From the NCBI GenBank assembly GCA_016458225.1, contig JAEMGR010000014.1, forward strand, positions 1 through 64,000: DNA of 64,000 nt, given 5' to 3'. Origin of the DNA: Myxococcaceae bacterium JPH2. GTDB taxonomy: Bacteria > Myxococcota > Myxococcia > Myxococcales > Myxococcaceae. Below are positions 1-64,000 of this stretch, piece by piece. The notes beneath the pieces are model-generated. The model saw only the letters and a program-made list of their open reading frames with translations, was not told the DNA's origin and made no database searches. How positions within the stretch are numbered: position 1 is the stretch's first letter; each line of letters begins with the position of its first letter. A program made the position numbers and the translations under genes.

Positions 1-2
1 GA

Positions 3-353
3 CTCATCCCTCGTCAGTACAGCCAAACCCGGACGGGTACCGGCCAGCGGCGCTACAGCGAACAGCATGTCGGCTGGTTGCAACTCATGGTTCGACTGCG
101 TTGCACCGGCATGTCGATCAAACAGATGCGCGAGTACGCCGCGCTCGTCATCCAGGGACACGCCACGCTGAGGCGCCGGCAAGAACTCCTGGATGCCCAC
201 CGAGAGCGCGTGCGCCGGACCATCGCCGAGTGGACCGAGTCGCTCGAACTCCTCGACAGCAAGATCGACTTCGATGACCAGTGGCAGCGAACGGGCAAAC
301 GACCGTCACGCGACTTCGCGACGACGCCTGCCGCCAAGAGGAGACAGTCCTGA
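3..353 (+). CDS. MerR-family transcriptional regulator, 5' truncated
   Basis: This is the C-terminal part of a MerR-type regulator; the reading frame is open to the left edge, so the start lies outside the window. The visible protein begins inside the winged-helix domain (an R-Y-S motif typical of MerR at about residues 17-19, then a G-M-S-I-x-x-M-R-E-Y motif) and continues into a dimerisation helix rich in Arg and Glu. The effector-binding tail is short and has no obvious metal-binding Cys pair, as in MerR proteins that sense small organics or aldehydes. Its TGA overlaps the ATG of the next gene (TGATG), so the two are probably translationally coupled. Confidence 0.85.
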   Translation, partial: LIPRQYSQTRTGTGQRRYSEQHVGWLQLMVRLRCTGMSIKQMREYAALVIQGHATLRRRQELLDAHRERVRRTIAEWTESLELLDSKIDFDDQWQRTGKRPSRDFATTPAAKRRQS

Positions 354-754
354 TGAACAGCACGGAAAACAAACGCATGATGCAGGCGGCCTTCGTTGAG
401 CTAGCCAAGGGCAACGGCCAACCCTTCGTCGAGACCCTGTCCGACGACATCGTCTGGACCATTGCCGGCCACTCTCCGTGGTCGCGCAGTTGGCGCGGCA
501 AGCACGAAGTGATGAATGGATTGATTCGGCCCCTGTTCGCTCGCTTCGCGGAGACCTACACCAACGAGGCACTGCAGTTCATCGCCGAAGACGACCGCGT
601 CGTCATCGAATGCCGCGGGAAGGTGCAGACGAAGAGCGGCCACCGCTACGACAACCACTACTGCTACGTGTGCCGGTTCGAGAACGGCAAGCTCTCCGAA
701 CTCACCGAGTACATGGACACGGAACTGGCGATGCAAGCGCTTGGCGCGCCTTGA
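353..754 (+). CDS. SnoaL-like / NTF2-fold protein
   Basis: A 133-residue protein of the SnoaL-like (NTF2-superfamily cone-fold) type. The pattern is an N-terminal helix, then a D-D-I-V-W motif near residue 25, a central stretch preceding a long helix, and a C-terminal Y-x-C-R-F-E-N-G-K-L hairpin followed by an E-Y-M-D motif, all typical of this family. I chose the ATG at 353 because it overlaps the stop of the MerR gene and a GAGGAGA Shine-Dalgarno lies just upstream inside that gene. Substrate is unknown; family members include ketosteroid-isomerase-like enzymes and many uncharacterised proteins. Pairing with a MerR regulator suggests a small stress-response unit. Confidence 0.8.
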   Translation: MNSTENKRMMQAAFVELAKGNGQPFVETLSDDIVWTIAGHSPWSRSWRGKHEVMNGLIRPLFARFAETYTNEALQFIAEDDRVVIECRGKVQTKSGHRYDNHYCYVCRFENGKLSELTEYMDTELAMQALGAP

Positions 755-811
755 GCCTCCGCGGTGCTCGCGTCCGCGATGGAGCCCCAACTTCAGTGCT
801 CGGGGCAGCCT

Positions 812-1570
812 TCATTCGTCGCGAAACACGGGCTGACTCGACTCCTGGCGGCGCTCGAGTTCGTCATAGTCGACCTTGGCGCGACCGAACTCTGGATCTG
901 GGTGGATGAGCCCCTCCATCAAGAGCGACTCCGGCGAGACCTTCGACGTCCCCGAAGGCTGCGTCCGCTCATAGATTGAACTTTCGGCAACGACACGCGA
1001 ATGCACGGCCAGTTGCGGATTGTCGTAGACGCGGCAGGAAAGCTGGCGCGCGAAGATGAGGCCGCCATTGCCCTCGGCGCGCAGAAATTCAACCTCGATG
1101 TCGCCGAGCACGACCAGATTCCCGAGGCATCGAATCCCAGCTGCCTTGAGGTCTCCCGCCACGACGACCGTGCTCCCGTCGTTCACGCGAAGCCAACCCT
1201 CGACGGTCAGTGCGCCGCCGACAATCAAGAGCGGCGCCGCATCCAGTGGTTCATCGACAACAGCATTTCCCGACCAGAGGACCACTTCATAGGTCTCACA
1301 CGCTTCCGCCGTCCGAGGCTCCGTCGAACCGTCGCGCAGCGCGAGCGCGATCCACTGAGGCCCACCCGGGGGACAGTCCTCTTCCAGGGCGGCGGCCAGG
1401 TCTTCCACGCCGTCCATCGCCTCGGCCACTTCGCCAGGCCAGGAGTGCGACCAGAGATGGGCAAACGGCGCGACGACCTCCCACGGGAACCCATCCACCG
1501 GCGAACCTGCTCGCGCGAGCGCGTCGAGTTCGTTCAAGCGGCGAAGGAGTTCCTCAGGGTCGATGGACAT
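812..1570 (-). CDS. hypothetical protein with beta-solenoid-like (polymer-forming-like) centre
   Basis: A 252-residue protein I cannot assign to a named family. The first ~100 residues are helical and acidic with several Trp. Residues ~110-190 are short hydrophobic strands separated by glycines (I-V-G-G-A-L-x-V-E-G, V-V-V-A-G-D-L-K-A, L-V-V-L-G-D-I-E-V), the look of a bactofilin or polymer-forming beta-helix domain. There is no signal peptide or membrane segment, so it is probably cytoplasmic. It is the last gene of a five-gene minus-strand run, 85 bp below the GyrB-like gene. Base composition is less GC-rich than the core of the window. Confidence 0.7.
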   Translation of the reverse strand: MSIDPEELLRRLNELDALARAGSPVDGFPWEVVAPFAHLWSHSWPGEVAEAMDGVEDLAAALEEDCPPGGPQWIALALRDGSTEPRTAEACETYEVVLWSGNAVVDEPLDAAPLLIVGGALTVEGWLRVNDGSTVVVAGDLKAAGIRCLGNLVVLGDIEVEFLRAEGNGGLIFARQLSCRVYDNPQLAVHSRVVAESSIYERTQPSGTSKVSPESLLMEGLIHPDPEFGRAKVDYDELERRQESSQPVFRDE

Positions 1571-1655
1571 GCACTCCTGGCTACACGCCTTGGGGTCTTT
1601 CCCGCAAGCCGCTGGCTCGCCCCCTCCAGCGCACGAGGACGCCCCGCTTCTGAAC

Positions 1656-2735
1656 TCACCTCGAATCGGCTCCCTCGGTTGCGAGCCTCTTGAGGTGGGA
1701 CAGGACTGGGTGATCGTGAAGGGTCTCGATCAACCGTGGGCGCAGGAGATTCCTCACGCCCTTGTCCAGGTGCTTGATGGCCAGGAGTTCCTTCGTCGGC
1801 CCCGCGAACTTCATCCGCTGCTCATCGCCCTCGACCGAGATGACGGCGATCAGCCCTCTCGACAGTCGGGGGGGCGTGAATCCCCGAGTGGAGCCCGTCA
1901 GGTTGATCAGCGCGGACCTGAGCGCCCGGAACACACCGTCCACGTGCACGCCGTGACGCCGAGTCTTCACCGTGTTGGCGAACGACTCCACACGTCCACC
2001 GGATTCACCCCACTGGAGCGCACACCGCACGCGCAACCCATCCCAGGTGACATCGAAGACAAGCGGCTCGGGGTGCACCGGATGGAGCCCCGCGGACAGC
2101 TCGCTCGCCCATTGACCGAGCCCACCGGGATAACACAGCGACTCATCCCGGCCCGAGGGACGATGGATGAACCGAACGCGAGTCCCAGGAACGAGGACCG
2201 CCAGCTCATGGCATCGCCGGAACAATCGCTCCGCATCAAAGACAGTTGCCACGAGAATGGAAGCATCCGGAGTGAACGCCACGCGCAGGCCTCGCGGGTG
2301 CTCCACGGGCGCAGGAGTCCGCGCCTCCAGGATGACACCCGGCGGCGGCGCTTCCCCGTTCACGCTCCCGAGCCGCCATTGCGCCTCCTCCGTCCACAGG
2401 TCTACCAGGAACCTGGAAGAGAGCGCACAGACGATGGGCAACGCATGATTCCAGAAGCCCGCGGCGGACGATGGGGAGTGGCTGCCGGACGCGATGCGCG
2501 CGGACAGCCCGGCCGGCGACACACCTGCTTCGGTACAGAAGAAGGAGACGGACGAGCCATCCTCCCCCACCTCCAACACGACATCGCGATGCGCACCTCC
2601 GCGCGCCTCGTCGAAGAGCGCGTTCATCAGGAAGTACACGAGGTGATGCAGCCCGTATTCGCTGACGTCCCCCACGTACATCCCGGGACGATGGCGCACG
2701 GATTCGAGGAACGTGAGATTCGGCTTCAGGTTCAT
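1656..2735 (-). CDS. degenerate GyrB-like protein (ATPase-transducer region only)
   Basis: A 359-residue relative of the N-terminal ~390 residues of DNA gyrase subunit B, without TOPRIM or C-terminal domains. It keeps R-P-G-M-Y-V-G-D near residue 15, G-L-H-H-L-V-Y just after, a P-L-H-P-x-P-like motif before the transducer domain, S-F-A-N-x-x-x-T-x-x-x-G-x-H-V-D-G, R-G-L-I-A-V-I-S-V and a F-x-G-P-T-K loop. The ATP site appears lost: by comparison with canonical GyrB the catalytic Glu is Phe, the Mg-binding Asn position is Ala, D-x-G-x-G is replaced by C-T-E-A-G, and the G-L-H-G-V-G lid is missing. The start at 2735 has a GGAGGAG Shine-Dalgarno; an upstream extension in frame lacks one. It lies in the run with the tandem lipoproteins. 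Confidence 0.8.
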   Translation of the reverse strand: MNLKPNLTFLESVRHRPGMYVGDVSEYGLHHLVYFLMNALFDEARGGAHRDVVLEVGEDGSSVSFFCTEAGVSPAGLSARIASGSHSPSSAAGFWNHALPIVCALSSRFLVDLWTEEAQWRLGSVNGEAPPPGVILEARTPAPVEHPRGLRVAFTPDASILVATVFDAERLFRRCHELAVLVPGTRVRFIHRPSGRDESLCYPGGLGQWASELSAGLHPVHPEPLVFDVTWDGLRVRCALQWGESGGRVESFANTVKTRRHGVHVDGVFRALRSALINLTGSTRGFTPPRLSRGLIAVISVEGDEQRMKFAGPTKELLAIKHLDKGVRNLLRPRLIETLHDHPVLSHLKRLATEGADSR

Positions 2736-2791
2736 GAATGCCACTCCTCCAGTCCGCGTGACGGGCCCGCACCTCGCGAGCCCCCTGCCCT

Positions 2792-3871
2792 TCATCCACC
2801 TTGGGGAGAACTCGGAGCCGGGGCCACCGCAGCCCCACACTTCTCTTCGTAGGTGCGAAGCGTCTTCTGGAAGCGCTCGCGCTCTGGAAGCGGCCAGTCC
2901 ACAGGCAGAGACTCGATGGCATGACGCTGCTCAATCAGCCCCTCACTGCAATTACCCAGTCCGAGCAGCGCCGCAGCGACGGTCTCATCCACATACGGAT
3001 TGAATGCCATGCGAGCCTGGGCACGTCGCGCCAACGGCAGCGCTTCCGCGTAGCGGCCCTCTGACACATAGGACCAGGCCAACTCGTTCGCGGACCACCA
3101 ATACTCAGGATAAAGCTCATTCATGTGTCGGACGACGTACAGATACTCGGGCACACTGGGATACTCCTTGGCGAGCGCCTCCGCCAGGTCCGACCACGCC
3201 ACAGGACTTTGAGGGAACCGGACCGCCCGAGCCCGCCTCCACAGGAGCTCTTGCGCTGCCTGCAGCTTCCCATCGGTGGGATCCATGATGAAGCGAACCA
3301 CGTGAGGCATTGAAATGGGATGCCCCGCCAACAACGACGGGGAATACTTCGACTCCGCGATGCCTCGGAGAATGACCTCGGTGGAGTCCAGGGGGCCCTT
3401 CTCCAGCACCTCGCACGGCCTCAATCGACCATCGACGCCCAGCTCACACTCGACGATGACCTGGGCCAGGGTGTCCGGCCGCCGCGAGTAGGCGCCGCGC
3501 TCCACTTGGATGGAGTCGACAGGCTTCGGCTTCTTGAAGTTGGCATGCAGGTAGTCACAGGCAGCCTTGAGGCGCGCGGAACAAGCTGCACGCAGGTCCA
3601 TCCAAGCGATACGCACCTCCGCTTCACTCGGGGTTCCCTCCAGCGTGCGCCTCGCATCGGAGAACAGAGACGGAGCGCGGCCTGGCGCAGCTTCTGCTAC
3701 CGGTGCGGCCCCAATATAGGCTCCCAGGCAACTGGTCCCCTCTTCCATATACTCATCCATGACGCTGGACAGGTGGCCATGGGTCGCCGGCAAGGTCGGC
3801 AACCTCGAATGCCCACACCCGACCAACCCACCCAAGAGCATCCCCACAGCGACCCATCGCCCCAACTTCAT
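2792..3871 (-). CDS. lipoprotein with TonB-C-like and TPR-like regions (copy 1)
   Basis: A 359-residue exported lipoprotein. The start at 3871 follows a GGAGGAC Shine-Dalgarno and gives a lipobox ending L-V-G-C at about residue 18. The mature N terminus is G-H-S-R-L-P-T-L-P-A-T-H-G, nearly identical to the neighbouring paralog. Residues ~130-200 (V-I-V-E-C-E-L-G-V-D-G-R-L-R-P-C, then S-K-Y-S-P-x-x-x-A-G-H-P-I) resemble a TonB C-terminal fold with an extra Cys pair. The C-terminal half looks like TPR helices (W-S-A-N-E-L-A-W, A-L-P-L-A-R-R-A). Function unknown. It is separated by 50 bp from copy 2 upstream and 56 bp from the GyrB-like gene downstream. Confidence 0.82.
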   Translation of the reverse strand: MKLGRWVAVGMLLGGLVGCGHSRLPTLPATHGHLSSVMDEYMEEGTSCLGAYIGAAPVAEAAPGRAPSLFSDARRTLEGTPSEAEVRIAWMDLRAACSARLKAACDYLHANFKKPKPVDSIQVERGAYSRRPDTLAQVIVECELGVDGRLRPCEVLEKGPLDSTEVILRGIAESKYSPSLLAGHPISMPHVVRFIMDPTDGKLQAAQELLWRRARAVRFPQSPVAWSDLAEALAKEYPSVPEYLYVVRHMNELYPEYWWSANELAWSYVSEGRYAEALPLARRAQARMAFNPYVDETVAAALLGLGNCSEGLIEQRHAIESLPVDWPLPERERFQKTLRTYEEKCGAAVAPAPSSPQGG

Positions 3872-3921
3872 GTTTCTGTCCTCCGGTCCCGCCCTCATGG
3901 ATGAAGCCCCATGCCCCTCTC

Positions 3922-5010
3922 TCATTGCTTCGGTGCAGCCGTTCCTGGCTGAGGAGATGCGGCGGGTGCACCACACTTTTCCTGGTAGCTCCGGAGAGTC
4001 GTCAGGAAGCGCTTGCGCTCTGGAAGCGGCCACTCGGAAGGCAATGCTCGCACTGCCCGCCGCTGCTCGTTCAGCGCCGCATCACACTGCCCCATTCCAG
4101 CCAGGGCCGCCGCCAGGGTCTCTCTGACATACGGGTTGCGGATTGCTCGGGGCATGGCGTGCCGAGCGAGCTGCAACGCAGCCTCGAAGCGCCCGTCCTG
4201 AATCAACTGCCAGGCTAGCTCATTGGACGCCCACCAATAGTCGGGCACCAAGTGATTCAGCTGGCGCAACGCATCCAGGTACTCAGGGGCTTCGGGATAC
4301 TGTCCCGAAAGAAGTTCGGCCAAGTCAGCCCATGCCGCGAAGCTTCCGGGGAATCTGGCCGTGCGCTCCCGGAGCCACTGAAGCGTTTGAGCTGGCGTGA
4401 GGGGCTCGGAGCCAGGCATGAGCGTAAACTTAGTCACCAAGGACGTCTCGAACGGGTGCCCTGAGATCGTCGCGGGTAACGTTCGTACCTGCCCGGTAAA
4501 ATCAAGTACTGCAGCCAAGGCAACTGTGCCGCCGTGCTCGATAACACTGCATTTCTTGAGGTGACCATCAAGGCCCACGCGACACACCACGACAGCCCAA
4601 TACAGCATCCCCGCCTGAGCTGAGTCCAATTTGGGCGCCCACTTCTTCGCTCCATCGATAGAGCGTGGCCGCTGGAAATTGTCAGCAATGTATTCACATG
4701 CCGCATCGAGCTGAGCAAAGCATGCAGCCCGCAAGTCAGCCCAAGCCCCTTGAACCTGGTCGTCCGAGGGGCTTCCCTCCAGTGTACGTTTCGCCTCGAT
4801 GAAGAGCGATTCGGCCTGTGCTGGCTCTACTTCGACGGGAGGATCACCTATCGCACTGCTGTGCGCGTCTTCGCGCCAGTGAACCGAATACTTCTCCATG
4901 GCCATGGACAACTGACCATGGGTCGCCGGCAGGCTCGGCAATCGCGAATGCCCACACCCGACCGCCCCACACACCAGTAGCAATCCAATCGCAGCACGTC
5001 CCATCGTCAT
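3922..5010 (-). CDS. lipoprotein with TonB-C-like and TPR-like regions (copy 2)
   Basis: A 362-residue paralog of the next gene downstream, with the same order: lipobox ending A-V-G-C, the conserved G-H-S-R-L-P-S-L-P-A-T-H-G mature N terminus, a Cys-containing TonB-C-like segment (V-V-V-C-R-V-G-L-D-G-H-L-K-K-C) and C-terminal TPR-like helices (W-W-A-S-N-E-L-A-W, then R-x-A-V-R-A-L-P-S-E-W-P-L-P-E-R). I chose the ATG at 5010, which follows a TAGGAG Shine-Dalgarno; an ATG six bases later is also possible. Base composition here is the lowest in the window. The pair arose by tandem duplication; the region encoding the lipobox is far more conserved than the rest. Function unknown. Confidence 0.82.
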   Translation of the reverse strand: MTMGRAAIGLLLVCGAVGCGHSRLPSLPATHGQLSMAMEKYSVHWREDAHSSAIGDPPVEVEPAQAESLFIEAKRTLEGSPSDDQVQGAWADLRAACFAQLDAACEYIADNFQRPRSIDGAKKWAPKLDSAQAGMLYWAVVVCRVGLDGHLKKCSVIEHGGTVALAAVLDFTGQVRTLPATISGHPFETSLVTKFTLMPGSEPLTPAQTLQWLRERTARFPGSFAAWADLAELLSGQYPEAPEYLDALRQLNHLVPDYWWASNELAWQLIQDGRFEAALQLARHAMPRAIRNPYVRETLAAALAGMGQCDAALNEQRRAVRALPSEWPLPERKRFLTTLRSYQEKCGAPAASPQPGTAAPKQ

Positions 5011-5079
5011 GCGGCCGCTCCTACTTCGCCAGGACCAATGAACTCCAGAGACCCCGAGCACCACGCTCGCGCCCGCGCG

Positions 5080-5541
5080 CTATGCCTGCGACTCCATCGA
5101 GAGGAGCACCACCGGGTCCCCATCGTGGTTCACGGCACAGGCGTACTTCGCGAGCGCCAACGTCTCGTGAACTCTTTCGAGGGGCGAACCGAAGAACACG
5201 TCTGACTTCTGTTCGGGGTCGACGCGTCCCTTCGCGGCCAGAACGTAGCTCGCGAAGCTCCTCGCCATGCTCGGCGGCTCACGTAGCAGCACCACCGCGA
5301 ACGCGTCTCTGCGCATGGCCCCACAGACCGCCGCAAAGCCCGATGCGTCCAACTCCGCACCGCGCAGCAGCTCTGTCTGGCGGAAGAGTCGCTCCTTCCG
5401 GACGAAGTCGAAGATCGCGATCGCCACGACCTGCTGTGCTGCCATGGCCTCGGACACCCACGTCCCGACCACGTTCCAACCGGACCTCCGGGATTCGGGG
5501 CCCACGGCCCACTCCTCGAAAGCGACCTCTCTCAGCGACAT
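5080..5541 (-). CDS. hypothetical protein, small cytoplasmic
   Basis: A 153-residue protein with no family I recognise. It is an alpha/beta sequence without signal peptide or membrane segment. Noticeable stretches are G-W-N-V-V-G-T-W-V-S-E-A near residue 20, a central V-A-I-A-I-F-D-F, and D-G-D-P-V-V-L-L-S-M near the C terminus. I used the ATG at 5541 because GAGGGGGAAA precedes it; in-frame ATGs at 5574 and 5586 are alternatives and would add 11-15 residues. A much longer upstream open frame on this strand runs antisense to the MarR gene and is not coding. It may be the first gene of the minus-strand run that ends at 812; the gap to the next gene is 69 bp. Confidence 0.65.
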   Translation of the reverse strand: MSLREVAFEEWAVGPESRRSGWNVVGTWVSEAMAAQQVVAIAIFDFVRKERLFRQTELLRGAELDASGFAAVCGAMRRDAFAVVLLREPPSMARSFASYVLAAKGRVDPEQKSDVFFGSPLERVHETLALAKYACAVNHDGDPVVLLSMESQA

Positions 5542-5769
5542 GGTTTCCCCCTCGGCGGCCGGCGAGGATTCCATGCCCTGACGCATAGTGCCAACTGGGC
5601 AACATCCGCAGGACTTGGGGACGGGGACGGGCAGGAGTGCCCTCGCCGCTCCGCCGGCAGGGGGCGGCGCCCTAGCTTGCCGCCCAACAGCGCGCAACGG
5701 ATTTTCCCGACAGCGGCTTCCCAGTCGCGCTAGACCTCCGCGCGCAAGGGAGATGCATGGAGGCGGCAG

Positions 5770-6330
5770 GTGAAGGATGATGAGCGCATGAAGGACACAC
5801 AGGGCACCGAGCCGGGCCCGTCGGAGGGCAGTAAGCCTCACGGACCGCCTCTGGGGGAAGTGCTCGAGTTCATGCGGTTGCTGTGGGCCGTCGATCACGG
5901 CCTCCAATCCACCTCCAAGCGAATGGAGTCCAAGCTGGGCCTCACCGGCCCGCAGCGACTCGTCATCCGCCTGGTCGGTCGGTTCCCGGGCATCACCGCG
6001 GGCTCGCTCGCACACATTCTTCACGTTCACCCGAGCACCCTCACCGGCGTCCTCAAGCGCCTGGAGCGCCGGGGACTGCTGGAGCGCAAGTCGGATCCGC
6101 TCGACGGCCGCAAGGCGCTCTTCTCCCTCACCGAAGAGGGTCGCCAGCACGACATCCCCTCCGAGGGCACCGTGGAGGCCGCCGCGCAGCGCGTGCTCGC
6201 TCGCATGCCGCGCAGCCACATCGTGTTCACCCAGGAGGTCCTCACCACGCTCGCGCAGGAGCTGGGCGGCGTTCCTCCTCCCGAGGAGAGCACCCCGCCC
6301 GCCGGCAGCCCCCAGCTCGCCGAGCCCTGA
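5770..6330 (+). CDS. MarR-family transcriptional regulator
   Basis: A 186-residue winged-helix regulator. Helix 1 (V-L-E-F-M-R-L-L-W-A-V-D-H) and the DNA-binding core (T-G-P-Q-R-L-V-I-R-L, S-L-A-H-I-L-H-V-H-P-S-T-L-T-G-V-L-K-R-L-E-R-R-G) followed by the wing (D-P-L-D-G-R-K-A-L-F-S-L-T-E-E-G) are classic MarR. The N terminus is disordered and the C terminus is a Pro-rich tail. The GTG at 5770 sits 6 nt after GGAGG; the ATG at 5788 is a weaker alternative. It is monocistronic: a hairpin follows the stop and the next gene starts 230 bp later. The ligand is unknown, and no target operator is evident nearby. Confidence 0.9.
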   Translation: MKDDERMKDTQGTEPGPSEGSKPHGPPLGEVLEFMRLLWAVDHGLQSTSKRMESKLGLTGPQRLVIRLVGRFPGITAGSLAHILHVHPSTLTGVLKRLERRGLLERKSDPLDGRKALFSLTEEGRQHDIPSEGTVEAAAQRVLARMPRSHIVFTQEVLTTLAQELGGVPPPEESTPPAGSPQLAEP

Positions 6331-6343
6331 CGTCTCGCGTCCT

Positions 6344-6367
6344 CCCCTCGCACCGACCCGCGAGGGG
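6344..6367. terminator. GC-rich hairpin after the MarR gene
   Basis: CCCCTCGC and GCGAGGGG form a perfect 8-bp stem around an 8-nt loop, extendable with a small bulge. It lies 13 nt after the stop codon. There is no U-tract, as is common at high GC, so intrinsic termination is inferred. Confidence 0.5.
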
Positions 6368-6560
6368 GGAGCCTGCTTCGCGAAGGCCCCGTTGCCTCTC
6401 GGACCCTCTCCCCCGCGTCTCCTTCCGACGCCCGACAGAGGGCCCACCCCGAGATGGCCCTCGCTCGGTCCCCACCCCACCTCGACAGCGGGACTGATAG
6501 ACAGTCTGGAAATAGGCCGCCCGGGTAGGGGTTGCCTCGCGACGGAGCGGACGAGACCGC

Positions 6561-9500
6561 GTGAACCTCGACACCCCGCAGAGCCCAGGCCCCGAGCTGC
6601 CGCCCCCACCGCCGCCACCGGCCGCGCCGCCCGTGGCTCGCGCCGCGCGGCGCACGGAGGGGGTCTCGGCCCTGCTGGCCTCCGTGCGCGCCCGTCAGCA
6701 CCGCGCCCTCTGGGCCCAAGGCGGGCTGCTCGGTGGCCTCGCCGCGCTCGCGCTCATCGTCGCGGGCGGCCTCCTCGGACAGGTCGCGCCGGGGCTCGCG
6801 CAGGGCGTCCTCTGGCTCGCGCTCCCCGTGGGCGCGGCCATCGCCTGCGCCCTGGGCATCTTCCACGCCCGACGTCAGGTGGGCGACGACGCGCGCACCG
6901 CCCGCCTGGTGGGGCAGCGCCGCCCCGAGCTGTCCCTGGACGTGCTGGCCGCCGTGGAGCTGGCGCACGGGCGCGGCACGACGGGCTCGTCAGACCTCAC
7001 GGATGCCTTCCTGCGCCAGATGGACCTGCGCGCGCGCACCGTGGACGCGCGCGCCATCGTGGACATGCGGCCCGTGCGCCGCACGGCGATGGCCTCGGCG
7101 GCGGGCGTGCTCGTGCTGGCCCTGGTGCTGGGCTTCTTCGGAAGCGCGTGGGTCGCGGGGCTCGCGCGCATCCGCGCGGCCGCGCTCCAGCCCGCCACCG
7201 CCGCGCGCGCCGAGCCCATCACCGGTGACATCGAGCTGACGTACCGCTACCCCGCCTATACCGGCCTGTCGCCGCGCACCGTTCCCGGCACCAACGGCGA
7301 GGTGAGCACGCCGGCCGGCACCGAGGTCGTGCTGAAGACGCGCTCGGACCGCCCCGTGGAGCGCGCCGAGATCGTGGTCAACGACCAGACGCTCCCGCTT
7401 CGCGTCACCGGTGAGCGCGAGCTGGAAGGGTCGTTCGTCGCCCAGCAGTCCGGCCACTACCACTTCGTCTTCTACCGGAAGGGCGCGCGGCCCGAGGCCG
7501 TGGGCCCCGACATCCCGCTCAACGTGGAAGCGGACAAGGCGCCGCAGGTAACCCTGCTCACGCCCGCGTCCGAGGTGGAGGTCGACCCCGGCCAGAAGGT
7601 GACGCTCAAGTTCGAGGCCACGGATGACTATGGCCTGTCCTCGCTCGCGCTCGTGTTCCGCACGCCCGGCGCCGCGCAGGACACGCGCATCCCGCTGCCG
7701 CGCGAGGACGGGCGCCGCAGCCGAGGCACGTACGCGTGGGACCTGGGAACGCTGAAGGTCAACCCGGGCGACCGCGTCACCTACTACGTCGAGGCGCAGG
7801 ACAACGACGCGGTGGAGGGCCCCAAGAAGGGCGTCAGCCGCACGCAGGCCCTGCGCATCTACAGCGCCGCCGAGCACCTGCGCGCCGCGCTGGAGAAGAC
7901 CGAGGCCTTGTGGGGACGCCTGGTGGACCACCTCGCGGATCGCCTGGAGGGCCCGGACCGCGCGAAGCAGAAGGACGTGCAGGCCGTGGCCGCTGGGCAG
8001 GCGGTGGACACCCGGGGACAGCAGCTCGCCAACGACATGCGCATGCTCTCGCGAGACCTGTCCCGCGAGAAGGACGCGCCCAAGGAGCTGCTCACCGCGC
8101 TGTCCAACATCTCCGCCGAGCTGCAGCGCCACGTGGCCGGCACCATGGACTTCCGCCGCCTCTACCTGCGCACACAGCGCGCGCGCGGCGAGGACTGGGG
8201 CACCGGCGCCCGCCTCACCGGCATGGTGAACGAGGAGATCGACGCGCTGGAGCGCGACATCCTCTACCTGGAGTCCCTGCTGGACCGTCAGAAGATGGAG
8301 GCGTTGCAGGAGCTGGCCAAGCAGATGGCCAGCGAGCGGCGCGAGCTGTCGCGGCTCATCGAGCAGTTCAAGAGCAACCCGGACGAGGCCGCGCGCCAGC
8401 AGGTGATGCAGCAGATCCAACAGCTCAAGGGCCGCATCCAGGAGCTGATGCAGCGCATGGCCGAGCTGCGCAAGGGCATCCGCGACGAGCACCTCAACTC
8501 CGAGGCGCTCTCCGAGATGATGAAGGACGAGGACATGCAGGGGGCGCTCGACGACGTGGAGCGCCTCATGCGCGAGGGCAAGGCGGACGAGGCGCTCGCG
8601 AAGCTGCAGGAGTTGGGCATGAAGATGGACGAGATGCTCAACAACCTCGACGACGCGCAGAACGACTTCGGCGCGGAGCAGTACCCGGAGCTGGCCGAGA
8701 AGTTCAGCAAGTTCATGGAGGACCTGAAGGGCACCGCCGAGGAGCAGCAGAAGGTCGCCGAGCAGACCAAGGCCCTGCGCGACCAGGCCCGCTCGCAGAA
8801 CCGCGACCGGCTCTCGGAGAAGGGCCAGGCGATGAAGGACGAGCTGCTGCACAAGGTGCAGCAGGCGCAGGAGAGCTACCAGAAGCTCCCGCCGGAGCGG
8901 CTCAACGGCCGCGCGGCGCGCCCGCTCGAAGAGGCCCAGTCCGAGCTGCGCAACGTGGAGAACGCGCTGAAGGTGAACGACTTCGACCTCGCGGCCGAGT
9001 CCGCCGCGCGCGCCGAGGACGCGGCCCGCCAGCTGTCCGCCATGGGTGAGCAGCAGCGCCAGTTGGACGAGATGTTCGGCAATCCCCCCGAGGTGCGGCA
9101 GCAGTCGTCGCAGCTCGCGGAGCGGTTGGACAAGGATGCGCGCAACGTGGAGGAGGTGAGCCGCAAGCTGCAGTCCCTCTTCCCGTCGCCGGGCTCGCAG
9201 CTCTCCCAGCAGGAGCGCCAGCAACTCCAGCAGCTCAGCCAGCGCCAACAGCAGTTGGAGCAGCGCGCGCAGGGCCTGCGCCAGCAGATGGAGGACATGG
9301 AGCAGACGGCGCCGCTGTTCGGCGAGGAGGCCGGCAAGCAGATGGAGGACGTGGGCCGGCGCATGGGTGAGGCCTCCGAGCGGATGGCGGGCAAGGACCC
9401 GGGCCGTGGCTACGGAGAGCAGCAGGCCGCCATGGAGGGCCTCAAGCGCTTCCAGCAGCAGATGCAGCAGAGCCAGCAGGGCAAGAAGGGCGGACGCGGG

Positions 9501-9698
9501 CTGCCGCTCCCCATGGGCATGGGCCGCCGCCAGGAGGGCAACGGCCGAGACCCGAAGGAGAAGGTCGAGCTGCCCGACGAGGATTCCTTCCAGGCGCCCA
9601 AGGAGTTCCGCAAGGACCTGCTGGACGCGATGAAGCAGGGCGCTCCGGAGAAGTATCGGGAGCAGGTGAAGCGCTACTACGAGGAGCTGGTGAAGTGA
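6561..9698 (+). CDS. DUF4175-like membrane protein with long coiled-coil region
   Basis: A 1045-residue protein starting at GTG. After a Pro-rich N terminus (~residues 1-35) come two membrane segments (about residues 55-75 and 80-100) and a third near 175-195, then an Ig-like or beta-rich extracytoplasmic part (residues ~220-430) and a very long Gln/Glu/Lys/Met-rich coiled-coil region (about 440-1000). This resembles DUF4175 proteins often encoded beside MoxR/VWA operons. Its last bases GTGA overlap the start of the Peptidase-MA gene, so they form an operon. I infer an envelope-anchored scaffold. The low-complexity Q-rich part makes exact homology uncertain without a search. Confidence 0.8.
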   Translation: MNLDTPQSPGPELPPPPPPPAAPPVARAARRTEGVSALLASVRARQHRALWAQGGLLGGLAALALIVAGGLLGQVAPGLAQGVLWLALPVGAAIACALGIFHARRQVGDDARTARLVGQRRPELSLDVLAAVELAHGRGTTGSSDLTDAFLRQMDLRARTVDARAIVDMRPVRRTAMASAAGVLVLALVLGFFGSAWVAGLARIRAAALQPATAARAEPITGDIELTYRYPAYTGLSPRTVPGTNGEVSTPAGTEVVLKTRSDRPVERAEIVVNDQTLPLRVTGERELEGSFVAQQSGHYHFVFYRKGARPEAVGPDIPLNVEADKAPQVTLLTPASEVEVDPGQKVTLKFEATDDYGLSSLALVFRTPGAAQDTRIPLPREDGRRSRGTYAWDLGTLKVNPGDRVTYYVEAQDNDAVEGPKKGVSRTQALRIYSAAEHLRAALEKTEALWGRLVDHLADRLEGPDRAKQKDVQAVAAGQAVDTRGQQLANDMRMLSRDLSREKDAPKELLTALSNISAELQRHVAGTMDFRRLYLRTQRARGEDWGTGARLTGMVNEEIDALERDILYLESLLDRQKMEALQELAKQMASERRELSRLIEQFKSNPDEAARQQVMQQIQQLKGRIQELMQRMAELRKGIRDEHLNSEALSEMMKDEDMQGALDDVERLMREGKADEALAKLQELGMKMDEMLNNLDDAQNDFGAEQYPELAEKFSKFMEDLKGTAEEQQKVAEQTKALRDQARSQNRDRLSEKGQAMKDELLHKVQQAQESYQKLPPERLNGRAARPLEEAQSELRNVENALKVNDFDLAAESAARAEDAARQLSAMGEQQRQLDEMFGNPPEVRQQSSQLAERLDKDARNVEEVSRKLQSLFPSPGSQLSQQERQQLQQLSQRQQQLEQRAQGLRQQMEDMEQTAPLFGEEAGKQMEDVGRRMGEASERMAGKDPGRGYGEQQAAMEGLKRFQQQMQQSQQGKKGGRGLPLPMGMGRRQEGNGRDPKEKVELPDEDSFQAPKEFRKDLLDAMKQGAPEKYREQVKRYYEELVK

Positions 9699-11443
9699 GC
9701 CGCCGCATGAACACCGGGGCGCTGCTGGGGCTGTTGGCCCTGGTGCTGGCTGGCACCTCCACCTTCGCCGCGCCGCCGGACGCCGCCTTGAAGGAAGAGG
9801 TGAAGACGCGGCTGGGCAAGGTGGAGAAGTCCCTGGAGGACTGGGACCTGGGCGGCGCCGAGCGCGAGCTGGCCGAGGTGGAGCAGATCGTCCCGCCCGA
9901 AATCGAGCCGCTCAAATACTTCCAGGGGCGCGTGGCATTCGAGGCCGGGCGCTACGACGACGCGGTGACGCAGTTGGAGGCCGCGAGCATCGAGGACAAG
10001 CCGGGCAGCTATCTGCGGCTGGCCAAGGACACGCGCGCCATCGTGAAGGACCACCAGCGCGCCGAGAGCGAGCACTTCATCTTCTTCTACCCGAAGGGGA
10101 AGGAAGAGGTGCTGGTGCCCTACGCGCTGGAGACGCTGGAGTCCATCCACCGCGCGCTGGCCGAGGACCTGGGCTGGACGCCGCCCGGCAAGGTGCGCGT
10201 GGAGGTGGTGAACAACGCGCGCGAGCTGTCGCGGGTCAGCACGCTGACCGAGAAGCAGATCAGCACCACGGGCACCATCGCCATCTGCAAGTTCAACAAG
10301 CTCATGGTGACGAGCCCCAAGGCCGTCGCGCGGGGCTACGACTGGCAGGACACGCTCGCGCACGAGTACGTGCACCTGGTGGTCAGCCAGCTCAGCCACA
10401 ACACCGTGCCCATCTGGCTGCACGAAGGACTGGCCAAGTTCCTGGAGTCGCGCTGGCGCGGCAAGGGCGGGCTGGCGATGACGCCGTCCACGCAGGCGCT
10501 CCTGGGCAAGCGCGTGAAGGCGGACACGCTCATCCCCTTCGAGAAGATGCACCCGTCCATCGCCATGCTGCCCACCGCCGAGGACGCGGCCACGGCCTTC
10601 GCCGAGGTCTTCTATGCCATCGACTACATCCACGGCACCCGAGGCACCGCGGGGCTGCGCGCCATCATCCAGGAGCTGAAGGCCGGGCAGACGGACCGCA
10701 AGGCCGTGGAGGCTGCCATGGGGATGCCCTTCCCCGCCTTCGAGAAGGCCTGGCTCGCGCACATCAAGCAGCAGCCGTTCCCCTCGGAGCTGGTGCCGCG
10801 CGACGACCGCGTGGTGCTCAAGGACGACGCCAAGGGCAAGGGGAAGGACTCGGCCAAGAAGGGCCGCGAAATCTCCTTCGGAGACTTCCAGGAAGTGACG
10901 GAGGTGCTCGCGCGCCAGTCCGCGCACCTGGGCGAGCTCTTGCGCGAGCGCAACCACGTGAAGGCCGCCGCGGAGGAGTACGCCAAGGCGCACAAGGTCG
11001 TGGGCGACAAGTACGAGTCCGTCTCCAACAAGTACGCGCTGGCGCTGCTGGAGCTGAAGCAGCTCGACGAGGCGGAGGACGTGCTGCGCGGCTCGCTGCG
11101 CATGCACCCGGGCTCTCCGCTGACCAACGTGCACCTGGGCCGCATCCTGCTGTACCGCAAGGACTACCCCAAGGCGAAGACGGCGTACCTGGAGGCGCTC
11201 GCGTCGGATCCATTCGACCCGGAGATCCACCTGGCGCTCATGCGCATCCACGGCGCGCTGGGTGAGACGGCGCTGGCCACGCGCACGCGCACCGCGAGCG
11301 TGCTGCTCACCGGCCTCAAGCCAGAAGAAGTGGACCGCGCGGCCCAGCTCTTCCTGCGCGAAGAGGGCGAGCTGTCCGAGATGAACGTCCCCGGCGCACC
11401 CGCGCCCGCGGCGCCCGCACCGGCCCCCGCGCCGAAGCCGTAG
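9695..11443 (+). CDS. secreted Peptidase-MA-like gluzincin with TPRs
   Basis: A 582-residue exported protein. A signal peptide ends near residue 25 (S-T-F-A-A). An N-terminal helical repeat region (~30-110) precedes a metallopeptidase-MA-like domain with the zinc motif H-E-Y-V-H at about residue 225 and a downstream W-L-H-E-G-L-A carrying the third ligand Glu. The C-terminal half has TPR-like helices (A-A-A-E-E-Y-A-K-A-H-K, L-L-E-L-K-Q-L-D-E-A-E) and ends in a short A/P tail. GTG at 9695 overlaps the preceding stop; an ATG at 9707 is an alternative. It is probably periplasmic and works with the DUF4175-like partner. The substrate is unknown. Confidence 0.85.
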   Translation: MSRRMNTGALLGLLALVLAGTSTFAAPPDAALKEEVKTRLGKVEKSLEDWDLGGAERELAEVEQIVPPEIEPLKYFQGRVAFEAGRYDDAVTQLEAASIEDKPGSYLRLAKDTRAIVKDHQRAESEHFIFFYPKGKEEVLVPYALETLESIHRALAEDLGWTPPGKVRVEVVNNARELSRVSTLTEKQISTTGTIAICKFNKLMVTSPKAVARGYDWQDTLAHEYVHLVVSQLSHNTVPIWLHEGLAKFLESRWRGKGGLAMTPSTQALLGKRVKADTLIPFEKMHPSIAMLPTAEDAATAFAEVFYAIDYIHGTRGTAGLRAIIQELKAGQTDRKAVEAAMGMPFPAFEKAWLAHIKQQPFPSELVPRDDRVVLKDDAKGKGKDSAKKGREISFGDFQEVTEVLARQSAHLGELLRERNHVKAAAEEYAKAHKVVGDKYESVSNKYALALLELKQLDEAEDVLRGSLRMHPGSPLTNVHLGRILLYRKDYPKAKTAYLEALASDPFDPEIHLALMRIHGALGETALATRTRTASVLLTGLKPEEVDRAAQLFLREEGELSEMNVPGAPAPAAPAPAPAPKP

Positions 11444-11485
11444 TCCCCGCGCGGCTTCGTCCACTTCCGCACCTCGGGAGCGCGC

Positions 11486-11509
11486 CGTTCGTGTGCTGGT
11501 GCACGAATG
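11486..11509. terminator. hairpin downstream of the Peptidase-MA gene
   Basis: TTCGTG and CACGAA pair around a short loop, with two further outer pairs (one G-U). It lies about 43 nt after the stop codon and 77 nt before the next start. It may be a terminator or an operator; there is no U-tract. Confidence 0.35.
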
Positions 11510-11585
11510 CGCGAGTCCCGCGCTGCGTGCCCTCGACGCGCCGTCCAATGTGCGCCCCGTCCGTTTTTCCGAAAGGGGAAGCACG

Positions 11586-12326
11586 ATGAAGCGCACCACG
11601 CAGGGAGTCGTCCTCGCCGTCACGCTGCTGGCGGGCGGTATCTCACTGGCGCAGGGCGGAGCCGCGTCCAAGGGCAAGAGCGCCGGAGGGATGACGGAGT
11701 ACCGCGGGTTCTCGGCCCCCACCGATGAGAAGGCGCTCCTCGACCGGCTGCACGCCGTCAATCAGGGGGAAATCAAGGCAGGGAAGCTGGCCATGCAGAA
11801 CAGCCAGAACCCGGACGTGAAGAGCTACGCGGAGCAGATGGTGCGGGACCACACCGCCATGGACCAGAAGGTCACCACCCTGGCGCAGGGCAAGGGCCTG
11901 AAGCTGGATGAATCTCCCAAGGCGCTGGACGACGCGGAGAAGCGCTCCATGGCCGCGGACAAGGCGACGACGGAGCAACTCCAGGCGCTCAAGGGCGCGC
12001 CGTTCGACTCCGTGTACATGTCCAATCAAGTGGGCGCCCATGACCTGGCCATTGGCCAGGTGCTCGCCGCGCGTCATGGCATGAGCGCCTCGGGCGAGCT
12101 GGCCACGATGCTCACCGACCTGTCCCAGAAGCTGCCGCAGCACCGCGACATGGCCTATCAGGTGCTCGGCAAGCTGAGCGGCGCCATGGGCGTGGGCGGC
12201 TCCGGCGAGTCCAAGGGCATGAAGCACGGGGACATGCAGCACGGCGACATGCAGCACGGCGACATGCAGCACGGCGACATGCCGTCCGGGGGGACGACGG
12301 GCAGCTCGCCCTCACCGCAGCCCTAG
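11586..12326 (+). CDS. exported DUF4142 protein with His-Gly-Asp-Met repeat tail
   Basis: A 246-residue secreted protein. The signal peptide ends about residue 22 (S-L-A-Q). The middle (~45-195) matches the DUF4142 helical bundle: N-Q-G-E-I-K-A-G-K-L-A, S-Y-A-E-Q-M-V-R-D-H-T near residue 80, and a second H-D-L-A-I-G-Q. The C terminus has four tandem H-G-D-M-(Q/P) units before a Ser/Pro end. Family members are ferritin-like bundles, usually of unknown function, often in envelope stress contexts. The start at 11586 follows AAAGGGGA. The tail is unusual: Met, His and Asp every five residues suggest metal binding, but this is only inference. Confidence 0.85.
   Translation: MKRTTQGVVLAVTLLAGGISLAQGGAASKGKSAGGMTEYRGFSAPTDEKALLDRLHAVNQGEIKAGKLAMQNSQNPDVKSYAEQMVRDHTAMDQKVTTLAQGKGLKLDESPKALDDAEKRSMAADKATTEQLQALKGAPFDSVYMSNQVGAHDLAIGQVLAARHGMSASGELATMLTDLSQKLPQHRDMAYQVLGKLSGAMGVGGSGESKGMKHGDMQHGDMQHGDMQHGDMPSGGTTGSSPSPQP
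12225..12284 (+). repeat. 15-bp tandem repeat coding H-G-D-M-Q
   Basis: Four head-to-tail copies of a 15-bp unit (consensus CACGGCGACATGCAG; the first copy differs at one base and the last at one base) within the 3' end of the DUF4142 gene. The near-identity of codons shows recent expansion by slippage or unequal crossover. Confidence 0.95.
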
Positions 12327-12360
12327 GCGCCCCTTTTCCTCGCCCGCGGTTCCGTGCGAG

Positions 12361-12639
12361 ATGCACCCCATGTTCCGTCCCGTGACTGTCACCGTCCTCA
12401 TCAGCCTCGCGAGCCTCCTCGGCGGATGCTCCAACAACGCCGACACCATCTGCGACCGCCGCAAGGAGTGCGTCAACGACAGGACGGACACGGGCGCGTG
12501 CTCGAACAACATCAGCGCGTGGCAGAAGGACAACAAGGACCGCGAGGAGCGCGCCGCCGAGTGTGCCGACTGCGTGAGCAGCCGCTCCTGCGCGGAGATC
12601 TTCTCGCACTGCATCGACGACTGCCTGGGCATCCCGTAA
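12361..12639 (+). CDS. small Cys-rich lipoprotein
   Basis: A 92-residue protein with a type II signal peptide (lipobox L-G-G-C at about residue 23). The mature part of ~70 residues has eight further cysteines, in patterns such as C-D-R-R-K-E-C, C-A-D-C and C-I-D-D-C, so it is probably disulfide-bonded outside the cytoplasm. An ATG three codons later (12370) is equally good as a start. I do not recognise a family; small Cys-rich lipoproteins of this kind are frequent in myxobacteria. It lies 34 bp after the DUF4142 gene and converges on the S9 peptidase gene. Confidence 0.8.
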   Translation: MHPMFRPVTVTVLISLASLLGGCSNNADTICDRRKECVNDRTDTGACSNNISAWQKDNKDREERAAECADCVSSRSCAEIFSHCIDDCLGIP

Positions 12640-12646
12640 GCACCGA

Positions 12647-12672
12647 GGGCCGCGCGATACCCTGCGCGGCCC
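12647..12672. terminator. strong bidirectional hairpin between convergent genes
   Basis: GGGCCGCGC and GCGCGGCCC form a perfect 9-bp stem around an 8-nt loop. It sits between the stop of the Cys-rich lipoprotein and the stop of the S9 peptidase gene, the expected place for a shared terminator. Confidence 0.7.
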
Positions 12673-12689
12673 CCGGAGGAACTACCCGG

Positions 12690-14720
<2,031 letters not shown>

Positions 14721-14902
14721 GGGGTCCTCCCGAAAGTGCGCCCGGTCCCCTCCTCCGTGGAGGGAGACGGGGCGCTGCTGGGGGGTGGACGGTGCCCGCT
14801 CCTCCGGGCCCTGTCCACCCACGGACCGCACAACACCCGAGCGCGCCCGCCATGCCCGAGCATCAGTGGTGAGCGCCACGACGCGGTGTTACAGGACGCG
14901 CC

Positions 14903-15526
14903 ATGAGCACGCCCGTGACGATTCGCGTCTGGTCCGACTTCGTGTGCCCCTGGTGCTACGTCGGCCTTTCCGAGGTGGAGAAGCTGCGCAAGGAGTACGA
15001 CGTCCTGGTGGACTGGCGCCCCTTCTTCCTCCGCCCGGAGACCCCGCCCGAGGGCCTGCCCCTCCCCGAGTACGTGAAGGAGCGGATGAAGGACCCGAAC
15101 AACCCGCTCAAGGTCCGCGCCGCCCAGGCCGGCCTGAAGATGGTGCACCGCGACATCATCCCCTCGACGCGCCGTGCCCATGAGGCCGCCGAGTTCGCGC
15201 GCGATGCGGGCAAGCTGGACCCGTTCCATGCCGCGGTGCTCCGTCGGTACTGGACGGAGGGACAGAACCTCTGGGAGTTCGAGACGCTCCGCGGCGCGGC
15301 CCAGGATGCCGGGCTGGACCCGGACGCACTGCAGCGCGCCCTGGAAGAAGGCCGCTACACGAAGCGCGTGGAGGAGTCCGTGCGCGAGGCCCAGGGGCTG
15401 GGCGTCAACGCGGTGCCCACCTTCGTCCTGGGAGAGCGCTTCGCGCTCCAGGGCGCTCAGGAGTACGACATCTTCCGTCAGGCGATGCAGCGACTGGGCG
15501 CCACCCCGCGCGCCCAGCAGCCCTGA
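14903..15526 (+). CDS. DsbA-family oxidoreductase, FrnE-like
   Basis: A 207-residue thioredoxin-fold protein with the active site C-P-W-C at about residues 15-18, after V-W-S-D-F-V. A helical insertion follows (E-A-A-E-F-A-R-D-A-G-K-L) and the cis-Pro motif is near residue 170 (N-A-V-P-T-F-V-L-G). This order matches the FrnE/2-hydroxychromene-isomerase-like DsbA subgroup, which is cytoplasmic. No signal peptide is present. It probably catalyses thiol-disulfide exchange or isomerisation. It converges on the FliB-like gene, one base apart from its stop. Confidence 0.92.
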   Translation: MSTPVTIRVWSDFVCPWCYVGLSEVEKLRKEYDVLVDWRPFFLRPETPPEGLPLPEYVKERMKDPNNPLKVRAAQAGLKMVHRDIIPSTRRAHEAAEFARDAGKLDPFHAAVLRRYWTEGQNLWEFETLRGAAQDAGLDPDALQRALEEGRYTKRVEESVREAQGLGVNAVPTFVLGERFALQGAQEYDIFRQAMQRLGATPRAQQP

Positions 15527-15527
15527 C

Positions 15528-16772
15528 TCACAGGCCCTTCAGCAGCACGAGCAGGCGCGCATACGTCTCGGCGCCGCCGTTCCCCGCGAGCCCTTGCGCG
15601 AAGTCGAGGAACTGCGGCGCCTGCTCCACGTGCTTGGCCACGAGTTGGAAGCACTCCACCGCGGCCGCGTCCAGCCACGCCACCTCGGACGCGGGCGCGT
15701 CACCCGACACCACAGCGGGGTGCCCCATGAGCGTCCAGCTCACCACCGAGGCTCGCAGCGCGAGGCGGAACACCGCGTCCAGAAGGCTCGGGGATTCGGT
15801 GAGCGGGTGGCGCAGCACGTGGTTGCGCGCGTGGTTCATGAAGTACTGGCGCAGGCGCTCGCCGTGCGTCGCCTCCAGGTGCTCGCGCCGCTCGCGATGC
15901 AGCCCCCAGGCCTCGTCCGGCGAGAACGCCTCGCCGCCATAGTGGGCCATCACCTGTTGCGCGAACGTGCGGAAGCGCGTGTTGGCGGTCGCGCTCGCGC
16001 GGGCCTTGAGCACCGCGGCGCAGATGCCCGCCCACGGGCCTCCTGGCAGCTCCAGTGCGCTCAACTCCGCGTGCAGCGCGGACAGCGTGTCGGGTGACTC
16101 GAACGCCTCCAGCACCGACTCCACGCGCGCGGGCTCGGGCTCTGGAGCGAGTTCATCCAACACGCTCGCCAGCCGACCGAGGACATGGAGCCGCGACGCC
16201 AACGGCAGCTCCCGCACCGCGAGGACGCGCAGCATCGCGGCGCGCACCGCGTCCGCATGACGGACCCACGCGCGGCTCGTGTCGTCGGGCAGGACCTGTC
16301 TCGCGGTCTCCGAGCGGGGAACGTGCGACTCGGGCACAGCCTCGTCCTCCAGCGCGTCCTCCGCGAGCAGGCACAGGCGCGCGGTCTCGGGACACGCGAG
16401 CGAACCCGCCATCTCCAACTGTTCTCCCCAGCGGGTGATGACGCGTGGGAAGACGGAGCAACCATCCGGCAGCACCGGCTCGCCGTGCCGACGCTGGAGC
16501 GAGCAGAGCTTGTCCGCATCGAGGAAGCCGCAGTGGCCGTCCTCGCGCTTGCCGAGCAGCCCCGCGTGCGGACCCGCGCTGCCCTCGGGGTTGGGCGTGA
16601 TGAGCTCCTGGACGCGCGCGGCGTCCGGTGTGCCCGCGACGCGGTCGCGCAAGAGCTTCCAGCGGGACTCGCTGATGGGCACCGTCAGGCCCGAGCAGCA
16701 GGTGTCCTCGCACGCCTCCGCGATGCAGCGGAAGCGCGACATGTAACGCGGAGCCCTCGCGGCAGCCTCCAT
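15528..16772 (-). CDS. FliB-like (flagellin lysine-N-methylase family) Cys-rich protein
   Basis: A 414-residue cytoplasmic protein. Its N-terminal third holds the Cys pattern of the flagellin lysine-N-methylase family: F-R-C-I-A-E-A-C-E-D-T-C-C near residue 15, then H-C-G-F-L-x-x-x-x-L-C-S-L, G-C-S-V-F-P-R and L-A-C-P-E. These cysteines look like Fe-S ligands. The remainder is helical without recognised motifs. In flagellated bacteria FliB methylates flagellin; most myxobacteria have no flagella, so the substrate here must differ. A GGAGAGG Shine-Dalgarno precedes the ATG at 16772. The function assignment is by family only. Confidence 0.8.
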   Translation of the reverse strand: MEAAARAPRYMSRFRCIAEACEDTCCSGLTVPISESRWKLLRDRVAGTPDAARVQELITPNPEGSAGPHAGLLGKREDGHCGFLDADKLCSLQRRHGEPVLPDGCSVFPRVITRWGEQLEMAGSLACPETARLCLLAEDALEDEAVPESHVPRSETARQVLPDDTSRAWVRHADAVRAAMLRVLAVRELPLASRLHVLGRLASVLDELAPEPEPARVESVLEAFESPDTLSALHAELSALELPGGPWAGICAAVLKARASATANTRFRTFAQQVMAHYGGEAFSPDEAWGLHRERREHLEATHGERLRQYFMNHARNHVLRHPLTESPSLLDAVFRLALRASVVSWTLMGHPAVVSGDAPASEVAWLDAAAVECFQLVAKHVEQAPQFLDFAQGLAGNGGAETYARLLVLLKGL

Positions 16773-16802
16773 GGTCGACCTCTCCTCGGGACTGCGTGAG
16801 GG

Positions 16803-19800
16803 CTACTTGCCGCGCCCCAGCACCTTCTTGAGCTTGCCCCAGAAGTTGCCGGCGCGCTCCTTGAGGTCAGCGCCCCGGCGCGCCTCGGCGGCGGAGACCG
16901 CCTCCTTGCTGACCTGGAGCTGCTTCTGGAGTTCCTCGGGCGAGTAGCGCGTGGCGAGCGTCGCCTTCACTTCCTTGCGCGTGGAGTACTCGCGCGCCTC
17001 GACGTGGAGCACGCATTCCGAGTCGAGCTTGAGCGTCACCGCCACGCGCACGGAGCCCTTCGGCCCCCGAGGCAATCCCTCGATGCGCACGGTGCCCAGG
17101 TACTCGTTGGCGGAGATGTGATTGTCCTCGCCTTGGAACACGGACAGCTCGAGGAACTCCTCGTTGTCCTTGTTCGTGGTGATGGCGAAGGAGCGCTGCG
17201 AGGGCAGCGGGCTGTTGCGCTCGATGACGCGCTTGAACGCGCCGCCCGGCATCGCGAGGCCGATGGTCATGGGCAGCACGTCGATGAGCACCACGCTGCT
17301 CACCTTGTCCACCGAGCCCGAGTACAGCGCCGCGCCGAGGGCCACCGCCTCGTCCGCGTTGACGCTGGCCTGCGCGTTCTTGGAGAACAGCCCCTTGAGC
17401 TTGTCGCGGACGAGCGGCATGCGGCTCATGCCGCCCACCAGGATGATGTCGTCCACGTCCGCGGCCTTGAGCTTCGCGTCCAGCAGCACGTCCCGCACCA
17501 CGTCCACGGTGCGGTTGAGCAGCGGATCGCAGATCTTCTCCAGCTCCTGCCGCGTGAGGATGACGCGCAGGTCCCGAGGCCGCCCCGCGTCGTCCATCAT
17601 CAGCATGGGGATGTGGACCTCGAACGTGGTGCGCTCGGACAGCGCCATCTTCGCGCGCTCGGCCGCGTCGCTCACGCGCGACAGGGCGATGCCGTCGCCG
17701 CTGAAGGCGATGCCTTCCTTCTCCTGGAAGCGCTCCAGGAGGAAGTCGACGATGAGGTTGTCGAAGTCGATGCCCCCCAGGAAGATGTCGCCGCCGGTGC
17801 CGAGCACCTCGAAGACGTTCTTCTCGATGCGAAGAATCGTGGCGTCGAAGGTCCCGCCGCCCAGGTCGTAGACGAGGACCTTCTTGTTCAGCTCGCGGTT
17901 GAGGCCGTACGCGAGCGCCGCCGAGGTGGGCTCGTTGAGGATGCGCTCCACCTTGAGGCCGCACATCGCGCCGGACTTGCGCACCGCCTCGCGCTGCGGC
18001 TCCGAGTAGTACGCGGGGACCGTCACGACGGCGCGCTCGACCTTCTGGTTGAGGTGCGCCTCGGCCATCTCCTTGCACTCCTTCAGGATGATGGCCTGCA
18101 CCTCTTCCAGGGACAGCACGTTGTCGCCCATGCGCACCGCGGCGCGGCCGGCGGCGTCGGGGACGATTTCGTAGTGGAAGCGCTCACGCACCTGCTTCAC
18201 CACGGCGCTGTCGTAGGGACGGCCCACCAGGCGCTTCGCGCCGTAGATGGTCTGCGTGGGGCGCAGCACGAGCTGGTTCTTCGCGCGGTGGCTGACCAGC
18301 AGCTTGTTCTGCGCGTTGAGCGAGATGACCGAGGGGATGGTGTTGTAGCCCTCGCGCGAGCGCAGGACGATGGGGCGCCCGTTGGAGAGCAGCGCCACGC
18401 ACGAGTTCGTCGTGCCCAGGTCGATGCCGATGACGGGCCCCGTCCCCGTGAGCGCGGGCGGCGGAGGCAGGAAGACGGTGCGCGGCTGGCCCTGCTCATT
18501 GAAGACCGCGGGCGGCGGAGCGGGCGCGGGAGGCGGCGCCGCGGGCCGCAGCACGGTGGGCGTCGCGGGAGCCGCGGGCGCGGGCGGGGCCTGACGCACG
18601 GTGGGCGGCAACACCGGCGTGGGCGGCGCGGGAGGAGGCACCGCGGGCGTGGGCCGGGCCGCCGGCGCACTGGGAGGCGCCGAGCGGAAGAGGTCCAGCG
18701 GCGTCTCCTCCGCCACGTCGAAGTCGAACTCGATGCCCCCCCCTGCCGCGGGCGCGGGAGGAGGACGCATCGCCGCGGCGGGAGGCGGAGGTGGAGCGCG
18801 CGGCGCCGCTACGGGCGGAGGGGGCGGCGCTTCTTCCACCGCATCGGAGAAGTCGAGGTCGAAGTCGAGGCTGCTCGCGGCGGGCTTCGGCGGAGCGACA
18901 GGGGCAACAGCCGCGGCGACTCGCGGAGGCGGCGGCGCCTCTTCCATCGCGTCGGAGAAGTCGAGGTCGAACTCGAGCGCACCGCCCGCGGGCTTCGGCG
19001 GAGCCGCAGGAGCACCAGCCGCAGCAACTCTCGGAGGAGGCGGCGCTTCTTCCACGACGTCCGAGAAGTCGAGGTCGAAGTCGAGCCCACCCCCCGCGGG
19101 CTTCGGCGGAGCCGCAGGAGCAGGAACAGCCGCGGCGACTCGCGGCGGAGGCGGCGCCGCTTCCACGACGTCCGAGAAGTCGAGATCGAAGTCGAGCCCA
19201 CCGCCCGCGGGCTTCGGCGGAGCGGAGGAGACCTGGGACGCGGCGACTCTCGGAGGAGGCGGCGCTTCCTCCATCGCGTCCGACAGGTCCATGTCGAACT
19301 CGGCGGGCGCAGGCGAGGGACGCGTCCCCGCGGCAGGCGCGGAGGCATCGAGCGCCTCGGAGAGGTCCAGCTCGAACTCCATGCCACCCGAGCCGCGCGA
19401 CGAAGCGGGGCCGTCGTCCGACGTCTCCACCTCCAGCGTGACGCCCACCTCGATGGGCGGCTCGTCGCCGGGGGCGCCGGCGGACTCCACCTCGAACTCC
19501 ATCCCGGGCAGCGGCTCGTCCTCGGTGAGGACGCCCGTCACGGTGGGAGGCGGCGAGCCGGAGATCAGCTCGTCGAGCGGGATGTCCACGTCGTTGTCCG
19601 CGACGGGCGGAGGCAGCGAGAAGGAATCCTCCACCGGCGCGGCGGGGCCGTCCGCGGACTCCAGATCATCGAACAGCGAGGCGAGGCCCGCGCTCCCGGG
19701 CGTGACGGACACGGGCGTCGGCGGCACGGGGACGGGCGACACGCGGGCCACGGGAAGCACCACGGCACGGGCCGCCACAGGCGCGACCGCGGGGGCCACC

Positions 19801-20189
19801 GGCGCCACCACGGGCGCGATGGACGGCAGCGCGCTCGCGACCGGCGCGGACGTGGCCGGGCGAGTCTGGAGCATCAGGTCCACGAGCGCGCGGCTCGCGG
19901 TGTCCAGCTCCTCGAACTGGAGGCCCATGCCCGGCGGGCCCGCGGGATCATTCACCTCGCGCACCCACCGCACGGTGGCGGTGCCCTGGAGCACGCGCAC
20001 GCCGCCGGCGATCTGCACCTCAAAGCGCACCGGAGTGTTCACCGGCTGAGGCGTTCGAGACCGGATGAACATGCCCCCCGGACTCAGATTGGTGGCGAAC
20101 TCCTCGGCGAAGCTCCCCACGGACTCGTGCTTGAGCCTCACCAGCAGGCCGACCGCCTTGCGGTCCGTGGTGCGCCGACCTTGTTCCAT
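16803..20189 (-). CDS. PilZ-Hsp70 fusion with acidic proline-rich repeat linker
   Basis: A 1128-residue protein with three parts. Residues ~1-115 are a PilZ-type domain of the TIGR02266 kind (N-L-S-P-G-G-M-F-I near residue 30, then G-T-A-T-V-R-W-V and G-M-G-L-Q-F). Residues ~115-580 are Pro/Ala-rich and acidic with at least five near-identical repeats. From ~586 there is a full DnaK-type ATPase (I-G-I-D-L-G-T-T-N, V-Y-D-L-G-G-G-T-F-D, L-V-G-G-M-S-R-M-P) and a substrate-binding beta domain, with a short lid ending in a basic tail. The start at 20189 has no clear Shine-Dalgarno. It is divergent from a membrane protein gene. It probably couples a chaperone to a surface or c-di-GMP-related input, but that is inference. 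Confidence 0.88.
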   Translation of the reverse strand: MEQGRRTTDRKAVGLLVRLKHESVGSFAEEFATNLSPGGMFIRSRTPQPVNTPVRFEVQIAGGVRVLQGTATVRWVREVNDPAGPPGMGLQFEELDTASRALVDLMLQTRPATSAPVASALPSIAPVVAPVAPAVAPVAARAVVLPVARVSPVPVPPTPVSVTPGSAGLASLFDDLESADGPAAPVEDSFSLPPPVADNDVDIPLDELISGSPPPTVTGVLTEDEPLPGMEFEVESAGAPGDEPPIEVGVTLEVETSDDGPASSRGSGGMEFELDLSEALDASAPAAGTRPSPAPAEFDMDLSDAMEEAPPPPRVAASQVSSAPPKPAGGGLDFDLDFSDVVEAAPPPPRVAAAVPAPAAPPKPAGGGLDFDLDFSDVVEEAPPPPRVAAAGAPAAPPKPAGGALEFDLDFSDAMEEAPPPPRVAAAVAPVAPPKPAASSLDFDLDFSDAVEEAPPPPPVAAPRAPPPPPAAAMRPPPAPAAGGGIEFDFDVAEETPLDLFRSAPPSAPAARPTPAVPPPAPPTPVLPPTVRQAPPAPAAPATPTVLRPAAPPPAPAPPPAVFNEQGQPRTVFLPPPPALTGTGPVIGIDLGTTNSCVALLSNGRPIVLRSREGYNTIPSVISLNAQNKLLVSHRAKNQLVLRPTQTIYGAKRLVGRPYDSAVVKQVRERFHYEIVPDAAGRAAVRMGDNVLSLEEVQAIILKECKEMAEAHLNQKVERAVVTVPAYYSEPQREAVRKSGAMCGLKVERILNEPTSAALAYGLNRELNKKVLVYDLGGGTFDATILRIEKNVFEVLGTGGDIFLGGIDFDNLIVDFLLERFQEKEGIAFSGDGIALSRVSDAAERAKMALSERTTFEVHIPMLMMDDAGRPRDLRVILTRQELEKICDPLLNRTVDVVRDVLLDAKLKAADVDDIILVGGMSRMPLVRDKLKGLFSKNAQASVNADEAVALGAALYSGSVDKVSSVVLIDVLPMTIGLAMPGGAFKRVIERNSPLPSQRSFAITTNKDNEEFLELSVFQGEDNHISANEYLGTVRIEGLPRGPKGSVRVAVTLKLDSECVLHVEAREYSTRKEVKATLATRYSPEELQKQLQVSKEAVSAAEARRGADLKERAGNFWGKLKKVLGRGK
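18801..19301 (-). repeat. five ~36-residue repeats in the PilZ-Hsp70 linker
   Basis: Five tandem units of about 107-111 bp, each coding (D/E)-F-D-(L/M)-D-(F/L)-S-D-x-x-E-(E/A) followed by A-P-P-P-P-(R/P)-V-A-A and a P-P-K-P-A stretch. Degenerate acidic copies (E-F-E-L-D-L-S-E) flank them. DNA copies are highly similar. Confidence 0.9.
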
Positions 20190-20342
20190 GGGGCCCACTG
20201 TCGCGGCAGGCGGCGTCCGGCTCAAGTGGGATGTGAGCCCTGGGTCGGCTGACCGGTCACACCCGAGCAGCGGGTGCGCACCCACCCTACCTCCACCTTC
20301 CTGTACCATGCCCGGTCGCTCGCCCTTGGGCAGGAGGCCTCC

Positions 20343-21482
20343 ATGGATGCGGTTGCGCTCGGCATGTCCGCCCGACGACGCGTGGGGTGGCTGGTGAGTC
20401 CCGGACATGACCTGGTCTGCACGCTGGGAGGCGTGGCCGCGAGCCTCGCGCTCGTCGCGTTGCATGTCGGGGCCGGCGTGAGCAGCGTGCTCTTGTGGTG
20501 GCTGTGGGTGCTGGCGCTCGATGGCCCGCATGTGTTCGCCACGCTGTCCCGCACCTACTTGGATGCGCGCGAGTGGCGCACGCGCGGGCGGCTGCTGTGG
20601 GGCAGCCTGGGGTGGTTTCTCGCGGGGCCGTTGGCGTTCGCGCTGTCGGGCGTGGTGGGCAATCGGGGGCCCTTCGTGGTGTTCCTCTCACTGGCCGCGC
20701 TGTGGGCGTACTGGCACGTGGTGCGGCAGCACTACGGCATCCTCGCGCTGTACCAGCGCAAGGGCGGCGAGACGGACGCGCGCGAGCGGCGGTGGGACAG
20801 CGTCACGCTCTATGTCGGACTGCTCGCGCCCTTCGTGGCGTTCCTGCTGACACACGCCGGGGCGCGGCGGAGACTGGGGTTGGCGGGAACCCCCACCTGG
20901 GAGGTCGGGGTGGCGTGGGGTTGTTACGCGGCGGTGCTCGCCGTGGTGCTCGCGCAGGCAGCCTGGCAGGTCTGGCGTTGGCGGACGGGGCGCGGCGTCC
21001 ATGGCCCCAAGGTGTTGATGCTGGCGGCGGCGCTCGGGCTCACGGCGGTGGTGTTCTGGCCGTCCGTGTCTGCCCAGATGGATTTCGTGATGTTCGCGGT
21101 CGCTGTCACTGCATTCCACAACGTGCAGTATCACGGCATTGTCTGGTTCTATCACCGCAATCGCTATCACGCGCCCGGCGTGGCGCCCGCGACGTATGGG
21201 TTGGCGCCGCGCGTGAGCCAGCGATTCGTCCTCTACGCGGCCTGTGGCGTGGCGTTCACGCTGGTGTATCGCGGACTCGGCTGTGGGCTCGGCGTACACC
21301 CAGGCTGCGGGGGATTCGATGCACACCTTCCGTTGGTGGCAGGGCTGACCCTGCGTGACTTCATGGAGGGCGCCATCTGGGGCGTGGCGCTGCATCACTA
21401 TTACCTGGACCAACGCATCTGGCGGGTGCGCCGGGATGAGGGGCTGAGCCGCGATTTGAAACTGGGCACTGAAACAGCGTGA
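20343..21482 (+). CDS. polytopic membrane protein with conserved His clusters
   Basis: A 379-residue integral membrane protein with about eight hydrophobic segments. Histidine-rich stretches lie at the ends of membrane segments: W-H-V-V-R-Q-H-Y-G near residue 125, H-N-V-Q-Y-H-G-I-V-W-F-Y-H-R-N-R-Y-H near 260, and H-H-Y-Y-L-D-Q-R-I-W near the C terminus. These look like metal ligands, as in membrane di-iron enzymes, but the family is not one I can name. The ATG at 20343 follows a CAGGAGG Shine-Dalgarno. It is divergent from the PilZ-Hsp70 gene and followed by a TPR protein gene 76 bp downstream. Confidence 0.75.
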   Translation: MDAVALGMSARRRVGWLVSPGHDLVCTLGGVAASLALVALHVGAGVSSVLLWWLWVLALDGPHVFATLSRTYLDAREWRTRGRLLWGSLGWFLAGPLAFALSGVVGNRGPFVVFLSLAALWAYWHVVRQHYGILALYQRKGGETDARERRWDSVTLYVGLLAPFVAFLLTHAGARRRLGLAGTPTWEVGVAWGCYAAVLAVVLAQAAWQVWRWRTGRGVHGPKVLMLAAALGLTAVVFWPSVSAQMDFVMFAVAVTAFHNVQYHGIVWFYHRNRYHAPGVAPATYGLAPRVSQRFVLYAACGVAFTLVYRGLGCGLGVHPGCGGFDAHLPLVAGLTLRDFMEGAIWGVALHHYYLDQRIWRVRRDEGLSRDLKLGTETA

Positions 21483-21558
21483 GGCCACGCGCGAAGGCGG
21501 GGGCTCGGTATGCTCGGGCGTCGCGGGAGTCCGCTCGGGCGAAGTGCAAGGGGAGTCC

Positions 21559-22713
21559 ATGGCTGTGGAAGACATGAAGGGCGTTCGGGGGGATACGGCG
21601 CGACCGGATGAAGTGGCCCAGGCCCTCGTCGATCGCGCCAACGAGCTGGGCGAGCAGGAGCGGTTCGAAGAGGCCCTGCCCTTCTATGACGAGGTGCTGC
21701 AGTGGTTCAGCGGAGCGGGCGGCCCCGTCGTGCGCTTCCACGTGGCGCGCGCGCACCTGAGCAAGTCCATGACGCTGGTGCAGCTCAACCGCTCACAAGA
21801 AGCGGTGGACGCGTGTGACGCCACCATCCAGTGGTTCGGCGGTGACGCGGGGCCGCTCCAGTCGTGGGTGGCGCAGACGCTGCTCTACAAGGCGGTGGCG
21901 CTGGTGCAGTTGGAGCGCCATGAGGAAGCGGCGGCGCTCTACGAGGACGTGTCGCGACGCCTGGACGGCACGGTGGAGCCGGAGCTGCGCGTGCTGGTGG
22001 CCGAGGCCCTGCTGCGGCGGGCCATCCTCCTCCGTCAGTTGGAGAAGGCCGAGGAGGCGCTGTCCGCGCACGACGAACTGGTGCACCGCTTCGGGGACGC
22101 GGAGGAGGAGGAGCTGCGCGAGCTGGTGGCCCGCGCGCTCGTGTTCAAGGCGTCCTTTCTGGGCAAGCTGAACCGGCGCGAGGAGGAGCTGGCCACGTTC
22201 GGCGAGGTGGGTCAGAGGTTCGGCTCCGCGCCGGAGCCCTCGCTGCGCATGGAGGCGGCGCGGGCGCTCATCTGCCGCGCTGAAATCCTGTTGCAGTTGC
22301 AGCGCGTGGACGAAGGGCTGGCGGGCTTCGACGAGGTCGTGGCGCGCTTCGGTGACGCCTCGGACATGCCCTTGCGCGAGCGGGTGACGAACGCCCTCAA
22401 CACGGTGGGCTTCAAGCTGTTGTGCGAGGCCAAGCGCCTGTGGCCGGAGGACCGCGAGCGGGCCCTGGCGCTCTTGGAGAAGGCGCGCACGCGCATCGCC
22501 ACCGCGCTCGAGCGGCGGCCGGGCTACCCCCTGGCGCTGGGGAACGCGGGCTACATCGCCTTCCTCCAGGGGCGGCGCGAGGAGGCCCGCACGCTCCTCC
22601 TGGAAGCGCTGCGCAGCGGCGGCGAGAAGACGCGCGAGACGGGGCTCAAGGACTCCACCATCCACTCCGTCCCCGAGGACGAGGAGTTCCGCGCGCTCGT
22701 GCGCGGCCTGTGA
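21559..22713 (+). CDS. tetratricopeptide-repeat protein
   Basis: A 384-residue soluble protein made of helical repeats with a period near 49 residues, longer than the canonical 34. The unit has A-L-x-x-K-A-x-x-L-x-Q-L-x-R-x-E-E-A-L followed by a (Y/F)-x-E-(V/L)-x-x-R-F-G segment; about five copies are visible from residue 20 to 270. A C-terminal helical cap follows (G-Y-P-L-A-L-G-N-A-G-Y-I). There is no signal peptide or catalytic motif, so it is presumably a protein-interaction scaffold. ATG at 21559 follows AAGGGGA; a GTG 15 bp upstream is an alternative. Its partner is unknown. Confidence 0.85.
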   Translation: MAVEDMKGVRGDTARPDEVAQALVDRANELGEQERFEEALPFYDEVLQWFSGAGGPVVRFHVARAHLSKSMTLVQLNRSQEAVDACDATIQWFGGDAGPLQSWVAQTLLYKAVALVQLERHEEAAALYEDVSRRLDGTVEPELRVLVAEALLRRAILLRQLEKAEEALSAHDELVHRFGDAEEEELRELVARALVFKASFLGKLNRREEELATFGEVGQRFGSAPEPSLRMEAARALICRAEILLQLQRVDEGLAGFDEVVARFGDASDMPLRERVTNALNTVGFKLLCEAKRLWPEDRERALALLEKARTRIATALERRPGYPLALGNAGYIAFLQGRREEARTLLLEALRSGGEKTRETGLKDSTIHSVPEDEEFRALVRGL

Positions 22714-22820
22714 CGGCCCGCCCGCGTGTCCGCCAACCCGCATTGGCTTCGCCCCCCGGTTCGCCCAGGAGCGGGTGACGCGCGCGGCTCGCCGAGGGGC
22801 CAGCCGACCAGCATGGTGCT

Positions 22821-22860
22821 CCCCCACCCACGGGTGTGCGCCACCGGAATAGGGGTGGGG
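22821..22860. terminator. hairpin in the TPR-MoxR intergenic gap
   Basis: CCCCACCC pairs with GGGGTGGGG (one-base slip) around a roughly 22-nt loop that holds a smaller GGTG/CACC pairing. It lies 108 nt after the TPR gene stop and 88 nt before the MoxR start, and could be a terminator or a leader structure. Confidence 0.35.
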
Positions 22861-22947
22861 CCCAACGGTTGCCAGCACACGCCCGGGCCCCCCCGGCGGT
22901 GGAAACCCTTGGTCCCCGTGGCGTACGCCGGATAAGAGAACCCCTCC

Positions 22948-23976
<1,029 letters not shown>

Positions 23977-23988
23977 CGCGCCCGCCCC

Positions 23989-24870
23989 ATGTCGCTGCTC
24001 GACGCCCAGACGCTGTCCCGGTTGCAGGGGGTGAAGCTGCGCGCCCGCGCGGTGATGGAGGGCGTGCTGTCCGGCCTCCACAAGAGCCCGCACCAGGGCC
24101 AGAGCGTGGAGTTCGCCGAGCACAAGGAATACGCGCCAGGCGACGAGCTGCGCCACCTCGACTGGAAGGCGTACGGCAAGTTCGACAAGTACTACGTCAA
24201 GCGCTTCGAGCACGAGACGAACCTGCGCGCGGTGATGGTGGTGGATGCGTCCGCGTCCATGGGCTACCGCAGCGGGGCGATGTCCAAGCTGGAGGTGGCC
24301 ACCACGCTGGCTGGCGCGCTGAGCTATCTGCTCGTGCGGCAGCAGGACGCGGCCGGGCTCGCGCTGATGGTGGGCGGTGCCTTCCGAGACGTGCCGCCGC
24401 GCGCGTCCGCGGGACACCTCAACGTGCTGCTGGACGCGCTGGAGCACGCGAGCGCCGAGGGCCCCACGGACCTGGGCAGCGCGGCGGATCACCTGGCGGA
24501 AGTGCTCCCGCGCCGGTCCACCGTCATCGTGCTGTCGGACCTGCTGGATGAGCGGCAGGAGGCCCTGAAGCGCGTGCTCGCGCTGCGCCAGCGCAAGAAC
24601 GACGTGGCGGTGTTCCACCTGGTGGATCCCGCGGAGCTGACGTTCCCCTTCGATGACCCCACCCTCTTCCTGGACATGGAAGGCGAGGGGCGCATCGAGG
24701 TGAACCCGCGCGAAATCAAGCAGAGCTACCTGGAGGAGTTCGGCGCGTTCCTCGCGGACGTGAAGGCCCGCTGCGCCGAGGCCGACGTGGACTACGAGCT
24801 GGTGCGCACCGACGAGCGGCTGGACGACGTGCTGCTGCGCTTCCTCTCGCGACGCGGGAGGCGCCGGTGA
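23989..24870 (+). CDS. DUF58-domain protein
   Basis: A 293-residue protein of the DUF58 family. The signature D-E-L-R-H-L-D-W-K-A-Y-G is near residue 50 and the VWA-like MIDAS motif D-A-S-A-S-M near residue 85. A hydrophobic patch follows, but I see no clear membrane segment. DUF58 proteins are typical partners of MoxR ATPases. It overlaps the VWA gene by 4 bp (GTGA), so it is translationally coupled. The exact role is not established; membership of the MoxR-type complex is from family context. Confidence 0.92.
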   Translation: MSLLDAQTLSRLQGVKLRARAVMEGVLSGLHKSPHQGQSVEFAEHKEYAPGDELRHLDWKAYGKFDKYYVKRFEHETNLRAVMVVDASASMGYRSGAMSKLEVATTLAGALSYLLVRQQDAAGLALMVGGAFRDVPPRASAGHLNVLLDALEHASAEGPTDLGSAADHLAEVLPRRSTVIVLSDLLDERQEALKRVLALRQRKNDVAVFHLVDPAELTFPFDDPTLFLDMEGEGRIEVNPREIKQSYLEEFGAFLADVKARCAEADVDYELVRTDERLDDVLLRFLSRRGRRR

Positions 24871-26966
24871 CGTTCGGCAACCCGTGGTTCCTGCTCGGCG
24901 CGCTGGGCGCGTTCATCCCGCTGCTGGTCCACCTGTTCGACCGCCGCCGTCCCCGGCCGCATCCCTTCGGACCGATGGCCTTCGTGCTGCGCAGCCAGAA
25001 GCGCACCGCCAGCCGACTGAAGCTCAAGCGCCTGCTCCTGTACGCGCTGCGCACGCTCATCCTGTTGGCGATTCCCCTCGCGCTGGCGAAGCCGGAGTGG
25101 CGCAACGACGCGCAGGCCGCCACGGTGACGCATGGCCCGGCGGCCACCGCCATCATCCTGGACGCCTCGCTGTCCATGCGCTGGTCCGACGGCACCCCGC
25201 TCTTCGAGCAGGCCCGCGACGAGGCCCGCGACGCGCTGAAGGACCTGCTGCCCGAGGAGCCCGCCACGGTGCTCGTGTGCACGGACACGCCGGCGCCTCC
25301 GCCGACGCCGGGGTTCGACCGGGCTCGGCTGCGCGCGCTGGTGGACGAGGCTCGGCCCACCTACGCCGGAGCGGACCTGTCGCGGTGCTTGGAGCTGGCG
25401 GCTCGGACGCTGGAGGAGAGCCCGCTGGCGGGCAAGCGGCTCGTGGTCGTCTCGGACATGACGGCCACCGCCTTCCGTCTGGAGTCTCCGCCGCCCACGG
25501 TGAAGGGCCCCACGGGCACGCCCGTGAAGCCCGAGGTGGTGCTGCGCGACGTGGCCCGCTCACGCGAGTCGCTCGACAACCACGCGCTGGTGGACCTGAA
25601 GGTGGAGCCCGCGCTGCAAGCCGGCCCTCGCGCGTTCCAGTTCACCTTCACGGTGCGGAACTTCGGCGCGAAGCCAGTGAAGGACCTGGAGGCGCTCGTG
25701 CGCGTGGGCGAGACGACGCTCGCCAAGGGCTTCGTGGACGTGCCCGCGGGCGGCACCACGCAGAAGGCGCTGACGGTGCGCTTCCCCCAGGGCGGCACGG
25801 TGGCGGGCACGGTGACGCTGGCTCCGGACGCGCTCGGCGAGGATGACCGGCGCGCCTTCGTCCTGCCCGTGCCGCGCGCGCTCAAGGCCCTGGTCGTCAA
25901 CGGCGCGCCCCACGCCACGCGCTACCGGGACGAGGCCTTCTTCGTGGACGCGGCCCTCACCTCGCCGGGCTCGCCCGTGGAGGCGGTGGTGCGCGACGCG
26001 GAGGTGGGGCTGCGCGAGGACTTCTCCGCCTATGACCTGGTGCTGCTGCTCAACGTGGCGGCGCCCACGGAGGACGAGGCGCAGAAGCTGACCGCGTTCG
26101 TCCAGGCGGGCGGCGGCCTCTTCATCAGCATGGGCGACCGGGTGGATCCGGAGGCCTACAATCAACGCTTGGGCACGCTGCTGCCCCGCGCGCTGCGGCT
26201 CGTGCGCACCAGCGCCGAGCGCGAGTCCCCCGACGCGGACACCAAGGCGACGCGGCTGGCGCAGGTGAAGCAGGAGCATCCCCTCTTCGCGCCCTTCACG
26301 GGCTCGGCGGAGGAGGGGCTCGTGGGCGCGCGCTTCTACCGGTACATGCTGCTGGAGGCGGACAACCCGGCGGCGGCGGGTGGCAGCCAGGTGCTGGCCA
26401 CCTACGAGGACGGCGCCCCGGCCGTGGCGGTGGCGCGCAAGGGCAAGGGGCGCGTGGCGCTGTTCACCAGCACGGTGGATCGCGACTGGAGCGACTTCTC
26501 CATCCGCACCAGCTTCCTGCCGCTGATGCAGCGCTTCGCCGCGTACCTCACGGGCTCGCTGGATGAGCACGAGGCCGTGCACGCGCGCGTGGGAGAGAGC
26601 GTGACGCTGCGCCCCGACGGCGCGCAGAAGCTCACCGCGGTGCGCGCGCCGGACGGGAGCGAGCTGCCCTTGAAGGCGCAGCCGGACAGCTCGTTCGTCG
26701 CGGGGCCCGTGCGCGAGCCGGGCGTGTATCGGGTGCTCGGCGCGGAGGGCAAGCCGGTGCCCGCGCTGGACTTCGCGGCCACGCTGGACCCCGCCGAGAG
26801 CGACCTCACGCGCGTGCCCGCCGAGACGCTCACCGCGTACTTCGGAGAGGACACCGTGAAGGCCTCCACCGGGGACACCAACAAGCCCGCGGTGCCGCTG
26901 TGGACGTGGCTCATCCTCACCGCGTGCCTCGCCTTCTTCCTGGAGGGCACCCTGCTGCGCAAGTAG
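24867..26966 (+). CDS. BatA-N-terminal / VWA-domain membrane protein
   Basis: A 699-residue protein. The N terminus (about 1-75) is the BatA-type domain: F-G-N-P-W-F-L-L-G, a membrane segment, and P-L-L-V-H-L-F-D-R-R-R-P, then a second membrane segment near residues 50-75. A VWA domain with D-A-S-L-S-M MIDAS lies near residue 100. A long extracytoplasmic beta-rich part follows, with a glutamine-amidotransferase-like middle (residues ~330-540), and a last membrane helix lies at residues ~675-695. It completes the MoxR-DUF58-VWA operon and may be the membrane anchor of the complex. Confidence 0.9.
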   Translation: MTFGNPWFLLGALGAFIPLLVHLFDRRRPRPHPFGPMAFVLRSQKRTASRLKLKRLLLYALRTLILLAIPLALAKPEWRNDAQAATVTHGPAATAIILDASLSMRWSDGTPLFEQARDEARDALKDLLPEEPATVLVCTDTPAPPPTPGFDRARLRALVDEARPTYAGADLSRCLELAARTLEESPLAGKRLVVVSDMTATAFRLESPPPTVKGPTGTPVKPEVVLRDVARSRESLDNHALVDLKVEPALQAGPRAFQFTFTVRNFGAKPVKDLEALVRVGETTLAKGFVDVPAGGTTQKALTVRFPQGGTVAGTVTLAPDALGEDDRRAFVLPVPRALKALVVNGAPHATRYRDEAFFVDAALTSPGSPVEAVVRDAEVGLREDFSAYDLVLLLNVAAPTEDEAQKLTAFVQAGGGLFISMGDRVDPEAYNQRLGTLLPRALRLVRTSAERESPDADTKATRLAQVKQEHPLFAPFTGSAEEGLVGARFYRYMLLEADNPAAAGGSQVLATYEDGAPAVAVARKGKGRVALFTSTVDRDWSDFSIRTSFLPLMQRFAAYLTGSLDEHEAVHARVGESVTLRPDGAQKLTAVRAPDGSELPLKAQPDSSFVAGPVREPGVYRVLGAEGKPVPALDFAATLDPAESDLTRVPAETLTAYFGEDTVKASTGDTNKPAVPLWTWLILTACLAFFLEGTLLRK

Positions 26967-27063
26967 GCGCGCGCCCGGGGCCCTGACAAGCAGCCGACGT
27001 CCGCGGCCTCACCGCGCGCGTGGAGTCCCCCACCGAGGGCGCGGTCTGCCAGACTGCGGCGCC

Positions 27064-28170
27064 GTGAGCCCCTCCGCCCTCTACCGCGACTGCGCCCGCC
27101 TCTTCATGGTGGGCTTCCCTGGCACCCACGTCGACGCCGACCTGGCGGCGCTGATGGACGACGGCATCTCCGGCGCCATCCTCTTCAAGCGCAACGTGGG
27201 CTCCGCGAGCGAGACCGCCGCGCTGTGCCAGGCGCTCAAGACGCGCGCGGGCCGCCCCTTCATCCTCTCGGTGGACCAGGAGGGAGGCCGCGTGGCCCGG
27301 CTGCGCGGCGCGCCCTTCACCGCGCTGCCGCCCATGCGCGAGCTGGGACAGCGCGGCGACGAGGCCCTGGCGGAGCGCGTGGGCCGGCTGCTCGCGCACG
27401 AGCTGCGCGCGCTGGGCTTCGACTGGGACTTCGCGCCCGTGCTCGACGTGGACACCAACCCGGCCAACCCCGTCATCGGAGACCGCAGCTTCGGGCGCGA
27501 GCCGGAGGTGGTGGCGCGCCTGGGCGTGGCGCTCGCGCGCGGACTGGAAGCGGGCGGCGTCGCGTCGTGCGGCAAGCACTTCCCCGGACATGGCGACACC
27601 ACCACGGACAGCCACCTCACCCTGCCCCGCCTGGCGCATGACCTGGAGCGGCTGCGGCGCGTGGAGCTGGTGCCCTTCCAGGCCTTCGCTCGGGCAGGGC
27701 TCGCCTCGCTGATGACGGCGCACGTGCTCTTCGACGCGCTGGAACCCGGCGTGCCCGCCACCATGAGCACGCGCGTGCTGGAGGGGTTGCTGCGGCGCGA
27801 GCTGGGCTTCGACGGCGTGCTCGTCAGCGATGACCTGGAGATGAAGGCCATCGCGGACCACTACTCCGTGGAGGAGGCCACGGTGCAGGGCACGCTCGCG
27901 GGCGTGGACCTGTTCCTCGTGTGCCACAAGGCCGACGTGCAGCGGCGGGCCATCGAGGCGCTCGTGAAGGCGGTGGAGTCTGGCCGCGTGCCGCGCTCGC
28001 GCATCGCCGAGGCGCATCGTCGGCTCGACGCGCTCGTCGCGCGCTTCGTGCGGCCCGCGGAGGACCGGCTCTCCCAGCTGGGCAGTGCGGAGCACCGCGC
28101 GCTCGCCGAGGGACTCGCCAGCGCCGTCACGGGACGCGACCCCACCGAGGTGATGCTGGCCACTCGGTGA
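27064..28170 (+). CDS. nagZ: beta-N-acetylhexosaminidase (GH3), NagZ-type
   Basis: A 368-residue glycoside hydrolase family 3 protein. Motifs seen: F-I-L-S-V-D-Q-E-G-G-R-V-A-R-L near residue 75, F-A-P-V-L-D-V near 135, the NagZ signature K-H-F-P-G-H-G-D-T near 180 (His acting as general acid/base), D-S-H, and the nucleophile Asp in V-L-V-S-D-D-L-E-M-K-A near 260. It removes N-acetylglucosamine from muropeptides in peptidoglycan recycling in the cytoplasm. There is no signal peptide. The start is GTG at 27064 with no good Shine-Dalgarno. It is monocistronic and followed by a hairpin. Confidence 0.93.
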   Translation: MSPSALYRDCARLFMVGFPGTHVDADLAALMDDGISGAILFKRNVGSASETAALCQALKTRAGRPFILSVDQEGGRVARLRGAPFTALPPMRELGQRGDEALAERVGRLLAHELRALGFDWDFAPVLDVDTNPANPVIGDRSFGREPEVVARLGVALARGLEAGGVASCGKHFPGHGDTTTDSHLTLPRLAHDLERLRRVELVPFQAFARAGLASLMTAHVLFDALEPGVPATMSTRVLEGLLRRELGFDGVLVSDDLEMKAIADHYSVEEATVQGTLAGVDLFLVCHKADVQRRAIEALVKAVESGRVPRSRIAEAHRRLDALVARFVRPAEDRLSQLGSAEHRALAEGLASAVTGRDPTEVMLATR

Positions 28171-28184
28171 GGCCGGAGCGCTCG

Positions 28185-28205
28185 CCCGCGGGAGCTTTCC
28201 GCGGG
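28185..28205. terminator. bidirectional hairpin between convergent genes
   Basis: CCCGCGG pairs perfectly with CCGCGGG around GAGCTTT, and further pairing extends the stem with a bulge. It lies between the nagZ stop (28170) and the stop of the opposing lipoprotein gene (28217). Confidence 0.6.
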
Positions 28206-28216
28206 CGGGCGAGGGT

Positions 28217-28747
28217 TCAGCGGTTGCGCATGTAGATGGGCGTCACGGCCTCGTGCGCGGCGGTCTGCTCGTAGCCGCGCACCTGGGGCCGGAGGTCCGT
28301 CACGTACTGACCACCCGCGCCCATGGCGGTGGGCGAGTACTCGGCGCCGCCGAACTCCGCGTAGCGCGTGCGCATCATCCCGCCCGCGTCATCGAACTTG
28401 GAGTTGTTGGACTTGCCCTCGTTCTGCGGCGTGCGCGGATCGATGCTGGAGCCAATCTCCTTGATGGTCTGGTTGTAGCCGCGGTCCACGGTCAGCACGT
28501 GCGGCGGCAGCGTCGCGGCCGAGTGCCCCTGGTGCGCGGCCGCAGGGGACTCATGGCCCTGCTGCTCGGCGACGTTGTACAGGGCCTCGGGCTGCGTGCC
28601 GCGCTGCGCGAAGGCATTGCCCCGCGACTCGTCCGGCTGCCGTCCGCCGGTCTCCGGCAGGTCACCGCAGGCCGTGCCCAGCAGCATGCCCGCCACCAGG
28701 AACGCCGCACCACTCCAACGCCGAATGCCTCGCTCGTGCATCGTCAT
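28217..28747 (-). CDS. lipoprotein, unknown
   Basis: A 176-residue lipoprotein with a type II-like signal ending M-L-L-G-T-A-C at about residue 26. The mature protein is hydrophilic and Gln/Gly/Pro-rich, with a His cluster (Q-G-H-E-x-x-A-A-A-H-Q-G-H) near residue 65-75. The C terminus has V-T-P-I-Y-M-R-N-R. I do not recognise the family and see no catalytic motif. The start at 28747 follows GGAGAAGAG; an ATG six bases later is possible. It is separated by 204 bp from the peroxiredoxin gene on the same strand. Confidence 0.7.
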   Translation of the reverse strand: MTMHERGIRRWSGAAFLVAGMLLGTACGDLPETGGRQPDESRGNAFAQRGTQPEALYNVAEQQGHESPAAAHQGHSAATLPPHVLTVDRGYNQTIKEIGSSIDPRTPQNEGKSNNSKFDDAGGMMRTRYAEFGGAEYSPTAMGAGGQYVTDLRPQVRGYEQTAAHEAVTPIYMRNR

Positions 28748-28951
28748 CTCTTCTCCACGTCTTGCGCAGTCCCCGAGGAAATGGTCACGCCCGACCGCTT
28801 CCGCCACCGAGCGAGCCATCGCTGGCTCGTCCGGGAAGGCCAACCCTCGTTCGGGGAGAGCGAGGGTTCGACCGCGCCCCAGGCATACACGGTCTTCGAA
28901 GTCCTGTCCCGCCAGGAGTGCGTCGCCATCAGGGCGGGACAAGGCCACCTA

Positions 28952-29572
28952 TCAGCGGCCCGCGGGCTTCTTCTTCGCGGCCGGCTTCTTCGCGGCCGGG
29001 GCCTTCTTCGCCGCGGGCGCCTTCTTCGCGGCCGGGGCCTTCTTCGCCGCCGGAGCCTTCTCCGGAGTCTTCTTGGGGGCAGGCGCGGGCTTCGCCCCGG
29101 CGGACGCGCCGCCCTTGAGCGTGGCCAGCACCTCCGCCACGTGGCCGTTCACCTTCACCTTGGGCCACACGTGCTGGACCTTGCCGTCCGGGCCGATGAG
29201 GAAGGTGGCGCGGGTGATGCCCAGGAACTTGCGGCCGTAGAGGGACTTCTCGCCCCACACGCCGTACGCCTCGGACACCGCGTGGCCTGGGTCCACCAGC
29301 AGCGGGAAGGCGAGGTGGAACTTGGCGGCGAACTTCTGGTGGCTCTTCGCGTCGTCCGGCGACACGCCGAGCACCACCGCGCCCGCCTTCTGGAGCGCGG
29401 CGTGCTCGCTCTGGAAGTCACACGCCTCCGTCGTACAGCCGGGCGTGTTGTCCTTCGGATAGAAGTAGAGGACGACGTGCTTGCCTCGGAGCCGGGCCAG
29501 CGACACGGCATTGCCGCTCTGGTCGGACAGCTCGAAGCCGGGGGCCTGCTCACCTGCTTGGGGCATGGGCAT
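28952..29572 (-). CDS. bcp: PrxQ/BCP-type peroxiredoxin with histone-H1-like tail
   Basis: A 206-residue protein. Residues 1-150 are a 1-Cys/2-Cys peroxiredoxin of the BCP class: Y-P-K-D-N-T-P-G-C-T-T-E-A-C gives the peroxidatic Cys and a Cys five residues on as the likely resolving residue. The last ~50 residues are Lys/Ala/Pro-rich with the unit A-P-A-A-K-K repeated four times. Such tails resemble eukaryotic histone H1 C termini and some bacterial DNA-binding proteins. It probably reduces peroxides using thioredoxin; nucleoid association is inference. The tail lengthens the family's usual ~150-160 residues. Confidence 0.9.
   Translation of the reverse strand: MPMPQAGEQAPGFELSDQSGNAVSLARLRGKHVVLYFYPKDNTPGCTTEACDFQSEHAALQKAGAVVLGVSPDDAKSHQKFAAKFHLAFPLLVDPGHAVSEAYGVWGEKSLYGRKFLGITRATFLIGPDGKVQHVWPKVKVNGHVAEVLATLKGGASAGAKPAPAPKKTPEKAPAAKKAPAAKKAPAAKKAPAAKKPAAKKKPAGR
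28974..29060 (-). repeat. 18-bp repeats coding A-P-A-A-K-K
   Basis: Four to five tandem 18-bp units in the 3' part of the peroxiredoxin gene, coding the lysine-rich tail, with synonymous drift between copies. Confidence 0.85.
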
Positions 29573-29616
29573 GGGGCGGAGTTTCTACTCCAAACTCCGC
29601 CCGCCCACAGTTCTCG

Positions 29617-30102
29617 TCAGTGCGAGTCCTGGCCGTCCTCACCGGGCGGGTGGCTGTTCGCCTCCAGCTGCGTGAGGTCCGCGTGGCAGCGCTCCAGCGC
29701 GCGCCGGACGAGCTCGCGCGAAGCGTCCGTGCGCGACTCGCCCAGCTTCTTGGCCAAGGCCTCGCACGCGGCGCGCTTGGCATCCACGCCGCTGGAGCCG
29801 GGGCCAGTCGAGCCGGGCGTGGCCAGGGGCTGAGGAGGCAGCTCGCCACGGGCCGCGCGCAGCGCCGCGAGCCGCTTGTCCGCCTCGGCGCGGGCCTTGG
29901 AGTCCTGGGGCACGGCCTCGAAGGCGGCGACGACCTCGTCCCAGCGGGCGTCGCGCGCGGAGAGGCCGCGGGTGGTCAGTTCCTGGTACTTCGCTTCCGC
30001 CTTCTGCAACTGCTCGGGACCCTTGTCCGAGTCACAGCCCGGGAGGGCGAGCAGTCCCATCAGCAGCAGCGCGGTGGAGAGTCGGGTGCGGGAAATCATC
30101 AT
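29617..30102 (-). CDS. small helical lipoprotein
   Basis: A 161-residue protein with a type II signal peptide (lipobox L-P-G-C at about residue 22). The mature part is helical (Q-L-Q-K-A-E-A-K-Y-Q-E-L) with a Pro/Gly-rich segment near residue 105 and a C-terminal helix holding two Cys (A-C-E-A-L and R-C-H-A-D-L). Start codons at 30102 and 30099 are adjacent ATGs after an AGGAGGAG Shine-Dalgarno. Function is unknown; TPR-like or coiled-coil character is possible. It lies 45 bp upstream of the peroxiredoxin gene on the same strand. Confidence 0.8.
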   Translation of the reverse strand: MMISRTRLSTALLLMGLLALPGCDSDKGPEQLQKAEAKYQELTTRGLSARDARWDEVVAAFEAVPQDSKARAEADKRLAALRAARGELPPQPLATPGSTGPGSSGVDAKRAACEALAKKLGESRTDASRELVRRALERCHADLTQLEANSHPPGEDGQDSH

Positions 30103-30139
30103 CGAGAAGAGGCTCCTCCTGCTGGCCCCCCGCGTTAAA

Positions 30140-30164
30140 CCACGGCCGGAGTGCTCCGTCGTGG
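30140..30164. terminator. hairpin after the DUF4388 regulator gene
   Basis: CCACG/CGTGG and, inside, CGGAG/CTCCG pair around a TG loop with a small internal bulge. Read on the minus strand it is followed by GTTTAA, a short U-rich run, which supports termination of the regulator gene. Confidence 0.45.
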
Positions 30165-30237
30165 CTCCCGTCTCCTGCTCGCCTTCCTGCCTGGCCTGAC
30201 GGACAACGGCTCGCACCGAGGGCGTTGGCCCCCGCGC

Positions 30238-31563
30238 TCAGCCGCGCTTGTCCAGGATGCCCAGCGACATCATCGCCACGAGGAAGCCGTAGACGACGTG
30301 GTCCGGCCGGTTCGCGTACGCGAGCAGCTCCGCCACGGTGCGGTTGCCGTCAATCTTCGGCAGCAGCTCCGCCTCCCACCGCTCCAGCTCCACCTCGTTG
30401 AACTGGTACGAGGGGGCGACGGCGGGGATGAGCCGGTCCTCGGGCTGGAGCAGACGGCGCAGGCGCTCGGGCTTGTAGAGCTTCTTGATGCCGCGAACGA
30501 TGAGGTTGCCCGGGTGCACGTCCAGCTTGATGGACTCCGAGGAGGCCTTCTCCTTGAAGCTCATCACGTAGGTGCCGTCCTCCCAGGAGAACAGCGAGTA
30601 GATGATGGCCTTCACCTGCTGGCCCACGTAGTAGAGCCGCTCGGTGTCCTTCAGCAGGCCGCGCTCCACGAGCACGTCGCCGGTGCGCCGGTTGCTCTGC
30701 GCCGCCACGGCGGAGGCGTCCTGGAGCTGCTCGGGCTTTATCTTCCCCACGCGCACCAGGAACTGGCCGAAGCGGTCCGCGAGCAGGTTGGAGAGGGCGA
30801 ACACTGGCGTGCCCTTCTCGAAATAGACGACCTTCTTCACCTTGCCGCGCTGGATGCCCAGCTCGCCCGTCTCGCGGGACAGGTAGAAGGCGGTGAGCAG
30901 CGAGGGAAGGTTGTCGCGCAGCTCGCCACGGCGGCTGCCCGGAGACCCGGAGCCCACGGGCAGCGGATCCGGCGGCCGGCCCGGCGTGGGCGGACGCACC
31001 TGGGTGGCCGAGACCTTCTGCATGGGGCTGGCGGTGAGGTTGGCGCCGCGAATCTCCGCGGTGATGTTGCCGCCGCCCGTCACCTTGATGCGGCCCGTCA
31101 GCTCCATGACGTCCTGCGGGCCCTCCTCCTCCACGTCGATGTCCAGCTCGACCTCGAAGGCGTCCTGGAGCGAGTTGCCCGCGGGGGCCTTCTTCTCCGC
31201 GGGGAGCACCCGCGCCACGGCCTCCAGGAGCTTCTGCGCCTCGAAGGGCTTCTCGAAGTAGCCGGCCGCCGCGTACTTCTGCCGCGCCTCCAGGGCGTGC
31301 TTGCCGCCCTTGAAGACGCCGGTGATGAAGAGCAGCGGGAGCTGGGGGTTGTCCTTCCGGAGCGCGTCCGCGAGGTGGTACCCCATCATGTCGGGCAAGA
31401 GGATATCCAGCACCGCGCAGCCTGGAGGCTGGGCGCGGGCGGCCTCGATGCCCTGCTTGCCTCGGCTGGCCCCCACCACCTCGTACCCCGCATCCTCGAA
31501 CAACTGCGTGAGGAGGGAGAGGAGCTCCTGGTTGTCGTCCACGACAAGGATTCGGGGGGCCAT
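30238..31563 (-). CDS. response regulator with DUF4388 (PATAN-like) region
   Basis: A 441-residue protein. Residues 1-120 are a receiver domain with acidic pair D-D, phosphoacceptor Asp in A-V-L-D-I-L-L-P-D near residue 53, T in F-I-T-G and K in Y-F-E-K-P-F. The remainder (about 215-441) carries DUF4388-like repeats: G-E-L-G-I-Q-R-G-K-V-K-K-V-V-Y-F-E-K-G-T-P-V-F-A near residue 235 and a C-terminal helical part. Such proteins lack DNA-binding motifs and act by protein contacts in gliding or regulation. The ATG at 31563 gives a proper receiver; a larger open frame upstream is probably non-coding. Confidence 0.88.
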   Translation of the reverse strand: MAPRILVVDDNQELLSLLTQLFEDAGYEVVGASRGKQGIEAARAQPPGCAVLDILLPDMMGYHLADALRKDNPQLPLLFITGVFKGGKHALEARQKYAAAGYFEKPFEAQKLLEAVARVLPAEKKAPAGNSLQDAFEVELDIDVEEEGPQDVMELTGRIKVTGGGNITAEIRGANLTASPMQKVSATQVRPPTPGRPPDPLPVGSGSPGSRRGELRDNLPSLLTAFYLSRETGELGIQRGKVKKVVYFEKGTPVFALSNLLADRFGQFLVRVGKIKPEQLQDASAVAAQSNRRTGDVLVERGLLKDTERLYYVGQQVKAIIYSLFSWEDGTYVMSFKEKASSESIKLDVHPGNLIVRGIKKLYKPERLRRLLQPEDRLIPAVAPSYQFNEVELERWEAELLPKIDGNRTVAELLAYANRPDHVVYGFLVAMMSLGILDKRG

Positions 31564-31669
31564 CGCGGGCAATACCGTACCAGATGCGGGCAACCTGTCA
31601 GACAAGTGTTTCGGGACGGATGCGGGGAAGGATGCATCCGCCCCGCCAGGGGGGTAGGGTGCCCCCCTC

Positions 31670-32029
31670 GTGATGTCCAGCCCCCGCTCGCGTTCGTTCA
31701 TTTTCGGCCTGCTCACCTGCATTGCCCTGCTGTCCACCTCGCTCGCGCATGCACAACCGGGTTCTCCTCCGGATGGAGGCGCGCCGGATGCCTCCACGGG
31801 TGGACCGGGCAAGGATGACCCGGGCGAGGAAGACGATGGCACCGGGCGGGTGAACACCAAGTGCCGCAGCAGCAGCGACTGCAACATGCGGTTCACCTGC
31901 CAGGCCGGAACGTGCAAGTACACGGGCGTCCGGCAAGCGGAGACGTCCGGGTGCCTCCTGGGGCCCGAGGCGGCGCTGGTGCTGGTGGGGCTGGCCGCGG
32001 TGGCCGTGCCTCGACGACGTCGGCACTGA
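31670..32029 (+). CDS. small MYXO-CTERM-like surface protein
   Basis: A 119-residue exported protein. A signal peptide ends in A-H-A-Q near residue 29. The mature part is acidic and Gly/Pro-rich, then has a Cys motif (C-x5-C-x5-C-x4-C) found in many myxobacterial surface proteins. The C terminus (C-L-L-G-P..., a hydrophobic helix, and R-R-R-R-H) has the layout of a MYXO-CTERM sorting tail. It begins at GTG 31670 or the adjacent ATG 31673. Function unknown; surface-anchored by inference. A methyltransferase gene starts 12 bp downstream, and the two may be cotranscribed. Confidence 0.75.
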   Translation: MMSSPRSRSFIFGLLTCIALLSTSLAHAQPGSPPDGGAPDASTGGPGKDDPGEEDDGTGRVNTKCRSSSDCNMRFTCQAGTCKYTGVRQAETSGCLLGPEAALVLVGLAAVAVPRRRRH

Positions 32030-32041
32030 GCGGGGGCGGAC

Positions 32042-33082
32042 ATGCGGCTGGGCATCAAGGCGGACAACCTGCTGGAGCGCGTGGCGGACTTCCTCAACCT
32101 CGCCCCCCAGCCCCTGGCCCATGCCTTCTTCGGGATGATGGCCTCGCGCACGCTGATGGCGGGCGCGCGGCTGGGCATCTACGCGGCGCTGGCGGACGGC
32201 CCGGCCACGCCGGATGCGCTGGCCACCCGACTGAAGCTCTCCACCGAGGGCACCCGCGCCCTGCTCGATGCGCTGGTCGCGTGCGAGGTGGTGGAGCGCG
32301 TGCGCGGTCGCTACAAGCTGGCGCCGCGCGCGAGCCGCTGGTTGGATCCGCGCTCGCCGCAGTCCATCACCGCCTTCCTCGAGTTCAACTACGCCCAGTG
32401 GGACTGGTGGGGTCAGCTCGAGGACGTGGTGCGGCGCGGCCAGTCGGTCAACATCCACGACTTCGCGCCAGATGACCCGCGCTGGCGCGACTACATCCAC
32501 GCGATGTACCAGCTCGCGCGGCTGGCGGCCCCGGAGGTCGTCTCGGCCATTCCGCTGCCGCGCGGCGCGCGCCACGTGCTGGACCTGGGCGGCGCGCATG
32601 GCTGGTTCGCCGCCGAGCTGTGCCGCAAGCACAAAGGCCTGAAGGCCACCGTGGTGGACCTGGAGGGCAGCGCGCGCGTGGGGCGGGACATCATCGCCAA
32701 CGCGGGGCTGGCCCACCTCGTCTCTCACCGCGAGGGCAACCTGCTCACCCACGACCTGGGCGGTCCGCATGACGGCGTGCTGCTGTTCCAGGTGGTGCAC
32801 CACCTGACGCCCGAGCAGAACGTGGCCCTGCTGCGGCGGATCCGCACCGCGCTCTCACCCAAGGGGACGCTGGCGGTGCTGGAGTACCTGCGCGAGGACG
32901 CGGAGACGCCGCAGGGCTCCGCGCCCCTCATCGGCCTGCACTACTGCCTGACCTCGGGCGCGGCGGCCTACACCCCCGCCGAGGTGGAAGGCTTCTTGGA
33001 CGACGCGGGTTTCGACATCCACCAGAGTCGGCCCATCCGCCACCTGCCCCTCCAGACGCTCCTCATCGCCCGTCCGGCCTGA
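32042..33082 (+). CDS. SAM-dependent O-methyltransferase (winged-helix plus Rossmann)
   Basis: A 346-residue protein like the acetylserotonin/polyketide O-methyltransferase family. The N-terminal helical dimerisation and winged-helix part (A-R-L-G-I-Y-A-A-L, T-R-A-L-L-D-A-L) precedes a Rossmann domain with V-L-D-L-G-G-A-H-G-W near residue 180, V-V-D-L-E near 205 and L-F-Q-V-V-H-H-L near 245. The His in the last motif is probably the catalytic base. The substrate is unknown; it may act on a lipid or natural product. It precedes the UbiA-HAD gene on the same strand, 86 bp apart. Confidence 0.88.
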   Translation: MRLGIKADNLLERVADFLNLAPQPLAHAFFGMMASRTLMAGARLGIYAALADGPATPDALATRLKLSTEGTRALLDALVACEVVERVRGRYKLAPRASRWLDPRSPQSITAFLEFNYAQWDWWGQLEDVVRRGQSVNIHDFAPDDPRWRDYIHAMYQLARLAAPEVVSAIPLPRGARHVLDLGGAHGWFAAELCRKHKGLKATVVDLEGSARVGRDIIANAGLAHLVSHREGNLLTHDLGGPHDGVLLFQVVHHLTPEQNVALLRRIRTALSPKGTLAVLEYLREDAETPQGSAPLIGLHYCLTSGAAAYTPAEVEGFLDDAGFDIHQSRPIRHLPLQTLLIARPA

Positions 33083-33168
33083 GCGGCCCCTCCCCCTGCG
33101 GGCGATCCCCGCCGAGTGGGTAGGCCGTGCTCCGGCCCCACCTCTCGCGCTACCCTGCCCCTCCGCCC

Positions 33169-34614
33169 ATGCTGCCCGAGGCCCCCCTTCCCCCATCCGA
33201 GGCCGTGCCGCTCGCCGTCGACCTGGACGGCACGCTGGTGCTCACGGACACGCTCCACGAGAACCTGCTGGTGCTGTTCAAGCGGGCGCCCTGGCTGCTG
33301 CTGCTCGCGCCGCTCTGGATGCTCCGGGGCAAGGCCTTCTTCAAGGCCGAGGTCGCTCGCCGGGCCGCGCTGGACGCCGCCGTGCTGCCGTACCACGAGC
33401 CCCTGCTGGCCTTCCTCCAGGAGGAGCGGGCGCACGGCCGGCGGCTCGTGCTGGCCACGGCGGCGGACCGTCGCATCGCCGACGCGGTGGCCGCGCACCT
33501 GGGCCTCTTCGACGAGGTGCACGCCAGCGACGGGCAAGTGAACCTGTCCGGTGAGCGCAAGCTGGCCCGGCTGAAGGAAGCGGTGGGCACGTTCGACTAC
33601 GCGGGCAACGACGCGGTGGACCTGCCGCTGTGGCGCGAGTCCCGGCAGGTGGTGGTGGCGAACGCCTCCACGAATGTGCTGCGGCGCGCGCGGGAGTTGG
33701 GCCGCCCCGTGCACCGCGTCTTCGAGCGCCCCGCCACCCGCGCGCGCACCTGGGTGAAGGCGCTGCGCGTGCACCAGTGGGCGAAGAACGCGCTCGTGTT
33801 CGTCCCGCTCCTGGCCGCGCACAAGGCCCAGCACCCGCGCATGGTCCTGGAGTCGGTGCTGGCGTTCTTCGCCTTCAGCCTGTGCGCCTCCAGCGTGTAC
33901 GTGCTCAATGACTTGCTGGACCTGGAGTCGGACCGACGACATCCGACCAAGAAGGCGCGGCCATTCGCGGCCGGCACGCTGTCCGTTCGCGCCGGGGCGA
34001 TGATGGCGCCGGTGCTGCTCGCGGCGGGCGCGGCCCTGGCATTGGCGCTGCTGCCTCCCGCGTTCGCGGCGCTCCTGGGCGTGTACTACGGCCTGACGCT
34101 CGCGTACTCGGTGCGGCTCAAGCAGGTGGTGATGCTGGACGTGCTGGTGCTCGCGGGGCTCTACACGGTGCGCATCTTCGGCGGCTCGCTGGCGGTGGGC
34201 GTGCCCACGTCGAGCTGGCTGCTCATGTTCAGCACCTTCCTCTTCCTGTCGCTCGCGCTGGTGAAGCGGCTGAGCGAGGTGCGGCGGCTGCGGCTGGCCA
34301 ACGAGTCCGCGGCGCACGGGCGCGGCTATCTGGCGCAGGACTACGAGCAGCTCGCGAGCCTGGGCGCGGCGGCGGGACAGGTGTCCGTGCTGGTGCTCGC
34401 GCTCTACATCACCAGCAAGGAAGTCACCGCGCTGTACACCCACCCCGAGCGCCTGTGGCTGCTCTGCCCGGTGATGCTGTACTGGGTGGGCCGGGTGTGG
34501 GTGCTCGCGCATCGCGGACAGGTGAACGAGGACCCGCTCCTCTTCGCCCTGCGCGACAAGGTGAGCTACGCCGTCGGAGTCGTCGCCGCGCTGGTGCTGT
34601 GGGCCGCCACATGA
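33169..34614 (+). CDS. HAD-UbiA fusion, phosphoribosyl-polyprenyl synthase-like
   Basis: A 481-residue membrane protein. Residues ~1-190 are a HAD phosphatase: D-L-D-G-T near residue 17, L-A-T-A-A-D-R and Y-A-G-N-D-A-V-D. The rest is a UbiA prenyltransferase with N-D-L-L-D-L-E-S-D (first Asp-rich motif), Y-S-V-R-L-K-Q-x-x-x-x-D (second), and about eight membrane helices. The arrangement resembles decaprenyl-phosphate phosphoribosyltransferase fused to its phosphatase; next come DprE1- and DprE2-like genes. It could make and dephosphorylate polyprenyl-phospho-phosphoribose. ATG 33169 is preferred over an in-frame GTG at 33127, but no Shine-Dalgarno decides. Confidence 0.82.
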   Translation: MLPEAPLPPSEAVPLAVDLDGTLVLTDTLHENLLVLFKRAPWLLLLAPLWMLRGKAFFKAEVARRAALDAAVLPYHEPLLAFLQEERAHGRRLVLATAADRRIADAVAAHLGLFDEVHASDGQVNLSGERKLARLKEAVGTFDYAGNDAVDLPLWRESRQVVVANASTNVLRRARELGRPVHRVFERPATRARTWVKALRVHQWAKNALVFVPLLAAHKAQHPRMVLESVLAFFAFSLCASSVYVLNDLLDLESDRRHPTKKARPFAAGTLSVRAGAMMAPVLLAAGAALALALLPPAFAALLGVYYGLTLAYSVRLKQVVMLDVLVLAGLYTVRIFGGSLAVGVPTSSWLLMFSTFLFLSLALVKRLSEVRRLRLANESAAHGRGYLAQDYEQLASLGAAAGQVSVLVLALYITSKEVTALYTHPERLWLLCPVMLYWVGRVWVLAHRGQVNEDPLLFALRDKVSYAVGVVAALVLWAAT

Positions 34615-34627
34615 GGATGCAGGAGCG

Positions 34628-36022
34628 ATGAAGTCACCGCAGTCCTGGGGGAGATTCCCCCGAGTCGCGCAAGAGACCCGTGCCCTCACGTGGGGCTCGG
34701 GCGCGCTGCCGTCCGCGCCGGGGCCGCTGCTGCCGCACGGGCTGGGCCGCAGCTACGGGGACTCGTGCCTCAACGCGGACGGCACGCTGCTGCTCACCTC
34801 CGCGCTGGACCGCCTCATCGACTTCGACCCGGCCACGGGCGTGCTGCGCTGCGAGGCGGGCGTCACGTTGGACACGGTGCTGCGGCTGGTGGCGCCGCGC
34901 GGCTGGTTCCTCCCGGTGACGCCGGGCACCAAGTACGTGACGGTGGGCGGGGCCATCGCCAACGACGTACATGGCAAGAACCACCATCGCGGCGGCACCT
35001 TCGGGCGGTACGTGCGGAGCTTCGAGCTCCTGCGTTCGGATGGCACCCGCCGCGTCTGCGCACCGGACGCGCATCCAGATTGGTACGGCGCCACCATCGG
35101 CGGGCTGGGGCTCACGGGCCTCATCACCTGGGCCGAGGTGCAGCTCGTGCCCATCCGGAACCCGTACATCCTCCAGGAGACGGTGCCCTGCGAGAACCTG
35201 GACGCGTTCCTCGACGTGGCCCGGGCCTCGGAAGCGGACTACGAGTTCACCATGGCGTGGGTGGACTGCCTGGCCCGAGGCCGCAAGCTGGGCCGGGGCC
35301 TCTTGTTCCGAGGCAACTTCGCGCCGCCGCAGTTCGACGGGCTGCCGCTCGCCAAGAGCCACCTGTCGCACGGCTCGGGGCTCGCGGTACCGGTGGACAT
35401 GCCGGCGTTCTGCCTCAACCGGTTGTCCGTGTCCGCGTTCAACTGGCTCTACTACCGCCGCCAGCGCGGCCGTCCTCGGCAGCGGCTCACGCACTACGAC
35501 CCGTTCTTCTATCCGCTGGATGCCATCTACGGCTGGAACCGCATCTACGGCGCGCGGGGCTTCCTCCAGTTCCAGTGCGTGGTGCCCTACTCCACCGCGC
35601 GCGACGCCTTGAGAGAGATTCTCGAGCGCAGCTCGCGCGGCGGCGTGCCCAGCTTCCTGTCCGTGCTCAAGACGTTCGGAGACATTCCGTCCCCGGGCTG
35701 GCTGTCCTTCCCTCGCCAGGGCGTGACGCTGGCCATGGACTTCGCCAACCGCGGCGAGAAGACGTGGCGGCTGGTGGAGGACCTGGACCGACTGACGCGC
35801 GAGGCGGGCGGCGCGGTGTATCCCGCGAAGGACGCGCGCATGAGCCCGGAGAGCTTCGCGGCGTACTTCCCTCGGCGCGAGCAGTTCCTGCCGTACATCG
35901 ACCCTGCGTTCTCATCCTCCTTCTGGCGGCGGGTGAATCCTCCCGCCACGCCCTCCCTGCCCATGCTGGAAGGCAGGGCCGACGGCGCCACGCCGCCCGT
36001 GTCGCTGCTGGCCATCCGCTGA
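34628..36022 (+). CDS. FAD-dependent DprE1-like oxidase
   Basis: A 464-residue flavoprotein of the FAD-linked oxidase (PCMH) type. The FAD motifs H-G-L-G-R-S-Y-G-D near residue 38 and V-G-G-A-I-A-N-D-V-H-G-K-N-H-H near 110, and the C-terminal Y-P-A-K-D-A-R, match decaprenylphospho-ribose 2'-oxidase (DprE1). The substrate-site Lys of DprE1 aligns with the Lys of that C-terminal motif. The Cys that benzothiazinones attack in Mycobacterium is Ala here, as far as I can align by eye. It likely oxidises C2 of a polyprenyl-phosphoribose, with the reductase encoded 22 bp downstream. Start ATG at 34628 follows AGGAGCG. Confidence 0.85.
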   Translation: MKSPQSWGRFPRVAQETRALTWGSGALPSAPGPLLPHGLGRSYGDSCLNADGTLLLTSALDRLIDFDPATGVLRCEAGVTLDTVLRLVAPRGWFLPVTPGTKYVTVGGAIANDVHGKNHHRGGTFGRYVRSFELLRSDGTRRVCAPDAHPDWYGATIGGLGLTGLITWAEVQLVPIRNPYILQETVPCENLDAFLDVARASEADYEFTMAWVDCLARGRKLGRGLLFRGNFAPPQFDGLPLAKSHLSHGSGLAVPVDMPAFCLNRLSVSAFNWLYYRRQRGRPRQRLTHYDPFFYPLDAIYGWNRIYGARGFLQFQCVVPYSTARDALREILERSSRGGVPSFLSVLKTFGDIPSPGWLSFPRQGVTLAMDFANRGEKTWRLVEDLDRLTREAGGAVYPAKDARMSPESFAAYFPRREQFLPYIDPAFSSSFWRRVNPPATPSLPMLEGRADGATPPVSLLAIR

Positions 36023-36044
36023 TTCCCCGGGCACAACGTCACCT

Positions 36045-36782
36045 ATGAAGAAAGTCCTCATCCTCGGCGCCACGAGCGCCATCGCCCAGGCCACGGTGCG
36101 GCTGCTCGCCGCGCGCGGAGCCTCGCTGTACCTGGTGGGCCGCAACGCCCAGAACCTGGAGGCCGTGGCGAAGGATGCGGCCACGCGCGGCGCGGCGAAG
36201 GTCGAGTCGCGGGCCTTGGACCTCGACGACTGTGGCGCGCACGAGGCGCTGGTGGAGCAGGCCATGCAGGCGTTGGGTGGACTCGACGGCGCGGTGATTG
36301 CGCACGGCGTGCTGGGGGACCAGGACGCGAGCCAGCGTTCGTGGGCGGCGGCCGAGGCCGTCCTGCGCACGAACTTCCTGAGCGCCGCGTCGCTGCTGAC
36401 GTCACTGGCCAACCGCTTCGAGGCGCAGAAGGCCGGCACGCTGGTGGTGATTTCGTCGGTGGCGGGAGACCGCGGGCGGCAGAGCAACTACGTGTACGGC
36501 GCGTCGAAGGGCGCCCTGAGCGTGTTCCTCCAGGGCCTGCGCAATCGACTGGCGAAGTCCAACGTGGCGGTGGTGACGGTGAAGCCTGGCTTCGTGGACA
36601 CGCCGATGACGGCGCACGTCCCGAAGAACAAGCTGTTCGCCTCGCCGGAGAAGGTGGCGCGCGGGCTGCTCGCCGCGGCGGATGGGCGCAAGAACGAGGT
36701 CTACGTCCCCGGCTTCTGGGCGCTCATCATGCTCATCATCCGCTCCATCCCCGAGCCCATCTTCAAGCGGCTGAAACTGTAG
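36045..36782 (+). CDS. SDR reductase, DprE2-like
   Basis: A 245-residue short-chain dehydrogenase. The nucleotide motif G-A-T-S-A-I-A-Q is near residue 8; N-F-L-S near 110; catalytic Ser in V-I-S-S-V near 130; Y-V-Y-G-A-S-K provides Tyr and Lys near 147-151. The C-terminal hydrophobic stretch (W-A-L-I-M-L-I-I) with a basic end resembles DprE2, which reduces the 2-keto intermediate to arabinose. With the DprE1-like oxidase and the UbiA-HAD fusion it completes an epimerisation set. Its stop is only 4 bp from the stop of the opposing lipoprotein gene. Confidence 0.83.
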   Translation: MKKVLILGATSAIAQATVRLLAARGASLYLVGRNAQNLEAVAKDAATRGAAKVESRALDLDDCGAHEALVEQAMQALGGLDGAVIAHGVLGDQDASQRSWAAAEAVLRTNFLSAASLLTSLANRFEAQKAGTLVVISSVAGDRGRQSNYVYGASKGALSVFLQGLRNRLAKSNVAVVTVKPGFVDTPMTAHVPKNKLFASPEKVARGLLAAADGRKNEVYVPGFWALIMLIIRSIPEPIFKRLKL

Positions 36783-36786
36783 TCCG

Positions 36787-37821
36787 TCAGCGCGACGCAG
36801 TCTCCAGTGGGGGCACGTCGCGGCCTTCACCGAAGCCGAGCGTCCAGAACTCGGGGCGCTCGGGGTCGCGGGCCGCGAGTCGCCAGAGCAGGTGCTTGGC
36901 CTCATCCTGGCCGTCGAGCGCGAGCGCGAACGTGCCGTAGTGCATCGCGACGGACACCTGGGCGTGCAGCACATGGTGGGCCCGGAGCGCGTCCTCGGGC
37001 CCCATGTGCACCGCGTGCAGGACGCGCGGCCGGAACGCGCCGATGGGCAGCACCGCCAGCCGCATGGGGCCGAAGCGCGCGGAGATGTCCTCGAAGTGGG
37101 GACCGAAGCCGGTGTCGCCCGCGAAGAGCACGGGGCCTCCCGAGGTGCTCAGCACGTAGCCCGCCCACAGCGTGCCGCGCCCATCCGTGAGCCCGCGATT
37201 CGAGCGGTGCTGCGCGGGCACGGACGTCACCGTGAAGCCGGGGCCCACCGTGCTCGCTTGCCACCAGTCGAGTTCCTCCACGTGCGCGAAGCCCTCGGCG
37301 TCCAGCAGCGCCTTGTTGCCCAGGCCCACGATGAAGCGCGGGTGGTGCGCGGCCTCCAGTCTCCGCAGCGTGGGGAGGTCCAGGTGGTCATAGTGGTTGT
37401 GGCTCACCACGACCACGTCGATGGGCGGCAGGTCCTCGAAGCGGATGCCGGGCGGGCGGCGGCGCTTGGGGCCGAGCCACGACACGGGGCTCGGGCGCTC
37501 CGAGTAGATGGGGTCCGTCAGCACGTTGAGGCCGTCCGCCTGGAGCAGCATCGTCGCGTGGTTGATGAACGTCACGCGCAGCGCGCCCGAGCCCACGCGC
37601 GTCGGAGGCTTGGGGCCCGGAGGGAACTCCGTGGAGGGCTGCCACAGGCCACGCTTCTCCTTCAGCGCCGCCAGCACCAGGGCCACGGGATTCGGGCTCG
37701 AGGCATCACCGGGGTTGTGGAAGTGCGAGCCATCGAAGTGGTCCGTCACGGGCCCCTGGTGCACGGTCCCAGCGAAGCATCCCGACAGCAGCGCGAGGCC
37801 CAGCGTGAGAGTCCAGCGCAT
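36787..37821 (-). CDS. NAPE-PLD-like metallo-beta-lactamase-fold lipoprotein
   Basis: A 344-residue protein. A lipobox (L-L-S-G-C) lies near residue 15. The metal site H-N-H-Y-D-H-L-D is at about residue 145, with D-T-G-F-G later and a second His in V-H-M-G; an early F-I-N-H-A-T-M-L-L matches the NAPE-PLD/UlaG group. Such enzymes are phosphodiesterases or phospholipases D; the substrate is not determined here. The ATG overlaps the TGA of the gene before it (TGATG), so it is the coupled last gene of the minus-strand operon led by the type III PKS. Confidence 0.88.
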   Translation of the reverse strand: MRWTLTLGLALLSGCFAGTVHQGPVTDHFDGSHFHNPGDASSPNPVALVLAALKEKRGLWQPSTEFPPGPKPPTRVGSGALRVTFINHATMLLQADGLNVLTDPIYSERPSPVSWLGPKRRRPPGIRFEDLPPIDVVVVSHNHYDHLDLPTLRRLEAAHHPRFIVGLGNKALLDAEGFAHVEELDWWQASTVGPGFTVTSVPAQHRSNRGLTDGRGTLWAGYVLSTSGGPVLFAGDTGFGPHFEDISARFGPMRLAVLPIGAFRPRVLHAVHMGPEDALRAHHVLHAQVSVAMHYGTFALALDGQDEAKHLLWRLAARDPERPEFWTLGFGEGRDVPPLETASR

Positions 37822-38444
37822 CACTTGATGATGATGGTCCAGGTGCATTCGAAGGGAACTCCATCCACGGTGGGCAGCTCGTAGCGAGAGGACTCGACGC
37901 TCGCGAGCGCCTGGGCCAGCAGGTCCGGGGGCAGCGTCGCCTCTTCCACCACGCATTGCCGAGGGGCGCCGCCGCGCACGAGCCGACAGGCCACGCGAAC
38001 GTGGTGCTTGCGGCCCTCGCGCCAGCGGCGGAACGCGTCCTGGAAGACGGGGTCATCGGGAGGACCGCCGCGGACGCGCTGGGGCTCGCGCACGTGCTGC
38101 GAGAGGAAGGCACAGGCGTCCTTCACCTGTCCGTCACACGCCTTGGACATGAGCGACAGCGCGCGCAGCCGAGCGTCTTCGGAAGTTTCGGCCACCCACA
38201 GCGTGAGCGCGCGGTCGAAGCAGACGCGGGCCTTGGCGACGGTGCACTCCTCGGTCTGCACGGGCTCGAGGTTCGAGGCGAAGGCGCCGAGCGGGGCTGG
38301 CCGCATCGCGTCCACCGTGACTCGCGCCGGGTTGCTCCGCCGGGCCGCGCAGCCCAGTCCCAGACACAGACACACCACGAACAGCCACGACCGCGAAGAC
38401 AGGCCCCAGTGCATGGCGCGCATCGTAGCCGGTCGGAGCCTCAC
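37821..38444 (-). CDS. lipoprotein with a TonB-C-like Cys-containing domain
   Basis: A 207-residue lipoprotein; lipobox G-L-G-C is near residue 32. The mature part has helices with Cys pairs (A-R-V-C-F-D-R-A, S-K-A-C-D-G-Q-V-K-D-A-C) followed by V-R-V-A-C-R-L-V-R-G-G-A-P-R-Q-C-V-V-E-E and S-S-R-Y-E-L, with a V-D-G-V-P-F. This resembles the TonB-C-like segments of the two lipoproteins near 2.8-5.0 kb and suggests common ancestry. GTG at 38444 is preceded by ACGGAG; ATGs at 38423 and 38414 are alternatives. It lies 18 bp below the reductase gene in the PKS operon. Function unknown. Confidence 0.72.
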   Translation of the reverse strand: MRLRPATMRAMHWGLSSRSWLFVVCLCLGLGCAARRSNPARVTVDAMRPAPLGAFASNLEPVQTEECTVAKARVCFDRALTLWVAETSEDARLRALSLMSKACDGQVKDACAFLSQHVREPQRVRGGPPDDPVFQDAFRRWREGRKHHVRVACRLVRGGAPRQCVVEEATLPPDLLAQALASVESSRYELPTVDGVPFECTWTIIIK

Positions 38445-38462
38445 GAACGCGCTCCGTCGCGC

Positions 38463-39560
38463 TCAGCCCACCACGGTGGCGAGGATGCGCTCGAACAACC
38501 AGGGGGCTCGGCCCAGGGCGCGCACCACGGGACGTCGGAGCCACGGCCGCCGCGCCAGGAGCAGCAACGCGCGCGTCGTCCAGGCGTACTTGCGAAACAC
38601 CTGCTGGAAGCAGCGCGCATAGGGCTGCAGCGCGCCGCGCGTCGCACCATGCACCAGCGCATCCGGCAACACGTTGCCCAGCGACTCCGCACACGCGAAC
38701 GCGATGGACAGCCCTTCGCCCGTCAACGCATCCACGTAGCCCGCCGCATCCCCCACCAGCGCGAAGCGGTCCGCCACCGGCGTGCGCGCCACCCGTGCCA
38801 ATGGCCCTGCCCCACGCACCTTCGAGTCCGGCTCCACGCCCGACAAGCGCTCACTCAAGGTCGGGAAGCGCGCGAGCAACGCGTCGAAGCCCACCTTCCC
38901 ATCCACTGCGCCGTCCTCCCAGAGGAACGCCAGCCCCACGCGCTCCGTACCCGCCGGCGTCACGTAGGCCTCCACACCCGAGGCGAAGTGCACCTCCACG
39001 TAGGCCGTCCACGGTCGGATGCGGAAGTGCCGCCTCAACCCGAAACGCCGCGAGCCCTCCGCGCTCAGCTCCAACCCCTCGGCCTTGCGCAGCGGCGAGC
39101 CCAGCCCATCCGCCGCCACCAGCACCCGCGCGTCCACCGGCCCCGCCGCCGTCTCCAACGACACGCCCTGCACCGTGCGCTGATACCCGAGCACCTGCGC
39201 GCGCTCGCGCAGCTCCACGCCCACCTCGCGCGCCCGCGTCACCAACGCCGACGCCAGCGCCACCCGCCGCACGCCCAGCCCTCCCGGCGCGGGCAGCAGC
39301 CCCTCCGCCGAGCTGCCATCCTCCTGCACGTAGCGGATGCCCATGAACGGCGCGCTCTCGCGCAGGTCCAGGTGCGTCAGCGCCCCCAATCGCTCCAGCG
39401 CCCCCAACCCCGAGGGCATGAGCCCCTCGCCACAGGCCTTGTCCGCGGGCACCGTCCCCCGCTCCAACACCACCGTGTTCAGCCCGCGCCGCGTGGCGGT
39501 GATGGCCACGGCGAGCCCCGCGGGCCCACCGCCCACCACGGCCACGTCGTAGGGCTTCAC
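38463..39560 (-). CDS. geranylgeranyl-reductase-like FAD-dependent oxidoreductase
   Basis: A 365-residue flavoprotein. The Rossmann motif V-A-V-V-G-G-G-P-A-G-L is near residue 6, then V-L-E-R, A-C-G-E-G-L-M near 44, and the second FAD motif A-L-V-G-D-A-A-G-Y-V-D near 280. This is the geranylgeranyl reductase/monooxygenase superfamily. Its ATG overlaps the FAAL stop (ATGA), so it belongs to the PKS operon and probably tailors the product by reduction or hydroxylation. The C terminus ends with an Arg/Leu-rich helix that could touch the membrane. Reaction and substrate are not shown by sequence. Confidence 0.88.
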   Translation of the reverse strand: MKPYDVAVVGGGPAGLAVAITATRRGLNTVVLERGTVPADKACGEGLMPSGLGALERLGALTHLDLRESAPFMGIRYVQEDGSSAEGLLPAPGGLGVRRVALASALVTRAREVGVELRERAQVLGYQRTVQGVSLETAAGPVDARVLVAADGLGSPLRKAEGLELSAEGSRRFGLRRHFRIRPWTAYVEVHFASGVEAYVTPAGTERVGLAFLWEDGAVDGKVGFDALLARFPTLSERLSGVEPDSKVRGAGPLARVARTPVADRFALVGDAAGYVDALTGEGLSIAFACAESLGNVLPDALVHGATRGALQPYARCFQQVFRKYAWTTRALLLLARRPWLRRPVVRALGRAPWLFERILATVVG

Positions 39561-41311
39561 GGATCCTGCTCCGCCCGCACCATCGCCAGCGCGCTCTTCG
39601 CCATCTCCACCATCATCCCCACCGTCCCCATCCGCTTGGGCGCGGACAGCTCACCCGCGAGGAAGCGCCGCAGCGACTCGGCGCGCCGCAGCTTCCCGCT
39701 CGACGTGCGCGGCAGGGTCCCGGGCTCCAACATCCGCACCGTGTGCGGTCGCACGCCGGTGGCGGCCACCACGGCCGCGCGAATCTGCTCCTCCACGGCC
39801 TCGCTCGGCTCCGACCCCGCGCGCTCGGCCAGGATGAGCAGCGCCTCGTCCTCGCTGCCCTCGGGCGTGAAGCCCAGCGCCACCGCGCAGCCCGTGCGCA
39901 CGCCGTCCACCGCGCTCAGCGGCTCCTCGAAGGCCTGGGGCGCGTGGTTCGCGCCTCGGATGATGACCACGTCCTTGGCTCGGCCCGTCAGGTACAGCTC
40001 GCCGTCCTCGAGGAAGCCCAGGTCTCCTGTGTCCAGCCAGCCGTCCGCCGTGAGCGTGCGCGCCGTCGCCGCCGCGTCCTCGAAGTAGCCCGCCATCACC
40101 GACGGCCCCCGCGCGAAGACCCGTCCCGCGCGCCCATCCGGCAGCACGCCGCCGTCACCGTCGCGGATCTCCACCTCGAAGCCCGCCACGGGACTCCCCA
40201 CGCTGACGAGTCCTCGTGCGCCCGCCTCCACCCGCCCCTCTCGCGCCAGCACACCGGGGTCCACGTTCAGCACGCGCGGGCCCCGGCCCTCGGGCGGGAA
40301 CGTGACGGCGAGCGACGCCTCGGACAGCCCATACACCGGCCGCATGGAGCGGGCCGAGAAGCCCCAGCGCTCGAAGCGCTCGGCGAAGCGGCGCAGCGTG
40401 TCCGCCGACACGGGCTCCGCGCCGTTGAGCGCGTGGCGCCAGCCCGAGAGGTCCATGCCCTCCATCTCCGCGTCCTTCACGCGCTTGAGACACAACCCAT
40501 AGGCGAAGTTGGGCGCGGGAGAGATGAAGCCCCGGTGACGCGACAACGCGCGCAGCCACAGCGCGGGCCGCGCGAGGAACACCTCGGGCGGCAACAACAC
40601 CAGGTTGCCCGGGTAGTACAGCGCCGACAGCAGACAGCCGATGAGCCCCATGTCGTGGTACAGCGGCAGCCAGCTCACCCCCACCGGAGGCGTCCCCGGC
40701 GGCAGGGGCATGGCCAACTCCAGCGCGGCCACCTGGGCCATGAGCGCGTGCTGCGTCAGCGCCACCGGCTTGGGGTCCACCGTCGAGCCCGACGAGAACT
40801 GGACGAGGCCCAGGGACTCGGGACGCACGGCCACCTCGCGCTCGTCCTCGCCCCGCAGCACCTCGTCCACCGTGAGGCACCCGCTCCGAGGCCGCGCCTT
40901 CTCCACGCTCGGCCCCAAGAGCAAACGCACCCGCGAGTCCGTCAGCACCAGGCACGCGCCCGTCACCTGGAGCATGCGCGAGGTGGCCCGGTGGTACTCC
41001 TCCAGCCGCCCCAGCCGCACCGGCGGATAGAGCGGCACCGGCACCGCGCCCGCGAGCAGGGAGCCGAAGTACGCATCCATGAAGGCCAGCGACGTCGGCA
41101 GCAGGAGCGCCACGCGCTCGCCCTCCTTCACCCCCAGCCGCCCCAACCCCGCGGCGACCCGGCGCGCGCGGCGGTACACCTCCGCCCAGGACACCCGGCT
41201 CTCGCGCTCGGCCGAGTCCACGAAGGTCAACCCCAGCGACGTCCTGGCCGCCGCGGCCAGCGCCGCGTTCACCGTGGGGAACCTCGGCTCGGGCAGCGCG
41301 GGGCCTTTCAT
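39557..41311 (-). CDS. fatty acyl-AMP ligase (FAAL-type adenylating enzyme)
   Basis: A 584-residue AMP-forming ligase. The P-loop-like S-S-G-S-T-V-D-P-K-P is near residue 175; W-L-P-L-Y-H-D-M-G-L-I-G near 215 is a FAAL hallmark; Y-G-L-S-E-A near 305, D-T-G-D-L near 425, R-G-A-N-H-A-P-Q and the final P-R-T-S-S-G-K-L-R-R near 545 complete the set. FAALs activate fatty acids and load them on acyl carrier proteins; an ACP gene overlaps this start by 4 bp. It probably supplies the starter for the type III PKS encoded upstream. FACL-like CoA ligation is less likely but not excluded. Confidence 0.9.
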   Translation of the reverse strand: MKGPALPEPRFPTVNAALAAAARTSLGLTFVDSAERESRVSWAEVYRRARRVAAGLGRLGVKEGERVALLLPTSLAFMDAYFGSLLAGAVPVPLYPPVRLGRLEEYHRATSRMLQVTGACLVLTDSRVRLLLGPSVEKARPRSGCLTVDEVLRGEDEREVAVRPESLGLVQFSSGSTVDPKPVALTQHALMAQVAALELAMPLPPGTPPVGVSWLPLYHDMGLIGCLLSALYYPGNLVLLPPEVFLARPALWLRALSRHRGFISPAPNFAYGLCLKRVKDAEMEGMDLSGWRHALNGAEPVSADTLRRFAERFERWGFSARSMRPVYGLSEASLAVTFPPEGRGPRVLNVDPGVLAREGRVEAGARGLVSVGSPVAGFEVEIRDGDGGVLPDGRAGRVFARGPSVMAGYFEDAAATARTLTADGWLDTGDLGFLEDGELYLTGRAKDVVIIRGANHAPQAFEEPLSAVDGVRTGCAVALGFTPEGSEDEALLILAERAGSEPSEAVEEQIRAAVVAATGVRPHTVRMLEPGTLPRTSSGKLRRAESLRRFLAGELSAPKRMGTVGMMVEMAKSALAMVRAEQDP

Positions 41312-41580
41312 GGACGGACCTCCGTCGTGCTTTGCGCGGCGCGCTCCGCCACCAACCGCATCAGGTCCTCCACCGTCTTCACGCCCTCCGCGTCCTCCTC
41401 CGACAGCCGCACGCGGAAGCGATTCTCCAAGCCCACCGCCAGCACCGTCAGGCCCAGGCTGTCCAACTGAAGGTCCATCAAGAGGTCATGCCGCGGCTCC
41501 ACCTCGCCCTTCCACTCCAGCTCCTCGAGGGCGATGCGGCGTATCTCCGCCAGCACCTGCTGCGACACGGGCTCAACCAC
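41308..41580 (-). CDS. acyl carrier protein
   Basis: A 90-residue acyl carrier protein. The phosphopantetheine site is L-D-S-L-G-L-T near residue 39, and a C-terminal helical T-V-E-D-L-M-R-L-V follows. I set the start at GTG 41580, preceded by GGAGG inside the end of the methyltransferase gene and overlapping its stop by 8 nt (GTGGTTGA); an in-frame ATG at 41628 would give 106 residues but without a Shine-Dalgarno. It should carry the FAAL-activated acyl chain to the type III PKS, an inference from operon order. Confidence 0.88.
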   Translation of the reverse strand: MVEPVSQQVLAEIRRIALEELEWKGEVEPRHDLLMDLQLDSLGLTVLAVGLENRFRVRLSEEDAEGVKTVEDLMRLVAERAAQSTTEVRP

Positions 41581-42148
41581 GACGAACCTCCGGAATGAAG
41601 CGGGGGCGCCGGGAGAATTCTCGCGCATACGCGGCGCCCAGCGCCTGCTCCTCCGCGCGGATGCGCACGAGGAGCAGCAACAGGTTGCCCAGGGAAAACA
41701 CCAGGGCCGTGACCCAGGCCCCGTGAATCAACGGCACACACAACAACTCCAGCACCACCGCCACGTAGTTGGGATGGCGCAAGTAGCGGTACGGCCCACC
41801 CGTCACCGGCGGCAGGTCCGGCACCACGATGATGCGCGAGTTCCACCGCTCGCCCAGCGTGGCGATGGCCCAGTAGCGCAGCGCCTGCGCCGCCACCGCG
41901 CCCGCGAGCGCCACCACGCTCGCCCAGCCGAGGAAGGGCCGCTCCCCGAGCACCACCTCCACCGCGCACGCCACCAGGAAGCAGGTGTGGAAGGCCACCA
42001 TCACCCGGTAGTGACCCTGGCCGGTCTCCACCCCGCCGCGCGCGAACGCCCGCGCCGCGTTGCGCTTCGAGAGCACCAGCTCCACGACGCGCTCCGCCAC
42101 GAGCAGCGTCAGGAACCCCAGATAGAGCCAGGTCGTCGATATCACCAT
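41573..42148 (-). CDS. isoprenylcysteine carboxyl methyltransferase (ICMT)-family membrane protein
   Basis: A 191-residue membrane protein with about five helices. The ICMT motif R-Y-L-R-H-P-N-Y is near residue 125, and R-I-R-A-E-E-Q-A-L near 165 is the SAM-binding/catalytic C terminus. In bacteria such small ICMT proteins are often beside type III PKS genes and O-methylate the alkylpyrone or resorcinol product. The gene overlaps the PKS stop by 7 nt and the ACP start by 8 nt. Its start at 42148 lies within the PKS gene end, consistent with translational coupling. Confidence 0.88.
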   Translation of the reverse strand: MVISTTWLYLGFLTLLVAERVVELVLSKRNAARAFARGGVETGQGHYRVMVAFHTCFLVACAVEVVLGERPFLGWASVVALAGAVAAQALRYWAIATLGERWNSRIIVVPDLPPVTGGPYRYLRHPNYVAVVLELLCVPLIHGAWVTALVFSLGNLLLLLVRIRAEEQALGAAYAREFSRRPRFIPEVRRG

Positions 42149-43221
42149 CGCAGCAGCACCATTTCCGAACAGAAGCCGGGCCCCATCGCCATCACCACGC
42201 CCCAGTCCCCGGGCCGCGCCCCAGCCGTGCGCAGCGTTTCATCCAGCACGAAGAGCACGGACGCACTGGACAGGTTGCCCACCTCTCGCAGCGACGCCCA
42301 GGAACGCTCCAGCGTCCCAGGCGCCAGCTCCAGCGACGTCTCGAACGCCTCCAACACCTTGGGCCCGCCCGTGTGCGCCACCCAGTGCCGCACGTCAGAG
42401 CGCTTCAGGCCGTGCGCCGCGAGGAAGTCATCCACGTTGCCCCGGATGCGGTCCTTCACGAGCTGCGGCACCTTGGCGGACAGCACCACCTTGAAGCCCG
42501 AGTCCACCACGTCCCAACCCATGACGCGCTCGGTGTCTGGGTAGAAGACGGAGCGCGAGGCCACCACGCGCGGCCCTGTCCTCCCCGCGCGCGCGCCCCG
42601 CAGCACCGCGCACGCGGCGCCGTCGCCAAACAATCCGGACGCGATGATGTTGGGGATGGACAGGTCCTCGCGCTGCAACGTCAGCGAGCACAACTCCGTG
42701 GCGACGACGAGCGCGGTGTGCTCTGGGAACGCGCGAAGGTAATCCGCCGCGCGCGCCAGGCCCGCCGCGCCCGCCACGCAGCCCAGGCCGAAGATGGGGG
42801 TGCGCTTGACGTCGCTGCGCAGCGGCAGCCGGTTGACCAGCCGCGCATCGATGCTCGGCGTGGCAATGCCCGTCACCGTGACGAAGAAGACGTGGTCCAC
42901 CTCGGTGGGCTTCAAGCCGACGGCGTCCAGCGCGCGCCGCACCACCTCCTCGCTCAGGTCCGTGGCGACTCGAATCCACGCGTCGTTGCGCTGCTGAAAG
43001 GTGACGAGTGGCCGGTATTCCTCCAACGGCAGCGCCAGATGGCGGCCCCCCACCTGCACCGCGCGGTGCAGCTCCTCCAGCCGCTCGAGGTTGTAGTGGC
43101 GCGTGGCCCACACCTCGCGGAACGTGGCGATGAGCTGCTCCTGCGTGGCGTAGTGCGGAGGAAGTGCCCGCCCCACGGCATGGACGAAGGGCGCGGTGTC
43201 CTGGCCGGATGCACTGTGCAT
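42142..43221 (-). CDS. type III polyketide synthase
   Basis: A 359-residue chalcone/stilbene-synthase superfamily protein. The catalytic triad is visible: Cys in F-G-L-G-C-V-A-G near residue 145, His in W-V-A-H-T-G-G near 285, and Asn in V-G-N-L-S-S-A-S near 320. Bacterial members make alkylpyrones or alkylresorcinols from fatty acyl starters and malonyl-CoA. It is the first gene of a tightly overlapped minus-strand operon. The ATG at 43221 follows AGGA at 8 nt. Two identical 10-bp repeats sit upstream. The chemistry of the product is not deducible from sequence. Confidence 0.95.
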   Translation of the reverse strand: MHSASGQDTAPFVHAVGRALPPHYATQEQLIATFREVWATRHYNLERLEELHRAVQVGGRHLALPLEEYRPLVTFQQRNDAWIRVATDLSEEVVRRALDAVGLKPTEVDHVFFVTVTGIATPSIDARLVNRLPLRSDVKRTPIFGLGCVAGAAGLARAADYLRAFPEHTALVVATELCSLTLQREDLSIPNIIASGLFGDGAACAVLRGARAGRTGPRVVASRSVFYPDTERVMGWDVVDSGFKVVLSAKVPQLVKDRIRGNVDDFLAAHGLKRSDVRHWVAHTGGPKVLEAFETSLELAPGTLERSWASLREVGNLSSASVLFVLDETLRTAGARPGDWGVVMAMGPGFCSEMVLLRW

Positions 43222-43250
43222 GAAGTTCCTGAATCCCCTTCGGCGGTCGT

Positions 43251-43320
43251 ACCCTGACGCTTACCTGGCGAGAGCATCCGCGCGCGGGGCGTCTGGTGTC
43301 GATTGCTCGGACCCTGACGC
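43251..43320. repeat. direct repeat ACCCTGACGC upstream of the type III PKS
   Basis: Two identical 10-bp direct repeats, at 43251-43260 and 43311-43320, 60 bp centre to centre, 30-100 bp upstream of the PKS start. A 13-bp version matches with one mismatch. A 60-bp spacing is about six helical turns, so regulator binding is possible. It could also be chance. Confidence 0.45.
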
Positions 43321-43403
43321 CCGAGGGGGCCCAGTGTTGCACGGATGACGTACGAGTCCGCGCCCAAGTGCACCGCGCTCGGATGCGAGCCCCGGGTCCC
43401 CGT

Positions 43404-44879
43404 CTACCGGGCGGGACCGATGGGGCAGGGCCCCGGCGAGCGGAAGGACAGCGCCCACAGCTCGCGCCCCGACACGCCGTCATCCGCCGAGAAGTACAGC
43501 GCCCAGCCCGAGCGCACGAAGCCGCTCGGCGACGACGACGCGGGCCCCGGCGCCACGTCATCCAACGCCGTGGCCTGCGCCGTGCTCGCCTCGAACATCC
43601 ACGCTTCGCGCCCGCGCCCCGTCGTGTCCGCGCTGAAGAACAGTCGCCCCGCATGGCCAGACAGGCTGTCCGGCGCGGAGCCCACGGGGCCGGGTTGGAT
43701 GTCCTGCACGAGCACCGTGCCGTTGGGCGTGCCATCGGTGCGCCACAGCTCGCGGCCGTGCGCGCCGTCATCCGCGCTGAAGTAGAGCTTGCCGTCCAAC
43801 GTGGCCAGCCCGCGCGGCGAGGCATCCTCCTTGCCCGGCAGGATGTCCTTCACGAGCACCGTGCCGCGCGAGGTGCCATCGCTCCGCCACAGCTCGTCGC
43901 CCGCGTAGCCCGCCTCGTAGGGGCCCACGCCCGAGGCGAAGTAGAGCTTCCCCGCGAAGGCGATGAGGTCATGCGGCTTGTCGGGGAACATCCGCAGGCC
44001 CCGCGTCCCCGCGGGTGAGCCGTTCGTGACGAAGAGGCTCCACTCCGACTCGTCGTTGTTATGCAGGAAGTAGAGCAGCTCCCCCACCGGCGTCATCGCT
44101 TCGATGGAGTTGTCCCCGACGACCTCCATCACCACGACGAGTCCGCCCGGCGTCCCGTCCAGCCGCGCCAGCCGCAGGGTGTCCCCGTTGTGGCCCGAGT
44201 AGCCATACTGCACGTAGAGGAAGCTGCCCGTCGCCGCGAGCTGAAGGCCATAGCACTCGCCGCCGTCGGGGATGAGGCCCGTCACGCGGGCGGTCCCCTC
44301 GCTGGAGCCATCGGTGCGCCACAGCTCGCGGCCAGCTCCCGCGGAGTCGGCGGTGAAGTACAGCCGGCCCTGGAACACCGTCAGCGCATCGGGGTCCGAG
44401 CCCAGCACGCCCGGGCGCAGGTCCACCACCGACTGGGTGCCCGCCGAGGAGCCATCGGTCTTCCACAGCTCGCGGCCATGCACGCCGTCATCCGCCACGA
44501 AGAAGACGGTGTCCCCCAGGCGCGTGAAGGACGTGGGGTCCGAGCCCGACTGGCCGCCTCGGATGTCGCGCAAGAGGCGCGTGTCTCGGCCCGTGCTGGA
44601 CCAGGGCTCGCGGCCGTGCCGCCCGTCGTCCGAGGAGAACACGAGCCCCGCGGAGCCGTGCAGGAACCCCCGTGGATCCGAGCTGCCGCGGCCCGGGCGG
44701 ATGTCCTTCGTCCGCTTCGCGACGATGCCGCAGGATGGCGGCACCTCGGTCGCCTCCTCCTCGCGCAGGGACGGCATCGGCCCCGCGAGCAGGCGGTCGT
44801 CGTCGGTCGCGCCCCCACAGGCTCCGAGCCACAGCATCGACACCAGGAGGCACGCCGCCCTTCGGCTCCTTGCACCCAT
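43404..44879 (-). CDS. ELWxTDGT-repeat lipoprotein
   Basis: A 491-residue lipoprotein. Its lipobox (L-G-A-C) is near residue 20. The mature protein is built of about nine repeats: a strand pattern with F-S-A-D-D-G-x-x-G-R-E-L-W-x-(T/S)-D-G-(T/S) plus G-T-x-L-V-x-D-I-x-P-G, each ~45-50 residues. This is the ELWxTDGT-type repeat seen in large surface proteins of myxobacteria and some others, probably a beta-propeller. No enzyme motif is visible. The ATG at 44879 has GGGAGGAG upstream. It is divergently distant from the PKS operon and 148 bp from the glgC stop. Confidence 0.88.
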   Translation of the reverse strand: MGARSRRAACLLVSMLWLGACGGATDDDRLLAGPMPSLREEEATEVPPSCGIVAKRTKDIRPGRGSSDPRGFLHGSAGLVFSSDDGRHGREPWSSTGRDTRLLRDIRGGQSGSDPTSFTRLGDTVFFVADDGVHGRELWKTDGSSAGTQSVVDLRPGVLGSDPDALTVFQGRLYFTADSAGAGRELWRTDGSSEGTARVTGLIPDGGECYGLQLAATGSFLYVQYGYSGHNGDTLRLARLDGTPGGLVVVMEVVGDNSIEAMTPVGELLYFLHNNDESEWSLFVTNGSPAGTRGLRMFPDKPHDLIAFAGKLYFASGVGPYEAGYAGDELWRSDGTSRGTVLVKDILPGKEDASPRGLATLDGKLYFSADDGAHGRELWRTDGTPNGTVLVQDIQPGPVGSAPDSLSGHAGRLFFSADTTGRGREAWMFEASTAQATALDDVAPGPASSSPSGFVRSGWALYFSADDGVSGRELWALSFRSPGPCPIGPAR

Positions 44880-45026
44880 GCCCTTCGCTCCTCCCGCGCG
44901 GGCCGGCACGCCGGGACCGCACCTGGACAGGGCAAGGTGCTCAGCACTCCGGGAGACTCCAAGCCGCGCGCGGGTCGGACACGAGCGTCCAGCCGCAACC
45001 GTCACCCGCGGCGGAGGGAGCGAGCG

Positions 45027-46274
45027 TCAGTCGAAGCGATAGTTCTTGGGCACCACGACGATGCCGTTGTCCGTGACGGTGAAGCCGCGCGCCCGGTCCT
45101 GCACGACGTCGAAGCCCACCTTCGTGTCGGGCGGCACACGCACGCCCTTGTCGATGATGGCGTTCTTCACCTGCGCGTGCCGGCCGATGTCCACCTCGTC
45201 GAAGATGACCGAGCGCTCCACGCTCGCGTAGCTGTTCACCCGCGCGCGGCGGAACAGGATGCTGTTGCGCACCACGCCGCCGGAGATGATGCAGCCACCG
45301 GCCACCATGGAGTTGAGCGCGCGGCCCACCCGGTCCCCGGACTCGTGCACGAACTTGGCGGGCGGGCTGTACTCGCTCGCGCTGCGCAGCGGCCAGTCCG
45401 GGTTGAAGATGTCGAACTCGGGGTTGACCGACACCAGGTCCATGGAGGCCTCGTGGTAGGCCTCCAGCGTCCCCACGTCGCGCCAGTAGGTGTTGGGCGC
45501 GGTCTGGCCGGGGATGGGGTTGCGGTGAAAGTCGTAGGTCTGGATGTGGTAGCCGTCGCGCAGCGCGCGCGGCAGCACGTCCTTGCCGAAGTCGTGCGCC
45601 GAGCCCTCCGAGCGCGCGTCCAGCTCCAGCAGCTCCGCGAGCACCTTCGCGCGGAAGATGTAGTTGCCCATGCTGGCCAGCGCCATGTCCGGGCGGCCGG
45701 GCATGGGGCGCGGGTCCTTGGGCTTCTCGTGGAACTCGGTGACGCGGCCGCGCTCGTCCACCTGCATGACGCCGAAGCGGTGCGCGTCCGCCAGCGGCGT
45801 GGGGTACGCCGCGATGGTGATGTCCGCGCGCTGGGACTCATGCAGCTCCAGCATGTGGGCCACATTCATCTTGTAGATGTGGTCCCCGGAGAAGATGGCC
45901 ACGTGATCCGGCCGGTGATTCTCCAGCAAGTGCATGTTCTGGTAGATGGCGTCGGCCGTGCCTCGGTACCAGACGGGCCCCAGCTCCTCGAAGCGGTACA
46001 TCTGCGCCGGCACCAGCGTGATGAAGTAGTCCGACAGCAGCACCGAGCCGAACCGCCATCCGCGCTGGATGTGCTCCGTGAGCGACTGCGCACGGAACTG
46101 CGTCAGCACGTAGATGGAGAAGATGCCCGAGTTGATGAAGTTGTTGAGGGCGAAGTCGATGATGCGGAACTTCGACCCGAAGGGAACCGCCGGCTTCGAG
46201 CGCTTGAGCGTCAGTGGCGCCAGCCGTGTTCCCTGCCCGCCCGCAAGAACCATCCCAAGGATGCGCATCCCCAT
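45027..46274 (-). CDS. glgC: glucose-1-phosphate adenylyltransferase
   Basis: A 415-residue ADP-glucose pyrophosphorylase, the first step in glycogen synthesis (glucose 1-phosphate + ATP to ADP-glucose). The N-terminal nucleotide-binding motif [13 protein letters not shown] is near residue 10, with W-Y-R-G-T-A-D-A near 105, F-S-G-D-H-I-Y near 125, and the substrate motif V-T-E-F-H-E-K-P near 185. A C-terminal left-handed beta-helix (repeats [17 protein letters not shown]) completes the fold. Length is typical of GlgC (about 400-430). A GGGAG Shine-Dalgarno precedes ATG 46274. No other glycogen gene is in the window. Confidence 0.96.
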
Positions 46275-46299
46275 ACCGATGTCTCCCTCACCTGGAGCC

Positions 46300-46305
46300 A
46301 GTATA
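46300..46305 (-). promoter_or_regulatory. candidate -10 box upstream of glgC
   Basis: TATACT on the minus strand, 26 nt upstream of the glgC start, is a good sigma-70-type -10 in AT-poor DNA. The expected -35 position lacks a good match, so this is only a candidate. Confidence 0.35.
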
Positions 46306-46364
46306 GGGCCCTCGCGCAGGGGCGCTCGTTTCCCGTCACGGCCCGGCGCCCCTGGCCGCGTGCG

Positions 46365-46985
46365 TCAGGCGCCCGGCCGCCACGGCTCGCCGGTGATGGC
46401 GAGGATGAAGGGCAGCTTCAAGAGCAGGCCCACCTGCGCGCTCGGTTGGAAGTTGCGCGTGTTCGCGTTGTAGGTGGAGATGTAGCTGACGTAGGCGGCC
46501 ACGTAGCCCACCGTCAGCATGCCTCGGACCTGGAAGCCGCCGCCCACCCGCCCGTCGCGCAGCTCTCCGGTGAGCCCCAGGTCCACTCCCACCGGCCCCC
46601 ACCCAATCTCCGGCCCGATGCTCATCCGCGTGGCCTGGTTCGGGAACGTGTGCGTCAGGTCCACGTAGCCGCCCACCCAGAAGAGGTTGCGCGACTCGAG
46701 CTGCACCACGCTCGCCTCCAGGCCGACCATCGGGTACAGGTCGCCCCGCAGGAAGCCCTCCTCCCCGTCGCCGGTGGGCAATCCCTCGTAGGCCAGGTTC
46801 AGTCCCAGGGACAGGTAGCGGCCGTCATACGGCGCCGTCGCGAGCTGCGGCCCGATGCCCCCGCCGCGGCTTCTTCCGGACGCATCGGCCTCCCGAGGCG
46901 CGAGGCCCAGGAGAAGTCCTACGACGAGCCATGCCCACGCGGCGCGCGGGGACCGAGTACACACCCAAGTCAAGGGAGAACCCAT
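46365..46985 (-). CDS. exported protein, outer-membrane-barrel-like
   Basis: A 206-residue protein with an N-terminal signal peptide (hydrophobic core W-A-W-L-V-V-G-L-L-L-G-L, cleavage near A-D-A). The mature part shows alternating strands of ~10 residues with Gly and aromatic ends (Y-L-S-L-G-L-N-L-A-Y, F-W-V-G-G-Y-V-D-L, V-G-V-D-L-G-L-T-G-E-L), as in small beta-barrels. I do not recognise a family. The start at 46985 has no convincing Shine-Dalgarno. It lies 90 bp upstream of glgC on the same strand and could be cotranscribed, though glgC has its own possible promoter. Confidence 0.7.
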   Translation of the reverse strand: MGSPLTWVCTRSPRAAWAWLVVGLLLGLAPREADASGRSRGGGIGPQLATAPYDGRYLSLGLNLAYEGLPTGDGEEGFLRGDLYPMVGLEASVVQLESRNLFWVGGYVDLTHTFPNQATRMSIGPEIGWGPVGVDLGLTGELRDGRVGGGFQVRGMLTVGYVAAYVSYISTYNANTRNFQPSAQVGLLLKLPFILAITGEPWRPGA

Positions 46986-47044
46986 CCCGACATGATTGCG
47001 CTCGAAGCCCGCCGCGCGCCAGCGCGACGCATGGCGACCTGCCC

Positions 47045-48112
47045 TCAGCGCAGCCGGCGGCACGCGGCGGTCTTCACCGCCAGGTGCACCCGCATCCCCT
47101 TCGTCAGCCCGAGCTCGTCAACGGAGACCTGGGTAAGCCGCACCACCCAGCGGTGTCCCGCCACCTCCACCGAGGCCGCGCACCCGCCCGGCCCCGCGGG
47201 CTCCAGCGCCGCCACCACGCCCGCCATCACGTTGCGCGCGGAGACACCCACCAGGGGCCCCGTGGACAGGAGGATGTCCTCGGCGGGGACCGCATAGGCC
47301 GCGCGCGCGCCTGTCACCACCCCAGGCCCGTCCGGCACCCACAGCGCCAGCTCCGGCGTCACCCGCAGCCGGGGGCCGTGGCCGTCGGGGCGCTCGAGCA
47401 CGCCCTCCAGGATGTTCTCCTCCGCGTCGCCCTCCGCCGCGAGCACGCCGCGCGCGGCCGAGCCCAGCACCGCGTCCGCCGGGCCCAGCGCGAGCGCCCG
47501 GCCGCCGTCCAGCAGCAGCGCCTCCCGCGCCAGCGCGCGCGCCTCGCCGAGCTGATGCGTGACGTAGAGCATGGGAACGCGCGCCTCATCGCGCACGCGC
47601 AGCAGGTACGGCAGCACGCGCTCCTTCAGCGCCACGTCCAGCGCGGCCAGGGGCTCATCCAGGAGCAAGAGGTCGGGCGCGCTCGCGAGCGCCCGCGCCA
47701 GGGCCACGCGCTGCTTCTCTCCTCCGGACAACGTGGCGGGATAGCGGCGCAGCAGCGGCTCCAGCTCCAGCAGGGCCAGCGCCTCGTCCACGCGCGCGCC
47801 CCGGCCACCGCGCGCGCCGAAGCGCACGTTCTGCTCCACGGAGAGGTGAGGGAAGAGCAGCGCGTCCTGCGGCACGTAGCCCATGCGCCGCGCCTCGGGG
47901 GGCAGGTCCACCCGCGCCGCGCTGTCCAGCAGCACCCGCCCACCCACCACCACCCGCCCCCGCGCGCCGCGACGCAGCCCGGCCAGCACCTCCAGCAGCG
48001 ACGTCTTCCCCGAGCCCGAGCGCCCCATCACCGCCACCGACGCCGAGGCGAAGCGCGCATCGACCTCCAGCGGGAAGCGCGCCAGCGGCAGGCGGAACGA
48101 CAGCGCCATCAT
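47045..48112 (-). CDS. modC: molybdate ABC transporter ATPase
   Basis: A 355-residue ABC ATPase. Walker A G-R-S-G-S-G-K-T is near residue 30, the Q-loop in Y-V-P-Q-D-A near 80, signature L-S-G-G-E-K-Q near 125, Walker B L-L-L-L-D-E-P near 147 and the switch His in Y-V-T-H-Q-L near 181. The C-terminal TOBE/Mop-like domain (V-S-A-R-N-V-M-A-G, K-G-M-R-V-H-L-A-V-K) is typical of ModC. Its ATG overlaps the modB stop (ATGA). With ModA and ModB it imports molybdate for Mo-cofactor enzymes. Confidence 0.93.
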   Translation of the reverse strand: MMALSFRLPLARFPLEVDARFASASVAVMGRSGSGKTSLLEVLAGLRRGARGRVVVGGRVLLDSAARVDLPPEARRMGYVPQDALLFPHLSVEQNVRFGARGGRGARVDEALALLELEPLLRRYPATLSGGEKQRVALARALASAPDLLLLDEPLAALDVALKERVLPYLLRVRDEARVPMLYVTHQLGEARALAREALLLDGGRALALGPADAVLGSAARGVLAAEGDAEENILEGVLERPDGHGPRLRVTPELALWVPDGPGVVTGARAAYAVPAEDILLSTGPLVGVSARNVMAGVVAALEPAGPGGCAASVEVAGHRWVVRLTQVSVDELGLTKGMRVHLAVKTAACRRLR

Positions 48113-48786
48113 GCGCGCACCCGCGCGCCGCGACGCCGCGACACGGCCTCGGCCACGTACATCGCGCCGAACGCGAGCAGCGCCGCCACGCCCGCCAACG
48201 TCAGCGCCTCGCCATCGCGCCCCATCTGCGTCCGCTGGAAGATGGCCAGCGACAACGTCTGCGTGCGCCCGGGGATGTTGCCCGCCACCAGCACCGTGGC
48301 GCCGAACTCACCGAGCGCGCGAGAGAACGCGAACAGCGTTCCGGTCAGCACGCCGCGCCAGGCGAGCGGCAGCGTGACGCGGAAGAACGCCCGCGCGCGC
48401 GTGTCCCCCAGCGTGCGCGCCACCGCCACCAACCGAGGGTCCACCTCCTCGAAGCCCGCGCGCGCCGAGCGCACCAGCAACGGGAACGCCATCACCGCGC
48501 CCGCCAGCACCACCGCCTTGGGCGTGAAGACGACGTCCACCCCCAGGCCATCCAGCAGTCTGCCCAACGGCGCATCGCGCGCGAGCACCTCCAAGAGCAC
48601 CAGCCCCACGGCCGTGGGCGGCAACACGAGCGGCAAGGCCAGCACCGTCTCCACCACGCCCTTGCCTGGGCCCCGCCACCGCGCCAGCGCGTACGCCGCC
48701 GCCACGCCGGGCGGCAGGATGAGCACGGTCGCGAGCGCGGCCACCGTCAGCGTGAACAGCACGAGCCCGGGCAGGCCCTCCGTCAC
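48109..48786 (-). CDS. modB: molybdate ABC transporter permease
   Basis: A 225-residue membrane protein with about five helices. The EAA loop region R-A-F-F-R-V-T-L-P-L-A-W-R-G-V-L-T-G near residue 145, followed by F-S-R-A-L-G-E-F-G-A-T, is the ModB signature. GTG at 48786 overlaps the modA stop as GTGA; no other start is possible without running into modA. Length matches ModB (~220-230). It forms the channel of the molybdate importer. Confidence 0.93.
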   Translation of the reverse strand: MTEGLPGLVLFTLTVAALATVLILPPGVAAAYALARWRGPGKGVVETVLALPLVLPPTAVGLVLLEVLARDAPLGRLLDGLGVDVVFTPKAVVLAGAVMAFPLLVRSARAGFEEVDPRLVAVARTLGDTRARAFFRVTLPLAWRGVLTGTLFAFSRALGEFGATVLVAGNIPGRTQTLSLAIFQRTQMGRDGEALTLAGVAALLAFGAMYVAEAVSRRRGARVRA

Positions 48787-49547
48787 GGCGACGACTTCCT
48801 CGCGCCACCCAGCACGACGAAGCCCAGGCGCGCGAACACCCGACGCGCGGGCTCCGTCTGCAGGAAGCGCACGAACGCGAGCCCCGCCTCCGGGCCCTTG
48901 CCCCCCGTCAGCGCCGCCACCGGGTACACGATGGCAGGCGTGTCCGCTTCCGGGACCGCGAAGGCCACGCGCACCTTCTTGGAGAGCGACGCGTCCGTCG
49001 CGTACACCACGCCCGCGTCCACCCGGCCCGCCTCCACCGCGGCCAGCGCGGCGCGCACATCGAGCGCGGGGATGACGCGAGGCTCCACCGCCCGCCACGC
49101 CCCCACCTTCTCCAGCCACGCTTTCGCGTACACTCCGGCGGGCACGCTGGTGGGGTCCGCCAGCACCACCCGAGACAAGCCCGCCAGGTCGGCCGCCGAG
49201 CGAGGCGCCGCGGCCTTCGCGTCCGCCGGCACCACCACCACCAACCGATTGGAGAGCAGGTCCACGCGAGCCCCCGCCCGCACGAGCCCCGCCTTCTGCA
49301 CGGACTCCAGCTTCGCCACGTCCGCGGAGAGGAAGGCATCCGCCGGAGCACCCGCCACAATCTGACGCGACAGGTCGCCCGACCCACCGAATGAGAAGGC
49401 GACCTCGTGCCCCGTCGCCCGAGTGAAGGCAGGGGCCAGCTCCTGGAGCGCGTCCTGCGTGCTGGCCGCGGCGAACACGAGCGCCCGCTCCGCTCGGGCG
49501 GGCAGCGTCACCAAGACCATCAGCGACACGAGCAGCAGGGCGCGCAT
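48783..49547 (-). CDS. modA: molybdate-binding periplasmic protein
   Basis: A 254-residue periplasmic binding protein. The signal peptide ends near residue 18 (P-A-R-A). F-A-A-A-S-T-Q-D-A-L near residue 27 gives oxyanion-contacting Ser/Thr, F-S-F-G-G-S-G-D-L near 50 is the second loop, and P-A-G-V-Y-A-K near 120 is a further ligand region. Start 49547 follows AGGAG. It captures molybdate (or tungstate) for ModBC. The gene is divergent from a MarR-type regulator, with a palindrome and hairpin in the 128-bp gap; no ModE-like regulator is present in the window. Confidence 0.93.
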   Translation of the reverse strand: MRALLLVSLMVLVTLPARAERALVFAAASTQDALQELAPAFTRATGHEVAFSFGGSGDLSRQIVAGAPADAFLSADVAKLESVQKAGLVRAGARVDLLSNRLVVVVPADAKAAAPRSAADLAGLSRVVLADPTSVPAGVYAKAWLEKVGAWRAVEPRVIPALDVRAALAAVEAGRVDAGVVYATDASLSKKVRVAFAVPEADTPAIVYPVAALTGGKGPEAGLAFVRFLQTEPARRVFARLGFVVLGGARKSSP

Positions 49548-49633
49548 GAGAAGCTCCTCATTCTTAGGATTCGAGCAGGCGTTCGGAGGAAATCCGGGCG
49601 CATTCTGCCCCCACTCACCAACTGGCGGACAAC

Positions 49634-49649
49634 GGCGGGTTGACCCGCC
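49634..49649. promoter_or_regulatory. inverted repeat GGCGGGT-TG-ACCCGCC
   Basis: A perfect 7-bp inverted repeat with a TG spacer. It contains TTGACC (49640-49645), which could be a -35 element for the MarR gene; TAAGGC 17 bp later is a weak -10. It may be an operator for the divergent genes. Confidence 0.4.
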
Positions 49650-49669
49650 CGGTGCCGGCCGCTAAGGCA

Positions 49670-49688
49670 TACTCCGTGTCACGGAATA
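49670..49688. promoter_or_regulatory. near-perfect palindrome over the MarR gene start
   Basis: TACTCCGTGTCACGGAATA pairs at 8 of 9 positions about a central T. It overlaps the GTG start codon at 49676. The size fits a MarR-type operator, and the location (divergent from modA) suggests autoregulation and possibly regulation of modABC. Confidence 0.6.
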
Positions 49689-50179
49689 CATACAAAGAGG
49701 AAGACGAGCCCGGCGGCGACATCCTGCGACTGCAGCAGCTGATGTTCTCGCTCGGCAGACGCCGCTCACTCCGTGACCCCATCGCCGCCACGTGCGAACA
49801 ACTCCAGTTCACCGCGCCGCAGGTCCACGCGCTGCTGTGGCTGGGACTGGACGGCGCGCTGACCATGGGTGAGCTGGCTCGGCGGCTCGGCGTCACGGAG
49901 AAGACGGTGACGGGCGTGGTCGACCGGCTGGAGCGCGAGGGCCAGATGCAGCGCGAGCGCAGCGCCTCCGACCGCCGCATCGTGCTCTGCCGGCTGACGC
50001 AGCAGGGGCAGCAGACCTATCAGCGGCTCGACCGCTTCATCCACCAGGCCATGGGCATGTTCCTGGGCATGCTCGACATGAGCGACCGCAAGGCGCTCTT
50101 CCGCATCCTGGAGAAGGTGCTGCGCCGGCTGGACGCGCAGGCGCTCGGTCCGGTGGCCAGCTCGCGCTCGGCCAGCTAG
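49676..50179 (+). CDS. MarR-family transcriptional regulator divergent from modABC
   Basis: A 167-residue winged-helix regulator starting at GTG 49676 in my reading. Helix 1 is D-I-L-R-L-Q-Q-L-M-F; the recognition part is G-E-L-A-R-R-L-G-V-T-E-K-T-V-T-G-V-V-D-R-L-E-R-E-G near residue 65-90; the wing is S-A-S-D-R-R-I-V-L-C-R-L-T. The start codon lies inside the palindrome; an in-frame TTG at 49640 is a less likely alternative. With a possible TTGACC/TAAGGC promoter the message could be leaderless. Its end overlaps the opposing YdcF gene by 4 bp. The ligand is unknown. Confidence 0.88.
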   Translation: MSRNTYKEEDEPGGDILRLQQLMFSLGRRRSLRDPIAATCEQLQFTAPQVHALLWLGLDGALTMGELARRLGVTEKTVTGVVDRLEREGQMQRERSASDRRIVLCRLTQQGQQTYQRLDRFIHQAMGMFLGMLDMSDRKALFRILEKVLRRLDAQALGPVASSRSAS

Positions 50180-50841
50180 TCGCGGGGTGACTCGGGCGCG
50201 CGCGCCAGCAACACACGCGGATGCAAGAGCAGCGCGATGGCCTCGCGCACGGTCCAGTACACGCGGTCCACCAGCGCCACGTTGCGCTCGGTGAGCAGCG
50301 CCGGGCTCGTGGCCACCTCCAGCCCCGCCAGCCGGAAGTACTGCCGCGCGCGCAGCAGGTGATACGGATCCGACACCACCACCACGCGCTTCGCGCCGAA
50401 TGCCCGCAGCAACTCAGCGCTGTGGCGCGCGTTCTGCTCGGTGGAGTGGCTCTCCTCCTCCAGCGTGATGGCCTCGGAGGGCACGCCCATCCGCATGGCG
50501 AGCGCCGCCATCACCCGCGCCTCCGACGGCGGGTTCACCCCCACGCCCCCTGAGAAGACGAAGCGCGGCGCCACGCCTTGCCGGTACAGCTCCACGGCCT
50601 TCTCCACGCGGGCCTGGAGCGGCCCCGAGGCGACGCCGCCAGGCAGCACCCGCGCGCCCAGCACCACCAGCGCGTCCGCGGGCTCGGCGCGCTCGCGCTG
50701 GCCGAAGCGATCCACCCACCACGCCAGCCCGAAGACGCCGCACGTCAGCACGCCCACGAGGGCGAGCAACCAGCGCGGGACAGGGCCTGTCTTGGGACGC
50801 AGGGCAAGAGGACGCACCCGCCGCACGCTAGCGTCGCGCAC
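50176..50841 (-). CDS. YdcF-family (DUF218) membrane protein
   Basis: A 221-residue protein with one membrane segment near residue 25-45 (W-L-L-A-L-V-G-V-L-T) and a DUF218 domain. Motifs: A-L-V-V-L-G-A-R-V near 60, F-V-F-S-G-G near 100, E-E-E-S-H-S-T-E-Q-N-A near 130 and V-V-S-D-P-Y-H-L-L-R-A-R near 160. The Glu/Asn and Asp/His motifs are the conserved DUF218 residues; E. coli members such as SanA and ElyC are linked to cell-envelope integrity. Substrate unknown. It converges with the MarR gene. Confidence 0.9.
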   Translation of the reverse strand: MRDASVRRVRPLALRPKTGPVPRWLLALVGVLTCGVFGLAWWVDRFGQRERAEPADALVVLGARVLPGGVASGPLQARVEKAVELYRQGVAPRFVFSGGVGVNPPSEARVMAALAMRMGVPSEAITLEEESHSTEQNARHSAELLRAFGAKRVVVVSDPYHLLRARQYFRLAGLEVATSPALLTERNVALVDRVYWTVREAIALLLHPRVLLARAPESPRD

Positions 50842-50867
50842 GGCGGGCGGCGAGCCTCATCCCCGCA

Positions 50868-52289
50868 TCACGGCGACAGCCCGACGATGAACAGGTCCCG
50901 CCAGCCGCCCAGCGGCGCCGGCAGCGAGCGCGACCCGAAGTTCACCGCGTTGAGCGTGGCGCCCATCGCGGTGACCTCGCCCGTGAGCGAGGTGGTCACG
51001 AAGAAGCGATCCATGTGGGTGTCCACGGTGGGCATCGCGTCCTGCGAGAAGCCCCGCACCCACTCCAGCCCGCCCTCCTCGCGGTCGTAGCGCGCGATGA
51101 AGATGTTGCGCTGGCTGCCAACCGCGCCCGGCATCGGGCCGGTGCCCAGGTCATCCCCGTTCTCGTAGCGCCCGATGATGACCGCGCCCTCGCCGGACGT
51201 CAGGTTGACGTCGAGCGCGGAGTAGCCCATCTGCCGCGACCAGCGCTCCTCGCCGTCGCGGTTGTAGGCCAGCAGGAAGCCGTCGCTGTGTCCCGAGCCC
51301 GGCACGTAGTGCTTGCCCGCGAACGTGTAGTCCTGCATCGCGTAGCCCGTCACCAGCACGCGGTTGCCACGCAAGGCCATGCCCGTGGTGACGGCATAGC
51401 GCGTGGGCAATTCGCGCTCCCACTCCAGGGTGCCATCCGGAGCGAGGCGCTGGAGGAAGGGCACGAAGTGCGTCTCCCCCGGCGCCGGCACCCGCAGGAA
51501 GCCGGAGAAATAGACCGTGCCATTGGCATCCACCGCAGCGCCCGTGCCGTCGCTCGGGCGAGACTCCACCCGGCTCCAGCGCGGCGCTCCATCCGAGGTG
51601 TAGCTCATCACCACCGCGACGCGCCCCTCGGAGGCCAGCGCGGGAGGCTGCCCCACCGCGGTCTCCAGCGTGCCGGCGATGGCCACGTTGCCCTGCCGGT
51701 CCGTGGAGATCCGCAGGCCCGTGAAGGCCCCGGGCGCCAGGGACTGGATGCTGCGCGCCCAGCGCGACTCGCCGTCCGCATCGAGCTTCATCAAGAAGTA
51801 CCCGGACAGCTCCAGCCCCGGGGAGGCCGCGCCAGTGCCCGTGCCCCACGCCACCGCGTTGCCCTCCCAGTCCACGGAGAGCGCGGTGACCTTGCCCTCG
51901 AAGCGGCGCGACCACTGCCGCTCACCAGACTTCGAGTACTTCGTGATGAAGAAGCCACTGACCACCGGCTCGGAGATGACGCCCGAGGCATCCTCCAGCC
52001 CGCCATACGAGACGTTGGTGGCCACCAGCAGGTTGCCGCTCTTGTCATACGCCACGCCCGCGGCCTGCTCCTTCCCCGCGCCGCGCTGGACCTGAAGCCA
52101 CAGCGGCTCCCCCGCGGGCATCGCCGGCGCGACCGCACCGCTCGCGCTTCCATCCTCGCCCACCCGCAGCGGCGCCACCTCCGACGCGGGCTCACCTCCC
52201 GGGGCGCCCTCTCCCGCCGCCACCGCCCCGCCACACCCCATCCCCACCAAAGCCAGACACGCACCCCAACCCCAACCCCTGCGAAACAT
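50868..52289 (-). CDS. beta-propeller-like lipoprotein
   Basis: A 473-residue lipoprotein with lipobox V-G-M-G-C near residue 17. The mature protein repeats strand motifs around W-S-R or W-x-R and D-x-x-G-N-x-x-(V/I)-A-G at ~50-residue intervals (D-K-S-G-N-L-L-V-A, D-W-E-G-N-A-V-A-W, D-R-Q-G-N-V-A-I-A-G, D-A-N-G-T-V-Y-F-S-G). This is the SBBP/NHL-like propeller type common in myxobacterial surface lipoproteins. No catalytic motif. In-frame ATGs at 52307 and 52325 are alternatives; 52289 best fits a signal peptide. Function unknown. Confidence 0.8.
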   Translation of the reverse strand: MFRRGWGWGACLALVGMGCGGAVAAGEGAPGGEPASEVAPLRVGEDGSASGAVAPAMPAGEPLWLQVQRGAGKEQAAGVAYDKSGNLLVATNVSYGGLEDASGVISEPVVSGFFITKYSKSGERQWSRRFEGKVTALSVDWEGNAVAWGTGTGAASPGLELSGYFLMKLDADGESRWARSIQSLAPGAFTGLRISTDRQGNVAIAGTLETAVGQPPALASEGRVAVVMSYTSDGAPRWSRVESRPSDGTGAAVDANGTVYFSGFLRVPAPGETHFVPFLQRLAPDGTLEWERELPTRYAVTTGMALRGNRVLVTGYAMQDYTFAGKHYVPGSGHSDGFLLAYNRDGEERWSRQMGYSALDVNLTSGEGAVIIGRYENGDDLGTGPMPGAVGSQRNIFIARYDREEGGLEWVRGFSQDAMPTVDTHMDRFFVTTSLTGEVTAMGATLNAVNFGSRSLPAPLGGWRDLFIVGLSP

Positions 52290-52534
52290 CACCGCGAATC
52301 CCCCCATCTCGAGTCTGACTCGCATTTCATGCGAGCGACTCTGGCAACGCACGATGGAGACGGTCGCTCCCCTGGACGACGCGCCCGTGCGTCGCACCCA
52401 GCGGTTCACCGTCACACACGGCGTGGACAGCGAGCGGGCGACCAACCCACGCCGCCACGAGATTCGACCCGCCGACAGGTTCAGCGCAGAATGGCACCCC
52501 CGAAGCACCCGCACCCCGGAGTGGAGGCCCCCGG

Positions 52535-53086
52535 ATGGAAGTCAAAGGCGTCGCGTTCCTGGCCCGGCAGATGATGGCCGTGCAGTCTTTCGGCGAGGAG
52601 TCCTGGCGCGCCTTCCTCGCGGACTGCGCGAAGCGAGACCCCGTCTTCACCCAGCCCGTCATGCCCGTGACGCGCCTGCCGGTGGACGCCTTCCTGCGCC
52701 TCAACGAGGCCCTCCTCCAGCGCTTCTACGGCGGCGACCCCAAGGCCTACTGGCAGTTCGGCGTGAAGTCCGCCGACTACGCGCTCAGCCAGGGCCAGCT
52801 CAAGACGATGTTCGGCCCGGGCGACTACCGCCGCTTCCTCCTCTTCACCCCTGGAATCTGGAAGGGCTACTTCACCGCAGGCGAGTTGCAGGTGCAACTG
52901 GGTGACGGCTACGCGGAGATCCAGATCACCCGCGTTCCCAAGCCCCACGTCTACTTCGAGCTGTCGGTGATGGGGTTCGCGGCCGGAGGGCTCTCGTTCC
53001 TCGGCGCGAAGACGACGCAGCACCAGGTCATCAAGGGCTTCACCCAGGGCGACTCGGACGTCGTCTATCGCTTCAGCGTGACCTGA
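52535..53086 (+). CDS. DUF2378-like (TIGR02265-type) protein
   Basis: A 183-residue cytoplasmic protein. The pattern F-L-A-D-C-A-K-R-D-P near residue 27, L-P-V-D-A-F-L-R-L-N-E near 48, W-Q-F-G near 74 and a beta-rich C-terminal domain resembles the myxobacterial paralog family DUF2378/TIGR02265, whose members share a heme-NO-binding-like fold. I cannot confirm the family without a profile search. No heme-ligand His is in the expected spot as far as I can see. It stands alone between a divergent lipoprotein and a convergent MYXO-CTERM protein gene. Function unknown. Confidence 0.7.
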   Translation: MEVKGVAFLARQMMAVQSFGEESWRAFLADCAKRDPVFTQPVMPVTRLPVDAFLRLNEALLQRFYGGDPKAYWQFGVKSADYALSQGQLKTMFGPGDYRRFLLFTPGIWKGYFTAGELQVQLGDGYAEIQITRVPKPHVYFELSVMGFAAGGLSFLGAKTTQHQVIKGFTQGDSDVVYRFSVT

Positions 53087-53100
53087 GGCCGCGCGACAGA

Positions 53101-53133
53101 GGGCGGAACGCGGCCGTGCGCCACGGTCCGCCC
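53101..53133. terminator. hairpin between convergent genes
   Basis: Outer arms GGGCGGA/TCCGCCC and inner arms CCGTG/CACGG form a stem interrupted by a 6-nt one-sided bulge with a CGC loop. It sits between the stops of the DUF2378-like and the MYXO-CTERM genes. Confidence 0.55.
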
Positions 53134-53149
53134 CCTGGACCTGCTCAGC

Positions 53150-53761
53150 TCACTTCGCGGCGCGACGGCGACGCAGCCCCGCCAGCGCCAGCACGGCGCC
53201 CATCAGCGGCGCCGCGCCCGTGGCCGAGCAGCCACCGTCCTTCTCCTCGACCGGATCCGTGCCGCCCGTCACCTGCACGTCCAGCGTCGTGAGGGCGGAG
53301 GAGTCTCCGGTGGACGCGTTGTTGTCATTCGTCGAGTTGCCCGCGCCGAAGAGCCGCACGGTGCCGTTGGTGGACGGCGCCACCATCGTGAACTCGAAGC
53401 GCGCCACGCCATCCTTGAAGGCCAGCGGGGCCGTGTGGGTCACCTCGTCGCCCGCCTTCTTCACGCCCGCGCCCGCGGTGAGCGCCGCGCCCGCTACGTT
53501 GGTCGCCACGTTCATGCCCGCCTTCACCCCGGGCCCGCCGCGGACGATGAGCGCGTAGTTCCCCGTCTGCCCCGCCACGAGCGCCGAGGGGCCCTCCAAC
53601 GTCACCGTGGGCACCTGTCCGCCCGTGTGGCACTCGACGCAGCTGGCGCCCTGCTTGCCACTGCGACCGGTGATGCCCGCCTTGTTCGCGTGCGCGACAC
53701 CAGCCACCAGACTCAGCCCCAGCGCGCCCACCACTCCGAGTGACGGAAGAAACGACCGCAT
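53150..53761 (-). CDS. CxxCH-containing MYXO-CTERM-like anchored protein
   Basis: A 203-residue exported protein. The signal peptide ends near A-H-A-N (residue 25). A single C-V-E-C-H motif near residue 41 fits a c-type heme-binding site or a disulfide/metal site. The middle is an Ig-like beta region (V-T-L-E-G-P-S-A-L-V-A-G-Q-T-G-N-Y), and the C terminus (D-G-G-C-S, hydrophobic helix, R-R-R-R-A) has the MYXO-CTERM layout. It is like the choice-of-anchor family that NCBI names after Myxococcus MXAN_6652; this is from memory. The role may be electron transfer at the surface. Confidence 0.82.
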   Translation of the reverse strand: MRSFLPSLGVVGALGLSLVAGVAHANKAGITGRSGKQGASCVECHTGGQVPTVTLEGPSALVAGQTGNYALIVRGGPGVKAGMNVATNVAGAALTAGAGVKKAGDEVTHTAPLAFKDGVARFEFTMVAPSTNGTVRLFGAGNSTNDNNASTGDSSALTTLDVQVTGGTDPVEEKDGGCSATGAAPLMGAVLALAGLRRRRAAK

Positions 53762-53841
53762 GCAGCCTCCTGAAGGATTCCCGGGAAATAGCGAAGAACA
53801 GCGCTCGCTTCATAGCCGGCGTCCCGGGCGCGCGCATGCTC

Positions 53842-53862
53842 GAACCCTCGGCGTGAGGGTTC
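53842..53862. promoter_or_regulatory. perfect inverted repeat GAACCCTC-GGCGT-GAGGGTTC
   Basis: An 8-bp perfect inverted repeat with a 5-nt loop, about 80 bp upstream of the leftward MYXO-CTERM gene. It could be an operator or a leader attenuator. Confidence 0.45.
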
Positions 53863-54070
53863 ACGCCCGAAGAAGGCGCCCGCGTCGCGGGGACGTGACG
53901 GGGTCTGCCACGTCCCGCCACCGGCCCGTGCCACCCGCGCGACGAACGCCCGCGGCCTCCCCGCCCCCGCCCCAGGTCCAGGCCGGGTCCGGGCGGAACC
54001 TGAGCGCCTGGGGCGGGGAATTCTCGTCGCCCCGGATTCCTTGTTCGTAGGTGCCCGGAATCTCAAGCCT

Positions 54071-54091
54071 GGGCCCCGCCGGGCGGGGTTC
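54071..54091 (+). promoter_or_regulatory. hairpin in the proS leader
   Basis: CCCCGC/GCGGGG with a CGG loop, extended by G-U and G-C pairs at the base, about 100 nt upstream of the proS start. A second stem (54010-54033) lies before it. The function is not known; attenuation is only a guess. Confidence 0.35.
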
Positions 54092-54187
54092 TCGGGGGCG
54101 ACAGGCCGGGCGCCGTGGGCGTTGATTTCCGGGAGGGCCCGGCGTAGCAACGCCCCCTCTCAATTCCTTTCCAGAAGGTGCCGTCAC

Positions 54188-55621
54188 ATGGCCGAGAAGC
54201 TCACGCCCCGCGAGAAGGGCTTTTCCGAGTGGTACGTCGACCTGGTCCAGAAGGCGAAGCTGGCTGACTACTCGGACGTGAAGGGCTGCATGGTCATCCG
54301 GCCCAACGGCTACGCGCTGTGGGAGAACATGCAGCGGGTCCTGGACAAGATGTTCAAGGACCTGGGCCACCGCAACGCCTACTTCCCGCTGCTCATCCCC
54401 GAGAGCTACCTGAAGAAGGAAGCGGAGCACGTCGAGGGCTTCAACCCGCAGCTCGCCGTCGTCACGCACGCGGGCGGCCAGAAGCTGGAGGAGCCCTACG
54501 TCATCCGGCCCACGTCGGAGACCATCATCAACCGCAGCTTCTCCAAGTGGATCCAGAGCTACCGGGACCTGCCCCTGCTGATCAACCAGTGGGCCAACGT
54601 GATGCGCTGGGAGATGCGCACGCGCCTGTTCCTGCGCACCACCGAGTTCCTCTGGCAGGAAGGCCACACCTGTCACGAGACCGAAGCGGACGCGGAGAAG
54701 GAGACGCTCCAGATGCTGGAGGTCTACCGGACGTTCGCCGAGGACTACATGGCCATGCCGGTGATGCCGGGCCGCAAGTCGGAGTCGGAGAAGTTCGCCG
54801 GCGCGCTGCGCACCTACAGCATCGAGGCGATGATGCAGGACAAGAAGGCGCTCCAGGCCGGCACCAGCCACAACCTGGGCCAGAACTTCGCCAAGGCCTT
54901 CGACACGATGTTCCAGGGCCGCGACGGACAGCAGCACTACGTGTGGCAGACCTCGTGGGGTTCCTCCACGCGCCTCATCGGTGGCCTCATCCTCACGCAC
55001 TCGGATGACGCGGGCCTCGTCGTGCCGCCCAAGCTGGCCGCCACGCACGCGGTCATCATCCCCATCGCCGGCAAGGCCAGCGACGCGGAGAAGGCCCAGG
55101 TCATGGAGAAGAGCCACGCGCTCGCCGCGGACCTGCGCAAGGCGGGCCTGGGCGTGCTGGTGGACGACGACGACACCAAGAGCCCGGGCTTCAAGTACAA
55201 CGAGCACGAGCTGACGGGCGTGTGCCTGCGCATCGAGCTGGGCCCCAAGGACCTCGCCAAGAACTCGTGCGTGATGGTCCGCCGCGACCTGCGCCAGAAG
55301 GAGTTCGTCTCGCTGGACGAGGCGGTGGCCAAGGCGCAGGCCATGCTGGACCAGATGCAGAAGGACCTGTTCACCAAGGCGAAGGCCTTCCGCGACTCGC
55401 ACACCTTCGAGGTCAACTCCTACGAGGAGATGAAGGAGAAGGCGGACGCGGGCTTCCTCCTGGCGCACTGGAACGGCGACCCGAAGGTGGAGGCGCGCAT
55501 CAAGGAGGAGACGGGCCTGACCACGCGCTGCCGTCCCTTCAGCGTCAAGCAGGAGCCGGGCAAGTGCGTGTTCACCGGCGAGGACTCGCCGGGCCGCATC
55601 GTGTTCTCCAAGGCGTACTGA
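54188..55621 (+). CDS. proS: prolyl-tRNA synthetase (archaeal/eukaryotic-like, ProS type 3)
   Basis: A 477-residue class II aminoacyl-tRNA synthetase. Motif 2 is seen in [20 protein letters not shown], motif 1 before it around I-R-P-T-S-E, and motif 3 in [10 protein letters not shown]. No editing INS domain is inserted between motifs 2 and 3, which with the C-terminal extension identifies the shorter archaeal-type ProS used by some bacteria. The anticodon-binding domain ([10 protein letters not shown]) and a zinc-like C-terminal part (R-C-R-P-F-S-V) follow. Start 54188; the upstream in-frame extension is not coding. Confidence 0.95.
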
Positions 55622-55630
55622 GCCGCGCGC

Positions 55631-55665
55631 GGCGGGAGAGGGGCGCGCTGAGTCCCCTCTCCGCC
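55631..55665. terminator. bidirectional hairpin after proS
   Basis: GGCGGGAGAGGGG pairs with CCCCTCTCCGCC (one bulged G) around a 10-nt loop, between the proS stop and the stop of the opposing caspase gene. Confidence 0.7.
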
Positions 55666-55666
55666 G

Positions 55667-56530
55667 TCAGTGGACGTGGAACGGCGTCTGCCGCTCGAAC
55701 TCGCGGTTGGCCATGCCGATGACGGAATAGGCGGGGGACTGAAGCGGTGGCATGCGCCGGAGGATGCGGCGCTGGAACGTGTGGTAGCCACCGACGAACT
55801 TCCCCCCATTCCACACGCGCAGCAGGTTCGCGGTGAAGAGGCCGTTGAAGGTGCCGTCGCTGGAGAGCTGGTTGTCCTGGCATCCGGAGATGAGCAGCAC
55901 GGTGGCCTTGAGGTTCGCGCGCGGATCCTCGCGAGGCAGCCGCTTCATGATGTCGTCGTACATCTGCTTGTTGTCGCGGTACGTGCGGTTCTCGATGCCC
56001 GACGGCATGTCCTTGAAGCGCCGCTGTGCGGCCTCCGTCGTCTGCACCGCGTCCGCGAGCAACTCCAGGCTCCCGCTGGTGCGCAGCGCCGCGTAGGCCA
56101 CCCGGTTCACCGAGCCGCTGTGACAGCTGTCCGACAGCATGAACACGCGCACGCCCGTCTTCATCTTCCCCAGCGCGACGTAGAGCTCATCATCGATGAC
56201 CTCGCCGTCGTAGAGACACCACGTCTCGTCCAGGCCATCCGGCTCGTCGCCGTTGGTGTCGGGCAGCTGGCCGCCGTGCCCCGAGTACGTCAGCAACAGC
56301 AGGTCCCCCGACTCCAGCACCTTCGAGGCCTCGTCCAGCTCACCGAGCACGCTCGCCCGCGTGGCGTCTTGCGAGAGGAACGTGCGCACGCGGTCGAACT
56401 GCTGCGTCTTCGCGATGCTCGCCATGTCCTGCGCGTCCGCCTCGCAGGCGGCGAGCTGCCCGTCCCAGCCGGCATAGTGCCGAGGGTCCACGCCGTTCAG
56501 CCCGATGTTCACCGAGTAGCCTTGAGCCAT
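55667..56530 (-). CDS. caspase-family peptidase (orthocaspase, C14)
   Basis: A 287-residue cysteine peptidase with the caspase/gingipain fold. Catalytic His is in Y-S-G-H-G-G near residue 81; catalytic Cys in L-S-D-S-C-H-S-G near 133. An acidic D-x-N-G-D-E-P-D-G between them could bind Ca2+ as in metacaspases. It has only a p20/p10-like core and no extra domain, so its partner must be elsewhere. The ATG at 56530 follows GGGAGGAG. It lies 86 bp downstream of the adenylate cyclase gene on the same strand. Specificity (Arg/Lys in prokaryotic members) is not provable here. Confidence 0.92.
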   Translation of the reverse strand: MAQGYSVNIGLNGVDPRHYAGWDGQLAACEADAQDMASIAKTQQFDRVRTFLSQDATRASVLGELDEASKVLESGDLLLLTYSGHGGQLPDTNGDEPDGLDETWCLYDGEVIDDELYVALGKMKTGVRVFMLSDSCHSGSVNRVAYAALRTSGSLELLADAVQTTEAAQRRFKDMPSGIENRTYRDNKQMYDDIMKRLPREDPRANLKATVLLISGCQDNQLSSDGTFNGLFTANLLRVWNGGKFVGGYHTFQRRILRRMPPLQSPAYSVIGMANREFERQTPFHVH

Positions 56531-56616
56531 GATGGGCACTCCTCCCGCCCTCACGGTGGACACGCGCGCGCGGCGTCATCACGCGGGGCCAATGGAGCCC
56601 CTCCTGGCCCCCGCGC

Positions 56617-57849
56617 TCAGCTCGCCGCGCGAAGGGTGCGCTTGCGCGGCAGGAAGGTGGCCACGGGCTCGGGCTTGCCCGCCACGGGCAGCGGCTCGGC
56701 GGCCTCGAAGTCGAAGGCGGCGGCGCAGCGCTCCCGCGTGGCTCCGGAGACGAGCACCGCGGCGCCCACCTTCTTGGTCAGCCCCTCGATGCGGCTGGCC
56801 AGGTTCACCGCGTCTCCGATGACGGTGTACTCGCGGCGCTGCTCGCTGCCCACCGCGCCCACCACCACGCGGCCGGTGTGCACGCCCACGCCGATGCGCA
56901 GCGGCACCTCGCCGCGCGCCTGTCGCTCGGCGTTGAGCGTCTCCAGCGCGTCCAGCATGGCCAGCGCGCACGCCACCGCCGCCTCGGGGTGGCCGGGCAA
57001 ATCCAGCGGCGCGCCGAAGTACGCGAGGATGCCGTCGCCGATGAACTTGTCGAGCGTGCCGCCGTGGCGGAACACCACCTCCACCATGCGCGACAGGTAC
57101 TCGTTGAGCAGCGCCACCACCTCGGGGCTCTCCATCCGGTCCGCCAGCGCGGTGAAGCCTCGGATGTCGGAGAAGAGCAACGTCACCTCGCGGTGCTCAC
57201 CGGCCTCGGCCTCGGGCCCGCGCTCGGAGATGCGCCGCGCGACCTCGGGCGAGAAGAAGCGCCCCAGTCGCTCGCGCTGAAGCTCCTCGTTGGCCACGTC
57301 CGTCACCAGCCCGAGCACCTGACGGCTGATGAACGACGCCACCGCCGCGGCCAGGCACAGCACCAACACCATGCCCGCGAGGAACAAGTGCGGCGGCAGT
57401 CCAGCGTGCAGCGCGAGCACGACCTCCAGACAGATGGCCAGGAACGTGGCGCCGACGACGCCCACGCGCGACAGCGTCACCATGGCCACCAGCACGACGA
57501 GCACCGCGTACACGCCCAGCGTCAACAGCGCGGTGGGGACGGTGTTGGCCGAGCCCTCCATGGACAAGAACTGGAGGATGAAGACAGCGGGCATGTCGAC
57601 CAGCGCCGTGCCCAGCGCGGGTTGACGGCCGAGCGCCGGATAGCGCCGCGCGCCAGCCCACAGCACGACGGCCACGCCCAGATAGACGAGCAGGACCGGC
57701 GTGGACACCCGCCAGTGGTCGAGCGTGCCCACGATGAGCCAGGCCGCCGCGCCCGCGATGCGGATGCGATGGAGCCACTCGCCCACGTCCGCGCGCCACG
57801 CATCCAGGCGTCGCTGAAGGGTGCCCTCGACCTGCGCGCGGGTCGCCAT
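56617..57849 (-). CDS. membrane adenylate/guanylate cyclase (class III)
   Basis: A 410-residue cyclase. An N-terminal membrane part (about residues 30-180) has five or six helices. The catalytic domain begins near residue 215: [10 protein letters not shown] gives metal Asp, [11 protein letters not shown] the second Asp preceded by Lys (L-D-K-F-I-G), and [13 protein letters not shown] the Asp and Asn/Arg for substrate and transition state. Lys-Asp supports adenine specificity, hence cAMP. The sensory input is likely membrane-borne. It is followed by the caspase gene and could be cotranscribed. Confidence 0.92.
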
Positions 57850-57937
57850 GGAAGCCAGACGCTAGCGCAGCGACCGGCCCGCCTCCAGGAACGCGCCGGA
57901 GTCTCGCCGCGCGGTCTGGACTATCTTCCGCGCGCAT

Positions 57938-58462
57938 ATGGCAAGCATCGGTCACGTGGCGGTGGGGTTGGCCCTGGGGAGACATGAAGCAGGGTCGGCG
58001 GGTTGGCGGCGGCGAGTGACCTTGATGGGGTTCCTCTCCCTGCTCGCCCTGCTGCCGGACGCGGACGTCATCGCCTTCGCGCTGCGCATCCCCTACGCGG
58101 CGACGTGGGGACATCGCGGCGCGTCCCACTCGTTCGCCTTCGCCGCGCTGCTGTCACTCGCGGTGGCGATTGCAGCGCGAGGACTGGGCGAGTCCGCCAC
58201 GCGCTGGGGCTTCGTGTCCTTCCTCGCCCTCGCCAGTCATGGGGTGTTGGACTCGCTCACGGATGGAGGACTGGGGCCCGCGCTGCTGTGGCCCTTCACG
58301 AATGCGCGCATGTTCGCGCCCGTGCGGCCCCTGCCCGTGGCGCCCATCGGCGTGGGGATGCTGTCGCCTCGGGGCCTGTATGTGGCGACGGTGGAGTTCC
58401 TCGTCTTCCTCCCGTGCTGGGCCTACGCGCTGTGGCCTCGCACCCGTCCATCGCGAGCGTGA
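57938..58462 (+). CDS. YdjM/DUF457-like membrane metal-dependent hydrolase
   Basis: A 174-residue membrane protein with about four helices. The motif pattern is G-H-V-A-V-G-L-A-L-G-R at residue 5, L-L-P-D-A-D near 40, W-G-H-R-G-A-S-H-S near 60 and A-S-H-G-V-L-D-S near 100. These His/Asp motifs are those of the DUF457/YdjM family, proposed to be membrane-bound metal-dependent hydrolases. The substrate is unknown. The ThpR gene begins three bases later, so the two are an operon. The start at 57938 is ATG with no strong Shine-Dalgarno. Confidence 0.85.
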   Translation: MASIGHVAVGLALGRHEAGSAGWRRRVTLMGFLSLLALLPDADVIAFALRIPYAATWGHRGASHSFAFAALLSLAVAIAARGLGESATRWGFVSFLALASHGVLDSLTDGGLGPALLWPFTNARMFAPVRPLPVAPIGVGMLSPRGLYVATVEFLVFLPCWAYALWPRTRPSRA

Positions 58463-58465
58463 GCC

Positions 58466-59014
58466 ATGCGCCTGTTCACCGCCGTCACCCTGGGAGCGGA
58501 CGTCGAGGCACGCGCCACCGAGGGCATGCGTGCGCTGCGCGACCGCGCTCCTCGCGCGCGCTTCGTCCAGCCCGAGGGCCTGCACCTGACGCTGCTGTTC
58601 CTGGGTGACGTGCCGGAGTCGCGCCTGGACTCGCTGCGCGAGGCGCTGGAGCCCGTGGGCGTGATGCACGCGCCCTTCACGCTGTCCGTGGGCGGCGGTG
58701 GCTTCTTCGGGCCGCCCGCGCACCCGCGCGTGCTCTGGGCGGACGTGCGCGGAGACGTGACGGCGCTGAAGGCGCTCCAGGCCGAGGTGGCCCAGGCGCT
58801 CGAGCCGCTCGGCTTCACCTCGGACCACGCGGAGTACACCGCGCACCTCACGCTCGCGCGCACCCGCGAGCCTCGGGGAGATCCTGCCCTGGCGGACTGC
58901 GCGAGGGCCCTGGTGGGCAGCGACTGGGGCCATGCTCGCGTGGACGGGTTCGTCCTGTTCGAGAGCCGCAATGGCCAGTACGTGCCGCGCCTGGAGGTTC
59001 CGCTCATCGCGTGA
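58466..59014 (+). CDS. thpR: RNA 2',3'-cyclic phosphodiesterase
   Basis: A 182-residue 2H-phosphoesterase. The two catalytic H-x-T-x motifs are H-L-T-L near residue 40 (in L-H-L-T-L-L-F-L-G) and H-L-T-L near 127 (in A-H-L-T-L-A-R). It converts 2',3'-cyclic phosphates to 2'-phosphates, and was named LigT for activity on tRNA halves. Length is that of the family (175-190). The gene follows the DUF457-like gene by three bases, and a secreted peptidase gene begins 64 bp later. Confidence 0.94.
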   Translation: MRLFTAVTLGADVEARATEGMRALRDRAPRARFVQPEGLHLTLLFLGDVPESRLDSLREALEPVGVMHAPFTLSVGGGGFFGPPAHPRVLWADVRGDVTALKALQAEVAQALEPLGFTSDHAEYTAHLTLARTREPRGDPALADCARALVGSDWGHARVDGFVLFESRNGQYVPRLEVPLIA

Positions 59015-59078
59015 GCCGCTGGCATCGAGGCTGCAGTTCCCCCACCCGGCGCGACGGAACGCGCGAAAGGACGAGTGC

Positions 59079-59696
59079 ATGCGTTGGGGAGGAGTCTGGG
59101 GAATGTGGCTGGTGGCCCACGTCGCGGTCGCGGCGCCACAGCCCTCGCTGGAGTCGAAGCTGGAGACCGGAGACCTCGTCTTCCAGACCTCTCGGTCGAG
59201 CCAGTCCGAGTCCATCCAGCGGGCCACGCACAGCCCGCTGTCCCACGTCGGGCTGGTGGAGGTCACCTCCTCGGGCGTCTTCGTGGTGGAGGCGGTCCAA
59301 CCCGTGAAGCGCACCCCGTTCGCGGCGTGGCGAGCACGGGGGGCAGAGGGACACATCCTCGTGCTGCGGCCCCAGGCGCTGGACGCGGCCCACCGTCAAC
59401 GCGCTGTGACAGAAGCGAAGCGGCACCTGGGCAAGCCCTATGACGCGCGCTTCGGCTGGGGCGATGACGCGATGTATTGCTCGGAGCTGGTGCGCAAGGC
59501 GTACGCACGGGGCGCGGGCGTCGAGTACGGCCAGATGGAGCGGCTGGACTCACTCGACCTCGCGGATGTGAAGGCCGCCCTGTCGCGTCGCTACCGGGGA
59601 CGCGTTCCAGCGAATCTGGAACTGGTGACACCCGTGAGTCTCTCGAAAGATGAGCGGATGGCTCGGGTGTTCTCGGATTTCCCAAGCCTTCCCTGA
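59079..59696 (+). CDS. YiiX-like (permuted NlpC/P60) exported cysteine peptidase
   Basis: A 205-residue exported protein. The signal peptide ends A-V-A-A near residue 18. The YiiX/YebB-type permuted papain fold shows E-T-G-D-L-V-F near residue 28, S-H-V-G-L-V near 54 (His), and Y-C-S-E-L-V near 131 (catalytic Cys). The order H before C marks the permuted NlpC/P60 type. Such proteins hydrolyse amide or ester bonds in cell wall or lipid substrates. ATG 59079 is chosen because a longer upstream frame covers thpR. Confidence 0.85.
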   Translation: MRWGGVWGMWLVAHVAVAAPQPSLESKLETGDLVFQTSRSSQSESIQRATHSPLSHVGLVEVTSSGVFVVEAVQPVKRTPFAAWRARGAEGHILVLRPQALDAAHRQRAVTEAKRHLGKPYDARFGWGDDAMYCSELVRKAYARGAGVEYGQMERLDSLDLADVKAALSRRYRGRVPANLELVTPVSLSKDERMARVFSDFPSLP

Positions 59697-59758
59697 GTCA
59701 TGAATCACCGAGGTGCGTGAGCGCGCGAACGACACACGAGCGCGGCTAGGATGGCTGC

Positions 59759-61780
59759 ATGCAACGCATCTGGTGGATGGTCCCCCTGCTCGCGCTCGCC
59801 GCGTGCAAGGACGCGGGCTCGACCCGCGCGGTGAGAGCCACGGTCACGTACACGGGCTTCCTGCCCGGCTGCATCCGCGTGCTCGCGCGAGACACGGCCA
59901 CGGGCGAGGAGCGCTCGACCACCGTGGCGGGCAAGGGGACGCGCGAGGAAGGCGGCTCGGTGGTGGTGGCCATCTTCCCGCCCGAGAAGTGGGGCAACGC
60001 GCTGGAGGTGGAGGCGCGCGCCTTCGAGGTGTCCTGCGACGCGAAGGCCGTGGTGCAGCGCACGAACTCCGTGACGCTGACGAAGGAGAGCGTCCCGGAG
60101 AAGGTCACCCTGGCGCTGGCCGCGACCGACTCGGACCATGACGGCTTCGTCAGCGAGCTGACGGGCGGCTCGGATTGCTCGGACGTCGATGATGCCATCC
60201 ACCCTGGCGCCGCCGAGCGGTGCAATGGCGTGGACGATGATTGCAATCAATTGAAGGACGACGACCTGCGGCTCGGTGAAACCTGCACGGGCGTGGGTGG
60301 CTGCGGCGGCGTGCGCGCTTGCGGCACCCATGGCGAGGTCTTCTGCAACAGCCCCGCGCCGCGCCTGGCGTATCCCGACAAGGACCACGACTCGCACGGC
60401 GAGAAGGGCGCGGCGGCGCAGCCGTTCTGTGACGCCATCCCGTCGGACTTCGTGTCCGCGGTGGGCCATGAGAACGACGACTGCGATGACACGCTCGCCA
60501 GCAGGTATCCCGGCGCGACCGAGCTGTGTGACGGCGTGGACAACGACTGCAGCGGAAAAGCCGATGAGGCCTTCGAACTCGACACGGCCTGCACGCCCCA
60601 GCGCGACTGCGATGGTTTGTGGAAATGCGACGCCAACAAGGTGGGGCGCACCTGTGTGGCCCAGCGGCCCATCCCCACGTGGTACCTGGACGACGACGAC
60701 GACACCTACGGCGACGACGCCATCAAGCAGCAAGCCTGCTCACAGCCTCCGCACTACGTGGCGCGCGGCAACGACTGCAACGACGGCAACCCCTTCACGA
60801 ACCCCGGCGCGACCGAGCTGTGCGACGGCGAGGACAACGACTGCAGCGGGCAGAATGAGCCGAGCAGCGCCACCTGCTCCGGAACCAACTGGGTCTCCAC
60901 CGTCGTGGGCTCCAATTCGCGCACCTGGTATCAGATTTCGCTCTGGGGCGACCACGGTGTCTGGGTCGCGGGGACGAGCAGCGGGCGCGCGGTGAAGACA
61001 CCGGGCTCGACCACGTTCACCGTCCTGCCGGGGTCATGCAGCTCGGACCTGTACGCCGTCTGGGCAGACGACTCTGGGACGGCGTACCTCGGCGGAACGA
61101 ATGGCACGCTCGTCACCCAGACCGCCACCAGCACGAGCTGCACGCCCCAGCAACCCACCGGCGTCGGTAGTTATGTGTATGGCCTGACGGGTGTCCCCTC
61201 GGCGTCGGGGCTCATGCTCTATGGCGTGGGCGGCGAGCAGGAGACCATCGACAACGGGCACCTGTTCACCTGGTCTCCCGCTTCGGGCGCCGCGGTCGGC
61301 GAGGGCATCGAGGACCAGGTCATGTATGACATTCACGCGTCCTCGCCGGACACCATCACCGCGGTGGGCGGTGGCCTGACCACGCCCGTCATCCGCCGGT
61401 ATGACCGCGCGGCGAACGTATGGCGCCCCCAGACCATCACCGGCAGCAATACGGGCAACCGGCTGTACGCCATCTCTGTCGTCAACGAGCGGCTCGCCTA
61501 CGCAGGCGGAAACAACGGCATGCTCCTCCAGTCGAATGGCGCCGCGTGGACGCGGGTCTCCGGCACCCCCTTCGGCTCGGAGCGCATCTATGGCATCCAG
61601 GCCTTCGGCGCGGGCTCCATCTACGTGGCGACGGACGCGGGGAGGATCTACCGCTACAACGGCAGCACCTGGACGCGCCTGCTCGATACCTCGGGAGCGC
61701 TGAAGTACATCCGAGGCACCAGCCCCGAGGACCTCTGGGCCACGGGCGACGGCGGGCGCATCTTCCACTGGCCCAAGTGA
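59759..61780 (+). CDS. MopE-repeat lipoprotein with C-terminal propeller
   Basis: A 673-residue lipoprotein; lipobox L-A-A-C near residue 16. After an ~90-residue beta domain come three MopE-type metal-binding repeats with D-x-D-x-D-G or D-D-C-x-D and P-G-A-x-E-x-C-(D/N)-G-x-D-(N/D)-D-C at about residues 125-165, 240-265 and 340-370. The last ~300 residues are propeller-like (L-Y-A-V-W-A-D-D-S-G, S-G-L-M-L-Y-G-V-G, L-W-A-T-G-D-G-G-R-I). MopE of Methylococcus binds copper; Ca or Cu binding here is inference. Probably surface exposed. It converges on the methyltransferase gene with a 3-bp gap. Confidence 0.88.
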   Translation: MQRIWWMVPLLALAACKDAGSTRAVRATVTYTGFLPGCIRVLARDTATGEERSTTVAGKGTREEGGSVVVAIFPPEKWGNALEVEARAFEVSCDAKAVVQRTNSVTLTKESVPEKVTLALAATDSDHDGFVSELTGGSDCSDVDDAIHPGAAERCNGVDDDCNQLKDDDLRLGETCTGVGGCGGVRACGTHGEVFCNSPAPRLAYPDKDHDSHGEKGAAAQPFCDAIPSDFVSAVGHENDDCDDTLASRYPGATELCDGVDNDCSGKADEAFELDTACTPQRDCDGLWKCDANKVGRTCVAQRPIPTWYLDDDDDTYGDDAIKQQACSQPPHYVARGNDCNDGNPFTNPGATELCDGEDNDCSGQNEPSSATCSGTNWVSTVVGSNSRTWYQISLWGDHGVWVAGTSSGRAVKTPGSTTFTVLPGSCSSDLYAVWADDSGTAYLGGTNGTLVTQTATSTSCTPQQPTGVGSYVYGLTGVPSASGLMLYGVGGEQETIDNGHLFTWSPASGAAVGEGIEDQVMYDIHASSPDTITAVGGGLTTPVIRRYDRAANVWRPQTITGSNTGNRLYAISVVNERLAYAGGNNGMLLQSNGAAWTRVSGTPFGSERIYGIQAFGAGSIYVATDAGRIYRYNGSTWTRLLDTSGALKYIRGTSPEDLWATGDGGRIFHWPK

Positions 61781-61783
61781 GGT

Positions 61784-62551
61784 TCAGCTCACGCGCCGAG
61801 CCACCACGAAGCGGCGCGTGAAGCGGAACGGCGTCCCTCGCGGATAGGCGGGGTACGCCTCGCGCAGTCGGGGGCGCAGTGCATCCAGGAACGCGGGGGA
61901 CTCCTCGGGCCCCAGCGCCGCGAGCACCGGCCGCAGCGTCGTCCCGAGCAACCACGCCAGCACTGCGTCCTCCCCCGGCAGCACGTGCAGGTACGTCGTC
62001 TCCCACGCCTCCACCGACAGGCCCAGGCCCGCGAGGAGCGTCTCGTACGTCTCCAGCGTCTCCACCGGCCGGCGGCGCACGGGCGCGACCTTGGACGCGA
62101 AGCGCGGCAGCGCGCGCACCTCGTCGACGAGCCGATGCGAGGGCGCCTCGAAGTTGGCGGGCACCTGAAACGCCAGCACGCCCTCGGGCGCCAGCGTGCC
62201 AGCGAGCCGCGTCAGCAAGGCCGCATGGTCCGGAACCCAGTGCAGCGCCGCGTTGGACACCAGCACGTCCAGGGGCCGAGGAGGGGCCCAGGTGGCGAGG
62301 TCCGCGACCTCGAAGCGCAGGTTCGCGGGCACCTCGCGCACCCGCGCCTCCGCGACCATGGCCTCGGAGGAGTCCACGCCCGTCACCCGTGCACCGGGCC
62401 AACGCTCGGCCAGCACGCGCGTGAGGTCACCCGTGCCACAACCCAGGTCCGCCACCTCCGCGGGCGTGGCCACCTCCACCCGGGAGAGCAATTCGAAGAA
62501 GGGGCGGCTCCGCTCGCCGCGAAAGTGCGAGTACTGCCTCGGGTCCCACAT
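61784..62551 (-). CDS. SAM-dependent methyltransferase, trans-aconitate methyltransferase (Tam)-like
   Basis: A 255-residue class I methyltransferase. W-D-P-x-x-Y at the N terminus, V-A-D-L-G-C-G-T-G-D-L-T near residue 34, V-T-G-V-D-S-S-E near 58 and V-S-N-A-A-L-H-W-V near 100 match the Tam/trans-aconitate 2-methyltransferase family. The C-terminal part (T-Y-L-H-V-L-P-G, F-R-F-T-R-R-F-V-V-A-R) closes the substrate pocket in Tam. It probably methylates a small carboxylic acid. Its start at 62551 has GGAGGGC upstream, and the gene stands 53 bp from the truncated BNR gene on the same strand. Confidence 0.9.
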   Translation of the reverse strand: MWDPRQYSHFRGERSRPFFELLSRVEVATPAEVADLGCGTGDLTRVLAERWPGARVTGVDSSEAMVAEARVREVPANLRFEVADLATWAPPRPLDVLVSNAALHWVPDHAALLTRLAGTLAPEGVLAFQVPANFEAPSHRLVDEVRALPRFASKVAPVRRRPVETLETYETLLAGLGLSVEAWETTYLHVLPGEDAVLAWLLGTTLRPVLAALGPEESPAFLDALRPRLREAYPAYPRGTPFRFTRRFVVARRVS

Positions 62552-62604
62552 GGTGCCCTCCCGGCTCGCGAGCGAGCCCGCCCCGTTGTAACGCGCCGCC
62601 CGCG

Positions 62605-64000
62605 TCAGCGCCGCACGCGCAGCACCTGGAAGCCCTTCCCTCCCGAGCCGAAGCCCTGGACGTTCTGCGCGCGCACCAACAACTCACCTGAGGGCAGCTC
62701 GCCCCACACGTCCATCAGCGCGGGCTCCGCGTCACTCGCGCGCTCGAAGCTCAGCGCCTCGTGCCACGTCGTTCCGTCGCGACTGGTGAAGACGTGGACC
62801 CTTCCGTCCTCGGGTGGCTGGACATCGCCGCTGTCATCGCGGCTCGTGCTCAGCACCCAGCCGCCTCCTGGCAGCGGCTCCAGCGAGGACGCCGGGCCGG
62901 GCAGCGTGAGGAGCGCATCCACGCGCCCGTTGGCGAACAGGCGCAGCAGCTTGGGGTGCTCCGGCTCGAAGAGCGTGGCCTGTCCAAACAGGAGCGCGCC
63001 ATTGTCCATCACCGCGCCCGCCGCGCCCGTGGCCGCATAGCCACTCAGCACGAGCGACCAGGTGCGCCCCCCATCCGTCGAGCGCATCACCGCCGAGTGC
63101 GCGCGGCTGTTTCCGAAGCTCGCCCACAGCACGTTGCGCGTGGGGTCCGCGAAGAGGGCCACGCCCATGCGCCGGTCCTCGAACGTCGCGCGCACGGTCC
63201 ACGTGGCGCCCTGGTCCAGGCTGGCCCACAGCCGCACGGGGACGCTGGTGGGCGAGAACGTCTGGTACTCCAGGAAGAAGAGCGTGCTCCCCAGCACCGC
63301 GAAGGAATGCGGCGACGCGGCGTGGTACCGCCCCAAGGGCAGCACATCCGTCCACGTGCGCCCTCGGTCCGTGGAGCGCTGGAGCAGGTACGTGTCCGCC
63401 CGGCTCACCTGCGCCAGGAGCGTCCCGTCCTCCAGCGCCGTCATCACCCAGAACGCGGCCCCACCTCGGCCCTGGCCTCGCGCGGTGAACGTGCGCCCGC
63501 CATCCGTGCTGGCGAACAAGTGCGAGCGATTCTCGGAGAGGGACACCGCGTACACCGTGCCCTCGCCATCCACCCCGAGCGGCTCGTGCGCGACATCGGA
63601 GAAGACCGTCTCCAGATAGGGAATCGACGTGCCCCCATCCGTCCCGCCATCCGAGGACGTGCCCCCATCCGTGGACGTACCGCCATCCGAGCCCGTGCCG
63701 CCGTCCTCGCTCCCTGTCGAGGACACGGTGGGCATGGCCACCCGCCTCACGTTGCCAGCGACATCCGCGTCGGAGGCGTCGCCGAAGAAGCACGGCACCT
63801 CGGAGGACCCCGCGGGCAGCGACTCCACCGCGTTGAGATAGCCTTTGTAGCTGGTGCGGCCGTCGAGCACGATGGGCCCTGAGAACACGCCGTCGCGCAG
63901 CACCCGCGCGCGCAGCTGGTAGTTCGCATTGGGCACGAGCATGTGCGTGTAGAAGACATACAACACATCACCGATGCGAGTGATTGCCGGCTGGATGGCC
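62605..64000 (-). CDS. BNR/sialidase-type beta-propeller protein, 5' truncated at window edge
   Basis: At least 464 residues; the frame is open to the right edge, so the N terminus lies outside. Visible are several BNR-type Asp-box-like motifs (S-T-D-G-G-R-T-F, S-T-D-R-G-R-T-W, S-T-D-G-G-R-T-W, S-L-D-Q-G-A-T-W). A D-G-G-T-S low-complexity linker precedes the propeller. It is probably a secreted or surface glycan-binding or photosynthesis-system-assembly-like propeller; no sialidase catalytic triad is evident. A GTG at 63966 exists but the alignment upstream (A-I-x-P-x-I-T-R-I-G-D) continues, so I treat it as partial. Confidence 0.85.
   Translation of the reverse strand, partial: AIQPAITRIGDVLYVFYTHMLVPNANYQLRARVLRDGVFSGPIVLDGRTSYKGYLNAVESLPAGSSEVPCFFGDASDADVAGNVRRVAMPTVSSTGSEDGGTGSDGGTSTDGGTSSDGGTDGGTSIPYLETVFSDVAHEPLGVDGEGTVYAVSLSENRSHLFASTDGGRTFTARGQGRGGAAFWVMTALEDGTLLAQVSRADTYLLQRSTDRGRTWTDVLPLGRYHAASPHSFAVLGSTLFFLEYQTFSPTSVPVRLWASLDQGATWTVRATFEDRRMGVALFADPTRNVLWASFGNSRAHSAVMRSTDGGRTWSLVLSGYAATGAAGAVMDNGALLFGQATLFEPEHPKLLRLFANGRVDALLTLPGPASSLEPLPGGGWVLSTSRDDSGDVQPPEDGRVHVFTSRDGTTWHEALSFERASDAEPALMDVWGELPSGELLVRAQNVQGFGSGGKGFQVLRVRR
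63629..63720 (-). repeat. low-complexity repeats coding D-G-G-T-S
   Basis: Roughly six short imperfect units coding (S/T)-(S/T/D)-D-G-G-T in the linker of the BNR gene, in high-GC repeated DNA; slippage-prone. Confidence 0.8.

Follow-up and report, generated by a model that had tools for sequence, protein, structure and literature searches.

A HAD-UbiA, DprE1-like and DprE2-like gene module of the Myxococcaceae as a predicted source of lipid-linked D-arabinofuranose

Could a myxobacterium make a polyprenyl-linked D-arabinose of the mycobacterial kind, and if so, which molecule would receive the sugar? The question is raised by three adjacent genes in the window analysed here, which is a stretch of 64,000 nucleotides from contig JAEMGR010000014.1 of Myxococcaceae bacterium JPH2. 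In its gene map, the plus strand at positions 33169–36782 encodes a HAD-UbiA fusion, followed by an FAD oxidase that resembles DprE1 and an SDR reductase that resembles DprE2.

Locus anatomy and the three proteins

The features of the locus are as follows.

32042–33082, plus strand: O-methyltransferase P0004 (PF00891 and a dimerisation domain), upstream of the HAD-UbiA gene
33169 (ATG) to 34614 (stop), plus strand: HAD-UbiA fusion P0001, 481 aa, with an N-terminal HAD domain and a C-terminal domain of the UbiA-type polyprenyl-phosphate phosphoribosyltransferases
34628–36022, plus strand: P0002, 464 aa, DprE1-like, predicted FAD-dependent polyprenyl-phosphate-ribose 2-oxidase
36045–36782, plus strand: P0003, 245 aa, DprE2-like SDR, predicted reductase of the 2-keto intermediate
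36787–37956, minus strand: metallo-beta-lactamase-fold gene, convergent, 4 bp beyond the DprE2 stop

The gaps within the run are 13 bp (UbiA/DprE1) and 22 bp (DprE1/DprE2). Coordinates, domains and recurring order all agree with the one-strand run that the initial annotation had described: the order UbiA-E1-E2 is also found at loci of Myxococcus, Corallococcus, Hyalangium and Aquabacterium, and because several genera share it, the arrangement is far beyond chance. The metallo-beta-lactamase-fold gene, whose position is not kept in most relatives, is the downstream border and lies outside the pathway. A GTG at 33127 is a possible alternative start of the fusion gene; the alignments of relatives begin at ATG 33169.

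P0001 carries the Pfam domains PF12710 (HAD, 5.7e-9) and PF01040 (UbiA, 1.2e-19), and NCBIfam NF006088 spans the fusion over residues 10–481 with 650 bits against a cut-off of 351. Its closest PDB structure is the mycobacterial DPPR synthase 8j8j (2.5e-28), which is also the top fold match of the predicted model (pLDDT 90.6, TMt 0.84), and the HAD part of that model resembles SerB-type phosphatases. Catalytic motifs lie at residues 18 and 146 (HAD) and 247 (UbiA, NDxxDxxxDxxHPxK); D18, D20 and D151 of the HAD domain and N247, D248, D251, D255, H258 and K261 of the UbiA domain are invariant in 18 aligned sequences, and the UbiA of Citreicoccus inhibens is 98% identical to P0001, in confirmation that the DNA is myxobacterial. 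By architecture, score and motifs, P0001 would be a polyprenyl phosphoribose synthase of the HAD-UbiA type (NF006088; ORF15 of Kelly et al. 2024).

P0002 contains PF01565 (FAD_binding_4, 5.2e-20) and is closest among solved structures to DprE1 4aut (5.8e-77, residues 34–422). Because it scored 369 bits with the DprE1 equivalog NF053785, under the cut-off of 500, we named it DprE1-like and placed it outside the equivalog. Residues Y43, H115, K117, Q314, Q316 and K401 are invariant in 82 aligned loci and W211 is present in 81 of them; we take the M. tuberculosis DprE1 equivalents to be Tyr60, His132, Lys134, Trp230 (for W211), Gln334, Gln336 and Lys418. All aligned DprE1-like proteins (82 loci) have Ala at the benzothiazinone-reactive Cys site of mycobacterial DprE1. 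A second DprE1 paralogue is located in an NRPS/PKS cluster.

For P0003 (PF00106, adh_short, 3.6e-38), the top PDB match was the decaprenylphosphoryl-2-keto-erythro-pentose reductase DprE2 (21gq_C, 1.4e-31). The DprE2 equivalog NF053786 gave 199 bits, under its cut-off of 250, hence the name DprE2-like, and PRK07102 gave 321 bits, above its cut-off of 267. The SDR catalytic residues S138, Y151 and K155 are invariant in 80 loci.

Predicted donor chemistry and its distribution

We consider it highly probable that the three genes form a donor-making module for D-arabinofuranose; homology and active-site residues speak for it, and so do gene order and the gene content of relatives. From these we infer substrates and stereochemistry as follows. 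The UbiA domain would transfer phosphoribose from PRPP to polyprenyl phosphate, the fused HAD domain would remove the 5'-phosphate to leave polyprenyl-phosphate-ribose, the DprE1-like enzyme would oxidise C2 with FAD to a 2-keto sugar, and the DprE2-like enzyme would reduce the keto group with NAD(P)H and inversion to polyprenyl-phosphate-D-arabinofuranose. This is the sequence of phosphoribosyl transfer, dephosphorylation and C2 epimerisation first put forward for the locus, and as a prediction it is well supported. Moreover, for each of the three proteins the nearest solved structure is an enzyme of the mycobacterial pathway, and the fold of the fusion agrees. The E1 and E2 scores below the equivalog cut-offs were counted against the pathway.

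The same four reaction types occur in the mycobacterial DPA pathway (Rv3806c UbiA, Rv3807c, DprE1 and DprE2). The phosphatase there is Rv3807c whereas here it is the fused HAD domain, and the reactive Cys of DprE1 is here Ala; there is also no sign of arabinogalactan. Kelly et al. (2024) showed that a HAD-UbiA fusion makes polyprenyl-phosphate-ribofuranose and also described homologues of DprE1/E2 at loci for glycans that contain Araf (PMC11127046), a precedent that supports the donor pathway. Their three-component pentofuranose systems share the N-terminal HAD and C-terminal UbiA fusion (Citrobacter youngae ORF15 PPPRS), but a MATE flippase and a GT136 GT-C enzyme are linked there and neither adjoins the genes here; the C. 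youngae O1 and O2 polymers bear ribose or xylose, in contrast to the arabinose predicted here (PMC11127046).

The module might also make a polyprenyl-phosphate-pentose other than the arabinose form, with the E1/E2 pair yielding for example the keto sugar itself or another epimer, so that the glycan would bear ribose, xylose or a modified pentose. We consider this quite unlikely. Related systems do give ribofuranose or xylofuranose according to which auxiliary epimerase they have, but in the xylose system one GalE-like SDR stands in place of an E1/E2 pair (PMC11127046). Orthologous DprE1 is missing from three Archangium-type genomes (G002, G003 and G005) in which UbiA and DprE2 are present, an observation that fits a different product and that we also counted against the donor pathway; on the other side, the active-site surroundings of DprE1 are conserved, and among solved structures the SDR matches DprE2 best.

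Distribution favours D-arabinofuranose donor synthesis. A relative of each enzyme was found in about 90 of the 96 genomes of the family, and the three-gene module is a conserved feature of it. The gene order, kept in several genera and also in Proteobacteria, supports the pathway, as does the retention of all three genes in two genomes (G004 and G007) where they are dispersed over three loci. E1 and E2 are jointly absent from five genomes, a shared loss that also supports it; the accompanying Fisher test is purely descriptive, since it takes related genomes as independent and scores weak E2 matches as absent. The residues needed for catalysis in HAD, UbiA, DprE1 and DprE2 are kept over several phyla, and several copies from Proteobacteria and other lineages have GT-C-like or GtrA genes adjoining the same core, in further support. 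DprE1-like proteins at 41–53% were found in 63 plasmid records, mostly of rhizobia, and a single unannotated phage record had a partial UbiA match only.

Acceptor, flippase and transferase

A flippase and at least one GT-C enzyme, encoded elsewhere, would use the arabinose lipid in the periplasm. In the gene map of the window, no flippase (MATE or GtrA) and no GT-C enzyme was recognised near the three genes, which we counted against the donor pathway. A genome search covering GtrA (MATE was covered in the window only) found one GtrA-type protein, a fused one, at C3:345642. For GT-C enzymes, the genome search proposed in the initial annotation, run for the PMT_2 type, found 12 candidates elsewhere. 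With a composite query over 20 genomes, several of these were widespread and were also found in two genomes without E1/E2 (G043 and G048), and hence none could be singled out as the partner. A Salinisphaera GT-C-like protein (c58) used as query had no match in the genome, which was likewise counted against the pathway.

Other candidate partners were rejected. A 612-aa GT-C-like gene lies within a few bp 3' of UbiA in the Archangium-type genome G007; its relatives elsewhere are only 26–36% identical and none is in the window's genome, so that it is probably a local association. The five LPG_synthase_TM proteins of the genome have merely weak similarity to the Aquabacterium gene adjoining UbiA, and were dismissed as flippases. 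GH183/DUF4185 endo-D-arabinanase is not an obligate partner: 35 of 96 genomes have it, and this one lacks it.

Flipping and acceptor are predictions, the acceptor from the gene context of two relatives. In these (G044 and G051) the HAD-UbiA gene stands among polysaccharide genes (ABC exporter, GT4 enzymes or rhamnose genes), which supports the donor pathway and hints at LPS O-antigen or a related polymer. As acceptor we rank an exported polysaccharide, be it LPS O-antigen or another, as the likeliest, and we put the chances of a polysaccharide at about even. Decoration of a surface polymer, as initially suggested, is weakly supported: the context in the two relatives speaks for it, and the window has no linked transferase or flippase.

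Type IV pili drive myxobacterial movement, and the arabinose lipid might instead serve protein glycosylation, for example of type IV pilin, a reading that competes with the preferred one on the acceptor alone; pilin is a possible acceptor, although we regard this as unlikely. In P. paraeruginosa, a D-Araf pathway modifies type IV pilin via the GT-C enzyme TfpW (PMC12369383, PMC11841053), but no pilin gene was recognised close to the module and the polysaccharide neighbours of HAD-UbiA in the two relatives argue against a protein acceptor.

Jointly with the upstream O-methyltransferase and neighbouring FAAL, ACP and type III PKS genes, the three genes might also feed a secondary metabolite or lipid and not an envelope glycan. 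In Myxococcus, Hyalangium and Archangium loci an O-methyltransferase gene precedes UbiA on the same strand, and at two loci (L039 and L041) it adjoins DprE1 alone; FAAL, ACP and KAS/type III PKS genes are near the module in several genomes, and the NRPS/PKS location of the second DprE1 paralogue fits as well. We consider this highly improbable, since the PKS genes of the window are oriented opposite, the module is near-universal in the family although clusters for secondary metabolites tend to be patchy, and GT-C-like or GtrA genes adjoin several proteobacterial copies. Moreover, the O-methyltransferase was not found in Corallococcus loci, which rules it out as an obligate partner and makes it a frequent but dispensable neighbour.

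Precedents and meaning for myxobacteria

The predicted donor chemistry is not new. The parallel with Azorhizobium nodulation genes drawn in the initial annotation is correct: noeC, noeH and noeO of A. caulinodans, compared with mycobacterial genes in PMC2443382, are at the level of the gene set a Gram-negative counterpart proposed for a D-arabinose precursor, but they lie in a nod operon with noeP and their target is Nod factors (PMC2443382). Pseudomonas paraeruginosa PSPA7_6245-6251 is likewise a Gram-negative D-Araf glycan pathway containing a UbiA gene, but it lies on a genomic island, its pilin acceptor and TfpW are identified (PMC12369383), and its phosphatase is separate whereas the HAD is fused here (PMC11127046). 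Pilin arabinosylation and the systems of Kelly et al. (2024), neither of which the initial annotation mentioned, reduce the novelty. Our literature search found no report of D-arabinofuranose in myxobacteria, which was also counted against the donor pathway.

What the locus would add is a predicted near-universal D-arabinose lipid pathway, apparently undescribed so far, in model social predators including Myxococcus xanthus, a group in which single-gene deletions are easy. The DprE1-like proteins are natural variants with Ala where benzothiazinones attack covalently. The M. xanthus endo-D-arabinanase, whose activity has been shown (PMC10115798), gains an alternative reading from the pathway. 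It is conceivable, if fairly unlikely, that myxobacteria make a family-core D-arabinofuranose envelope polymer of their own, which in some of them GH183 endo-D-arabinanases may remodel, beyond any use against prey.

Three adjacent genes and a predicted polyprenyl-phosphate-arabinose pathway

The initial annotation had described a fused HAD-UbiA gene, an oxidase and a reductase in one strand run at 33169-36782, and this was borne out on the forward strand, together with the gaps of 13 bp (fusion to DprE1-like gene) and 22 bp (DprE1-like to DprE2-like gene).

32042-33082, O-methyltransferase gene, upstream of the fusion
33169-34614, forward strand, HAD-UbiA fusion (Pfam HAD and UbiA)
34628-36022, forward strand, DprE1-like gene (Pfam FAD_binding_4)
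36045-36782, forward strand, DprE2-like gene (Pfam adh_short)

An alternative GTG at 33127 would make the fusion 14 residues longer, and the ATG at 33169 is the point where relatives begin to align among 18 HAD-UbiA sequences. The source genome has 8.99 Mb, and the nearest named relative is Citreicoccus inhibens, whose fusion protein is 98% identical.

The fusion scored 650 bits against the NCBIfam HAD-UbiA family NF006088 (cut-off 351), with the whole length covered. Its UbiA half was closest to decaprenyl-phosphate phosphoribosyltransferase 8j8j, in the PDB sequence comparison (2.5e-28) and also in fold, with a target-based TM-score of 0.84 for a predicted model of pLDDT 90.6, and a fold search with the model matched the HAD half to structures of the phosphoserine-phosphatase type. 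The oxidase matched DprE1 (4aut, 5.8e-77) and the SDR matched DprE2 (21gq_C, 1.4e-31), other SDRs being far behind; because their scores lie below the NCBI equivalog cut-offs (369 bits versus 500 for DprE1 and 199 versus 250 for DprE2), we use the names DprE1-like and DprE2-like.

Active sites were well preserved. The fusion carries DLDGT at 18, GNDAVD at 146 and NDLLDLESDRRHPTKKARPFAAG at 247, and the aspartates of both domains, along with the His and Lys of UbiA, were invariant in all 18 aligned sequences, which were drawn from Myxococcota, Proteobacteria and Acidobacteriota. Tyr43, His115, Lys117, Gln314, Gln316 and Lys401 of the DprE1-like protein were found at 82 of 82 loci and Trp211 at 81 of 82, while Ser138, Tyr151 and Lys155 of the DprE2-like protein were invariant across 80 loci. 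Position 369 of the oxidase is Ala at all 82 loci (myxobacteria, Proteobacteria, Acidobacteriota) and aligns in 4aut with the mycobacterial DprE1 Cys targeted by benzothiazinones, which we take to be Cys387 in M. tuberculosis numbering. The PDB matches, these invariant residues and retention across the family support the proposed donor pathway as a prediction, and the three genes very probably encode it.

Distribution and neighbours in the family

Among 96 family genomes, DprE1-like proteins (E <= 1e-40) and UbiA-type relatives (E <= 1e-20) were each found in 90 and DprE2-like proteins (E <= 1e-35) in 87, counts that pool orthologues with distant homologues, the UbiA of distant genera being mostly unfused and 33-37% identical. 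Loci from Myxococcus, Corallococcus, Hyalangium, Citreicoccus and Archangium-type genomes showed the contiguous arrangement with the fusion. G004 and G007 retain all three genes, each at its own locus, and the DprE1-like and DprE2-like genes are jointly absent from G043, G048 and three small genomes (G084-G086); this retention when dispersed and joint absence point to a single pathway, not to genes that are neighbours by chance. Partial sets also occur: G002, G003 and G005 have adjacent UbiA and DprE2 without an orthologous DprE1, G045 and G081 have both Dpr-like genes and no UbiA match, and G051 has the fusion and no DprE1 match. UbiA and DprE2 likewise stay adjacent, and the orthologous DprE1 is lost, at L085 and L087 (Archangium lansinium and A. 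violaceum); away from these loci, as in G002, G003 and G005, there is only a DprE1-like protein at 37-38%. A locus from a record labelled 'Comamonas sp. KCTC 72670' (L080, BNCN01000012.1) is syntenic with Myxococcus and 80% identical, and the Comamonas label looks wrong.

The O-methyltransferase is a dispensable but frequent neighbour: its gene also precedes UbiA at the loci of Myxococcus, Hyalangium and Archangium, adjoins DprE1 without the other two genes in L039 and L041, and was not found in Corallococcus loci. A convergent metallo-beta-lactamase-fold gene 3' of the module has no conserved place among relatives. At 38463-43221 on the reverse strand, one run encodes an FAD oxidoreductase, a FAAL-like AMP-binding ligase, an ACP-like protein, an ICMT-type methyltransferase and a type III polyketide synthase, and similar genes run near the UbiA/DprE1 locus in several relatives. 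Two Archangium-type loci (L039, 11167-12969; L161, 4622-6418) have genes for a membrane protein, which in L161 is chemoreceptor-like (MCPsignal), and for ACP, KAS III-like and FAAL-like proteins 3' of DprE1 or UbiA and on the same strand, as though inserted in the operon. A second DprE1-like gene of the source genome (C16:179132-180406; L005 9169-10524, reverse strand), 43% identical to the oxidase, is situated at the border of an NRPS/PKS-type cluster with no adjoining UbiA or DprE2, and may encode an oxidase that tailors a natural product.

Precedents, export and acceptor

This kind of pathway is already known from precedents in Citrobacter, P. paraeruginosa and Azorhizobium. A Citrobacter youngae HAD-UbiA fusion was shown to make polyprenyl-P-ribofuranose, in a study that also put forward a MATE flippase, established GT136 and noted homologues of DprE1/E2 where Araf-containing glycans are encoded (Kelly et al. 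2024, PMC11127046); P. paraeruginosa pilin carries a D-Araf decoration (PMC12369383); and the suggested Azorhizobium parallel holds, noeC, noeH and noeO having been likened to mycobacterial genes in 2008 (PMC2443382). The literature searched, which covered few subscription journals, gave no report of the pathway in myxobacteria. Early composition studies reportedly found arabinose and an O-methylated pentose in M. xanthus LPS. An active GH183 (DUF4185) endo-D-arabinanase of M. xanthus was read by its authors in terms of mycobacterial arabinan and predation (PMC10115798). GH183 is patchy, occurring in 35 of the 96 genomes (e.g. L181-L186) and absent from the source genome. It is therefore ruled out as a fixed partner of the donor genes, which are near-universal.

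The module would require a flippase and a transferase encoded outside the window, and neither was found within its 64 kb. A genome-wide GT-C search, as the initial annotation proposed, gave 12 PMT_2-type candidates but none in the window; the genome also encodes one GtrA-type and five LPG_synthase_TM proteins. Elsewhere, an LPG_synthase_TM protein precedes UbiA in Aquabacterium, a GtrA protein follows it in Methylopila, a weakly recognised GT-C-like gene lies near GtrA/UbiA in some alphaproteobacteria, and a polytopic protein without Pfam match, which we judge GT-C-like, follows DprE2 in Salinisphaera and Endozoicomonas. A GT-C-like gene closely 3' of the fusion gene in G007 is not conserved among relatives and is probably a local association.

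At L144 of G044, a region of less than 10 kb around the fusion gene also encodes an ABC-2 permease, a GT4-type double glycosyltransferase and a weakly matching PMT_2 protein, and in G051 (L151) the fusion gene is flanked by a GT4-type double glycosyltransferase and RmlA-/RmlB-type rhamnose genes. The L144 permease is 61% identical to one at about 91.5 kb on contig C17 of the source genome, and the L151 rhamnose genes are 80-87% identical to C17 genes about 16-19 kb beyond it, in a cluster that we infer to be of O-antigen type and that also encodes GT4 enzymes and a weakly matching PMT_2-type protein. Because the fusion genes of these relatives stand beside counterparts of the C17 cluster, our leading guess for the acceptor is the O-antigen of LPS or a related polymer that is exported. 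Decoration of a surface polymer with the module's arabinose is plausible, and the finding draws its value from the conservation of the genes in a genetically tractable group and from the simplicity of the deletion tests.

Follow-up and report, generated by a model that had tools for sequence, protein, structure and literature searches.

The palindrome that covers the GTG start codon of a MarR-family gene next to modABC is probably the autoregulatory operator of an efflux-type MarR repressor, which stands as an orphan beside modABC and is most likely translated from a leaderless mRNA. This reading is drawn from sequence comparison of the window, by which we mean the whole stretch of 64,000 nucleotides analysed, with related loci of the same myxobacterial order. 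The molybdate connection suggested by the neighbouring genes did not receive support; the relatives of the MarR gene point to efflux pumps.

The MarR gene and the palindrome on its start codon

The gene, its convergent neighbour and the palindromic site are the following:

49676..50179, plus strand: MarR-family regulator gene, 167 aa, GTG start, stop TAG (ORF; PF01047)
50176..50841, minus strand: DUF218 (ElyC-like) gene, convergent neighbour (PF02698, 112.3 bits)
49670-49688, no strand: 19-bp palindrome TACTCCGTG-T-CACGGAATA, 8/9 pairs, spanning the GTG at 49676-49678
49668-49690, no strand: putative 23-bp operator CATACTCCG-TGTCA-CGGAATACA, 14/18 to the family consensus

The protein scores 59.2 bits against the Pfam model PF01047 (cut-off 24.6) and thus belongs to the MarR family. 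Its nearest named relative is the MarR protein of Citreicoccus inhibens (96% identity), and its matches include entries named multidrug resistance operon repressor. It has no match to the ModE N-terminal domain or to Mop/TOBE domains and is not a ModE-type molybdate regulator.

The 19-bp near-perfect palindrome that the original prediction described is indeed present. It forms part of the 49668-49690 site, the family form of which is GATAnTCCG-N5-CGGAnTATC. The 64-kb window has 18 palindromes of this quality; 10 first-order Markov sequences gave 21.4 on average. Judged within the window alone the palindrome is not above chance, it is convincing through comparison with relatives. With up to 3 mismatches allowed, the 19-bp pattern was found at no further place in this genome. 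Control by a riboswitch was also considered and was rejected, since no Rfam family reached its gathering score within the window.

Conservation of the site in related MarR loci

The search for MarR relatives covered 145 genomes of the order and gave some MarR match in 131. The comparison comprised 90 MarR loci, 30 of them returned automatically and 60 picked by hand (those scoring about 142 bits or more and some chosen from lower down). It must be noted that these loci are related to one another and that some loci of named relatives come from the same species as genomes already in the comparison; the counts given here refer to loci and should not be read as independent events. From the 90 loci themselves, L066 being a perfect example, the operator consensus was derived; the site of each locus was then the best-scoring place between -140 and +90 relative to the start, and the scores are therefore biased towards the consensus.

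The 23-bp site lies in frame over the start codon in 75 of the 90 loci, with 12-18 of the 18 consensus letters, and is absent in 15. This is the conserved palindromic site over the own promoter or start that is expected of a MarR autorepressor, and at the level of sequence comparison it bears out the predicted MarR-type operator over its own start codon. In a maximum-likelihood tree, from which one of two identical proteins had been removed, all 74 distinct site-bearing proteins formed one clade (support 100/98), and none of the 15 site-less proteins fell inside it. The families f3 (to which Anaeromyxobacter belongs) and f8 of the same order have site-bearing members too, and a locus of a more distant deltaproteobacterial MAG (L163) has the site at 15/18. 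The MAG locus L148 is without the site (10/18), and L158 is borderline (12/18).

The position of the start codon relative to the site is of two kinds: 57 loci have GTG at +8, whereas 17 have ATG and one has TTG at +11. Compared in this way, the start codon is shifted by one codon between the subclades and the palindrome has stayed put. The absence of an upstream in-frame start fixes the start codon in 23 loci; in L041, L043, L044, L047 and L053-L056 the GTG is the sole usable start, an in-frame stop lying upstream with no start codon between.

An operator-like palindrome that stands away from the MarR gene, GATGCTCCGGTGCACGGAATGTC (2 mismatches), was seen in an Anaeromyxobacter-type genome (G018:C1:2040263-2040285), and two other genomes of this type, G017 and G021, have similar sites. 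Two loci from records titled Comamonas sp. KCTC 72670 (L119, L147) are Myxococcus-type MarR loci; the corresponding genome, G107, shares its genus assignment with Myxococcus, and the Comamonas name looks wrong.

Promoter geometry and the predicted leaderless start

The elements upstream of the GTG are the following:

49640..49645, plus strand: -35 element TTGACC of the MarR promoter, position of TTGAC conserved
49663..49668, plus strand: probable -10 element TAAGGC, 17 bp after the -35, overlapping the operator by one base
49676, plus strand: predicted start of transcription, on the GTG or a few bases from it, from the -10/-35 geometry
49634..49649, no strand: perfect 7-bp inverted repeat GGCGGGT-TG-ACCCGCC around TTGACC, judged incidental

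TTGAC stands 35-38 nt before the GTG in 54 of the 57 GTG-type loci (at exactly 36 in 47) and is absent in 3; three loci of genus g3 (Archangium-type) have kept the site and lack TTGAC. In the 18 ATG/TTG loci it was found at 38-41 in 13, at 54 in one, and was absent in 4. The TAA at the place of the -10 element (49663 in the window) is conserved in the close loci (T 83, A 94, A 71%). With sigma-70-type promoter spacing, the -10/-35 geometry places the transcription start relative to the two elements. The conserved spacing of TTGAC and TAA before the GTG predicts a start at or near the start codon, i.e. an mRNA that is most likely leaderless, and the suggestion that transcription starts at the start codon is in keeping with this geometry to within a few bases. 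A simple promoter scan detected no E. coli-type consensus sigma-70 promoter here, and TAAGGC is not an E. coli-type -10. The AAGG at 49664-49667 could serve as a weak Shine-Dalgarno sequence; relatives read TAATGA or TAAGCC at the same place.

The inverted repeat, in which a possible -35 box had been noticed originally, fared less well than the palindrome. It is present and its TTGACC core is kept, but the repeat itself is not conserved: in the 47 loci with TTGAC at -36 the arms are 7 long in 1, 6 in 10, 5 in 2 and at most 3 in 34. Perfect 7+2+7 repeats number 10 in the 64-kb window versus 12.0 in Markov sequences. As an operator the repeat was rejected, because its arms are not conserved in relatives and the TTGACC core alone is kept.

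Efflux genes and a second site

In 17 of the 18 ATG/TTG-type loci, genes that match an outer-membrane efflux protein, HlyD or AcrB lie directly downstream of the MarR gene. The site-bearing MarR gene of the eighteenth locus heads an ExbB/ExbD cluster, not an efflux operon (L070:2475-3641). In the GTG branch, efflux genes were found downstream in none of the 11 cases tested (the gene in the window and 10 other loci); the MarR gene of the window has no co-directional OMF/MFP/RND genes directly downstream.

A 21-bp pattern with up to 2 mismatches occurs in this genome only in the 49668-49690 region and at C19:136764-136784 (in G000, L096:10764-10786), where it precedes an HlyD-AcrB-MarR operon. 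The half-sites at the two places are near-identical (ATAnTCCG/CGGAnTAT). The MarR paralogue encoded in this operon is 47% identical to the MarR protein of the window, and the two share the recognition-helix core KT[VI]TG..DRL. In all 22 named paralogue loci the site is kept at 15-16/18 just before TTGACA, in front of a conserved TTGACAGA. The same kind of comparison shows it to be a conserved site, the second of this genome, ahead of an efflux operon. The C19 site lies immediately upstream of TTGACAGACAG and is conserved in Myxococcus, Corallococcus and Citreicoccus. Its location upstream of the -35 is as compatible with activation as with repression, and agrees less well with simple repression. 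A wider regulon was not apparent in this genome: at 3 mismatches there were 16 matches versus 20 for a reversed-pattern control, and another pattern gave 6 versus 4, nothing was taken as above control.

It is possible, at a little less than even chance, that the orphan MarR protein also binds in trans to the site before the HlyD-AcrB-MarR operon, so that the MarR protein and its paralogue cross-regulate each other's genes. The near-identical half-sites, the absence of a third site within 2 mismatches, the common recognition-helix core and the conservation of the efflux-operon site in every named locus are consistent with such cross-regulation. On the other hand, the paralogue sits in the operon itself and is the simpler reader of its site, and in one genome (G076) the two sites differ: the efflux-operon site has diverged to 14/18, with both arms altered alike (CTG...CAG), and the site of the orphan MarR is unchanged. 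This divergence suggests that the paralogue may be the main reader of the efflux-operon site, which could be read by the orphan, the paralogue or both. Cross-regulation is compatible with the orphan being an autorepressor and is not opposed to it.

Alternative explanations

One could think that the palindrome is a mere by-product of a conserved start codon, a conserved promoter and a conserved N-terminal peptide (SRN or MRN), and that no protein binds to it. The right arm is part of the coding sequence, the left arm borders on the -10, and single palindromes of such quality are expected by chance, all of which would agree with this explanation. We nevertheless consider it very improbable. The Asn codon in the coding arm is the rare AAT in 54 of 54 cases, as compared with 5/50 outside the arm in these genes, and the Arg codon is CGG in 73/73 versus 403/1560 elsewhere, which points to constraint at the DNA level. 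The left arm matches the right one in the 75 loci, and sliding one arm by 1-6 positions lowers the pairing from 77% to 13-31% in the 19 far loci and from 71% to 6-42% in the 56 close loci. Furthermore, the start codon moved and the site stayed, and a like site, away from any start codon, precedes the efflux operon of the paralogue. Symmetric co-variation is weak as proof of a dyad constraint: the far loci have 7 co-varying cells, with 104 of 2000 shuffles reaching the observed pairing, and no co-varying cells were found in the close loci.

The other alternative, which the original prediction had favoured, is that the MarR protein controls modABC from the start-codon site in place of ModE and that its ligand is molybdate or a related signal. 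That the gene is divergent from modABC was correct, the neighbours match the respective models above cut-off:

48783..49547, minus strand: modA, divergent neighbour (TIGR01256, 170.5 bits, cut-off 62.5)
48109..48795, minus strand: modB, start approximate (TIGR02141, 202.8 bits, cut-off 182.6)
47045..48112, minus strand: modC (TIGR02142, 301.3 bits, cut-off 285.05)

The short intergenic space (128 bp) and the frequency of this arrangement would speak for such control: modA is the divergent gene in 48 of the 57 GTG-type loci, one is cut by the contig end and 8 have another neighbour. The part of the prediction that concerned ModE also held, in that none of 91 family genomes had ModE above the curated cut-off, the best match in this genome being 23.9 bits. 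The only clear ModE-like sequence in the 91 genomes is a partial N-terminal domain (L092; G087:C42:24328-24558; 73.8 bits, below the cut-off of 98.5). Control of molybdate uptake by the MarR protein is, however, unsupported. Five genomes (G045, G047, G048, G076, G078) have kept the MarR gene and the operator with no modA match at E <= 1e-20. These five are among the 8 genomes without the modA neighbour; of the other three, two have only a 31% modA match elsewhere, and in G042 a modA of 62% lies on a different contig, where the best site around it reaches no more than 11/18. Four loci of genus g7 (L043 and, by position, L044, L053 and L054) have a divergent neighbour other than modA, and in L043 the gene replacing modABC encodes a type III polyketide synthase with chalcone synthase domains (L043:2659-3780). 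No second operator-like site of at least 13/18 was found near modA, either in the linked loci between -140 and +90 relative to the marR start or at the unlinked modA genes. The operator's relatives are at efflux operons. The convergent DUF218 neighbour is widely kept too, so the linkage to modABC looks like general synteny. Because of the five genomes lacking modA and the lack of a site of at least 13/18 near modA, we rejected control of modABC as unsupported and regard it as unlikely. A possible link of a Burkholderia MarR protein to molybdate genes was not confirmed: a literature search on MftR and molybdate found nothing. In a search on MarR family, modABC and molybdate, the portions of the sources that were available contained no report of MarR control of mod, and one on MarR, molybdate transport and Burkholderia thailandensis had, judged by title, nothing on it.

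Proposed mechanism and significance

If the palindrome is an autoregulatory operator, as we prefer to think, RNA polymerase would recognise TTGACC (49640) and TAAGGC (49663) and initiate on the GTG (49676) or directly beside it. A MarR dimer bound to the 23-bp site, which would span the transcription start, would block initiation of its own gene, and a ligand would release the dimer and allow transcription. The right arm of the operator would double as the first codons of the MarR protein. By descent the family would be a regulator of tripartite (OMF-MFP-RND) efflux operons, as the efflux context of the relatives indicates, and the gene in the window a stand-alone copy beside modABC, whose clade appears to have lost the adjacent pump genes.

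A more far-reaching proposal, which we offer tentatively, is that this is an ancient myxobacterial MarR family with its operator in the first codons of a leaderless mRNA, one branch of which may have shed its pump and persists as a stand-alone autorepressor. The only other strong site in the genome being at the efflux operon of the paralogue, the two genes could form a cross-wired efflux circuit.

If true, one stretch of DNA would combine the start of transcription, the start codon, the N-terminal codons and the operator. Independently of that proposal, the gene illustrates clearly how the constraint that an operator puts on DNA can fix codons of its own probable reader protein. The comparison also yields an operator consensus, open to testing, for a MarR family found across the examined myxobacterial order, a predicted leaderless start, and a pointer to efflux rather than to molybdate.

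Comparison with known systems

ModE is the regulator of modABC. The MarR gene resembles it in adjoining modABC and differs from it in that the protein is without a ModE domain, there is no ModE-type gene at the cut-off in the genome, and control of mod is without support. MexR-like MarR repressors of RND efflux operons have a palindromic site at their own promoter and at the efflux promoter. The predicted arrangement here is like that of MexR-type repressors in having a palindromic site at the own promoter and at an efflux promoter; the two differ in where the site is, here over the start codon of an mRNA that is probably leaderless, and in the loss of the neighbouring pump genes from the clade of this gene.

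Literature searches on a MarR site overlapping the start codon (nothing relevant by title), on leaderless transcripts of Myxococcus xanthus (no start-site map, judged by title) and on MarR and efflux in M. xanthus (none on this gene by title, among the matches listed) gave no precedent by title. Among the matches listed for leaderless MarR autoregulation with an operator at the start codon was CrtR of Corynebacterium glutamicum, which, according to the available part of the paper, is a MarR-type regulator divergent from the crt operon, negatively autoregulated, and produced from a leaderless transcript (PMC5401885). The same part states that the CrtR promoter was not easily found and that a TTAA motif in the crtE promoter was required (PMC5401885). 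As far as that account goes, a divergent, autorepressed and leaderless MarR gene is a kind already known from CrtR (PMC5401885), and the gene in the window would be like it in being divergent from a metabolic operon, autorepressed and, by prediction, leaderless. It differs from CrtR, as described there, in that the site lies on the start codon and that it is efflux pumps, rather than the divergent operon, to which the relatives point.
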